Below are positions 1-36,482 of a stretch of DNA of 36,482 nt, in pieces. The stretch comes from Sebaldella sp. (lineage in GTDB: Bacteria; Fusobacteriota; Fusobacteriia; Fusobacteriales; Leptotrichiaceae). Under the pieces are notes generated by a model. It was given only the letters and a program-made list of their open reading frames with translations, made no database searches and had not been told where the DNA came from. Within the stretch, counting starts at the first letter, position 1; every line of letters starts with the position of its first letter. Location of the stretch: contig JAGOZX010000027.1 in NCBI GenBank assembly GCA_018058425.1, positions 1-36,482 of the forward strand, written 5' to 3'. Position numbers and translations under genes: made by a program.

Positions 1-43
1 ATTTAGTATTGAAAAATAAATAATACTAAAATTACATGTAAAT

Positions 44-67
44 AAAAAAATCGACTTTAAAAGTCGA
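44..67 (-). terminator. Intrinsic terminator of the tRNA-Leu gene
   Basis: Read on the minus strand, a perfect 7-bp stem (CGACTT-type arms, 3-nt loop, positions 51-67) is followed directly by seven T (50-44). It lies about 50 nt beyond the tRNA CCA end and fits a Rho-independent stop for that transcript. Confidence 0.7.
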
Positions 68-116
68 AGCCTACTAAAATTCAGTTATTTATAAAATAAT
101 AATATGTGGATTGGAT

Positions 117-202
117 TGGTGCGAAAAACGGGATTTGAACCCGTACAGCCTTTCGGCCACAAGGCCCTCAACCTTGCGTGTCTACCATTTCACCACTTTC
201 GC
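117..202 (-). tRNA. tRNA-Leu (anticodon GAG)
   Basis: The minus strand folds as a class II tRNA. The acceptor stem GCGAAAG pairs with TTTTCGC (one G-U pair). The D-loop contains GGTAGAC. The anticodon stem CAAGG/CCTTG encloses the loop TTGAGGG, giving anticodon GAG (Leu, CUU/CUC). There is a long variable arm and a T-arm with GGTTCAAATCC. The discriminator A is at 120 and the CCA end is encoded at 119-117. The gene stands alone, with its own promoter and terminator. Confidence 0.96.
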
Positions 203-211
203 ATCCCATAT

Positions 212-240
212 AGTTTATATTATTTTGAGAAATATATCAA
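212..240 (-). promoter_or_regulatory. Sigma-70 promoter of tRNA-Leu
   Basis: On the minus strand there is a -35 TTGATA (240-235), a 17-nt spacer and a -10-like TAAACT (217-212). This puts the start about 5 nt before the tRNA 5' end. Seen by eye only. Confidence 0.5.
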
Positions 241-397
241 TTAAATAAGAATTAATATTTATAAATTTATACTCTACCTTCTAAAATACTCCTTTTTCTT
301 CTTGCTACAAATATATTTTTCACTTATCCTCTCCACTCTAAACCAATGACCCCATGATTCATAAACAATATATATCAATGAAATAGAAAAAAGATAT

Positions 398-426
398 TTT
401 ACTAATTATTAAAAAAGTTATATACT
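398..426 (+). promoter_or_regulatory. Candidate promoter for the Met-rich leader and met operon
   Basis: TTTACT (398-403), a 17-nt spacer and TATACT (421-426). It would start transcription near 433, about 35 nt upstream of the small Met-rich frame. It is the best plus-strand promoter between the tRNA and metN. The -10 also forms one arm of a 6-bp inverted repeat (421-426/435-440). Confidence 0.45.
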
Positions 427-467
427 TCCTTTGTAGTATAAAAAAATTATTAAAAGGAGTGAGTCAA

Positions 468-617
468 ATGTCAAAGTTATTCTTTAGTTTTATAACAGTA
501 AATATGATGTCTATGTTAATGTGTATGATGATGATGCACAATTTTTCGTATTTAAAAATAAAACAGAGAATAAAAAAAAGATATTTACTTATTCATTCAT
601 ATAATAAAATAATATAA
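468..617 (+). CDS. Met-rich 49-aa leader peptide, or small membrane protein
   Basis: A 49-codon frame with a near-ideal ribosome binding site (AAGGAG, 8 nt before ATG). Residues 13-23 read MMSMLMCMMMM, that is eight Met in eleven codons (ATG codons between 504 and 536). The first 25 residues are hydrophobic and the rest is Lys/Arg-rich. It stands upstream of a strong terminator and of a methionine ABC transporter operon. Two readings are possible. (a) A leader peptide whose translation reports charged tRNA-Met and controls the terminator, by analogy with the trp, his and ilv leaders. (b) A small membrane protein with one transmembrane helix. The frame and its position are seen; the regulatory role is inference. 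I recognise no family. Confidence 0.6.
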   Translation: MSKLFFSFITVNMMSMLMCMMMMHNFSYLKIKQRIKKRYLLIHSYNKII

Positions 618-646
618 ACTAAATTAAAGCATGTAAAATTTAGTTT
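616..646 (+). other. Inverted repeat overlapping the leader stop codon
   Basis: Ten-bp A/T-rich arms (616-625 and 637-646, AAACTAAATT and its complement) with an 11-nt loop. The left arm begins within the TAA of the Met-rich frame, so a ribosome at the stop codon would cover it. This is what is expected of an RNA switch element, but the stem has few G-C pairs and could be chance in AT-rich DNA. Confidence 0.35.
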
Positions 647-656
647 TGAATGATAA

Positions 657-694
657 TAAAAAAATACTTTAGAATTTTCTGAAGTATTTTTTTT
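657..694 (+). terminator. Strong intrinsic terminator between the leader frame and metN (candidate attenuator)
   Basis: A 16-bp stem (658-673 with 678-693; one G-U pair) with a 4-nt loop; its 3' arm ends in eight T. Only 26 nt separate it from the metN Shine-Dalgarno. A promoter between them would start transcription at or inside the ribosome binding site. So metN is probably reached by read-through, which makes this terminator conditional (inference). Confidence 0.75.
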
Positions 695-735
695 ATTTAT
701 ACCTACAGCGTACAATATCTGAAAGGAGCATAAAC

Positions 736-1743
736 ATGATTATTATTGAAAATCTTTATAAATCATTTGGGAGTAATACTGTACTTAATAATATTAATCT
801 TGAAATTGAAAGAGGAAGTATTTATGGGATCATTGGTTACAGCGGTGCTGGAAAAAGTACACTTATCAGAACATTAAATGCGTTAGAAAAACCAACTTCT
901 GGAAAAGTTTTAATAGATAATATTGATTTATATCGTTTATCTAAAAAAGGGCTTTGTGCACAGCAAAAAAAGATTGGTATGATATTTCAACATTTTTACT
1001 TATTAGAGAGTAAAACCGTTTTTGATAATGTAGCAGTTGCTTTAAAGCTAAATGGTGAAAATAAAAAAAATATTGAAGTTAGAGTTTTGGAAATACTAAA
1101 ATTCGTTGGGCTAGAAGAACATAGAAATAGTTATCCAGATACTCTCTCTGGTGGGCAAAAGCAGAGAATAGGAATTGCCCGTGCATTAATTAATAATCCT
1201 AAAATACTTTTATGTGATGAAGCTACAAGCGCTCTTGATCCAGAAACTACAAAACAGATCTTAGAACTTTTACAAAAAGTAAATAAAAAATTAGGTATCA
1301 CAATAGTCTTAATTACTCATCAAATGGAAGTTATCAAAGGTATCTGTGATAGAGTAGCCGTTTTAGAAAAAGGAGAAATAATAGAAGAAAATAATGTTTT
1401 CAATATATTTGCTCACCCACAAAATCCTACTACACAAAAATTTGTAGAAAGTACTCTGCACCAAGACCTGCCTGATTCAGTATATAAGCATCTAATTGAT
1501 GGAAAGTTATATAAACTAACATTTGGAAAAGGACATGTTGATGAACCAGTACTATCAGAAATTACAAATAAAACGGGAGTAAACTTTAGTATACTACAAG
1601 GGGTTGTTACCGAAATTCAAAACCAATTCTTCGGGCAACTTATTATTAAGCTTTCTACAACACCAGAACTAATAGAACAAGTATTAGTGGAACTTAATAA
1701 ATACGATGTAGATGTGGAAGAAATAAAAGGAGGACTAATATGA
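736..1743 (+). CDS. metN: Methionine ABC transporter ATP-binding protein MetN
   Basis: Cytoplasmic ATPase of the MetNIQ importer for methionine. Walker A GYSGAGKST is at residues 34-42, the signature LSGGQ at 137-141, and Walker B ending in DE at 161-162, followed by the D-loop SALDPE and the H-loop TH. The last 75 or so residues match the NIL domain, which binds methionine and trans-inhibits transport in MetN proteins. At 335 aa the length is usual for the family. The start is supported by AAAGGAG 9 nt upstream. Its stop overlaps the metI start (ATGA), indicating translational coupling. Expression probably depends on read-through of the terminator just upstream. The family is near certain; the substrate could also be a methionine derivative. 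Confidence 0.93.
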   Translation: MIIIENLYKSFGSNTVLNNINLEIERGSIYGIIGYSGAGKSTLIRTLNALEKPTSGKVLIDNIDLYRLSKKGLCAQQKKIGMIFQHFYLLESKTVFDNVAVALKLNGENKKNIEVRVLEILKFVGLEEHRNSYPDTLSGGQKQRIGIARALINNPKILLCDEATSALDPETTKQILELLQKVNKKLGITIVLITHQMEVIKGICDRVAVLEKGEIIEENNVFNIFAHPQNPTTQKFVESTLHQDLPDSVYKHLIDGKLYKLTFGKGHVDEPVLSEITNKTGVNFSILQGVVTEIQNQFFGQLIIKLSTTPELIEQVLVELNKYDVDVEEIKGGLI

Positions 1744-2390
1744 ATGTAACTTTACAACAAATACTAGATGCAACTTGGCTAACTATCTATATCTCATTAT
1801 TTTCATTTATTTTAGGTGGAATCATCGCTTTTGTCTTAGGATTTACGCTTTACTTTACCAGAAAAGGCGGAATATATGAAAATGTAAAAGTCTATGTTAT
1901 TTTAGATATAATTATAAATTTTATTAGATCATTACCATTTGTAGTTTTACTTCTTCTTCTTATTCCATTTACAAGATTAATAGTAGGAAGTGCTATAGGC
2001 CCAAATGCAGTCATTGTTTCATTAACATTTTTTGCAGCACCTTATATAGCAAGATTAGTAGAAGGATCTCTATTAGAGGTAGATGGTGGTGTTTTAGATG
2101 TGGCAAAATCATTAGGAGCTAATACAAAAGAACTTATTCTTCACTTTCTTCTTCCAGAAGCTGCAAGTTCGCTAATATTTAATTTATCAATTGCTCTTGT
2201 AAGCATCATTGGAGCAACAGCAGTGGCTGGAACTATTGGCGGTGGTGGGCTTGGTGATTTAGCAATTTCATTTGGATATAATAGATATGATTATCTGACA
2301 CTGGTTGTAGCTGTGGGAATAATAGTAGTATTAGTTCAACTAGCGCAATTTTCAGGGAAAATACTATCAAAAAAAGCAAAATATTTATAA
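1740..2390 (+). CDS. metI: Methionine ABC transporter permease MetI
   Basis: Inner-membrane permease of about five transmembrane helices, 216 aa as is typical for MetI. The EAA-type coupling loop is visible around residues 105-140 (EGSLLEVDGGVLDVAKSLGA, then LPEA), where MetN docks. It is followed by the conserved glycine-rich stretch AGTIGGGGLGDLA. The start overlaps the metN stop by 4 nt. It lies between metN and metQ in one plus-strand operon. No anomalies seen. Confidence 0.93.
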   Translation: MNVTLQQILDATWLTIYISLFSFILGGIIAFVLGFTLYFTRKGGIYENVKVYVILDIIINFIRSLPFVVLLLLLIPFTRLIVGSAIGPNAVIVSLTFFAAPYIARLVEGSLLEVDGGVLDVAKSLGANTKELILHFLLPEAASSLIFNLSIALVSIIGATAVAGTIGGGGLGDLAISFGYNRYDYLTLVVAVGIIVVLVQLAQFSGKILSKKAKYL

Positions 2391-2431
2391 TTTTATATAA
2401 AAAAGCATAAAAAAACTAGGAGGAATTATTC

Positions 2432-3259
2432 ATGAAAAATAGAAACTTTAGAACGGTAATATTATCTTTAATCACAATATTTATTTTAGGAGTACTTACA
2501 ACAAGCTGTGGTTCAGATTCAAGTAAAAAAATAAAAGTAGGAATAACTGGGTCAAATTCAAAGGAATGGGAATATGTTAAGCAAGAAGCTGCTAAAAAGG
2601 GAATTAAATTAGAAATTGTATATTTTTCTGACTATGTTCAACCAAATAGAGCACTTATTGATAAAGAGTTAGATATCAATGCTTTCCAAACTGTTTCATT
2701 TTTAAATACATTTAATGAAAATAATAAACAAAATATTGTACCAATAGCCACTACTGTTTTAGCTCCAATGGGAATATATTCTAAAAACTTAAAATCTATT
2801 GACGAATTACCAGATAAAGCAAAAGTTACTATTCCAAACGATCCTTCTAATCAAGGAAGAGCATTAAAATTACTTGAAAAAGCTGGTTTAATTAAACTAA
2901 AAGAAGGTAATAAAATTCTAACTAATAATGATATCATTGAAAATAAAAAGCAACTAGAAATTATACCTCTTGCTGCGAATCAACTTCCACAAACATTAAA
3001 TGATGTTTCTATATCAGTTATTAATAATGGTGTAGCTGTAGATGCAGGATTTGCTTTAAGCCAAGCTATCTATAAAGAAGATCACTTAGCAAAAGACTAT
3101 ATTAATGTTATTGTTGCAAGACAAGATAATAAGGATAACGCCGCTCTACTTGAAATAGTAAAATTATTCCAAACTGATGGAGTAAAAAAAGTAATTGAAT
3201 CTGAAACAAAGGGAAATTCAATTCCTACATTTGTACCATTATCAGAAATCGGATTTTAA
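2432..3259 (+). CDS. metQ: MetQ methionine-binding lipoprotein (NLPA family)
   Basis: Substrate-binding lipoprotein that delivers methionine to MetNI from the periplasmic side. A type II signal peptide (basic MKNRNFR, hydrophobic core) ends at the acylated Cys26 in the box LTTSC, slightly unusual because Thr rather than Leu stands at -3. The mature part has the NLPA-family pattern: IKVGITGSNSKEWEYVK, then FSDYVQPNRAL, DINAFQT and IPNDPSNQGRALKLLEKAGLI. Length 275 aa is typical. A good Shine-Dalgarno AGGAGG stands upstream. A 41-nt gap separates it from metI without a terminator, so it is cotranscribed. Confidence 0.92.
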   Translation: MKNRNFRTVILSLITIFILGVLTTSCGSDSSKKIKVGITGSNSKEWEYVKQEAAKKGIKLEIVYFSDYVQPNRALIDKELDINAFQTVSFLNTFNENNKQNIVPIATTVLAPMGIYSKNLKSIDELPDKAKVTIPNDPSNQGRALKLLEKAGLIKLKEGNKILTNNDIIENKKQLEIIPLAANQLPQTLNDVSISVINNGVAVDAGFALSQAIYKEDHLAKDYINVIVARQDNKDNAALLEIVKLFQTDGVKKVIESETKGNSIPTFVPLSEIGF

Positions 3260-3289
3260 ATAAAAAAAGTAAAAAGAATGGAGAAATTT

Positions 3290-4468
3290 ATGTCAGAATT
3301 ACAAATAAAAAAAGATAAATTAATTAATTTTATTGATAAAAATAAGGATAAATGGGTACATGCTTCAAAATCTATACATGCTAAACCAGAATTAGGTAAT
3401 CAAGAATTTTTTGCTCAAAAAACACTTGGAAAATTATTAGAAGACTCAAATTTTTCTGTACAATATAATATTGTGAGCCATGAAACAGGTTTTATTGCGA
3501 GAAAGAGTTCTTCTAAAACTGGTCCCAAAATTGCTTTTTTAGCAGAATATGATGCTCTTCCAGATATTGGACATGGTTGTGGTCATAATTTAATAGGCTT
3601 AGGAAGTGTAGGAGCTGGAATTGCCATTGGAGAAATTATAGAAGAGCTTGGCGGAGAAGTTATAGTTTTTGGAACACCTGCTGAAGAAGGTGGAGATAAT
3701 GGAAGTGCCAAAGCTACTTATGTTAATGAAGGGCTATTCAATGATATCGATGCCGCTCTTATGTTTCATCCTAGCAATAAAGACAGTATTACTCAAAGTT
3801 CTCAAAGTGTAGAACCTATAGACATTGAATTCTTTGGACAGACAGCACATGCTGCTGGCAATCCAGAAAAGGGTATAAATGCGCTTCATGCATTGATTCA
3901 TTTTTATAATATTTTACACACTTACCAATTAAGTAAATTTAAAAATTTAAATATCCATGGTGTAATATTAGATGGAGGAAAAGCTGCTAATGTAATACCT
4001 GATTATGCTAGAGCAAGATTTTATGTAAGAGGAAAAACTTCTGGGGAAAGTCTTGAAGCAGTTGAGATAATCAAAGATATCCTAGATGGAATTAATAAAA
4101 CTTTTGGTACTACATCAAAACTTACATATTTTCAAAATAGAGTTGATCATTTTATATTAACTCCAAAATTTGATAAATTATTTGAAAAAGTTTATGAAGA
4201 TTATACAGGAAATAAAATAGAGACTGCTCAAGTAAAAGCTGGCGGTTCCACAGATGCTGCAAATGTAAGCCACGTTATCCCTGTTATTCACCCATATCTT
4301 TCTATTGGTGGAGAATCATTAGTTGGACACACTACAGAATTTACAGAAGCCTCATGTTCTGAAAAAGGATTTGATACACTTATTTTAGGGATAAAACTCT
4401 TGAGCTTAACAGCTTTAGAACTCTATGAAAATAAAGAACTACTTGAAGATATTAAAGGAGAAAGGTAG
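3290..4468 (+). CDS. M20D-family metal-dependent amidohydrolase / N-acyl amino acid hydrolase
   Basis: About 392 aa, of the M20D group (AbgB, IAA-amino-acid hydrolase and PatA-like proteins). Metal site motifs are visible: AEYDALPDIGHGCGHN with the M20D cysteine, EEGGDNGSAK with the catalytic Glu pair, a His in MFHPS, and GGSTDAANVSHVIP near the end. The dimerisation insert includes GQTAHAAGNPEKGINAL. I prefer the second ATG because GGAG stands 6 nt before it; an in-frame ATG 12 nt upstream has only a weak ribosome site. As last gene of the methionine uptake operon it may release methionine, or a related amino acid, from imported N-acyl or peptide conjugates. That is inference from context; the family is clear but the substrate is not. 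Confidence 0.85.
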   Translation: MSELQIKKDKLINFIDKNKDKWVHASKSIHAKPELGNQEFFAQKTLGKLLEDSNFSVQYNIVSHETGFIARKSSSKTGPKIAFLAEYDALPDIGHGCGHNLIGLGSVGAGIAIGEIIEELGGEVIVFGTPAEEGGDNGSAKATYVNEGLFNDIDAALMFHPSNKDSITQSSQSVEPIDIEFFGQTAHAAGNPEKGINALHALIHFYNILHTYQLSKFKNLNIHGVILDGGKAANVIPDYARARFYVRGKTSGESLEAVEIIKDILDGINKTFGTTSKLTYFQNRVDHFILTPKFDKLFEKVYEDYTGNKIETAQVKAGGSTDAANVSHVIPVIHPYLSIGGESLVGHTTEFTEASCSEKGFDTLILGIKLLSLTALELYENKELLEDIKGER

Positions 4469-4508
4469 GTTTTAGAATTTATAGAAAATTATAGTATCAA
4501 ATAAATAG

Positions 4509-4540
4509 AGGCTACCTCCAATATCAGAGATAGCCTTTTT
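4509..4540 (+). terminator. Terminator of the met operon
   Basis: Stem of 9 bp with one C/A mismatch (4509-4518 with 4527-4536), 8-nt loop, then TTTTT. It lies about 40 nt after the hydrolase stop and before the convergent malH stop. Confidence 0.8.
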
Positions 4541-4552
4541 GAGAATAACCCT

Positions 4553-5881
4553 CTATACTAATTCAGGCCAATATCCCTTATTAGCTTCTATTAAGGCATC
4601 TAAAACCTTTCTTGCCTTCTTTGCATCTATTACCGTTCTATTTAATGTTAGAGCTTGAAGAGCTTTATTATATGACCCTTCCAAACAAGCTTCCACTGTT
4701 AATTTTTCATAAGCATACTGATTTTCTATTAATCCTTTATAAAATGTTTCTATCTTCCCCACGCCATATGCTCTTGCTCCATTTATCCCCAGTGTAGCTG
4801 TCACTTCTACCATAGCATCATCAGAAAGATTTTCAATCAAGCCATTATTTTCCACCATTACTATAAAATAATGATGTCTATTATGAGCTATTGATTCTGC
4901 TACTTCTATTATCATGTCTCCATGTGCATCATTATGAACCACTGTTGAATCTTTCGCCGTTCCATTTGCTGTAATTCTTCTACATTCTTCAAATACACGT
5001 TTTTCTCTTCCATTCATAACCTCATTTGCCCTTGTATAATTAGGATCTAGTTTAGCTAATTTATATTCAGGGTATAAATAATACTGTAAATAAGTATTCG
5101 GTAGGTAATCAGGAAAGTCTCTTAACATATCTTCCACCATTGCATATGTATCAAGCCATGATTGATCTCTTTGTTCTGCATCAGCAGGTAAAAAACCTCT
5201 TTCAGTTGTTATTCTTTTTATTTCTGGTACAAGGTCATTTCCTTCTTCATCATATATATTCTTAAACCATCCAAAATGATTTAATCCAAAATATACAGGT
5301 TCCCAATTTTCATAACTTTTCCCTAATAATCTTCCATAAGATCTCATTAAGTTTACAGGTTGATCACATATATTTATTATCTTTTCATCATTAGGGAACA
5401 CTTTTTTCAGAGCATAAGCTACTATTGCAGCTGGATTTGTATAATTTAATATCCACGCATCAGGACTATACTTTCTTACATCTTGAACCATTTCTACCAT
5501 ATCTTTTATAGAACGTATTCCATAAGCAAAACCTCCCGGTCCGCATGTTTCCTGCCCTATTACTCCTAAACTAAGTGGTATATGCTCGTCTTTTTCACGC
5601 ATTGGATATCCTCCTGTACGCATTTGACAAAATACAAAGTCTACATCTTTATAAGCTTCTTCTTTAACTGTAGTATAAGAAAAATCTACTTCTGGATACT
5701 CTTCTTTAAATAAAATTTTACCAAATTCTCCTATATAACTCTGTCTTTCCTCATCTATATCATATAAAACAACTTTTTTTAACGCTAATTTATCTTTATG
5801 CTTTGTTAATGCTTTTAATATTCCAGGAGTCCAAGTAGACCCTCCTCCTACTATTACTATGTTATAAGAATCTTTAAACAT
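4553..5881 (-). CDS. malH: 6-phospho-alpha-glucosidase (GH4, MalH/GlvA type)
   Basis: Cytoplasmic NAD- and Mn-dependent glycosidase that splits phosphorylated disaccharides made by the neighbouring PTS (maltose 6'-phosphate and isomers) to glucose 6-phosphate and glucose. 442 aa, the usual GH4 length. The NAD loop is VGGGSTWTPG at residues 11-20. The metal ligands fall at Cys172 (NICDQP) and His202 (GLNHFGW), close to the Cys171/His202 pair known in GlvA. GQETCGPGG and LNYTNPAA are also present. The general pattern favours the alpha rather than the CelF-like beta group, but substrate choice needs assay. A strong SD (AGGAG) precedes the ATG. Last gene after the PTS gene, 22 nt apart. Confidence 0.88.
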   Translation of the reverse strand: MFKDSYNIVIVGGGSTWTPGILKALTKHKDKLALKKVVLYDIDEERQSYIGEFGKILFKEEYPEVDFSYTTVKEEAYKDVDFVFCQMRTGGYPMREKDEHIPLSLGVIGQETCGPGGFAYGIRSIKDMVEMVQDVRKYSPDAWILNYTNPAAIVAYALKKVFPNDEKIINICDQPVNLMRSYGRLLGKSYENWEPVYFGLNHFGWFKNIYDEEGNDLVPEIKRITTERGFLPADAEQRDQSWLDTYAMVEDMLRDFPDYLPNTYLQYYLYPEYKLAKLDPNYTRANEVMNGREKRVFEECRRITANGTAKDSTVVHNDAHGDMIIEVAESIAHNRHHYFIVMVENNGLIENLSDDAMVEVTATLGINGARAYGVGKIETFYKGLIENQYAYEKLTVEACLEGSYNKALQALTLNRTVIDAKKARKVLDALIEANKGYWPELV

Positions 5882-5903
5882 CCATCTATCTCCTTTTGCT
5901 AAT

Positions 5904-7499
5904 TTATTTTTTATAATTCATTGCAGTTTTTACTGAATTTGCTATCTGCTCAACTTTTGGCCCATATATAATCTGAATATTTTTTTTATCTGGTTTTACT
6001 ATTCCTGCAGCTCCTGTTCCTTTTAAATCTGCATCATTTACTTTTCCTACATCTTCTAAAGTTAGTCTTAATCTAGTAAAACAGTTATCTATTACCTTTA
6101 TATTTTCTCTGCCTCCAACTGCTTCTATTATTCTTTCTGCTGTTTCATTTAGATCAGAGGAAATAACTACTCTAGCACCCTCTACTTCTTCTTTCTCTCT
6201 TCCAGGTGTCTCTATATTTCTTAATAAAATTATAAATTTAAAGAAGAAATAGTAAACAAAGAAATAAATGATCCCTACAATTACTGCAAAATACCAATGT
6301 GTATCCATTCCTTTTAGTATTCCAAAAACAGCTAAATCTATTACTCCGCCCTGTACATTCCCAATCATTACACCTAAAATCTGCATTAGGAAAAATGATA
6401 ATCCTGTCATAAATGCATGAAATACAAATAATATTGGAGAAACAAATATAAATGAAAATTCTAATGGTTCAGTTATCCCTGTAACAAATGAAGCCGAAGC
6501 TCCAGCAATCATAAGAGCTTTTATTCTGCTCTTTTCTTTTTCATTTGCTGTTTGATACATAGCAACAGCTGCACCAACCAGTCCAAACATCATAACAGGT
6601 ATTTTTCCCTGTGCTAAAAATCTAGTAGACATTCTTACTACATCTAATGAAACTGGTGTTTTACTTGCTAGTGAAGTATTAAATATATTTAGTGCTCCTA
6701 CTACTTGCTCTCCATTTATATTTGCTGTTCCTCCAACTGCTGTAAAACGAACTGTTTGATTTAATATATGATGTAGCCCTGTTGGTATTAAGAGTCTTTC
6801 TATAAAACCAAAAACAAATGTCCCAAAAGCCCCGCTTTTTTCAATAAAACCACCTATTTGAAAAATTACATTTCCTATAACAGGCCATATAAAGTAAAAA
6901 ACTAATCCTACAATAGGAACACAAATTGTAGTAATAATTGGAACAAATCTTCTTCCTCCAAAAAAATTAATTGCATCTGGAAGTTTTATTCTGTAAAATT
7001 TATTATGAAGCATTGCTACCACAAGACCTGATATAACACCTCCAAATACATTCATTCTATAAGTAAAGATTCCTAGTACAGTTTCATATTGTGCATTTAT
7101 AAAACTAGCCTGAATATTATCAATAGACTTATTCTCCATTAGATATTTTACAGCTGTCGTTTCTGCTGTAATTCCTTTAAGTCCTAAAATATAATTAATA
7201 GTCACATGAAATACTAAAAATCCTATCGCCCCTGAAAATGCTGCTGTGGGCTTTTCATCATCTACCATGCCAATTGCTAGCGAAATGGCAAAAAGTAATG
7301 GAAGATTTCCAAACAATGCTCCTGCCAGTTTTCTAATAAATCCTATTACATTTTGGGCAAATTCCATATTCATGAAACTTTCTCCTACAATGTTAGGATT
7401 CTGTAATGCAGCAGCTATTCCTAAAAATATACCTGCTGCAGCAATAATTGATATAGGCATCATTAAAGACTTTCCTAATCTCTGCAAAAAACCTTTCAA
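5904..7499 (-). CDS. malB: PTS alpha-glucoside transporter EIICB (MalB type, glucose superfamily)
   Basis: Membrane permease plus IIB domain that imports and phosphorylates maltose-type sugars; IIA must come from elsewhere. The N-terminal IIC part (about 10 transmembrane segments; GLHHILNQTVRF and ITEPLEFSFIFVSP motifs) is followed by a IIB domain with the phosphorylated Cys in NCFTRLRL near the C-terminus. I place the start at a TTG preceded by GGAGGTG with 7-nt spacing, giving about 531 aa that begin LKGFLQRLGKSLMMP, a typical family start. The in-frame ATG 81 nt further upstream lies beyond the predicted promoter and cannot be the start if that promoter is used. Context with malH and the RpiR gene matches the mal cluster of Fusobacterium mortiferum (established knowledge). 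Confidence 0.88.
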   Translation of the reverse strand: MKGFLQRLGKSLMMPISIIAAAGIFLGIAAALQNPNIVGESFMNMEFAQNVIGFIRKLAGALFGNLPLLFAISLAIGMVDDEKPTAAFSGAIGFLVFHVTINYILGLKGITAETTAVKYLMENKSIDNIQASFINAQYETVLGIFTYRMNVFGGVISGLVVAMLHNKFYRIKLPDAINFFGGRRFVPIITTICVPIVGLVFYFIWPVIGNVIFQIGGFIEKSGAFGTFVFGFIERLLIPTGLHHILNQTVRFTAVGGTANINGEQVVGALNIFNTSLASKTPVSLDVVRMSTRFLAQGKIPVMMFGLVGAAVAMYQTANEKEKSRIKALMIAGASASFVTGITEPLEFSFIFVSPILFVFHAFMTGLSFFLMQILGVMIGNVQGGVIDLAVFGILKGMDTHWYFAVIVGIIYFFVYYFFFKFIILLRNIETPGREKEEVEGARVVISSDLNETAERIIEAVGGRENIKVIDNCFTRLRLTLEDVGKVNDADLKGTGAAGIVKPDKKNIQIIYGPKVEQIANSVKTAMNYKK

Positions 7500-7529
7500 A
7501 ATAAAACACCTCCATTTTTTTATACTTTT

Positions 7530-7558
7530 ATTATAATCTGATAAATACAAAATGGCAA
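7530..7558 (-). promoter_or_regulatory. Promoter of malB-malH
   Basis: TTGCCA (7558-7553), a 17-nt spacer and a perfect TATAAT (7535-7530) on the minus strand. The start would be near 7523, just before the GGAGGTG of malB. It fixes the TTG start of malB. Confidence 0.75.
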
Positions 7559-7601
7559 TTTTTTCAACATTTCTATACATATTGGAATTTATTCACATTA
7601 C

Positions 7602-7615
7602 GTGTATAAATACAC
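7602..7615. promoter_or_regulatory. Palindromic candidate MalR operator
   Basis: Perfect inverted repeat GTGTAT-AA-ATACAC about 44 bp upstream of the malB -35 element, in the gap between the RpiR-type regulator and malB. Such a place suits an activator or an upstream repressor site. Binding by the neighbouring regulator is inference. Confidence 0.45.
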
Positions 7616-7689
7616 ATTTTATTTTAATACTTTAAAATATCTATAGATCCTTTATTTATAAAATATATAAAAATTAATTTTTACAAAAT

Positions 7690-7718
7690 AAAAAAGCCCC
7701 CTAATTTTCAGGGAGACT
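7690..7718 (-). terminator. Terminator of the RpiR-type regulator gene
   Basis: On the minus strand a stem of AGTCTCCC against GGGGGCT-type arms (with G-U pairs and a small bulge) and an AT loop is followed by TTTTTT. It separates the regulator transcript from malB, which has its own promoter. Confidence 0.65.
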
Positions 7719-7741
7719 TTATTGCCCGTTTTCATTTGTTC

Positions 7742-8518
7742 TTATAGTTTAACTTCCTCATTATTTAAGTCATCTATTTCTTTCATTTTAAAGACTATCT
7801 TTCTGAATAAATAATCCAATACCATATCTGCTGGTACTCTGCTTGTTATATCTGCTCCATCATAGTACATTGAAGTAGTTTTAAAAAACATTGAGTGATC
7901 TGCTATCCTTGATAATTCATTGTCAGAAAGTCCTGTTAATGATATTACTACACCTTTTCTTCCTTTTGCAATAACTGCAGGTCCTAATATCCCTTTTTGT
8001 TCTCCAGAAAAGGAAATAAATAAACATATATCATCTTCTTTTATCTTATTAGCATAAAAGAGCATTGCATGTTGGTCTATAAAACTAACAGCTGATATTC
8101 CTAAAAAGGTTAACCGTGTAGAAAAAATATCTGCTGATAGTCTAGAAGGCCCTAATCCAAAAACACTTATATGATTCTTTTTTATGATCAGTTCTGACAA
8201 ATGATCAAGTAACTCAGACTTTATCAGATCTTTTGTTTTAGCTAAATCTTTATAAAGCCCTTCTTCTGATATAGGTACTTGTAATGAACTTTTTTCCAAG
8301 TCTTCAAAGATTATATGTTTCATTTCTGAAAACCCTGTAAATCCCATTTTTTTTGACATTCTAATTATTGTATTAGGACTGCAATATACTATTTCTGCTA
8401 AGTCTTTTATCTTTAGATCCCTTATTTTACTGGAATTTGAAATAATATATCTCAAGATTTCTTTTTCCGTTTCATTTAGATTTTTATACTTATTCTTTAT
8501 TAAATTTTCGATTTTCAT
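7742..8518 (-). CDS. malR: RpiR-family transcriptional regulator (MalR-like)
   Basis: About 258 aa with the RpiR architecture. The N-terminal HTH (LNETEKEILRYIISNSSKIRD, then IVYCSPNTIIRMSKKMGFTGF) is followed by a SIS sugar-phosphate isomerase-like domain (ISVFGLGPSRLSADIFSTRL; LFISFSGEQKG), which in this family senses phosphosugars. I choose the ATG with AAGGTG 6 nt upstream; a GTG three codons earlier is a poorer start. It sits directly upstream of malB-malH on the same strand but with its own terminator. It is the likely regulator of that operon, sensing a phosphorylated alpha-glucoside or glucose 6-phosphate (inference). The symbol is by analogy with F. mortiferum. Confidence 0.82.
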   Translation of the reverse strand: MKIENLIKNKYKNLNETEKEILRYIISNSSKIRDLKIKDLAEIVYCSPNTIIRMSKKMGFTGFSEMKHIIFEDLEKSSLQVPISEEGLYKDLAKTKDLIKSELLDHLSELIIKKNHISVFGLGPSRLSADIFSTRLTFLGISAVSFIDQHAMLFYANKIKEDDICLFISFSGEQKGILGPAVIAKGRKGVVISLTGLSDNELSRIADHSMFFKTTSMYYDGADITSRVPADMVLDYLFRKIVFKMKEIDDLNNEEVKL

Positions 8519-8594
8519 ATGATACACCTTTCAGTCACTAATAACATTAAATGTAAAAGTCATATTCTTATATTTTTAATTTTCTCTTTCACTT

Positions 8595-8882
8595 CTACTT
8601 TATCATTTTTTTTACAGTAGTCATTAATTCCTCAATAATCTCTTCACTTCTACCTTCTTCTACCTGTCTCATAACACAGCTGCTTATATGAGCCTTTAAC
8701 AGTTCTTTTGAAACGCCGTCCAGCGAAGCTTTTATTGACATTATCTGATGTAAAACATCATCACAGTAGACATCTTCTTCTATCATTTTTTTTACTCCAC
8801 GAACTTGTCCCTCTATTCTATTTAATCTCTTAGAAAGAGAACTTTTGAACTCGCTACTGTGATCTGCCTTCCTACATTCCAT
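8595..8882 (-). CDS. csoR: CsoR-family copper-sensing repressor
   Basis: 95-aa all-helical repressor of the CsoR/RcnR family. The Cu(I) triad is in the expected register: Cys40, His65 and Cys69 (VYCDD; AHISSC). The family start motif LNRIEGQVRGVKKMIEE is present. It binds operator DNA as apo-protein and lets go when Cu(I) binds. It starts 14 nt after the copA stop, so it is probably the last gene of the copper operon and controls its own synthesis. A His/Cys-containing N-terminus (MECRKADHSS) precedes the domain. Confidence 0.92.
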   Translation of the reverse strand: MECRKADHSSEFKSSLSKRLNRIEGQVRGVKKMIEEDVYCDDVLHQIMSIKASLDGVSKELLKAHISSCVMRQVEEGRSEEIIEELMTTVKKMIK

Positions 8883-8896
8883 AAAATTTCTCCTCT

Positions 8897-9094
8897 CTAA
8901 ACAGCTTTATAACCTACATCTTCTATTTTTTCTATTACTTCATTTGTAACATCTTTAGCCATTTTAAATTTTGCAGTTCCATTTTCTAAATTTACGCTAA
9001 CTTCGCTTGTTCCCTCTACACTTTCAATAGCACCTACTACTCTTTTTGCACAATGCTCACATGTCATCCCTGTTACTTTTAATTCCTTTTCCAT
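8897..9094 (-). CDS. Possible separately translated CopZ-like copper chaperone (internal in-frame start in copA)
   Basis: Nested in the copA frame. An ATG (Met833 of CopA) has a consensus Shine-Dalgarno AAAGGAG 9 nt upstream, inside the lysine-rich linker. The product would be 65 aa with GMTCEHC and a single ferredoxin-like HMA fold, the size of CopZ proteins. The start signal is seen; use of it is inference. A simple alternative is that copA and copZ were once separate genes and an indel in the A-rich linker joined them, leaving the old ribosome site behind. Confidence 0.5.
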   Translation of the reverse strand: MEKELKVTGMTCEHCAKRVVGAIESVEGTSEVSVNLENGTAKFKMAKDVTNEVIEKIEDVGYKAV

Positions 9095-11590
9095 AGTCTT
9101 TTTCTCCTTTTGTTTTGAATTTTTTCTTTTTTTAGTAAATTTATAATTTTCAGGTTTAAAAAATTTCAACCTTAATGCGTTTAATAATACTGATACTGAA
9201 CTTAACGACATTGCCAATGCTGCCAACATAGGATTTAATTTTGGTCCGCCTAATGCGTAAAAAATCCCTGCTGCAAATGGTATACCTAAAGTATTATAAG
9301 CAAATGCCCAAAATAGATTCTGTTTTATATTTCTAATTGTTGCTCTACTTAATTTTATAGCATTTACTACATCTAAAATATCACTTCTTATTAATACTAT
9401 ATCTGCTGATTCTATAGCTATATCTGTTCCACTTCCTATCGCTACACCTACATTTGCCTTTGCTAATGCTGGAGAATCATTTATTCCATCTCCTACCATT
9501 GCTACGAAGTCTCCCTTATCTTGGTAAAATTTCACTGCATCAGATTTTTCATTTGGTAGAACTTCTGCTATTACATCATCTATTCCTACTTGTTTAGCTA
9601 TATAGTCAGCTGTCTTTTTATTATCTCCAGTTAGCATTACAACCTTTATACCCATTCCATGTAATTCTTCAATTGCTCTCTTACTATTTTCTTTTACAGT
9701 GTCTGCAACTGCTACTAATCCTAATAATTTATCATTTTTTGATAAAAACATAACAGTTTTTCCTTCATCTGATAATCTATCAAAACTTTTATCAAAGTGT
9801 GAAGTTTCTATATTATTTTTTACCATTAACTTCTTATTACCTAAAAATACTGTATTTCCTTCTATTTTGGTCATTATACCAAATCCTGGTATATTTTCAA
9901 AGTCTTCTACATTTAAAAACTCAGTATTCATTTCTTTAGCATGATTTAATATTGCCTCTGCAAGTGGATGTTCCGAACCCTTTTCTGTACTTGCTGCATA
10001 TTTAAGAAGTTCTAATTCTTGATTATTTTCTGTTATTAAGTCTGTTACAACTGGTTTTCCTTGTGTTATTGTACCTGTTTTATCAAATATAATAGTATCT
10101 ATTTTATGCGTTGTTTCTAATGCTTCTCCACTTTTTATAAGTATTCCATTTTCTGCACCTTTACCAGTTCCAACCATTATAGCTGTTGGAGTTGCTAATC
10201 CTAGTGCACACGGACAAGCTATTACAAGAACTGAAATAAAGATTGTAAGCGAGAATATTAACCCTGCTCCAGCTATGTACCAAATAACACCTGATAAAAT
10301 TGCTATTACTATTACTATAGGGACAAAGTACCCCGATATAGTATCAGCTAGTCTAGAAATTGGTGCTTTTGAACCTTGAGCTTCTTCTACTAATTTTATT
10401 ATTTGTGATAACATAGTATCTGTTCCTACTTTTGTTGCTTGAAACTCAATACTTCCATTTTTATTTATACTTCCACCTATTACTTTGTCTCCTTGTTTTT
10501 TCTGTACAGGAAGACTTTCTCCAGTAAGCATAGCTTCATCTATACTTGTAGTTCCTTTACTTACAACACCATCTACCGGAACTTTTTCCCCAGGTTTTAC
10601 TACAATAGTATCCCCTTCTTTTATCTCTTCTATTAATACTTCTACTTCTACTCCATCTACAATTATTAAAGCTTTTTTAGGTTGCAGCCCTATTAATTTT
10701 TTTATAGCTGATGATGTTTTTCCTTTAGTTTTAGCTTCTAAATATTTTCCTAATAAAATTAATGTTATTATTACTCCAGCTGATTCGAAATATAAATCCA
10801 TCGAATAATGATGTTCTCCTTGAAAAATTTTATATGTGGCAAATAATCCATATAAAACAGCCGCCGAAGTTCCTATTGCAATTAATGAATCCATATTAGG
10901 AGACCTTTTTATTAAGTTCTTAAATCCTCTTGTAAAAAATTTATTTCCAGCAATTAATATTGGAATTACCAATATAATTTGTGCTATAGCAAAATTTCCC
11001 GCATTATAATCTGGATTTATAAACTCTGGAATATACATTCCCATCATGTGTCCCATTGCAATATATAGTAAAGGAATAGCAAATATAAGTGATACTATAA
11101 ACTTTATTCCTAATACTTTTATTTCATTATTATAAATCTTTTCTTTTTCTTCATCTTTCATATCTACATCAAGAGGCTTATAACCAGCTTCTACGATCTT
11201 TTCTTTTATATCAGATATACTTACTTTATCTGGATTATAATCAAAATTTCCAGTTTCATTAGCAAAGTTTACCTCTGCTTTTTCAATACCTTCTAATTTC
11301 TTTACACTTTTTTCTATAGCTGCCGCACAAGCTGTACATGTCATGCCACTTATAGAAATTGAAACTTTTTTTACACTACTGTTTCCTATCAAGTCATACC
11401 CAATCTTTCCCACTTCTTGCTTGATTTTATCAAAGTCGTACTCTTTTTCATCATACTCTATTTTTAACTTTTCTGTGGCAAAGTTTACACTTGCATCCTT
11501 TACCCCTTCTAATTTCTTCATTCCTCTTTCTATGGCTCCAGCACAAGCTGTACATGTCATGCCCTTTACGTCATATATCTCAGTTTTCAT
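8897..11590 (-). CDS. copA: Cu(+)-exporting P1B-ATPase CopA with C-terminal CopZ-like domain
   Basis: Inner-membrane Cu(+) efflux pump of 897 aa. Two N-terminal HMA domains carry GMTCTAC (Cys13/Cys16 and Cys85/Cys88). The core has eight transmembrane helices with the metal-site CPC at 459-461, phosphorylated Asp503 in DKTGT, the HP motif in EHPLAEA, and GDGIND around 700-705. After a lysine-rich linker (about 818-832) a third HMA domain with GMTCEHC follows, which is not the usual CopA architecture and resembles a free CopZ chaperone. Met833 in that linker is preceded by AAAGGAG with 9-nt spacing, so a separate 65-aa CopZ could also be made. Lies between a phosphatase gene (32 nt upstream) and csoR. 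Confidence 0.93.
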   Translation of the reverse strand: MKTEIYDVKGMTCTACAGAIERGMKKLEGVKDASVNFATEKLKIEYDEKEYDFDKIKQEVGKIGYDLIGNSSVKKVSISISGMTCTACAAAIEKSVKKLEGIEKAEVNFANETGNFDYNPDKVSISDIKEKIVEAGYKPLDVDMKDEEKEKIYNNEIKVLGIKFIVSLIFAIPLLYIAMGHMMGMYIPEFINPDYNAGNFAIAQIILVIPILIAGNKFFTRGFKNLIKRSPNMDSLIAIGTSAAVLYGLFATYKIFQGEHHYSMDLYFESAGVIITLILLGKYLEAKTKGKTSSAIKKLIGLQPKKALIIVDGVEVEVLIEEIKEGDTIVVKPGEKVPVDGVVSKGTTSIDEAMLTGESLPVQKKQGDKVIGGSINKNGSIEFQATKVGTDTMLSQIIKLVEEAQGSKAPISRLADTISGYFVPIVIVIAILSGVIWYIAGAGLIFSLTIFISVLVIACPCALGLATPTAIMVGTGKGAENGILIKSGEALETTHKIDTIIFDKTGTITQGKPVVTDLITENNQELELLKYAASTEKGSEHPLAEAILNHAKEMNTEFLNVEDFENIPGFGIMTKIEGNTVFLGNKKLMVKNNIETSHFDKSFDRLSDEGKTVMFLSKNDKLLGLVAVADTVKENSKRAIEELHGMGIKVVMLTGDNKKTADYIAKQVGIDDVIAEVLPNEKSDAVKFYQDKGDFVAMVGDGINDSPALAKANVGVAIGSGTDIAIESADIVLIRSDILDVVNAIKLSRATIRNIKQNLFWAFAYNTLGIPFAAGIFYALGGPKLNPMLAALAMSLSSVSVLLNALRLKFFKPENYKFTKKRKNSKQKEKKTMEKELKVTGMTCEHCAKRVVGAIESVEGTSEVSVNLENGTAKFKMAKDVTNEVIEKIEDVGYKAV

Positions 11591-11622
11591 TTTTATTTCT
11601 CCTTTCAGAAATCAAATAAATT

Positions 11623-12339
11623 TCAATTTTCTTTTTCTAAAAAACTTAATTTTAAAATTTCTATATCTTTTTCATTAAATCCTATAAATTTTAGGTACCC
11701 CTCAGTGCCATTAAACTCATTTCTTAAATAATTTAAAAATGTATTTATACTCTCTGCTTCTGCTCCAAGAAACTCTTTTAAACTCTCGTCATTTTCATAA
11801 GAAAATTTATCTATAATTGAGTTTAAATTATTCATACTAAGTGTGTAGTTTTCTATAATATCTTTAGTATCTACACCGATTAGAAGAAGTAACATTGCCG
11901 CTATCATTCCTGTTCTGTCTTTTCCTGCTGAACAATGGAATAATATCTCTTTATCTTCATTTTCTATCATTATTTTAAATACTTCATAAAAATATTTAGT
12001 GCAGGTCTTTAAGGATTCTATATAAAGTCCTCCTAGAGACTCAGGATAACTTTTTAAACCTTTTAATAAATGTATATGCTCATATTGCACTTCACTTATA
12101 TCACATAAATTATCCTTCCATCCTTCACATTCCTCATCTGATCTCAAATCTATATTAATTTTCACTCCGTAATCAACTAATTTTTTTATATCACTCTCTG
12201 TTAAATTATCTAGGCCATCAGATCTGATAAATCTTTTCCACTTACTTATATTACCCCCACTACACTTAAAACCTCCTAAGTCTCTTACATTATAGGCTCC
12301 TTCTAAAGTGATCATTTGTCTTTGTACTAATTCATCCAT
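11623..12339 (-). CDS. Tyrosine/serine protein phosphatase (Y_phosphatase3 / PtpB-like)
   Basis: About 238 aa. The family signatures are plain: N-terminal YNVRDLGGF, then IDLRSDEE, and the active-site P-loop HCSAGKDRTG with the nucleophilic Cys about 136 residues from the start. Such enzymes act on phosphotyrosine, phosphoserine or phosphoinositides. I choose the second ATG, 5 nt after GGAGG; the first ATG is itself part of that ribosome site region and lacks one of its own. It is the first gene after the strong promoter in front of the copper genes, so it is likely cotranscribed with copA and csoR. Its role in copper response is not known to me. Confidence 0.82.
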   Translation of the reverse strand: MDELVQRQMITLEGAYNVRDLGGFKCSGGNISKWKRFIRSDGLDNLTESDIKKLVDYGVKINIDLRSDEECEGWKDNLCDISEVQYEHIHLLKGLKSYPESLGGLYIESLKTCTKYFYEVFKIMIENEDKEILFHCSAGKDRTGMIAAMLLLLIGVDTKDIIENYTLSMNNLNSIIDKFSYENDESLKEFLGAEAESINTFLNYLRNEFNGTEGYLKFIGFNEKDIEILKLSFLEKEN

Positions 12340-12383
12340 ATATACCTCCATATAAATTCTTCTTAATTTTATGTTTTATACTT

Positions 12384-12400
12384 ATACCCCCTTACCCTAT
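12384..12400. promoter_or_regulatory. Candidate CsoR operator
   Basis: ATACCCCCTTACCCTAT (plus strand) stands out as a G/C block in AT-rich DNA. It sits just downstream of the -10 element of the phosphatase-copA-csoR promoter, overlapping the transcription start. CsoR sites are G/C-tract elements flanked by ATAC/GTAT. Here the two tracts are in the same orientation rather than a clean palindrome, so the assignment is tentative. Confidence 0.4.
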
Positions 12401-12404
12401 AATT

Positions 12405-12433
12405 ATAATACTATAAATTTATATTTTTGTCAA
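12405..12433 (-). promoter_or_regulatory. Promoter of the phosphatase-copA-csoR operon
   Basis: TTGACA (12433-12428), exactly 17 nt, TATTAT (12410-12405) on the minus strand. Predicted start near 12398, inside the G/C-tract element. No other clear promoter was seen before copA. Confidence 0.75.
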
Positions 12434-12473
12434 ATAAATATTCTTTTTTCCCGAAAAAAAATCACAAAGTACT

Positions 12474-12512
12474 AAAAAAGCTGCTTCCAAAATCCTCATT
12501 TTGAAAACAGCT
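12474..12512 (-). terminator. Terminator of the Tpx-TlpA unit
   Basis: Fourteen-bp stem (two G-U pairs) with a 6-nt loop, followed on the minus strand by TTTTT. Lies 27 nt after the TlpA-like stop. Confidence 0.85.
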
Positions 12513-12538
12513 CTATATTTAATTATTTAATTTTTAGT

Positions 12539-13042
12539 TTATTTTGTTAGTTTTTCCACCAAAATATCATATGTTAATTCACCCTCTACTACCTCTGATA
12601 CTTTTCCATCTTTATCTATAATTAAGTTAAATGGAAATCCTTGTATTCCAGTACCACTTAAAAAGACGTCATTATAGTCATAATAAGCTGGGAAAGTATA
12701 TTTATTTTTAGCTAAATACTCTGCTACTATTTCAGGTGAAGAATTATTTGCACTATATACTACTACTATATTTGCTGCATCTTTATGCTCTTCATAGAAT
12801 TTTTGTAGTTCTATTGCTTCATTTCTACAGTGAGGACACCATTCAGCTGCTATTATAAATAAAGTTTTCTTATCTTTTTTTAGCACATCCGAACTATTAA
12901 AAGTTTCTTTTCCATCCACAGATTTTAGAGTAAAACTTGGAAATTTAGTTCCTTTTACAGGATCTACTTTAAACTCCGAAGAACCTGATGAACAAGAGAT
13001 CATAAATACAACACTTAAAATTATTAAAATTATTTTTTTCAT
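12539..13042 (-). CDS. TlpA/ResA-like thioredoxin-fold lipoprotein
   Basis: 167 aa. The lipoprotein signal peptide ends at Cys17 (FMISC). The mature protein has the AhpC/TSA-TlpA fold with the redox motif WCPHC at Cys69/Cys72 (AAEWCPHCRNEA) and the cis-Pro region near GFPFNLIIDKDG. It would act as a membrane-tethered extracytoplasmic thiol reductase. It follows the lipid-anchored thiol peroxidase by 16 nt, so the likely job is to reduce that peroxidase or other periplasmic disulfides (inference). It needs an electron donor across the membrane such as a CcdA/DsbD protein; none is in this window. Confidence 0.87.
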   Translation of the reverse strand: MKKIILIILSVVFMISCSSGSSEFKVDPVKGTKFPSFTLKSVDGKETFNSSDVLKKDKKTLFIIAAEWCPHCRNEAIELQKFYEEHKDAANIVVVYSANNSSPEIVAEYLAKNKYTFPAYYDYNDVFLSGTGIQGFPFNLIIDKDGKVSEVVEGELTYDILVEKLTK

Positions 13043-13058
13043 TAGTTACTCCTTTTCT

Positions 13059-13739
13059 TTATTTTTTTAATAGATTTTTTTCCAAAAAATCCATTGCCTT
13101 ATTTATATCTAATTCTTTTGTTACTTCTTTTCCGTAATCCACATACTTAACTACATCATTTTCATCTACTATTATTATTGCTCTAGTCAATAACTGATAC
13201 TCTTTCATTAAAAATCCATTTTTCAATGAAAATTCATGATCTTGATAATCAGATAAAGTCTTTAAATTATGAATCTCATTATCAGAACAAAATCTTGTCA
13301 TTGCAAATGGCAGATCATCTGTAATAGAATAAAAGAAAACATTAGAATGCTCTTTTGCCTTACTATCCAAAGTTTTTGTTTGTAGTGAACAAACTGGTGT
13401 ATCAAGTGAAGGAGCAGTATAAATAACCTTAATTCCTTTATCATTAGATAACTTCACTTTTTCCATTTTATTAAATTCACCCACAGGAGCTATTAATTCA
13501 GCATCCTCTAATTTATCTCCAACTTTGATTCTTTTATTTAGTATAGTTACTTCTTTTCCATCTACTGTGATTTCTTCACCTTTAGGAACTACTACTTTAG
13601 CTTCTTCTGACTTAGTTTCATCAGTGGTAATAGCACAAGTTTCTGCTTTTCCATCTGAACTTTTCTCTGATACTTTTTCAGTTTTTCCACAACTTAAAAT
13701 TCCCAAAGCTACTATTAATAAAATCAAATATTTTTTCAA
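13059..13739 (-). CDS. Lipid-anchored thiol peroxidase (Tpx family)
   Basis: 226 aa. The signal peptide ends at the lipobox GILSC (Cys17), followed by about 40 residues of Ser/Glu/Lys-rich spacer, then a Tpx domain. Peroxidatic Cys117 lies in PSLDTPVCSLQT and resolving Cys151 in RFCSDNEI, 34 residues apart as in E. coli Tpx (Cys61/Cys95). It would reduce hydroperoxides outside the cytoplasm. A lipoprotein Tpx is unusual because most Tpx are soluble proteins without a lipobox. Clear SD AGGAGG. First gene of a two-gene unit with the TlpA-like protein. Confidence 0.87.
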   Translation of the reverse strand: MKKYLILLIVALGILSCGKTEKVSEKSSDGKAETCAITTDETKSEEAKVVVPKGEEITVDGKEVTILNKRIKVGDKLEDAELIAPVGEFNKMEKVKLSNDKGIKVIYTAPSLDTPVCSLQTKTLDSKAKEHSNVFFYSITDDLPFAMTRFCSDNEIHNLKTLSDYQDHEFSLKNGFLMKEYQLLTRAIIIVDENDVVKYVDYGKEVTKELDINKAMDFLEKNLLKK

Positions 13740-13833
13740 TATTTTTCCTCCTAAAATTTCATATACAAGTTTACCACTAAAAAAATACTGACCCTAAAGC
13801 CTAACTTCACTTCATAATCCATATTCCCTTATT

Positions 13834-13862
13834 ATAATATTAATTATTATGACTTTTGTCAA
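13834..13862 (-). promoter_or_regulatory. Promoter of the Tpx-TlpA unit with a PerR-like element
   Basis: TTGACA (13862-13857), 17 nt, TATTAT (13839-13834). Between the elements, 13838-13852 matches a PerR-type 7-1-7 box (TTATAAT-N-ATTATAA) at about 11 of 14 positions. In AT-rich DNA such partial matches are common, so the operator part is weak. Confidence 0.55.
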
Positions 13863-13869
13863 TATTTTT

Positions 13870-14424
13870 TTAAAATGATGGTGGAGTTGCCACCCATAAA
13901 ACTCTTGATATACTAGATTTTGAAGCATTAGATATATAGTGGTCTACACTAGGTTTATAATAAAAACTTTCGCCTTTTTTAGCTCTATATTTCTTATTAC
14001 CTAAATGAATAAATACTGCTCCAGCTAATACATAGCCAAATTCTTCACCTTCATGTGCTACTTCCATCTTATATCTGCCATCTGGCTCTAATGTAATGAG
14101 TATAGGCTCCATTCTGTTTTTTTGTGCGTTTGGAATTATCCATCTAATATCATATCCAAGTTCTTCATTTTGAACCTCATAAAAATCCTCATCTAAGAAA
14201 ACTATTTTCTCTTGTTGATTTTCATTAAAAAACTCTCTGATATTTGTTCCTAAAACTTCCAATATATCTTCTAAAGTTGATAATGAGGGTGATGTCAAAT
14301 CTCTTTCTAATTGTGATATAAAACCTTTTGATAATTCACATCTATCTGCTAGTTCATTTTGTGTTAAAAGCTTTTCTTGTCTTAAACTTTTAAGCTTTTC
14401 ACCAATTTTCACAGGAATCTCCAA
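13870..14424 (-). CDS. XRE-cupin transcriptional regulator of the polyamine operon
   Basis: 184 aa. An N-terminal XRE helix-turn-helix (IGEKLKSLRQEK, then LADRCELSKGFISQLERD) is joined to a C-terminal cupin_2 domain (EGEEFGYVLAGAVFIHLG, GESFYYKPSVDHYISN). Same architecture as PuuR, the E. coli putrescine-responsive repressor. It is the last gene of the spermidine biosynthesis operon, 4 nt after speB. It likely senses a polyamine or intermediate and binds the inverted repeats at the speA promoters (inference). Its ligand is not deducible from sequence. Confidence 0.85.
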   Translation of the reverse strand: MEIPVKIGEKLKSLRQEKLLTQNELADRCELSKGFISQLERDLTSPSLSTLEDILEVLGTNIREFFNENQQEKIVFLDEDFYEVQNEELGYDIRWIIPNAQKNRMEPILITLEPDGRYKMEVAHEGEEFGYVLAGAVFIHLGNKKYRAKKGESFYYKPSVDHYISNASKSSISRVLWVATPPSF

Positions 14425-14428
14425 CTTT

Positions 14429-15280
14429 CTATTTTAATATAGCAAATGTTAGCTCCCTTATAATTTTACATGCTACTGCTGTTGAAACACCACTTTGATC
14501 GTAATGCGGAGATAATTCTACAACATCTGCTCCAACTATTTTAGCATTTTTCAAGACTTTTATCAAATCTAACATCTCATGAAAGTTTATTCCTCCTGCT
14601 TCTGGTGTCCCAGTACCAGAAAAAATAGATGGATCAAGTACATCTAGATCTATTGTGACATAGACTGGTCTACCTTTTATTTTCTCTATTATTTCTTCTA
14701 ATTTAGTAAATTTAAATTTTTCTTGAAAAATTCCTTTTTCATGGTAGCTAAATTCATCTTTTTCTCCTGATCTTATACAGAATTGATAAATTTTATCTCT
14801 TCCTACCATATCATAAATTCTTTTTATTACAGAAGCATGTGACAGTTTCTCTCCCATATAATCGTCTCTCAGGTCTGTGTGTGCATCAAAATGTAGTATG
14901 ACTAGTTCATCCTTATATTTTTTATAATAAGCTTCCACTAAAGGATATGTAACTAAATGCTCTCCACCCACTGAAAATAAAATTTTATTATCCAAAACTA
15001 CTCTTTCTGCATTCTTTTTTATTATTTCTAATACTCTTTCCGTATTACCAAATGGTAATTCAATATCCCCCATATCAAATAATTTATGTTCGCTCAAATC
15101 GCAATCAAAATACGGACTATAAGTTTCAAGTCCGTACGAATTTTCTCTCACAGCAGATGGAGCAAATCTAGTTCCCGGTCTATATGAAACTGTTCCATCA
15201 TATGGAATTCCCATTAAAACCAGTTCTGCTTCTTCATATTCTGAATCAAATCCTATAAAATTAAAAATATTCTGCTTCAT
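14429..15280 (-). CDS. speB: Agmatinase SpeB (ureohydrolase)
   Basis: Hydrolyses agmatine to putrescine and urea; 283 aa. The binuclear Mn ligands are in the ureohydrolase motifs GGEHLVTYP, HFDAHTDLRDD and TIDLDVLDPS. RPGTRFAPSAVRENS near the N-terminus and PEAGGINFHEM near the C-terminus are typical of agmatinase. The start overlaps the speE stop by 4 nt (ATGA). It completes the arginine-agmatine-putrescine route with SpeA of the same operon. Confidence 0.92.
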   Translation of the reverse strand: MKQNIFNFIGFDSEYEEAELVLMGIPYDGTVSYRPGTRFAPSAVRENSYGLETYSPYFDCDLSEHKLFDMGDIELPFGNTERVLEIIKKNAERVVLDNKILFSVGGEHLVTYPLVEAYYKKYKDELVILHFDAHTDLRDDYMGEKLSHASVIKRIYDMVGRDKIYQFCIRSGEKDEFSYHEKGIFQEKFKFTKLEEIIEKIKGRPVYVTIDLDVLDPSIFSGTGTPEAGGINFHEMLDLIKVLKNAKIVGADVVELSPHYDQSGVSTAVACKIIRELTFAILK

Positions 15281-16128
15281 AATTCCTCTTCCATCAGCTT
15301 ATTTACATATGTAGGCAGTGCAAAAGCTCCTATATGTAAATCTGTATTATAGTATTTTGTTTCAAGGTTAAACTTCTTCCACTCTTCCACTTTTATATCT
15401 TTAACTGGATCAAATTTCTTTGAAGCAAAGCCAAATAACCAGTGTCCAGATGGATATGTAGGAATATGCGCCTGATAAACTCTGCTTATCTCAAAAATAT
15501 TTTTTATCTTCTGTCTTGTTCTTATTAACTCTTTTCTATCCTTATCATAATAAGGACTTTCATGCTGATTTATCAGTATTCCTTCATCAGAAAGTAAATT
15601 ATAACAATTAGTATAAAACTCCACTGTAAATAATCCTTCTCCTGGTCCAATAGGATCTGTAGAATCTACTATTATTAAGTCATATTTTTCCTTTGTCTTT
15701 TTTATAAACTCAATTCCATCTTCAAAATAAAGTGAAACTCTTTTATCAGTCAGCTTAGATGAAGTTAATGGAATGTATTTTTCACAAAGTCTAACCACTC
15801 TCTCATCTATTTCTACCATATCTATCTTTTCAATAGTGTTATATCTAGTCAGTTCTCTAACTGTCCCACCATCTCCTGCACCTATTACTAAAACTTTTTT
15901 TATTTTTGGATTTGTAGCCAGCGCCACATGAGTAATCATATCATGATAGATAAACTCATCTTTTTCTGTCACCATCATTAAGCCGTCTAATGTAAAGAAT
16001 TTTCCAAATTCCTTTGATTCAAAGAAGTCTATTCTTTGAAATTTTGATTCCTCACTGTGTAGCTGCTTATCTACTTTTATTGAAAATTTTGCATTATCTG
16101 AATAATGCTCTGAATACCAAAGCTCCAT
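15277..16128 (-). CDS. speE: Spermidine synthase SpeE
   Basis: Aminopropyltransferase that makes spermidine from putrescine and decarboxylated SAM; 283 aa. The gatekeeping and nucleotide motifs are visible: DGLMMVTEKDEFIYHDMITH, LVIGAGDGGTVRELTRY, MVEIDERVV, and the catalytic Asp region IIVDSTDPIGPGEGLFT. Follows speD by 33 nt and overlaps speB. No anomalies. Confidence 0.94.
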   Translation of the reverse strand: MELWYSEHYSDNAKFSIKVDKQLHSEESKFQRIDFFESKEFGKFFTLDGLMMVTEKDEFIYHDMITHVALATNPKIKKVLVIGAGDGGTVRELTRYNTIEKIDMVEIDERVVRLCEKYIPLTSSKLTDKRVSLYFEDGIEFIKKTKEKYDLIIVDSTDPIGPGEGLFTVEFYTNCYNLLSDEGILINQHESPYYDKDRKELIRTRQKIKNIFEISRVYQAHIPTYPSGHWLFGFASKKFDPVKDIKVEEWKKFNLETKYYNTDLHIGAFALPTYVNKLMEEEL

Positions 16129-16161
16129 ATTTTTCTCCTTAAAATTTTATTTTTTTTATTA

Positions 16162-16590
16162 TTAATTTAAACTTTCTACTGCTTCCATTTTAAAGTTAAT
16201 ATCCCCTTCAATACTAGGATTAAATCTTTTTATCTTATCCGTCATCCCTCTTGATAATTCGTATGACTCACTTTTTTCAGCTTTTAAGCTTTTCTCTAAA
16301 AAATCAAAACCTATCCATGGATTTACACTATCTCCACATGTAAACAAATCCACTGCTGCATAACCAAATTCTGGCCATGTATGGATAGTTAGGTGTGATT
16401 CAGAAATAATAACTGCTCCACTCACTCCCCAAGGATTAAAATGGTGAAATGTAGAAGTCACTATTGTAGCACCTGAAAGTTCTGCTGCTTTTTTCATTAA
16501 ATTTTCTATTTCCTCATGATTTCTAAGAGTGTCCTCGTTACAATTATAATATTCCACCAGTATGTGTCTTCCTAAAGCCTCTAATTTCAT
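16162..16590 (-). CDS. speD: S-adenosylmethionine decarboxylase proenzyme SpeD
   Basis: 142-aa short prokaryotic (class 1B) proenzyme that supplies the aminopropyl group for SpeE. Self-cleavage is expected between Glu64 and Ser65 in SESHLTIHTWPE, Ser65 becoming the pyruvoyl group. The processing/catalytic residues His70 and Cys85 (FTCGD) keep the spacing of the Thermotoga enzyme (63/68/83). It starts 3 nt after the speA stop. Confidence 0.93.
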   Translation of the reverse strand: MKLEALGRHILVEYYNCNEDTLRNHEEIENLMKKAAELSGATIVTSTFHHFNPWGVSGAVIISESHLTIHTWPEFGYAAVDLFTCGDSVNPWIGFDFLEKSLKAEKSESYELSRGMTDKIKRFNPSIEGDINFKMEAVESLN

Positions 16591-16593
16591 TAT

Positions 16594-18042
16594 TTAATCC
16601 TCCTCAATTATTTTTATTTTCTCTATATTTTTATCTGCTATTCCGTCAATTACACAGTTGTTATCTCTCAATTCTTCCAAATAATCAATTATTTCTTTTT
16701 CTATTCTTTCTCCATATGATATTATGGGAATTCCTGGAGGATAAACAGTTATCATTTCACCTGATATCTTCCCTATAGAATCTCTTAAATACACAGATTT
16801 TTTCCCACTAAAATATGCCGTCCTGGGATCTATGACCTGCTTTGGAATTTCAAAAAAGTCTTTATGAAGCACTTTTTTTTCCTGTATTTTTAATTTTGTA
16901 CTTATATCTATTAATGCTTTAATTAGTATATCTATATTTTCTTTAGTATCTCCTATTGATAAAATACATAATATATTATGAAAATCAGCAAGCTCCACTT
17001 GTATTCTATACTCATCTCTTAACATATCATAAAGCTGAAACCCTGTTATATTGTGTTTTGATACATTAATTACTAATTTCGTCAAATCAAAGTCTTTTGC
17101 AGTTTCATTATCTAAAACACTCACATCAAGTATGTCATAATAGTCTGACACTCTCTCTTTAAAGTAAGAAGCATATTCTATTACCTCATCCAAACGTTTA
17201 CATCCATTTTTCACTAAATGCTCTCTAGCTATATCTAAACTTGCTAAAAGTAGATATGAAGCACTAGTTGTAGTAAATATATTTAAAGTTTCCTCTACCT
17301 TAGTTTCATTTATTTTCCCTTTATTTAAAAGTAAAACAGATGATTGAGTTAATGAACCTCCAGTTTTATGAAGACTTGTGGCTACCATGTCAGCTCCTAA
17401 CTCTATAGCTGATTTTGGTAATTTGTTATTAAATTTAAAATGAGCTCCATGTGCTTCATCTACTAAAACTATTTTATTATATTTTTTAGCTAATTTTATT
17501 ATCTCTTCTAAATCACAACATATACCATAATATGAAGGATTTATAAGTAAAATCGCTTTTATTTTATCGTCATTTTTAAATTTTTCCTCTATTTTATCTA
17601 TATGTACTCCTGTAAATAAATCAAACTTCTTATCATATTCTAATTCTAAGTATTCTGGAATCACTCCTGATAAAATAAGTGAATTAATAACTGATTTATG
17701 AGCATTTCTTGGGAGCAATATTTTTTCACCATGCTTTAAAGCAGCAAAAATCATAATTTGTATCCCAGAAGTTGTTCCATTTACCAAAAAAAATGCCCTG
17801 TCTGCCCCATAAGCATCAGCCATTAAACCCTGTGCTTCTTTTATAACTCCTTGAGGATTTTGTAAATTATCTAAACACTTCATAGAATTTGCATCCATTT
17901 TTATAATTTTTTCACCAAAAAATTCTATTAATTCTTTATTATTTCCACTCTTTTTATGTCCTGGAACATCAAAAGAAACAAAGTCTGCATTCATATATGA
18001 TAGCAGAGCTTTTTTAATAGGTATATTCCCCATATTTTTCAC
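16594..18042 (-). CDS. speA: PLP-dependent arginine decarboxylase (Orn/Lys/Arg fold III, short form)
   Basis: 482-aa fold-type III decarboxylase of the Bacillus SpeA type, without the N-terminal wing domain of the large inducible enzymes. PLP site: DEAHGAHF and the Schiff-base Lys in TSLHKTGGSLTQSS; also FFLVNGTTSGIQ. The C-terminal part has PPGIPIISYGE. With agmatinase in the same operon, arginine is the likely substrate (arginine to agmatine); lysine or ornithine cannot be ruled out from sequence. The GTG start has GGGGAG only 3 nt away; the ATG three codons later has 12-nt spacing, so the exact start is open. First gene of the polyamine operon. Confidence 0.88.
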   Translation of the reverse strand: MKNMGNIPIKKALLSYMNADFVSFDVPGHKKSGNNKELIEFFGEKIIKMDANSMKCLDNLQNPQGVIKEAQGLMADAYGADRAFFLVNGTTSGIQIMIFAALKHGEKILLPRNAHKSVINSLILSGVIPEYLELEYDKKFDLFTGVHIDKIEEKFKNDDKIKAILLINPSYYGICCDLEEIIKLAKKYNKIVLVDEAHGAHFKFNNKLPKSAIELGADMVATSLHKTGGSLTQSSVLLLNKGKINETKVEETLNIFTTTSASYLLLASLDIAREHLVKNGCKRLDEVIEYASYFKERVSDYYDILDVSVLDNETAKDFDLTKLVINVSKHNITGFQLYDMLRDEYRIQVELADFHNILCILSIGDTKENIDILIKALIDISTKLKIQEKKVLHKDFFEIPKQVIDPRTAYFSGKKSVYLRDSIGKISGEMITVYPPGIPIISYGERIEKEIIDYLEELRDNNCVIDGIADKNIEKIKIIEED

Positions 18043-18066
18043 AAACTCCCCTTTTTATAAACTATA

Positions 18067-18127
18067 TGTTTATTTTTACTAAACAATATAAACAAAATAA
18101 GTAAACTATAAGTTTAGTAATAATATA
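18067..18127 (-). promoter_or_regulatory. Operator/promoter module 1 (proximal to speA)
   Basis: Contains two perfect inverted repeats: TGTTTA-N7-TAAACA (18067-18085) and TAAACT-ATA-AGTTTA (18102-18116). The -10-like TATATT is at 18127-18122 on the minus strand, but the -35 position (AACTAT) is poor. Repeats the layout of module 2, 238 bp away. Likely bound by the XRE-cupin regulator (inference). Confidence 0.5.
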
Positions 18128-18304
18128 CTTTTCAAAAAATATTAATAGTTTTCTATATTTAAAAAATATACAACAAATATAAAAAACTGCTATTTTCATT
18201 GATTTTATATTATTTTTTTCTACCTTTTAACTATTATTATAAAAAATAAAATATTATATAAGGAAAATTTTCAATTTTAAATAAGTAGTTAAAATTAAAC
18301 AAAA

Positions 18305-18389
18305 TGTTTATTTTTACTAAACACAAATAGAAAAAAACAGTAAACTCTAAGTTTAACATTAGTATACTTTTTTTTATATTAATTGTCAA
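18305..18389 (-). promoter_or_regulatory. Operator/promoter module 2 (strong distal speA promoter)
   Basis: TTGACA (18389-18384), 17 nt, TATACT (18366-18361) on the minus strand, a near-consensus promoter. TAAACT-CTA-AGTTTA (18341-18355) covers the expected start, and TGTTTA-N7-TAAACA (18305-18323) follows. Spacing and order match module 1, so the unit was duplicated. The leader to speA would be about 310 nt. Confidence 0.65.
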
Positions 18390-18590
18390 TATTTTTTTAT
18401 TTTCTTGGAAATAACCAGTGAATATAGAGTTTAAATTTTTAAAAAACAAAAATATTATTTTTTAAATTAATTGATAAAACTACATTTTTCTATATATATT
18501 TTTAAAATAAATCTATTATTTTTTTCCATTTCTACACTAAAATAAATCACCATATCCTTTTTTCTCTCTTATAATAAAAAAAACAAAACT

Positions 18591-18608
18591 TTCAGGATAT
18601 ATTCAGGA
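18591..18608 (+). promoter_or_regulatory. TTCAGGA direct repeat, candidate response-regulator site
   Basis: Two TTCAGGA heptamers (18591-18597, 18602-18608) with an 11-bp period, one DNA turn. OmpR-family regulators bind such direct repeats. They lie about 50 bp upstream of TATAAT (18655-18660), before the OmpR-type regulator gene. Autoregulation is inference. Confidence 0.4.
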
Positions 18609-18686
18609 AAACAAATAATAATCTCATTCTTTATTCTTACATAATATGTTAATATATAATATATCAAATTATCAAAGGAGTAAGCT

Positions 18687-19334
18687 ATGCCAACAATATT
18701 AATTGTGGAAGATGATGAGAAACTAGCCAAAATACTAAAAATACAATTAGAGCATGAAGGACTTGATGTAGAAAATTCATATACAGGTCTTGATGCTATA
18801 GAAAGAATAGAAAATCATCAAAAATTTGATCTGATTCTCTTAGACTTAGGACTTCCAGACTTAGAAGGAAACCGTGTTTGTAAAGCTATAAGCTCTATTA
18901 GCACCATTCCAATTATAGTAGTTTCTGCCAGAAGTGCTATTGAAGAAAAAGTGGAATTGCTTACTATAGGTGCAGTTGACTACGTTACTAAGCCATTTGA
19001 TATGCTAGAACTTGGTGCTAGAATCAAGGTACATTTGAAAAAGGATATTTCAATGATATTGAAATATAAGGGTCTTGAAATGGATTCTTCTAATTATATT
19101 ATAAAAAAAGATGATGAAGTTTTAAGTCTTAGTAAAACAGAATTTGATCTACTTAAATTATTTCTGTTAAATAAAGAAACTTTACTAAAAAGAGAAAGAA
19201 TAATAAGCGATATTTGGGGCTGGAACGCTAGTAGCAATCTATTAGATGTAACTATAAAAAATTTACGTCAGAAATTAGGTAAAGATTATATACAGACAAT
19301 ACGCGGAATTGGCTACTCTCTAAAGAAAGGATGA
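18687..19334 (+). CDS. OmpR/PhoB-family response regulator
   Basis: 215 aa. The receiver domain has the acidic pair Asp9/Asp10, phospho-acceptor Asp53 (LLDLGLPD), Ser in VVSAR and Lys in TKPFD. The C-terminal winged helix (from about 125) includes LSKTEFDLLKLFLLN and the recognition region LDVTIKNLRQKLG, then IRGIGYSL. Cytoplasmic DNA-binding partner of the kinase whose gene overlaps its end. AAAGGAG stands 8 nt before ATG. The stimulus and targets are unknown; a KdpE/RegX3-like look does not decide it. No kdp genes are in the window. Confidence 0.92.
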   Translation: MPTILIVEDDEKLAKILKIQLEHEGLDVENSYTGLDAIERIENHQKFDLILLDLGLPDLEGNRVCKAISSISTIPIIVVSARSAIEEKVELLTIGAVDYVTKPFDMLELGARIKVHLKKDISMILKYKGLEMDSSNYIIKKDDEVLSLSKTEFDLLKLFLLNKETLLKRERIISDIWGWNASSNLLDVTIKNLRQKLGKDYIQTIRGIGYSLKKG

Positions 19335-19336
19335 TC

Positions 19337-20641
19337 ATGAAAATAAAGAAGATTTCCCATAAAATTATACTTTTTAATACTATGGCTGTTCTTTTATGTA
19401 CTCTTATAGTTGGTTCCGTTACTTGGTTTTTCCTAATAGATGAATATATAGAAGAAGAGAATAAGGAATTAAGTAATATTGCTAAGGGAGTAACAGAAAC
19501 TCTAAGAGAAGCTCCCCATGATAAAGTCCATGAAATATATCAAAATTTAGAATTTGGTGATAAGGATTGGATTTCAATTATAATGACTTACCCAAATGGA
19601 GAAGTTATAAATATGGGTCTCGATAATGTAAGTTATCGTAATAAACCTGAGAATAATTGGATAATTAAAAAAAAATATGCTCTGCACTTTTATGATAAAG
19701 AAGTTAATAATATAAAATTTACTTTCATAAGAAAATACTCATATGATGAAATAGTAAAAATCACACGAATTATTTTTTATTTATTTATTCTTCTTGCACT
19801 GTCTATAATAATTATATCTTACTTTGTTTCAAAACATATTTTAAAACCAGTTACTTATATTATAAATGAAAGTAGAGATATAAATGATAGAAACTTAGAT
19901 ATGAAGCTCCCTAAGATAAGAGATGACGAAATTGGTGATCTAATAGATATTATAAATAATATATTATCTAAAAGACAAGAAATTTTTGAAAATCAGAAAA
20001 ACTTTTCATCTAATGTTTCACATGAATTAAAAACACCACTTGCTATTATGAAAGGATATTTAGATATCTTACAATGGGGTAAAAATGATCCTAAACTGCT
20101 GGATGAAGCTCTAGAAAATATGAATATAGAACTCTCAAATATGGAACAAATAATTTCTAGTCTTCAATTTATCTCACAAGCTAAAAAATTAAAAACATTA
20201 AATGAAAAAATCAACCTTTGTTCTTTGTTAAATAAAATAAAAAGCGACTACTCTATGCTTAATAAAGAAAAAGAGATTATAGTAGAGTGTAATAACGAAG
20301 AAATAATTTCTGGTGATAAACATCTTATATCAGAAGCTTTAAGGGGACTTGTAGATAATAGTGTAAAGCACTCAACTGGAAACTCTATTTTTCTCATTAT
20401 AGAAAGCAGTCCTGAAATAATAAAACTTATTATTAGAGACTTTAGTTCAGGAATTCCAGAAGAAGATTTAGAAAAGATCTTTGAAAGATATTATCAAGTT
20501 CCAACCCAAACTCATAAAAGCACAAAAGGAATGGGGCTAGGTTTATCAATAATAAAAGAAATCATAGAATTACATAATTCAGAAATAAAAGTAAAAAATA
20601 GAGCAGATGGATTGGATATAGAAATTTACTTTAAAAAATAA
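19337..20641 (+). CDS. Sensor histidine kinase (HAMP, HisKA, HATPase_c)
   Basis: About 434 aa. Transmembrane helix 1 is at about residues 10-33, followed by an extracytoplasmic sensor loop of some 105 residues and transmembrane helix 2 at about 140-163. Then come HAMP, HisKA with phospho-His in NVSHELKTPLAIMKGY (about residue 229), and an ATPase domain with N box (LVDNSVKHS), G1 (FSSGIPEEDLEKIFERYY) and G2 (GMGLGLSIIKEI). I choose the ATG with AGG 6 nt upstream; an ATG two codons earlier overlaps the regulator stop with no room for a ribosome site. Pairs with the upstream regulator. The sensor loop has no family I recognise. Confidence 0.92.
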   Translation: MKIKKISHKIILFNTMAVLLCTLIVGSVTWFFLIDEYIEEENKELSNIAKGVTETLREAPHDKVHEIYQNLEFGDKDWISIIMTYPNGEVINMGLDNVSYRNKPENNWIIKKKYALHFYDKEVNNIKFTFIRKYSYDEIVKITRIIFYLFILLALSIIIISYFVSKHILKPVTYIINESRDINDRNLDMKLPKIRDDEIGDLIDIINNILSKRQEIFENQKNFSSNVSHELKTPLAIMKGYLDILQWGKNDPKLLDEALENMNIELSNMEQIISSLQFISQAKKLKTLNEKINLCSLLNKIKSDYSMLNKEKEIIVECNNEEIISGDKHLISEALRGLVDNSVKHSTGNSIFLIIESSPEIIKLIIRDFSSGIPEEDLEKIFERYYQVPTQTHKSTKGMGLGLSIIKEIIELHNSEIKVKNRADGLDIEIYFKK

Positions 20642-20688
20642 AAAGTTTAGATTTTGGAGATTTTCTCTCCTTAATCCAAACTTTTTTT
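20642..20688 (+). terminator. Bidirectional terminator between the kinase and the convergent LAB_N gene
   Basis: AAAGTTT/AAACTTT, GATT/AATC and GGAGA/TCTCC arms with two small internal mismatches and a short loop. T-rich tails follow on both strands. It overlaps the last codon of the LAB_N gene slightly. Confidence 0.8.
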
Positions 20689-21061
20689 AATGTGCTTTTT
20701 TTGATAAATAATAAGACTCTTGAATTGGCATTCCACTTAGCTTGTTTTCTTCTAATCTTTTTTCTTCCATTTTAAAGTTTCTTTCTTTTATTCTCTTTTT
20801 TCTTTTATGTATTAGATAAATATTTCTAGAATAAATGAATACTCCAGGAGCTTGTCCCATTATAAATACAGGATCTTTTTTGAATATAGCATAGATCAAT
20901 ACTATAATTCCTCCAACTAAACTAAAATACCAAAACGATACAGGAATTACACTTTTTTTCTTTTTTTCACTATAAATCCACTGAATTATAAACCTAGCTG
21001 AAAAGCATAACTGCCCCAGCATTCCAACACTTACAAGGATTTTATCTGTAGTAAGAATCAT
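20687..21061 (-). CDS. Small LAB_N-domain membrane protein
   Basis: 124 aa, three transmembrane helices, then a charged Lys/Glu tail. It matches the domain found at the N-terminus of some lipid-A-disaccharide synthases (LAB_N): GQLCFSARFIIQWIYSEK, SVIPVSFWYFSLVGG, DPVFIMGQAPGVFIYSRNIYLI. LAB_N genes often accompany GT2 and ArnT/PMT-type glycosyltransferases, as here. The three-helix pattern recalls SemiSWEET/PQ-loop proteins, so a role in flipping a lipid-linked sugar is conceivable (inference). The start overlaps the GT39 stop by one base (TAATG). Confidence 0.8.
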   Translation of the reverse strand: MILTTDKILVSVGMLGQLCFSARFIIQWIYSEKKKKSVIPVSFWYFSLVGGIIVLIYAIFKKDPVFIMGQAPGVFIYSRNIYLIHKRKKRIKERNFKMEEKRLEENKLSGMPIQESYYLSKKAH

Positions 21062-22635
21062 TATTTTGCCTCCTTTTTATATATAATTATAGAATATTTA
21101 TTATTTGAATATACTTTTTCAAAATCTTTTTGTAAAGTTTCCATATCATCATTTTGTACTAATACTATGATATCACTTTCTATTCTTTGTTTCATCAAAT
21201 CACTGTTATTTTCAAAACTTCTCATATTTTCACTATTTATCAAATAACTCATTCTGTCTACTTCATTTTCTTTAAAACCAAAAACTCTTAAGTTATTATT
21301 TTTAGCTCTCTCTATGTTTATTATATTAATAAATTTAGAAAACCCTATATATTCATTTACAATAGGTGTAGAAATCCCCAATATAATTGTCAAAACTATC
21401 ATATTTCCTGCTATATTATAAACAAATTTCGACATTTTTCCTTTAAGAGAGAAATAAATTCCAGCAATAAATGTAAATATTGAAAACACTCCATAAAGTA
21501 AAACTAACTTGAAAAGAAAAGGATCCATTTCATCTAATTTTTTCTTAGAAATAAATGCAGCTATTATAAATAAGATAAAGATACAACTTGTTATTATACC
21601 AAGAATTTTTTTCGTCTTTTTATAATCACCTGATATTAACTTTTCTGTAATTATTGCCATTGCTCCATATACTGGTATTAAGTATATATCCAGCTTACTG
21701 CTTACTAGCGAAAAAATTATAAATGGCATAAAAATCCAACACAACACATAAATAGTAAACTTATCTTGTTTTTTTATATTAAATAATATTATTCCAATTG
21801 ATATAAAAAAGAATAATGACCAAGGCCATAAATTAGGAACAAAATTTACTAAATAATAATAAATTGGTCTTTTATGTACACTTGTATTTACTGCTCTATT
21901 TACTGTTTGCTTAAATATGAGCTCTTTCATAGTAGAATCAAATCCTAAGCTTAGTACTAAGGGAATTATCCATATCAATACAAATATAAGTATAATAAGT
22001 ATTCCTTTTAGCAATTTTAACTTTTTTATTTTATCTTTTTGTTTTGTAATAAGAAGATATAGAATAACAACACTAATAGGAATAAAAATAGCGGCTAATC
22101 CTTTTATTAGAAAGCCTATTCCTATATAAATATAAGGAATATAATACTTATCTTTTTTATTTTCTACAATATTATAAAACCATATTACTGCCTTCGTTAT
22201 AAACATCATCATTAAGATATCCATTCGAATTACTACTGACGATCCAATAAAATATAAAAAAGTAAACATTATTAAAATTACCATAAATGCATTTTTATTT
22301 TTATAATTATTTTCTAGTAATAATTTATAAATATCTATACCTATTATTATTGCAGGAATTACACAAATTAATAGACCGATTGAAAATAAACTATATTTTC
22401 CTATTACTATTCTTATTAACGCAACTAGCCAAAAATATAACGGCGGTTTATCTGTATACAATGCCCCATCAAATCTAAATTGTATAAAGTCTTTTGATTT
22501 AAGCATATGATCAACAATATTAATATATTTCAGCTCATTTGTGGGTGTAAAGTCTCTTAATAAAATTAATGGAATATATAGTAGAAGCCCTGTAATTATA
22601 ATATAATAAATATACTTATCTTTTCGTAAAGTCAT
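21061..22635 (-). CDS. GT39 / ArnT-like membrane glycosyltransferase
   Basis: 524 aa with about 11-12 transmembrane helices and a soluble C-terminal part. The first periplasmic loop has the PMT/ArnT pattern: Asp/Glu in FTPTNELKYINI and TDKPPLYFW. Such enzymes move a sugar from an undecaprenyl or dolichyl phosphate carrier to lipid A, protein or another envelope acceptor on the outer face of the inner membrane. It overlaps the GT2 gene by 20 nt and the LAB_N gene by 1 nt, a tightly coupled trio. The sugar and acceptor are unknown. Kinase and regulator genes converge on it, but no link is shown. Confidence 0.85.
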   Translation of the reverse strand: MTLRKDKYIYYIIITGLLLYIPLILLRDFTPTNELKYINIVDHMLKSKDFIQFRFDGALYTDKPPLYFWLVALIRIVIGKYSLFSIGLLICVIPAIIIGIDIYKLLLENNYKNKNAFMVILIMFTFLYFIGSSVVIRMDILMMMFITKAVIWFYNIVENKKDKYYIPYIYIGIGFLIKGLAAIFIPISVVILYLLITKQKDKIKKLKLLKGILIILIFVLIWIIPLVLSLGFDSTMKELIFKQTVNRAVNTSVHKRPIYYYLVNFVPNLWPWSLFFFISIGIILFNIKKQDKFTIYVLCWIFMPFIIFSLVSSKLDIYLIPVYGAMAIITEKLISGDYKKTKKILGIITSCIFILFIIAAFISKKKLDEMDPFLFKLVLLYGVFSIFTFIAGIYFSLKGKMSKFVYNIAGNMIVLTIILGISTPIVNEYIGFSKFINIINIERAKNNNLRVFGFKENEVDRMSYLINSENMRSFENNSDLMKQRIESDIIVLVQNDDMETLQKDFEKVYSNNKYSIIIYKKEAK

Positions 22636-23335
22636 TAGTTTCTCCCAATATTTTATAATTTAAGTGTCTTTTTTTCATCCATCTTACAGCAAAAGCATCT
22701 CTAAGTCCTTTAAATAGTCTATTCCATACCCCATATTTTGATACTCCATAAATTCTATCATAATGACGAACTGGAACTTCTATTACCTTATATCCATTTA
22801 TTCTAGCTAATGTTGGTAAAAATCTATGCATTCCTTCATATAGACAATAAGACTTCGCCACTTCTTTTTTAAAAAGCTTTAGCGGGCATCCTGTATCTTT
22901 TATATCATCACCAGTTATTAAATTTCTCATGGAATTTCCAACCCACGAAGAAACCTTTTTTACTATTCCATCTTCTCTTGTTGCCCTTCTTCCATTTATC
23001 ATATCATATTCATTTATATGTGAATAAAGAACCATTATGTCTTCAGGATCAGTTTGTAAATCTGCATCTATTGTAACTATAATATTACCCTCTGCTTTTC
23101 TAAAACCTGCCGCTATTCCTGCTGTTTGCCCACAATTTTTTTCAAAATGAAAAACTCTGACATTTTCATTATTTAAATTATCTAATATTTCTTTAGTTTT
23201 ATCTGTACTTCCGTCATTTATAAGTAAAATCTCATAAGTTGTAAAATTATTCTTTAAAACAACCTCAATTTTTTTCACTAGTCTGTCTACATTATCTTCC
23301 TCATTAAAAATGGGTGCTATTACTGATATGTCCAT
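22616..23335 (-). CDS. GT2 polyprenyl-phosphate glycosyltransferase (DPM1/ArnC-like, short form)
   Basis: 239 aa, GT-A fold, without the C-terminal membrane domain of ArnC/GtrB. The nucleotide-sugar site is visible in INDGSTDKTKEIL and the metal motif DADLQTDPED; also GRRATREDG and the DPM1-like KLFKKEVA region. It should load a sugar onto undecaprenyl phosphate at the cytoplasmic face for the GT39 enzyme next to it. SD GGAGG upstream of ATG. First gene of the trio; no convincing promoter was found in the 245 nt before it. Confidence 0.88.
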   Translation of the reverse strand: MDISVIAPIFNEEDNVDRLVKKIEVVLKNNFTTYEILLINDGSTDKTKEILDNLNNENVRVFHFEKNCGQTAGIAAGFRKAEGNIIVTIDADLQTDPEDIMVLYSHINEYDMINGRRATREDGIVKKVSSWVGNSMRNLITGDDIKDTGCPLKLFKKEVAKSYCLYEGMHRFLPTLARINGYKVIEVPVRHYDRIYGVSKYGVWNRLFKGLRDAFAVRWMKKRHLNYKILGETNDFTKR

Positions 23336-23546
23336 GTTTTTCCTCCAACTTTCTGTCTCTACAATATTAAGTGTATCAAACTGCCATTAGAAGCTGCTTT
23401 GCATAAAATGAAATTAAGCTGAAAAATTATATTATTAAAAAAATTACTCTAGAATTGGTAAAGTTAGCCTTCTTCTCAAAAGCTGATTTGATTTTCAGAT
23501 TGGCAAAGTTATAAATTAGTACTCTCTACATTTTTTCAATTTAAAA

Positions 23547-23569
23547 TGACTGCCATTCTTTGGCAGCCA
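23547..23569 (-). terminator. Terminator of the thioredoxin reductase gene
   Basis: Nine-bp stem TGGCTGCCA against TGGCAGTCA (one G-U) with a 5-nt loop, followed by TTTTAAATT on the minus strand, 13 nt after the reductase stop. Confidence 0.7.
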
Positions 23570-23581
23570 TTCTAATTAATA

Positions 23582-24562
23582 CTAATATTCTTTTATTAAG
23601 TATTCAAATGCATTTAAGGCTGCTTTTGCTCCTTCACCTACTGATATAACTATTTGTTTTTGTTTTACAGTTGTTACGTCTCCAGCTGCAAATACACCTT
23701 TTACATTAGTCATATTATTTTCATTAATTATTATTTCTCCAAATCTATTTGTTTCTACTAAGTTTTTAGCAAATTCACTATTTGGAGTCAGACCTATTTC
23801 AATAAATACGCCGTCTATATTTAGATCACTTATGCTGTCATCTGCTCTATTTTTATATTTTAATCCTTTTGTAAAATCTTCACCAAATATTTCTGTAGTT
23901 GCGACATTAGTAATAACTTTTACATTATTTCTTTCACCAAGTTTATCTATTAATACTTTATCTGCTTTTAATTCAGGCATAAATTCCACTACAGTTACAC
24001 TTTTAGCAATTCCAGACATGTCTAAAGCTGCTTCTACTCCAGAATTTCCTCCACCAACTATTGCTACATCTAAGCCCTTATAAAACGGACCATCACATGT
24101 TGCACAGTAGTGAACTCCTTTTCCTTTATATTCCTGTTCTCCAGGAACATTTAACTCTCTCCATTTAGCTCCTGTTGCTATTATTACAGTTTTAGATTTA
24201 TATTTTTTATTATCACTTGTAGTAACAATTTTATCTTTTCCATCTGCTTCTAAATTAGTAACATAAGTTCCCTCTTTAAGAGCTACACAATATTCTTTTA
24301 AATGCTTTTCTAAATTTTCTGCATATTCCATTCCTGTAGTTTTAGGCACACCAATGATATTTTCAATATCCTTAGTATCCAGAACTTGTCCACCTATTTT
24401 CAGTCCTATCATTGCTGTTTTCAAACCTTTTCTTGCTGCATACACTGCTGATGAAACTGCTGCTGGTCCTGTACCAACTACTAAAACATCATATAGTGAA
24501 CTTTCAGAAATACCTTCTAAATTACCATCATCTATACATCCCAAGTTTAAATTAAAATCCAT
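23582..24562 (-). CDS. AhpF-like thioredoxin reductase lacking the N-terminal thioredoxin-fold domain
   Basis: 326-aa FAD/NAD(P)H pyridine nucleotide-disulfide oxidoreductase. FAD loop VVGTGPAAVSSA at about 28-39, redox motif CATC at Cys153/Cys156, NAD(P) loop VGGGNSGVEAALD, and the C-terminal FAD motif GVFAAGDVTT. The region after the CxxC (CDGPFYKG, VEFMPELKADKVL, TEIFGEDFT, GEIIINENNMTNVKGVF) is closer to the C-terminal half of AhpF than to ordinary TrxB. A 17-residue N-terminal extension with Cys9 replaces the AhpF thioredoxin-fold domain. It probably reduces a separate thioredoxin/glutaredoxin-like partner; no AhpC is nearby. A perfect PerR-like palindrome covers its start of transcription. 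Confidence 0.88.
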   Translation of the reverse strand: MDFNLNLGCIDDGNLEGISESSLYDVLVVGTGPAAVSSAVYAARKGLKTAMIGLKIGGQVLDTKDIENIIGVPKTTGMEYAENLEKHLKEYCVALKEGTYVTNLEADGKDKIVTTSDNKKYKSKTVIIATGAKWRELNVPGEQEYKGKGVHYCATCDGPFYKGLDVAIVGGGNSGVEAALDMSGIAKSVTVVEFMPELKADKVLIDKLGERNNVKVITNVATTEIFGEDFTKGLKYKNRADDSISDLNIDGVFIEIGLTPNSEFAKNLVETNRFGEIIINENNMTNVKGVFAAGDVTTVKQKQIVISVGEGAKAALNAFEYLIKEY

Positions 24563-24593
24563 ATTTTCCTCCTAAAAAATCATCATTATAATT

Positions 24594-24608
24594 TTGTAAT
24601 TATTACAA
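24594..24608. promoter_or_regulatory. PerR-like operator of the reductase gene
   Basis: TTGTAATTATTACAA, a perfect 7-1-7 inverted repeat. It differs from the PerR consensus TTATAAT-N-ATTATAA at one position per arm. It sits right after the -10 element and covers the predicted start, a classic repressor position. The regulator gene is not in the window. Confidence 0.6.
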
Positions 24609-24612
24609 TATT

Positions 24613-24641
24613 ATTTTATAACAAAACAGATGAAATGTCAA
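24613..24641 (-). promoter_or_regulatory. Promoter of the AhpF-like reductase gene
   Basis: TTGACA (24641-24636), 17 nt, TAAAAT (24618-24613) on the minus strand. The -35 abuts the stop codon of the upstream lipoprotein gene, so the reductase has its own promoter. Predicted start near 24606. Confidence 0.75.
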
Positions 24642-24642
24642 A

Positions 24643-25188
24643 TTAATTTGGAGCTTTTATTTGTTGAAGTCTCTCTATTTCACTTTGAAGTCTTGTTTGG
24701 AAAAATCTTTCAGTTTCATCTTTAACTCTCTGTTTTGGTAAAACATATATTGCTCCTATTTCGTTATTACCAGTTTGAAATTCTGATCTTTTTTCTGCTT
24801 CTGTTAATAATGTTACTGCTATTTCATTAGAGTATCCTTTTAGTTTGTAGTCATCAAAATCTGCACTTTTTAATTTAGCACTATCTAAACTTTTTCTTAT
24901 ATCTTGGAAAGCTTCTGTTTGAATTGCCTTTCTTAAAGCATCCTTAGCTAATATTTCAGCCTTACTTCTAGCTATTTCTTCACCTTCACTACCAATTTTA
25001 CTTTTCCCTGCTGCATATAATTCTGTAATTGTATTTACACTCTTAGACACTTCCAACTTTAAATCATTTGTTACCATTGGCATAGTTGAAGTAGTACTAG
25101 CTGTATTAAGAGTAGAATTTATAGAACTACATGCACTTAACAACATAATAAATGACAACAATGAAGCTGTCTTAAAAATCTTTTTCAT
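24643..25188 (-). CDS. Hypothetical lipoprotein (LPP20-like pattern)
   Basis: 181 aa with a lipoprotein signal peptide ending at Cys20 (LLSAC). A Ser/Thr-rich stretch to about residue 40 is followed by a helical domain with EEIARSKAEILAKDALRKAI and LLTEAEKRSEF, then a C-terminal charged helix (RVKDETERFFQTRL). The Ala/Lys helix resembles the LPP20 lipoprotein family only loosely. Probably exposed in the periplasm or on the outer membrane. Function unknown. A TATAAT lies upstream at 25232-25227 on the minus strand, within a 27-bp repeat shared with the next gene's upstream region. Confidence 0.75.
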   Translation of the reverse strand: MKKIFKTASLLSFIMLLSACSSINSTLNTASTTSTMPMVTNDLKLEVSKSVNTITELYAAGKSKIGSEGEEIARSKAEILAKDALRKAIQTEAFQDIRKSLDSAKLKSADFDDYKLKGYSNEIAVTLLTEAEKRSEFQTGNNEIGAIYVLPKQRVKDETERFFQTRLQSEIERLQQIKAPN

Positions 25189-25223
25189 TTAATCCTCCGA
25201 ATTTTTTTATTTCTTTTTTCCTT

Positions 25224-25250
25224 TAATTATAACATATAAAACTAGATTTT
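25224..25250. repeat. 27-bp direct repeat, copy 1
   Basis: Identical to the copy at 25364-25390 (core ATTATAACATATAAAACT). It lies upstream of the minus-strand lipoprotein gene, where its complement offers a TATAAT -10. Both copies have the same orientation in the same 229-bp divergent gap. Confidence 0.7.
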
Positions 25251-25363
25251 TAAATAACTTTGAAATCATAGAACTAACTAAGTATTTTCTCAATAATAAT
25301 AACTGCTTTAAACACTCTCAATTTTATTAATCTAATTTTTTTAATTCTTAGCATTATGTGATA

Positions 25364-25390
25364 TAATTATAACATATAAAACTAGATTTT
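25364..25390. repeat. 27-bp direct repeat, copy 2
   Basis: Second exact copy, 140 bp from copy 1, upstream of the plus-strand lipid kinase gene. The plus-strand TATAAT at 25362-25367 overlaps its left end. It may be a shared operator or the trace of a small duplication. Confidence 0.7.
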
Positions 25391-25417
25391 ATAAATAAAA
25401 TTTGGAGTGATATTTAT

Positions 25418-26317
25418 ATGAGAAAAGCATTATTAATTTATAACCCCAATTCTGGAAATGGAAAAGTAATTCTAGATAATCTAAATAAAATAACGACTGA
25501 ATTTCTAAAAAACGATATTTCATTAACTCTTTATAGTATTAACCTTGAATATAATCAACTTCTAGCAGTATTAAAAAAGCATAAGTTTGATATTCTTATA
25601 TTATCTGGTGGTGATGGTACTCTCAGCCGAACTTTAACAGAGCTGTATAATGAAAAAATAAAACTTCCCTATATTGGAATTTTTCCCACAGGAACCTCAA
25701 ATGACTTTGCTAGATGTCTGAATTTAGGTAACAGTATAGATGAATGGATAAATCATATCATTGCTGGAAAACCTAAAAACATTGATTTTGGTGTTATTAA
25801 TGGAAAGACTATATTTTTATCTTCGTATGCTGGTGGTTTATTTACAAAAATCTCTTACAATACAGATAAAAATATGAAAAAAAATATAGGTAAATTGGCT
25901 TATTTAATAAATGGAATCAATGAGCTTATTAATATCAAAAAATTTAAGCTTCATCTTACATTAGATGATGGTAGTGAGATAGAGGAAAAGGCAATTTTAT
26001 ATATGATTTTAAATGGTAATGGTATTGGTGGATTTGATAAACTAGATAGTTCAGCAAGTATGACAGATGGTTTAATGAATATTATTATTATAAAAGAAAC
26101 TAAATCTGCTATAGACCTCTCTACTTTATTTATAGATCTTATGAATAATAACTTTGTTAATAACAACTTCGTTAGAACTCTAATGGCTAGAAAATGTAAA
26201 ATCAAAAAAATCAAAAGTGATATTGCTGTTAGTATTGATGGTGAAGAGGGAGAAAATATAGATTCTGAGATAGAGTTTATACATGATAAGTTAAAAATTC
26301 TAATTGCAGAAGAATGA
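25418..26317 (+). CDS. Diacylglycerol kinase family lipid kinase (YegS/DgkB type)
   Basis: 299-aa soluble lipid kinase. The N-terminal catalytic domain shows YNPNSGNGK (residues 8-16) and the nucleotide motif LSGGDGTLSR, followed by GIFPTGTSNDFARCL. The C-terminal beta-sandwich domain includes LNGNGIGGFDKL and IAVSIDGEEGE. Such enzymes phosphorylate diacylglycerol or a related lipid at the membrane and support phospholipid recycling. The SD is GGAG, 10 nt before ATG. A single gene with its own terminator. The exact lipid substrate cannot be read from the sequence. Confidence 0.88.
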   Translation: MRKALLIYNPNSGNGKVILDNLNKITTEFLKNDISLTLYSINLEYNQLLAVLKKHKFDILILSGGDGTLSRTLTELYNEKIKLPYIGIFPTGTSNDFARCLNLGNSIDEWINHIIAGKPKNIDFGVINGKTIFLSSYAGGLFTKISYNTDKNMKKNIGKLAYLINGINELINIKKFKLHLTLDDGSEIEEKAILYMILNGNGIGGFDKLDSSASMTDGLMNIIIIKETKSAIDLSTLFIDLMNNNFVNNNFVRTLMARKCKIKKIKSDIAVSIDGEEGENIDSEIEFIHDKLKILIAEE

Positions 26318-26330
26318 TATATAATTATAA

Positions 26331-26370
26331 AAATTAGGTTGCCTCCAAAAGGAGGCGGCCTAATTTTTTG
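26331..26370 (+). terminator. Terminator of the lipid kinase gene
   Basis: GC-rich stem (GCCTCC/GGAGGC extended by two G-U pairs and AATTAGG/CCTAATT) with an AAAA loop and TTTTTT. Strong. Confidence 0.9.
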
Positions 26371-26438
26371 AATTTTTTTGTAATATTAGAAAATTGCAGT
26401 TTAAAATCAGATTGCTTTTTTACTTATAAAAACGGAAC

Positions 26439-26590
26439 AGATCCTCACGTCACTTCGCTCCTCAGGATGACAGGAGTGAGGCTATTCATCTTTGTTGTTA
26501 TGGTTTTATACTTAAGTTAGTATTTTTAAACTATTGAAGAAACAAAGCCCTGCTGTTGTCATCCTGAGGAGCGAAGTGACGTGAGGATCT
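26439..26590. repeat. Inverted-repeat element with perfect 34-bp arms (MITE- or REP-like)
   Basis: Two 34-bp arms (26439-26472 and 26557-26590) are exact reverse complements, separated by 84 bp. Each arm contains the core TCACTTCGCTCCTCAGGATG or its complement and is much richer in G+C than the surroundings. The 84-bp centre has no coding frame; short CTTTGTT/AACAAAG segments inside extend the pairing. The unit lies in the 418-bp gap between the lipid kinase and HTH-desulfoferrodoxin genes. Similar GTCATCCTGAG-type palindromes occur dispersed in many bacterial genomes. The rest of the gap holds only the kinase terminator and a weak promoter. Confidence 0.85.
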
Positions 26591-26685
26591 ATAGACTACC
26601 CCACTCTTATCAAACATATAATAACATCTTAAATCCCACCCACAATCCAAAATAAAATAAACCCATAAACTCTACGGAGCGTTTA

Positions 26686-26714
26686 TTGAATTTTAAATCA
26701 TTTGATGATATTCT
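26686..26714 (+). promoter_or_regulatory. Possible promoter of the HTH-desulfoferrodoxin gene
   Basis: TTGAAT (26686-26691), 17 nt, TATTCT (26709-26714), about 20 nt before the ATG. Moderate match only. Confidence 0.4.
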
Positions 26715-26735
26715 AAATACAAGGAGGCGATCAAT

Positions 26736-27317
26736 ATGGATTGCAGCAGAGTGGGAAAACTTATACTCAGCTTAAGAAAGGAAATGAATTTCACACAAAA
26801 ACAACTTGCTGACACTATGAATATTAGCGATAAAACTGTTTCTAAATGGGAAAGAGGTTTAGGCTGTCCTGATGTGGCATTGCTTGGTGAACTTTCTGAA
26901 ATATTAGGTATAAATATAGAAAAAATTCTATTAGGTGATTTAGAAGTTAATGATATAGATGGAGGAAATATGAAAAAAATAAAATTTTATGTCTGCCAAA
27001 ATTGTAATAACATAATTACTACAACTGGAGAACCAGAAATTTCTTGTTGTGGTAGAAAATTAATACAGCTTGTTCCAAAACCTGCTGATGAAAATCATAA
27101 AGTAAATGTAGAGGAAATAGAAAATGATTTTTACGTTACTTTTTCTCATGAAATGACAAAAGCTCATTATTTAAGCTTTGTGGCTTGTGTTAGCTATGAT
27201 AGAGTTCTTTTAATTAAACTTTATCCAGAACAAAATGGTGAAGTGTGTTTCCCCAAAATGCATAAAAGCAAAATATATTTTTATTGTAACCAGCATGGAT
27301 TATGGATAAATGAATAA
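26736..27317 (+). CDS. XRE-family HTH fused to a desulfoferrodoxin / superoxide reductase
   Basis: 193 aa. Residues 1-66 are an XRE helix-turn-helix (LRKEMNFTQKQLADTMNIS, KTVSKWERGLGCPD). Residues 81-193 form a complete 2Fe desulfoferrodoxin. The desulforedoxin-type FeCys4 site is Cys87, Cys90, Cys104, Cys105, and the superoxide-reducing Fe site is His121, His138, His144, Cys184, His187 (SHEMTKAH; YCNQHGLW). Spacings match known Dfx proteins, though the Lys usually just before the first His is Asn120 here. The fusion suggests a regulator that senses superoxide or redox state through iron, or an enzyme that controls its own gene (inference). GGAGG 4 nt before Met79 could also give the free enzyme. 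SD AGGAGG precedes the first ATG. Confidence 0.85.
   Translation: MDCSRVGKLILSLRKEMNFTQKQLADTMNISDKTVSKWERGLGCPDVALLGELSEILGINIEKILLGDLEVNDIDGGNMKKIKFYVCQNCNNIITTTGEPEISCCGRKLIQLVPKPADENHKVNVEEIENDFYVTFSHEMTKAHYLSFVACVSYDRVLLIKLYPEQNGEVCFPKMHKSKIYFYCNQHGLWINE
26970..27317 (+). CDS. Possible free desulfoferrodoxin from an internal in-frame start
   Basis: Nested frame of 115 aa starting at Met79 of the fusion, at MKKIKFYVCQNC, which looks like the normal N-terminus of a stand-alone desulfoferrodoxin. GGAGG stands 4 nt before the ATG, a little close but usable. The signal is seen; its use is inference. It may instead be a relic of the gene fusion. Confidence 0.45.
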   Translation: MKKIKFYVCQNCNNIITTTGEPEISCCGRKLIQLVPKPADENHKVNVEEIENDFYVTFSHEMTKAHYLSFVACVSYDRVLLIKLYPEQNGEVCFPKMHKSKIYFYCNQHGLWINE

Positions 27318-27403
27318 TTTTAAAGAGTTCTAAACAATAAGTAAAGCAACTGCTTCAAATTCACATAAACTATATAAAACTAAGAACCTATTCAATAAAA
27401 AAA

Positions 27404-27430
27404 TAGAAAAGCAGGAGTACTCACTCCTGC
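27404..27430 (-). terminator. Terminator of the Cof-type phosphatase gene
   Basis: Perfect 8-bp stem GCAGGAGT/ACTCCTGC with a 4-nt loop, followed by TTTTCTATTTTTTT on the minus strand. May also end the convergent HTH-desulfoferrodoxin transcript, which has no hairpin of its own. Confidence 0.8.
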
Positions 27431-27448
27431 ATCATCAACTTTTCAAAA

Positions 27449-28258
27449 TTACTTCTTTCCAACTTCTATCTCTCCATCAATCACACTTTTGATTAATTTT
27501 AATGCACTATTTTCATTATTACTCCCAATACTGAATTTAGCTGCTTTTTTTAATTCAGGACTAGATTCCTTCATTGCATAAGTGTAAAATGCTCTTTCCA
27601 TCATTTTTACATCATTATCATTATCTCCTACAGCAAGTGTTTCTTCAATAGAGATACCAAGTTTTTCCTGAACAATCTGTAGTGCCATACCCTTATTTAT
27701 TCCTTTTTTAGTAATATCTATCCAAACTTCTCCCGAAGCCTCTACTTCAAGTATATCTGAAAATTTTTCTTTTAATATCGGTAATGCGTTTGTTTTAGCA
27801 TTTATAAAATTACAAACTGCAAATTTTAATACGTCGTCTTCAACAAGACTTATATCTTCTTCATATTTAGATATTACACCATAAAAATCTCCAATTTCAT
27901 TCATTTTTTTAGAATTATTATTTAGATATCCAACTTCCTTACAACACAAGAAAATTGCTGTTTCAGGAATTAATTCAGTGCATTTTATCAATTCTTTCAC
28001 TTGTTCTTTTGGAATTGGAGCAGTAAATAGCTCCTCTCCTTTATAGCTTACATATGCACCATTTTCTGCTATAATCAATACATCGTTAATAACAGAGGCA
28101 AATAGCTCTAATACATTTGGAACCTGCCTTCCTGTAGCCACGGCAAACAAGATATTCTTTTCTTTTAATTTCTCTAAAAGAACAAAAAATTCTGGATCAA
28201 GAGTTCCTTTGTCATTAAGTAATGTTCCGTCTAAATCACTTACAAATAATCGAATCAC
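27449..28258 (-). CDS. HAD-superfamily Cof-type sugar-phosphate phosphatase
   Basis: 269 aa, HAD subfamily IIB (Cof/YidA/YbjI-like). Motif I is DLDGTLL with the nucleophile Asp8; motif II is ATGR; motif III the Lys in KGINKGMAL; motif IV GDNDNDVKMM. Large C2 cap domain between about 85 and 190. Such proteins dephosphorylate hexose phosphates, FMN or PLP with broad specificity. Cytoplasmic. GGAGG is upstream of ATG. An inverted repeat ATTGTAT-N12-ATACAAT (28287-28312) lies in its upstream region and could be an operator. A single gene. Confidence 0.9.
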   Translation of the reverse strand: MIRLFVSDLDGTLLNDKGTLDPEFFVLLEKLKEKNILFAVATGRQVPNVLELFASVINDVLIIAENGAYVSYKGEELFTAPIPKEQVKELIKCTELIPETAIFLCCKEVGYLNNNSKKMNEIGDFYGVISKYEEDISLVEDDVLKFAVCNFINAKTNALPILKEKFSDILEVEASGEVWIDITKKGINKGMALQIVQEKLGISIEETLAVGDNDNDVKMMERAFYTYAMKESSPELKKAAKFSIGSNNENSALKLIKSVIDGEIEVGKK

Positions 28259-28447
28259 TGTAAAAATCCTCCTTCATAATTTCCGTATTGTATAAAAAGT
28301 AATCAATACAATTACTATAGCATATTTAGAAATTTTTTTTTATTAATTTTATAAAAAGATACACTAGGGATTTCTACTATTTTATTACTTCGATTTCTAT
28401 CAATACTTCTACTTCTATTAGATTTAGTAAAAATCATATACTCAAAA

Positions 28448-28463
28448 AAATTGTTTACAATTT
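28448..28463. promoter_or_regulatory. Palindrome upstream of the autotransporter promoter
   Basis: Perfect inverted repeat AAATTGT-TT-ACAATTT ending 1 bp before the -35 element. Position fits an operator for an activator or repressor. No regulator is adjacent. Confidence 0.4.
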
Positions 28464-28464
28464 A

Positions 28465-28493
28465 TTGATTTTAAAAAAAATACATGTTATAAT
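28465..28493 (+). promoter_or_regulatory. Promoter of the 864-aa autotransporter gene
   Basis: TTGATT (28465-28470), 17 nt, perfect TATAAT (28488-28493). Start near 28500, leaving a leader of about 47 nt. Confidence 0.75.
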
Positions 28494-28546
28494 TAACTGT
28501 ATATACAATCTTATATGCTGAAATTTTATTAAAAGGAAGTAAAGTC

Positions 28547-31141
28547 GTGAGAAAAAAAATTTATGGAAAAATTTTAGGAACTCTATTTTGTATTAATACA
28601 GTTGGAGTTTCACAGACAATTTGGACAGATATGGACTTTCCAGCTCCTAAAGGACACACATGGATTAATTCAGGAAACCCTGAATATGGGGGAGATGTCC
28701 ATATTAAAAATACAAATCCGGTGAAATTTTCATCAGATATGAGCGGGAAGCCTAATACTGGTGTATTAGGTATAGAATCTGGTGGAAAACTAACTGCTGA
28801 TGGTGAAGTAATAGTTGAACAAACTGGAACTACCAAAGGTGATGCAGTTTTAGTTACAGATGGTGGAAAAGCTTACTTTAATGGCGGCTTAACTGCAATT
28901 ACTAAAGATCAAAACAATGATTATTATACAGTAGCCTCAAATAAAGCGGGCTCACAACTTCATGTTACTGGCAATACCAATATTCTATCCGAATTTGCTA
29001 AGGGTTATGGCCTTTATTTAGGTGAAGGAACAACTAATAGCTTTAATAAAGATAGTAATGGTAATGGAATATTAAATATTTCAACAGGAGCAAGAGGAAT
29101 CCATTCTATAGGAAATACTGACTTCAATCAAAAAGTCAATATCACATTAAACTCCAATGGAGCAACAGGAATTTTAACACTTGATTCTTCTTCTAGTTCA
29201 TTAAGTAATTTCAATGATAAAGTTTATGTCACAAATAATTCTATAAGTGACAATACTTCTTCTGCATATGGAATTGCTGTAAATAATGCTAATGGAATTA
29301 TTAATTTAAATGACGGAGCTGTTATAAACTTTGGAGAAACTTATACAAATGGAAATGAAATAGGACTGTATTCTGGTAAAGGAATACTTAATGTAAAAGG
29401 AGACCTTTTTATAAAGACAAATTCTGGAAATTTACAGCTGGCTCTTTATGCTGTTAATGGAGGGAAAATAGATGTAAGTGATTCAGTAGTAAACCTAAAA
29501 GGGGATATTAGCTCAAATAATGGAACAATAACTATGAATACTAAGGAAGGTTCTGTTTGGGAAGGAAGTTCATATGTAAAAAATTCTGGTAGAACAGATA
29601 TTACTATGAAAGGAACTTCATGGAATATGACAAATGACTCCACTCTTAATGATCTTACATTACTTAATGATTCTACACTCTACCTAAATCCGGCTCCTTC
29701 AACTGATAACTTTACTCCAAGAGAATTAACTATAACAGGTAACTACTTAGGAAATAACAGTACTATTGTTTTTAATACAAAATTAGAGGACGATTCTTCG
29801 CTAACAGATAGATTGAACATTCAGGGTGATACTTCTGGAAATACTAAGGTTAGTGTTAGAAATGCAGGTGGAAATGGAGCTCAGACAATAGAAGGAATTG
29901 AACTAATAAGTGTAGGCGGGAATTCAGTAGGAGAATTTATAAAAGATGGGCGTATTGTAGCGGGAGCTTATGAATATTTTTTAAGTCGAGGAAATGGAAC
30001 TTCAACTGATTCAAATAATTGGTATTTAACAAGTGAGATTCCTACAATAATACCACCAATAGTTCCTCCGGTTGACCCTCCTGTGGATCCAAGTATTGAC
30101 CCACCAGTAAATCCTCCAATAGTTAAACCTCCAGTAACAGGAGAAGTTAACCCTAAGCCTAAGCCTACATATCGTCCAGAATATGGAAGTTATCTTGCTA
30201 ATAATATAGCTGTTAACACTCTATTTCTACATACATTACATGATCGTTTGGGAGAGACTCAATTTACAGATTCATTAATAGATGAAGGTAAGTCACCTAG
30301 TATCTGGGTACGAAGTGTTGGTGGAAATAATAGTTTCAAAGATAGTTCAGACCAGTTAAAAACTAAAAGTAGAAACTTTATTTTACAAGTTGGAAGTGAT
30401 GTAGCACAATGGAGTAATGATGGTTTAAATCGTTATCATCTAGGTATTATGGGAGGTTATGCTCTTAGTCATAACAATACAGATTCCAACATAACTAATT
30501 ATTCATCTAAAGGAGAAGTAGAAGGATATAGCATAGGAGTTTATGGAACATGGTACGCTAATGAGAGAGATAAATCAGGTCTCTATACTGATAGTTGGTT
30601 TATGTACAGTAAGTTTAACAATGAAGTAAATGGAGAGGGCTTAGATAAGGAAAAATATAGTTCTGATGGAATAACAGCGTCTATTGAAAGTGGATACACT
30701 TTTAAAATAGCCGAAAATTCTTCTAAAAAAAATGCATATTTTATACAGCCTAAAGCTCAAATCATTTATATGGGAGTTAATACAAATAATCATACAGAAA
30801 CAAATGGTACTTTTATTGAAACTCAAGGAGAAGATAATATTCAGACTCGTCTTGGTGTGAGAGCTTATATGAATAATTCTAATCCTGTAAATAAAGATAG
30901 TGGTAAGGAATTTCAGCCATTTATAGAGGCTAACTGGATTCATTATAAGAAAGATTTTAGCGTACTTATGGATGGAGAGAGTAATAAACCTGAAGGAATG
31001 AAAGATTTAGGAGAAATAAAATTAGGAACAGAGATAAAAATAAATACAAATTTAGATGTTTGGGGAAATATAGCCTATCAATGGGGTAAAAGTGAGTATA
31101 ATGATTCACAAATTACTGTTGGATTAAAGTACAGATTCTAA
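28547..31141 (+). CDS. Type Va autotransporter (adhesin-like), 864 aa
   Basis: Signal peptide at residues 1 to about 23 (RKKIYGKILGTLFCINTVGVS). The passenger runs to about residue 498 and is a Gly/Asn/Ser-rich parallel beta-helix (repeats such as GIYSGKGILNVKGDLFI; YGIAVNNANGIINLNDG). A Pro-rich linker (about 498-545; PPIVPPVDPPVDP) follows, then a beta-barrel translocator of about 310 residues ending in the terminal strand ITVGLKYRF with the expected C-terminal Phe. GTG start with AAGGAAG 8 nt upstream. Probably surface-exposed and possibly adhesive; no catalytic motif seen. It points tail to tail at another autotransporter gene. Confidence 0.88.
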   Translation: MRKKIYGKILGTLFCINTVGVSQTIWTDMDFPAPKGHTWINSGNPEYGGDVHIKNTNPVKFSSDMSGKPNTGVLGIESGGKLTADGEVIVEQTGTTKGDAVLVTDGGKAYFNGGLTAITKDQNNDYYTVASNKAGSQLHVTGNTNILSEFAKGYGLYLGEGTTNSFNKDSNGNGILNISTGARGIHSIGNTDFNQKVNITLNSNGATGILTLDSSSSSLSNFNDKVYVTNNSISDNTSSAYGIAVNNANGIINLNDGAVINFGETYTNGNEIGLYSGKGILNVKGDLFIKTNSGNLQLALYAVNGGKIDVSDSVVNLKGDISSNNGTITMNTKEGSVWEGSSYVKNSGRTDITMKGTSWNMTNDSTLNDLTLLNDSTLYLNPAPSTDNFTPRELTITGNYLGNNSTIVFNTKLEDDSSLTDRLNIQGDTSGNTKVSVRNAGGNGAQTIEGIELISVGGNSVGEFIKDGRIVAGAYEYFLSRGNGTSTDSNNWYLTSEIPTIIPPIVPPVDPPVDPSIDPPVNPPIVKPPVTGEVNPKPKPTYRPEYGSYLANNIAVNTLFLHTLHDRLGETQFTDSLIDEGKSPSIWVRSVGGNNSFKDSSDQLKTKSRNFILQVGSDVAQWSNDGLNRYHLGIMGGYALSHNNTDSNITNYSSKGEVEGYSIGVYGTWYANERDKSGLYTDSWFMYSKFNNEVNGEGLDKEKYSSDGITASIESGYTFKIAENSSKKNAYFIQPKAQIIYMGVNTNNHTETNGTFIETQGEDNIQTRLGVRAYMNNSNPVNKDSGKEFQPFIEANWIHYKKDFSVLMDGESNKPEGMKDLGEIKLGTEIKINTNLDVWGNIAYQWGKSEYNDSQITVGLKYRF

Positions 31142-31161
31142 ATTTTATAAAAATAAATACA

Positions 31162-31205
31162 AATCAAAAAGCAGGAGTTTTCAACTCCTGCTTTTTGATT
31201 TTTTC
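31162..31205 (+). terminator. Bidirectional terminator between the two autotransporter genes
   Basis: Stem of AATCAAAAAGCAGGAGTT against its complement with a TTC loop, then T-rich DNA on the plus strand; the A-run in the left arm also provides T residues for the opposite direction. The GCAGGAGT core is the same as in the terminator at 27404-27430. Confidence 0.85.
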
Positions 31206-31248
31206 TAAAATTTTGCTACAAAATTATTTCCTTAATTTATTAAACTCA

Positions 31249-34200
31249 CTAAAATACTGCTTTTAATATTATACCTGCTCTATAGTCATCCTCTTTATCA
31301 TTTCCTGTTAGATATTCCCCTGTTAAAAATATTCCATATCTATTTTCTATTTCTACTCCTACTGAAGCCTTTGTTCTAAACATTCCTTTTTCATCTTCTG
31401 GTTTTGCTAACTTATGATAGCCATCTTCTATTTCTATTAATCTCGCCTTTTCTCTTTCATTTAAATCAGCAAGTTCGTATTCATAAGCTAAATCTACTAT
31501 ACCTTTTAACATCCATCCTGAATCCCCTCCTATAGGTGTCCCAGCTTTCAGTTCTATTCCAACCCTTGGTTTCACACTCCAAGCATCATTACCTTTTACT
31601 TCTAATTTTTCAAGTCCACTTTCTTCAAATGTAGGTCTTGTTACATACATTGCTCTAAATGCTCCATATGGCATTATACTTGTTTTACTCCCTAGTTCAA
31701 ATTCTTTTCCTAAGATGTTATCACTCGTTATACTGTATGTTTCATATGTTCCATTCATTTTTGATCTTTTATTTGGGCTTGGCCAATCTATGTTTCTATC
31801 TACATTATGTAAACTTACTCTACCTGTTAAATCATTTCTTAGTTGCCATCCATCTAGATTATACTTATTGTGTGCACCTAATTGGATTGTATCCACTCCT
31901 TCTTCACTTTCATTTCCATCTTTAAATTCAAATCCTGTATGCAAATATCCTAGTGAATACCCAAATGTGTGTCTATAAGTTCTCTCTACTTCCCTAAGTG
32001 CCAATACTCCAACAGTTTCATAATCATAACCTGTCACTCCATCTGTTTCCTCTTTATTCTTACCTTTTCCGCCTATTATATTTATTTTTACATTTTCTTT
32101 TGTGTTATTAGTAGACTCTTGTAAAGCATATAATGAGTTTTCAAATGTTCTGGCTATATCATTTTCTCTCTGATTTATATTAGCATACACATTTCCTGCC
32201 ATACTTGCCATTATATGTCTGAAATCTTCTTCATTTGTAATATAGTTTACTTTATCAAATATTTTTCTTCCTTCTCCATGGGTAACAGCATATTTCTCAT
32301 TTAATGCTTTTCCAAAATCCTCAAACCATAAACCATCTGTAAACTCTGTATAAGCTTTTCTTGTCATTACTAAGCTGCTTCCAGAAGCTGTTGCATCCCA
32401 AGTTAATGATTGTGATATGTAATCTCCTTTTCCAGTTGTATTTTTAAAGATATTTTCAAATACATATCTGTCTGCTGAAGTTCCCACAGCAAAGTCTGGT
32501 GCTACTTCTAACTTATCTGGCATCACTCCACCAAAACCTACTTGATTAGATGAATTTGTAGTTGGAGTATTTGTAGAAGGATCTATTGTTATTATCACTC
32601 TAAACCCGTCATAATTAAAGTCTCCACCCACATTTACATTTATTACCCCTGAGTTAACTAATGTAGGCATCTCTGGTAAGTCATGCTGTTTTGAAGTATA
32701 ACCTTGACTTGTTCCAGTTGTATCTATAACATTACTTAATTCTACTGTAGGTGTATAAGATATACCCATTCCAGTTCCAGTTATATTTATAGTTCCATTA
32801 TTAACTAATTTTGTACTTTCTCCAGAAAGATAAATCCCTGTAACATCATTTCCTGTGACATTTATCGTTGCTCCTGAATCATTATATATTTGTGCTCCAT
32901 TTTGACCTACTATTCCCATTACGTTATCACCAGTCATATTTATTGTTCCGTAATTTCTTACTATTGAATCATCTGTTGCAAATATTCCTTTTGCATTATC
33001 TCCGATTCCATTTATTATCCCATAATTTTCTGCAATAGCTCCTGCACCTCTTACATAAACCCCTATTCCATCTTTTCCTACTTGAATAGTTTTAGCAGAA
33101 TTATTTACTACATTGCTATTTTCACCATATATTCCTACAGAGTATCCTGTACTATACTTTTTACCATCTATATCAGTATGCTCAACTAAGATAGAATCTC
33201 CTAAAATGATATCTGCATTATTCGCAATAACAGCACCTTTAGCATACACTCCGATGTTTGATACTCCTGTATTTCCTATTATATCTGCATTATTTACAAA
33301 AGAACCACCATTTTTCAAATAGAATCCTATATTGTCAGAACCTGTCATTTTTACTGCTCCATTATTCACAGCTGTTAAAACTGAATCTGAAAAAGTAAAT
33401 ATACTATTATTCCCTATTGTCGCAGCTTGATTATTTATGAATGATGGCGCTGTATTTCCAGTAAAGACAAAACCATATGAACCGTCTCCTACAGAAAGAT
33501 TTGAGTTATTTGTTACTGTTCCCGCTTGATTTACAGCATAAACTCCTACAGCATCATTTTGACCCACTGTTATTGAAGATCCAGTGTTTAATATAATTGT
33601 TCCGCCATCAGAATATATTCCAGTTCCACCATTTCCTGCTGTAATTACACCATCATTGGTTATATTTCCATTTAAATTGTATACTGCTATTGAGTTTTCA
33701 CCAACATTTATGACTCCTGTAGAACTATTAGTTATACTACTACTTGAGCTGTCTGCATAAATACCTACACCTGGCTCTGATTTACCTACTGAGTTTCCAA
33801 TTAATATTGTTCCATTATTTGTTACAGTATTTCCTCCTGTAGTATATATACCTATTGACTGATCACCACTTAAGTCTATTTTATTATCATTAGTTATTAA
33901 AGCTGGTGTTATTGTTGAGTTTTCAGAGTACATTCCTACCGATTTTCTACTAGTTCCTGTTATTTCACCTGTTCCAGTATTCGATATACTGTCTCCATCT
34001 TTTAAAAATAGACCTGTAGATTCTTCACCAATACTAATAATACCATTGTCATTTTTTATATATGCTCCTGAACCTTCCGCATAAATAGCAACTGAATTAT
34101 TATTTACAGATATTGTTCCTTTATTTTTTGCTCTCGCTCCTCCTGTTAGATACATACCTGCTGATGAATCTCCAAGATTTATTATACCTAGGTTTGTCCC

Positions 34201-36482
34201 ATCTTCTGTTACAGTTATAGGTATTGCTGTCAGAGAATGCTGACCATTTAGAACCATTCCAGATACATTTGTTCCTGTCGAACTTATATTAGAGGCTGTA
34301 TCAAATAATACTGCTGTATTTGTTCCATTTACCAGTGAACCATTTGATCCTAATACTGCTGTTGTATTATTATGAAAGTGCCCTCCTACCATATTTCCTA
34401 CTACATATGTTGAACCAGGAGTAGAATTTACTACAAATGGATTTGTTAGAGTTAAACTAGAAGTTGCATCTGTAATCATTAATATTATATTCTGACCATT
34501 TACATCTATAGTTCCACCTAAATTATCAAATAAACTTCCATTAGTCAGATAATAACCTATTGCATTGTCTCCGTTTAGTGAAATTATCCCTCCATTTATT
34601 GTTCCTGTAGTATTATCGGCATATACACCTATTCCATTTTTACCTACAGTAATATTTCCGTCATTTACTGTTAATGTTGAGTTTACTGTATATACTCCAA
34701 TTCCTTCTTCAGAACTAGATACATCTATGTTAGATCCTGTATTTAATACTACTTTTGAATCTGGTTTTGTTACTACTATATTATTTGCGTATATTCCTAT
34801 ATTTCTATCTGTTGTTCCTGTAGAAACTATACTTCCCGAATTTGTTATATCAATATTGTTTGCTCCATAACCCATATTTGTTACTCCATCAAAATAATTT
34901 GCACCATATATTCCTACACCATTATTTGTAAGGTTAATCGTTCCTGAGTTCATAACTTCTGAGCTATTTGCAGCATATATTCCTATACCATTGTCAGCTA
35001 CACTTATTAATGCACCTGTAGAGTTTAGTACTTCTCCATAGTCTACCGCTATCCCAGTTGAAGCGCTACCTGTAAGATTTATTGTTCCATAATTTTTTAT
35101 GAATAAATTCGCTAGGGTACCTCCAAGATAATTCCTTTGTCCTATTCCTAGGGCATTTAAAGCATTTCCTGATAAGATATTTCCTGCATTTAGTTTTACA
35201 GAAGAATTAACAAAGTCTGATTTTCTATAAGCATCTGAAGCTAAATCTAAATTAACATCCTGATTTATTTCAAGCTCCCCTTTTACAAGAGTTAAAAGTC
35301 CATAATCTGAAATACTTCCAGTTGAAATAACTACATTTCCTGCAGTTCCCAATGTTGTTCCTGGAACTAAAGAAGAAATTGTACTTAATTGCGTTACTCC
35401 ACCTGGGCTATCTAGTACATAAAGATTTGAGCTAGAATCAGTCATTACAAGTTCAAGTTTCCCTGTCCCGCTATTTGTAATCAGATTATCTATATAATTA
35501 TCTAAAGACATTCCTTTTACATAAAAAGCAATTCCTCCTGCATTAATATTTACTCTAGAATTACCTGTTCCAGTTAGATTTATTTTTCCTGTAGTTATAT
35601 TTCCTAAGTTATCATAATTATATGCAAAAACACTCTTTCCGTTTACTCCTCCTGAAATATTATATGTAGTTCCTCCTGCTGTGTTAATAATAGCATTATT
35701 AGCATAAAGACCAATCGCACCATCACTTACATTTATTGTTCCTCCATTTATATTTGTTACTGTTGACATTCCATTTGAGTATATTCCCACTCCTTCAAAT
35801 GAGTCTACAGTAATTGTACCTCCTGTCATTGTAAAAGTTCCTTTGTTATATACCCCAGAAGCTTCTTTTCCTGATAGAGTTACATTACCTGCATTTGTCC
35901 CTGTACTTCCAGTTCCTATAAAAATCCCTAAAGCATCATCTGATACTGAGTTTATAGTTCCCCCTGTATTATTATTTCCTGTTGCATTACCATCAATATA
36001 TAGTCCTGCCGAAGCTTCGCCTATAGTGATATTATTATTGTTATTTGCTATTTTTCCAGTACCTGTTACATTTATTCCTATCGATTCTTTATTTACATTA
36101 ATTATCCCATTATTCGTTCCATTGGAATTTCCTAAAAATAACCCATATCCTTTATCGCCAGCTACTGTTACACTTCCGCTAGTTGTTATTTCTACTTCAC
36201 TATCATTTAAAACATATATTCCAGAACCACTGCTTGATCCTGTGCCATCAGAGAATAAACTTATCTCTCCTCCATGTGTTACTGTACTTTTATTGGCATA
36301 TATTCCTACTCCGCCTTTTCCAGAACTCAAATCAATTTTTGAATTTGCTGCTGTTTTTATCTTAGAATCAGCTGTTGCAACACCTGTAGTTGCATTATTA
36401 ATAGCATAAATCCCATATCTTTCACCTGATAAGGCTGTACTTTTTATTTCACCTTCGTGAACTATATTTATTCCTCCAGTAC
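31249..36482 (-). CDS. Giant type Va autotransporter, 5' end outside the window
   Basis: At least 1743 codons. The frame stays open to the right edge and keeps the same repeat pattern there (GERYGIYAINNAT), so the gene is partial and its signal peptide is outside the window. The passenger is a very long beta-helix built of dozens of degenerate repeats of about 20-25 residues with the signature GIY(A/S)xN...NxGTIxxG. The last roughly 300 residues are a barrel domain (NIIGGKGKNKEE, TYRHTFGYSLGYLHTGF, RPRVGIEL-like strands) ending in AGIILKAVF. Typical of fusobacterial autotransporters (adhesins, RadD/Fap2-like in kind, not by identity). Residues are Gly/Asn/Thr/Ser-rich with Cys absent, as for exported passengers. 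Confidence 0.88.
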   Translation of the reverse strand, partial: TGGINIVHEGEIKSTALSGERYGIYAINNATTGVATADSKIKTAANSKIDLSSGKGGVGIYANKSTVTHGGEISLFSDGTGSSSGSGIYVLNDSEVEITTSGSVTVAGDKGYGLFLGNSNGTNNGIINVNKESIGINVTGTGKIANNNNNITIGEASAGLYIDGNATGNNNTGGTINSVSDDALGIFIGTGSTGTNAGNVTLSGKEASGVYNKGTFTMTGGTITVDSFEGVGIYSNGMSTVTNINGGTINVSDGAIGLYANNAIINTAGGTTYNISGGVNGKSVFAYNYDNLGNITTGKINLTGTGNSRVNINAGGIAFYVKGMSLDNYIDNLITNSGTGKLELVMTDSSSNLYVLDSPGGVTQLSTISSLVPGTTLGTAGNVVISTGSISDYGLLTLVKGELEINQDVNLDLASDAYRKSDFVNSSVKLNAGNILSGNALNALGIGQRNYLGGTLANLFIKNYGTINLTGSASTGIAVDYGEVLNSTGALISVADNGIGIYAANSSEVMNSGTINLTNNGVGIYGANYFDGVTNMGYGANNIDITNSGSIVSTGTTDRNIGIYANNIVVTKPDSKVVLNTGSNIDVSSSEEGIGVYTVNSTLTVNDGNITVGKNGIGVYADNTTGTINGGIISLNGDNAIGYYLTNGSLFDNLGGTIDVNGQNIILMITDATSSLTLTNPFVVNSTPGSTYVVGNMVGGHFHNNTTAVLGSNGSLVNGTNTAVLFDTASNISSTGTNVSGMVLNGQHSLTAIPITVTEDGTNLGIINLGDSSAGMYLTGGARAKNKGTISVNNNSVAIYAEGSGAYIKNDNGIISIGEESTGLFLKDGDSISNTGTGEITGTSRKSVGMYSENSTITPALITNDNKIDLSGDQSIGIYTTGGNTVTNNGTILIGNSVGKSEPGVGIYADSSSSSITNSSTGVINVGENSIAVYNLNGNITNDGVITAGNGGTGIYSDGGTIILNTGSSITVGQNDAVGVYAVNQAGTVTNNSNLSVGDGSYGFVFTGNTAPSFINNQAATIGNNSIFTFSDSVLTAVNNGAVKMTGSDNIGFYLKNGGSFVNNADIIGNTGVSNIGVYAKGAVIANNADIILGDSILVEHTDIDGKKYSTGYSVGIYGENSNVVNNSAKTIQVGKDGIGVYVRGAGAIAENYGIINGIGDNAKGIFATDDSIVRNYGTINMTGDNVMGIVGQNGAQIYNDSGATINVTGNDVTGIYLSGESTKLVNNGTINITGTGMGISYTPTVELSNVIDTTGTSQGYTSKQHDLPEMPTLVNSGVINVNVGGDFNYDGFRVIITIDPSTNTPTTNSSNQVGFGGVMPDKLEVAPDFAVGTSADRYVFENIFKNTTGKGDYISQSLTWDATASGSSLVMTRKAYTEFTDGLWFEDFGKALNEKYAVTHGEGRKIFDKVNYITNEEDFRHIMASMAGNVYANINQRENDIARTFENSLYALQESTNNTKENVKINIIGGKGKNKEETDGVTGYDYETVGVLALREVERTYRHTFGYSLGYLHTGFEFKDGNESEEGVDTIQLGAHNKYNLDGWQLRNDLTGRVSLHNVDRNIDWPSPNKRSKMNGTYETYSITSDNILGKEFELGSKTSIMPYGAFRAMYVTRPTFEESGLEKLEVKGNDAWSVKPRVGIELKAGTPIGGDSGWMLKGIVDLAYEYELADLNEREKARLIEIEDGYHKLAKPEDEKGMFRTKASVGVEIENRYGIFLTGEYLTGNDKEDDYRAGIILKAVF

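Follow-up and report, generated by a model that had tools for sequence, protein, structure and literature searches.

The metNIQ locus and its leader region

The window analysed here, by which the whole stretch of 36,482 nucleotides is meant, comes from a Sebaldella-like bacterium of the Leptotrichiaceae and not from a Fusobacterium, as the original prediction had implied. Its first gene is a minus-strand tRNA-Leu gene, and on the plus strand it carries the methionine importer operon metNIQ preceded by a structured leader. The product of metN (736-1743) is a methionine ABC transporter ATPase with a NIL domain (TIGR02314, 3.8e-108, below the curated cut-off of the model; NIL, 9e-18), that of metI (1740-2390) is the permease (MetI model, 6.6e-49, again below the curated cut-off) and that of metQ (2432-3259) is a lipoprotein of the NlpA/MetQ family (Lipoprotein_9, 2e-77). 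The gene after metQ (3278-4468), assigned by a protein-family match, encodes an M20-family amidohydrolase, and the same gene order is found in both congeners described below and at a further locus, L229.

Upstream of metN, and likewise on the plus strand, lie a promoter-like sequence at 398-426 that matches the consensus (TTTACT, a spacer of 17 nt and TATACT), a Shine-Dalgarno (SD) sequence AGGAG at 455-459 and an open reading frame (ORF) of 49 codons at 468-617, MSKLFFSFITVNMMSMLMCMMMMHNFSYLKIKQRIKKRYLLIHSYNKII, which the list of open reading frames gives with an upstream GTG at 459. Codons 13, 14, 16, 18, 20, 21, 22 and 23 of this leader ORF are AUG, and the resulting run of eight Met codons in 11 (504-536) is the putative sensor of the system. 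When 433-735 was shuffled 10,000 times with dinucleotide frequencies preserved, the maximum in any frame was five AUG in 11 codons, reached once, and no second site with at least five AUG in 11 codons occurs on either strand of the 36-kb window. The leader peptide has no protein-family match.

An inverted repeat, AAACTAAATT/AATTTAGTTT, begins in the stop codon of the leader ORF (616-646; arms 616-625/637-646), and behind it stands an intrinsic-type terminator at 658-694, composed of a 16-bp stem (658-673/678-693) and a tract of 8 U extending to 694, with a folding energy of -14.7 kcal/mol and a z score of -6.2 against shuffled sequences. This terminator is not listed by the pattern scanner because that scanner demands at least three G-C pairs. 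The promoter-like element, the 49-codon frame with its good SD and eight ATG, the inverted repeat at the stop codon and the 16-bp stem before metN had all been read from the sequence in the original prediction, and each is present as described there. The Rfam search of 200-760 returned no match at E<=1, which excludes SAM riboswitches and T-boxes at this level of sensitivity, in agreement with the earlier statement that motifs of SAM riboswitches, T-boxes and SMK boxes are lacking here.

Conservation within the genus

Counterparts of the leader were found in two congeners, Sebaldella termitidis (L002, genome G003) and a second genome of the genus (L003, genome G001), which are closely related to each other and form with the window a set of three sequences, family A. 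Both congeners display the promoter TTGACT-17-TATATT at the aligned position, a conserved AGGAG, an ORF of 47 or 50 codons and a nearly identical terminator. The peptide of S. termitidis is 63% identical to that of the window over 42 residues, and the number of Met codons is eight in the window and in each congener in spite of codon insertions between them. The alignment proposed in the original prediction thus finds Met runs that are kept while flanking residues vary, together with a conserved terminator. When Met-run leaders were sought by motif at other sites in the genus, chance matches swamped the result.

Just 3' of the Met run, the stretch AGAGAATAAAAAAA(A)GATATTT is kept at the nucleotide level across a length difference (A8 or A7) that shifts the reading frame, which points to a constraint on the RNA, as judged from the three sequences, rather than on the tail of the peptide. 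The inverted repeat that begins in the stop codon, real as it is in the window, is absent from the congeners in an alignment with S. termitidis and L003. In family A, duplexes with exchanged partners showed no clear covariation, and its members were folded singly since a pair count based on MAFFT misplaced the A8/A7 indel.

The terminator and the start of metN are 41 nt apart in the window and 25-26 nt apart in S. termitidis and L003, which makes a promoter in that interval very unlikely; metNIQ would therefore be reached by read-through, as the original prediction had argued from the lack of room.

Alternative pairings of the leader RNA

Folding predicts three mutually exclusive pairings, a leader hairpin (1:2), an antiterminator (2:3) and the terminator (3:4). 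Region 1 (457-507) is the 5' half of the leader RNA, including the SD and start codon, and region 2 (546-599) is the 3' half of the leader ORF. Together they form a hairpin (456-600) of -36.4 kcal/mol with a z score of -5.4, unmatched by any shuffle, through the helices 457-464:587-594, 466-472:580-586, 477-485:565-573, 487-493:558-564 and 499-507:546-554; the corresponding hairpins of the congeners fold likewise, with z scores of -3.4 and -4.6. The Met run sits in the apical part of this hairpin (457-507 with 546-594), and the outer helix (457-472) covers the SD and start codon of the leader itself.

The strand 580-594 is common to the 1:2 hairpin, where it pairs with 457-472, and to the antiterminator (577-670), which forms when region 1 is masked and in which 577-599 is paired with 647-670, including the 5' arm of the terminator. 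The predicted helices of this alternative are 577-580:667-670, 582-586:662-666, 589-592:656-659 and 593-599:647-653, with the inverted repeat (616-625:637-646) as the inner part. The original prediction had found no strong antiterminator by eye, a view that the pairing 577-599:647-670 corrects, and had offered instead the A-run at 572-579 with the U-run of the terminator, a candidate rejected here because the fold ensemble prefers 577-599:647-670. A second candidate spotted by eye, CAGAGAAU (564-571) with AUUUUCUG (674-681), is ignored by the folds and was dropped.

Simulated ribosome positions and the proposed mechanism

The effect of a ribosome, represented as masked RNA, was simulated in transcripts ending just after the 5' arm and loop of the terminator, and was expressed as the share of the terminator 5' arm that is held by upstream RNA. 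The values for a stalled ribosome, a ribosome at the stop codon and no ribosome were 0.65, 0.24 and 0.18 in the window, 0.64, 0.24 and 0.20 in S. termitidis and 0.65, 0.07 and 0.07 in L003, compared with 0.62, 0.16 and 0.16 for a control, the Escherichia coli trpL leader (its sequence taken from general knowledge), in an identical pipeline. Folding with and without a ribosome, the check named in the original prediction, thus returned a trp-like signature. When the region from the Met run to the terminator was shuffled, the observed difference was attained by 1 of 60 sequences for the window and by none of 60 for S. termitidis. With the full terminator present, equilibrium folding favours termination in every ribosome state; like that of trp, the switch therefore has to work kinetically.

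A lone stalled ribosome with free upstream RNA leaves the antiterminator unformed in these simulations (0.07-0.21), where the outer 1:2 helix can re-form around the ribosome, and sequestration returns to 0.64-0.65 once an initiating ribosome is placed on the start codon. As modelled, then, the Sebaldella type of leader switches only with a second ribosome, or some other masking of the start site, beside the stalled one. The first Met codon of the run is 36 nt from the start, roughly one ribosome length, a spacing that fits a pair of stalled and initiating ribosomes. Because the antiterminator strand otherwise covers the SD and start codon of the leader, the switch probably senses ribosome loading in addition to stalling.

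The features by which an attenuator is recognised in sequence, namely a leader ORF with an SD, a run of cognate codons, a terminator, an antiterminator and a protector, are all found in silico, and we consider it quite probable, from sequence comparison and modelled folds, that the region is a ribosome-mediated transcription attenuator that stands before metNIQ and senses charged tRNA-Met in the manner of trp. The attenuation proposed originally is backed by the kept Met runs, by convergent leaders before metN in other lineages (see below) and by the mutually exclusive folds, and a response to methionine is its prediction. With charged elongator tRNA-Met plentiful, a ribosome would pass the Met run and reach the stop codon, or would never load; the two halves of the leader would pair (1:2), the terminator 5' arm would be free, and RNA polymerase would stop at about 694. 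With Met-tRNA scarce, a ribosome would stall in the Met run (504-536) with the next ribosome at the start codon, region 1 would be masked, region 2 would take the terminator 5' arm, and polymerase would read into metNIQ. Severe methionine starvation should also lower the charging of initiator tRNA and hence initiation on the leader, opposing the signal.

Met-run leaders and SAM-I riboswitches across the Fusobacteriota

Methionine control is usually credited to SAM riboswitches, T-boxes or repressors, and SAM-I riboswitches lie before metN at many loci of the Fusobacteriaceae. Of the 108 fusobacterial regions upstream of metN that were searched, 27 contain a Met-run ORF, defined by at least three AUG within six codons no more than 350 nt from metN, where shuffled sequences would lead one to expect 0.53; no SAM-I motif is recognisable in any of the 27. 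These leaders fall into families that share no peptide sequence, each followed by a terminator. Family A is that of the genus Sebaldella, family B comprises nine loci of the MTNYNLISKTTMMNMMPMGVGTKN type and family C five loci of the MRNFEFRQLNMMMMLWKGL type, and families D and E are represented by MINKVVTFKMNMMHM, MKYTTTFMMMHMYT, MNNYALTLMMMYMCR and similar peptides, beside which is listed a singleton, MKNLVVVNVMMMHT, in L024. The peptides outside Sebaldella are 11-25 residues long and unrelated, with the Met run alone in common.

In a tree of MetN, families A, B, C and D+E (L024 left out) occupy separate, well-supported clades, and B groups with loci bearing SAM-I (100/100), as does C (95/90). 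Since unrelated families lie on separate clades, the Met-run device appears from these sequences to have arisen several times, and some of these origins fall in lineages with relatives that have SAM-I at this position. The only SAM-I found in the Sebaldella genomes (G000, G001 and G003) lies just upstream of metK (G000:C63:11464-11551, L223, in the genome of the window), so that SAM and methionine would be sensed by different devices. In the nine genomes that carry families D and E (G006, G007, G008, G010, G015, G016, G017, G020 and G023), no SAM-I scored above threshold. The SAM-I (S-box) leaders of fusobacterial metNIQ resemble that of Sebaldella in operon, position and a terminator just before metN, but they sense SAM through an aptamer, whereas the Sebaldella metNIQ leader is without one and the genus retains SAM-I at metK.

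The structural evidence differs among these families. In D and E, the codons that precede the Met run are complementary to a segment ahead of the terminator, with mean duplex energies of -14.2 kcal/mol for cognate partners and -5.8 kcal/mol for swapped ones. The antiterminator strand GCGUGUGCC has, as judged by eye, three possible partners: the Met codons when no ribosome is present, GGUACA when a ribosome is at the stop codon and the terminator 5' arm GGCACAC at stall. Stalling raised the sequestration of the terminator arm in nine of ten D/E members, the effect in L092 being small; the exception is L098 of family D, for which the metric fails. In family C, a candidate antiterminator GUCUGCC:GGUAGAC reads GUUUGCC:GGCAAAC in L060, a compensatory change seen by inspection. 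The trp-validated metric does not discriminate ribosome states in family B, and its discrimination in family C is weak or inconsistent; as the switching of these families is not reproduced, we draw no conclusion about the RNA structure of either.

Two other loci of the phylum deserve mention. In L228 (G040), metNIQ under a family-B leader is followed by a gene that, by eye, encodes an MsrA-like peptide methionine sulfoxide reductase. In L076 (Leptotrichiaceae, G018), metN is preceded by a terminator and, at a distance of about 270 nt, by a short ORF encoding MKRFREAMCMS that may be a Met/Cys leader.

Alternative explanations

The leader ORF might instead encode a small stand-alone protein, Met-rich and membrane-associated or metal-binding, with a transcript that ends at the terminator and with metNIQ supplied by basal read-through. 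A good SD, a hydrophobic and Met-rich N-terminal half and a length of 47-50 residues, unusual for a leader peptide, would suit such a product, but the ORF is confined to this genus and, there, to the site directly before metN, its C-terminal part shifts frame at the A8/A7 run while the nucleotides are kept, and the shorter, unrelated peptides of other lineages hold only the Met run in common with it. Conservation of the peptide away from metNIQ, which the original prediction had named as evidence against itself, was looked for across the phylum and is absent, with nothing above noise beyond the metN upstream sites of this genus in 98 genomes; a stand-alone protein is thus highly improbable. 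Little better can be said of an undescribed ligand-binding RNA (for methionine or SAM, for example) or an RNA-binding protein that would control termination with the ORF as an incidental feature. The strong structure of the leader RNA (z of -5.4) and the presence of SAM-I riboswitches at this site in many Fusobacteriaceae would be in keeping with it, but no Rfam match was obtained at E<=1, and the structure varies among families while the Met run recurs, the reverse of what is expected of an aptamer, which would be conserved and would have no need of a Met run. We judge this explanation very unlikely.

A third possibility retains the Met-run ORF and places its action elsewhere, in translational or Rho-dependent attenuation, such that a stall would uncover either the ribosome-binding site of metN or a rut site. 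The metL leader of Streptomyces lividans, which has no intrinsic terminator (PMC8079986), offers a precedent, and the A-U-rich stem in Sebaldella is one that a GC-based scanner leaves unlisted. Against this stand the 16-bp hairpin and 8-U tract kept in three species and an antiterminator that specifically captures the terminator 5' arm, and such a mode of action seems as improbable as the other two.

Comparison with known leaders

Methionine is, to our knowledge, missing from the usual catalogue of attenuators (trp, his, leu, thr, ilv and phe). The enterobacterial systems share with the Sebaldella leader a run of cognate codons, a protector, an antiterminator and an intrinsic terminator. They differ in that the cognate amino acid of Sebaldella is methionine, which is also the initiator, and the target is an importer; in that the Sebaldella hairpin is built from the two halves of the ORF, including the SD and start codon of the leader; and in that, as modelled, switching requires a further ribosome to follow the stalled one.

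Leaders with Met codons before methionine genes have been predicted in Campylobacter jejuni, where MetL, a peptide of 20 residues with three Met codons, lies upstream of metBA and attenuation was proposed (PMC3847290), its translation being supported by start-site peaks in Ribo-seq (PMC11955535), and where CJsORF19 (MMYQMR) precedes the gene for a D-Met transport binding protein (PMC11955535). These belong to another phylum and encode other peptides, the Met run of Sebaldella being denser (8 in 11), and the passages devoted to them describe short RNAs ending behind the ORF and give no alternative structures. In Streptomyces lividans, a predicted Met leader peptide, metL, stands before the same operon, metNIQ (PMC8079986), but it is leaderless, its Met codons are scattered and no intrinsic terminator was found there. 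Compared from their published descriptions, the Campylobacter and Streptomyces leaders bear no apparent similarity to that of Sebaldella. The keyword-matched portions of a broad survey of premature terminators mention neither a Met leader nor Fusobacteria (PMC2965389), and no published Met leader of the Fusobacteriota was found in literature lying mostly outside subscription journals.

Leaders beyond the Fusobacteriota

Met-run leaders were also found at five of 80 metN loci outside the Fusobacteriota, in Chryseobacterium (L150), an uncultured member of the Peptostreptococcaceae (L157), Slackia piriformis (L179), Christensenella (L185) and Lacrimispora (L191). The count excludes L116 (Paenibacillus), a match discarded for lying inside an apparent upstream M20-type gene. 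The five leaders are situated about 140-370 nt upstream of metN and are partly Cys-rich; a hairpin-T terminator stands between leader and metN at four of the five, and those tested have no match in Rfam.

It is conceivable, though we hold it only tentatively and at somewhat less than even chance, that Met attenuators are an overlooked, widespread and convergent class, with at least four origins in the Fusobacteriota at the site of SAM-I and others in Clostridia, Bacteroidota and Actinomycetota, of which the Sebaldella type would be gated by two ribosomes, its antiterminator strand competing with the initiating ribosome for the leader start. Met leaders as such are already known from the earlier predictions in Campylobacter and Streptomyces; what would be new is the hairpin of ORF halves over its own start site, the duality of initiator and elongator methionine, and the recurrence at the SAM-I site. 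The Sebaldella genome appears to sense SAM for metK and methionine, as charged tRNA, for the importer, and the leader raises the question of how a sensor can be built on the amino acid needed to start its own translation. That unrelated Met-run leaders recur at a single locus, where related lineages have SAM-I, amounts to a natural experiment on the ease with which attenuators arise.

A further locus was noted in Chryseobacterium sp. FP211-J200 (L186), where an ORF with Cys codons (MLKFCFVCCS) and a hairpin-T terminator lie about 140 nt upstream of metN; this may be a Cys attenuator, which would suggest that the transporter of this organism handles cyst(e)ine.
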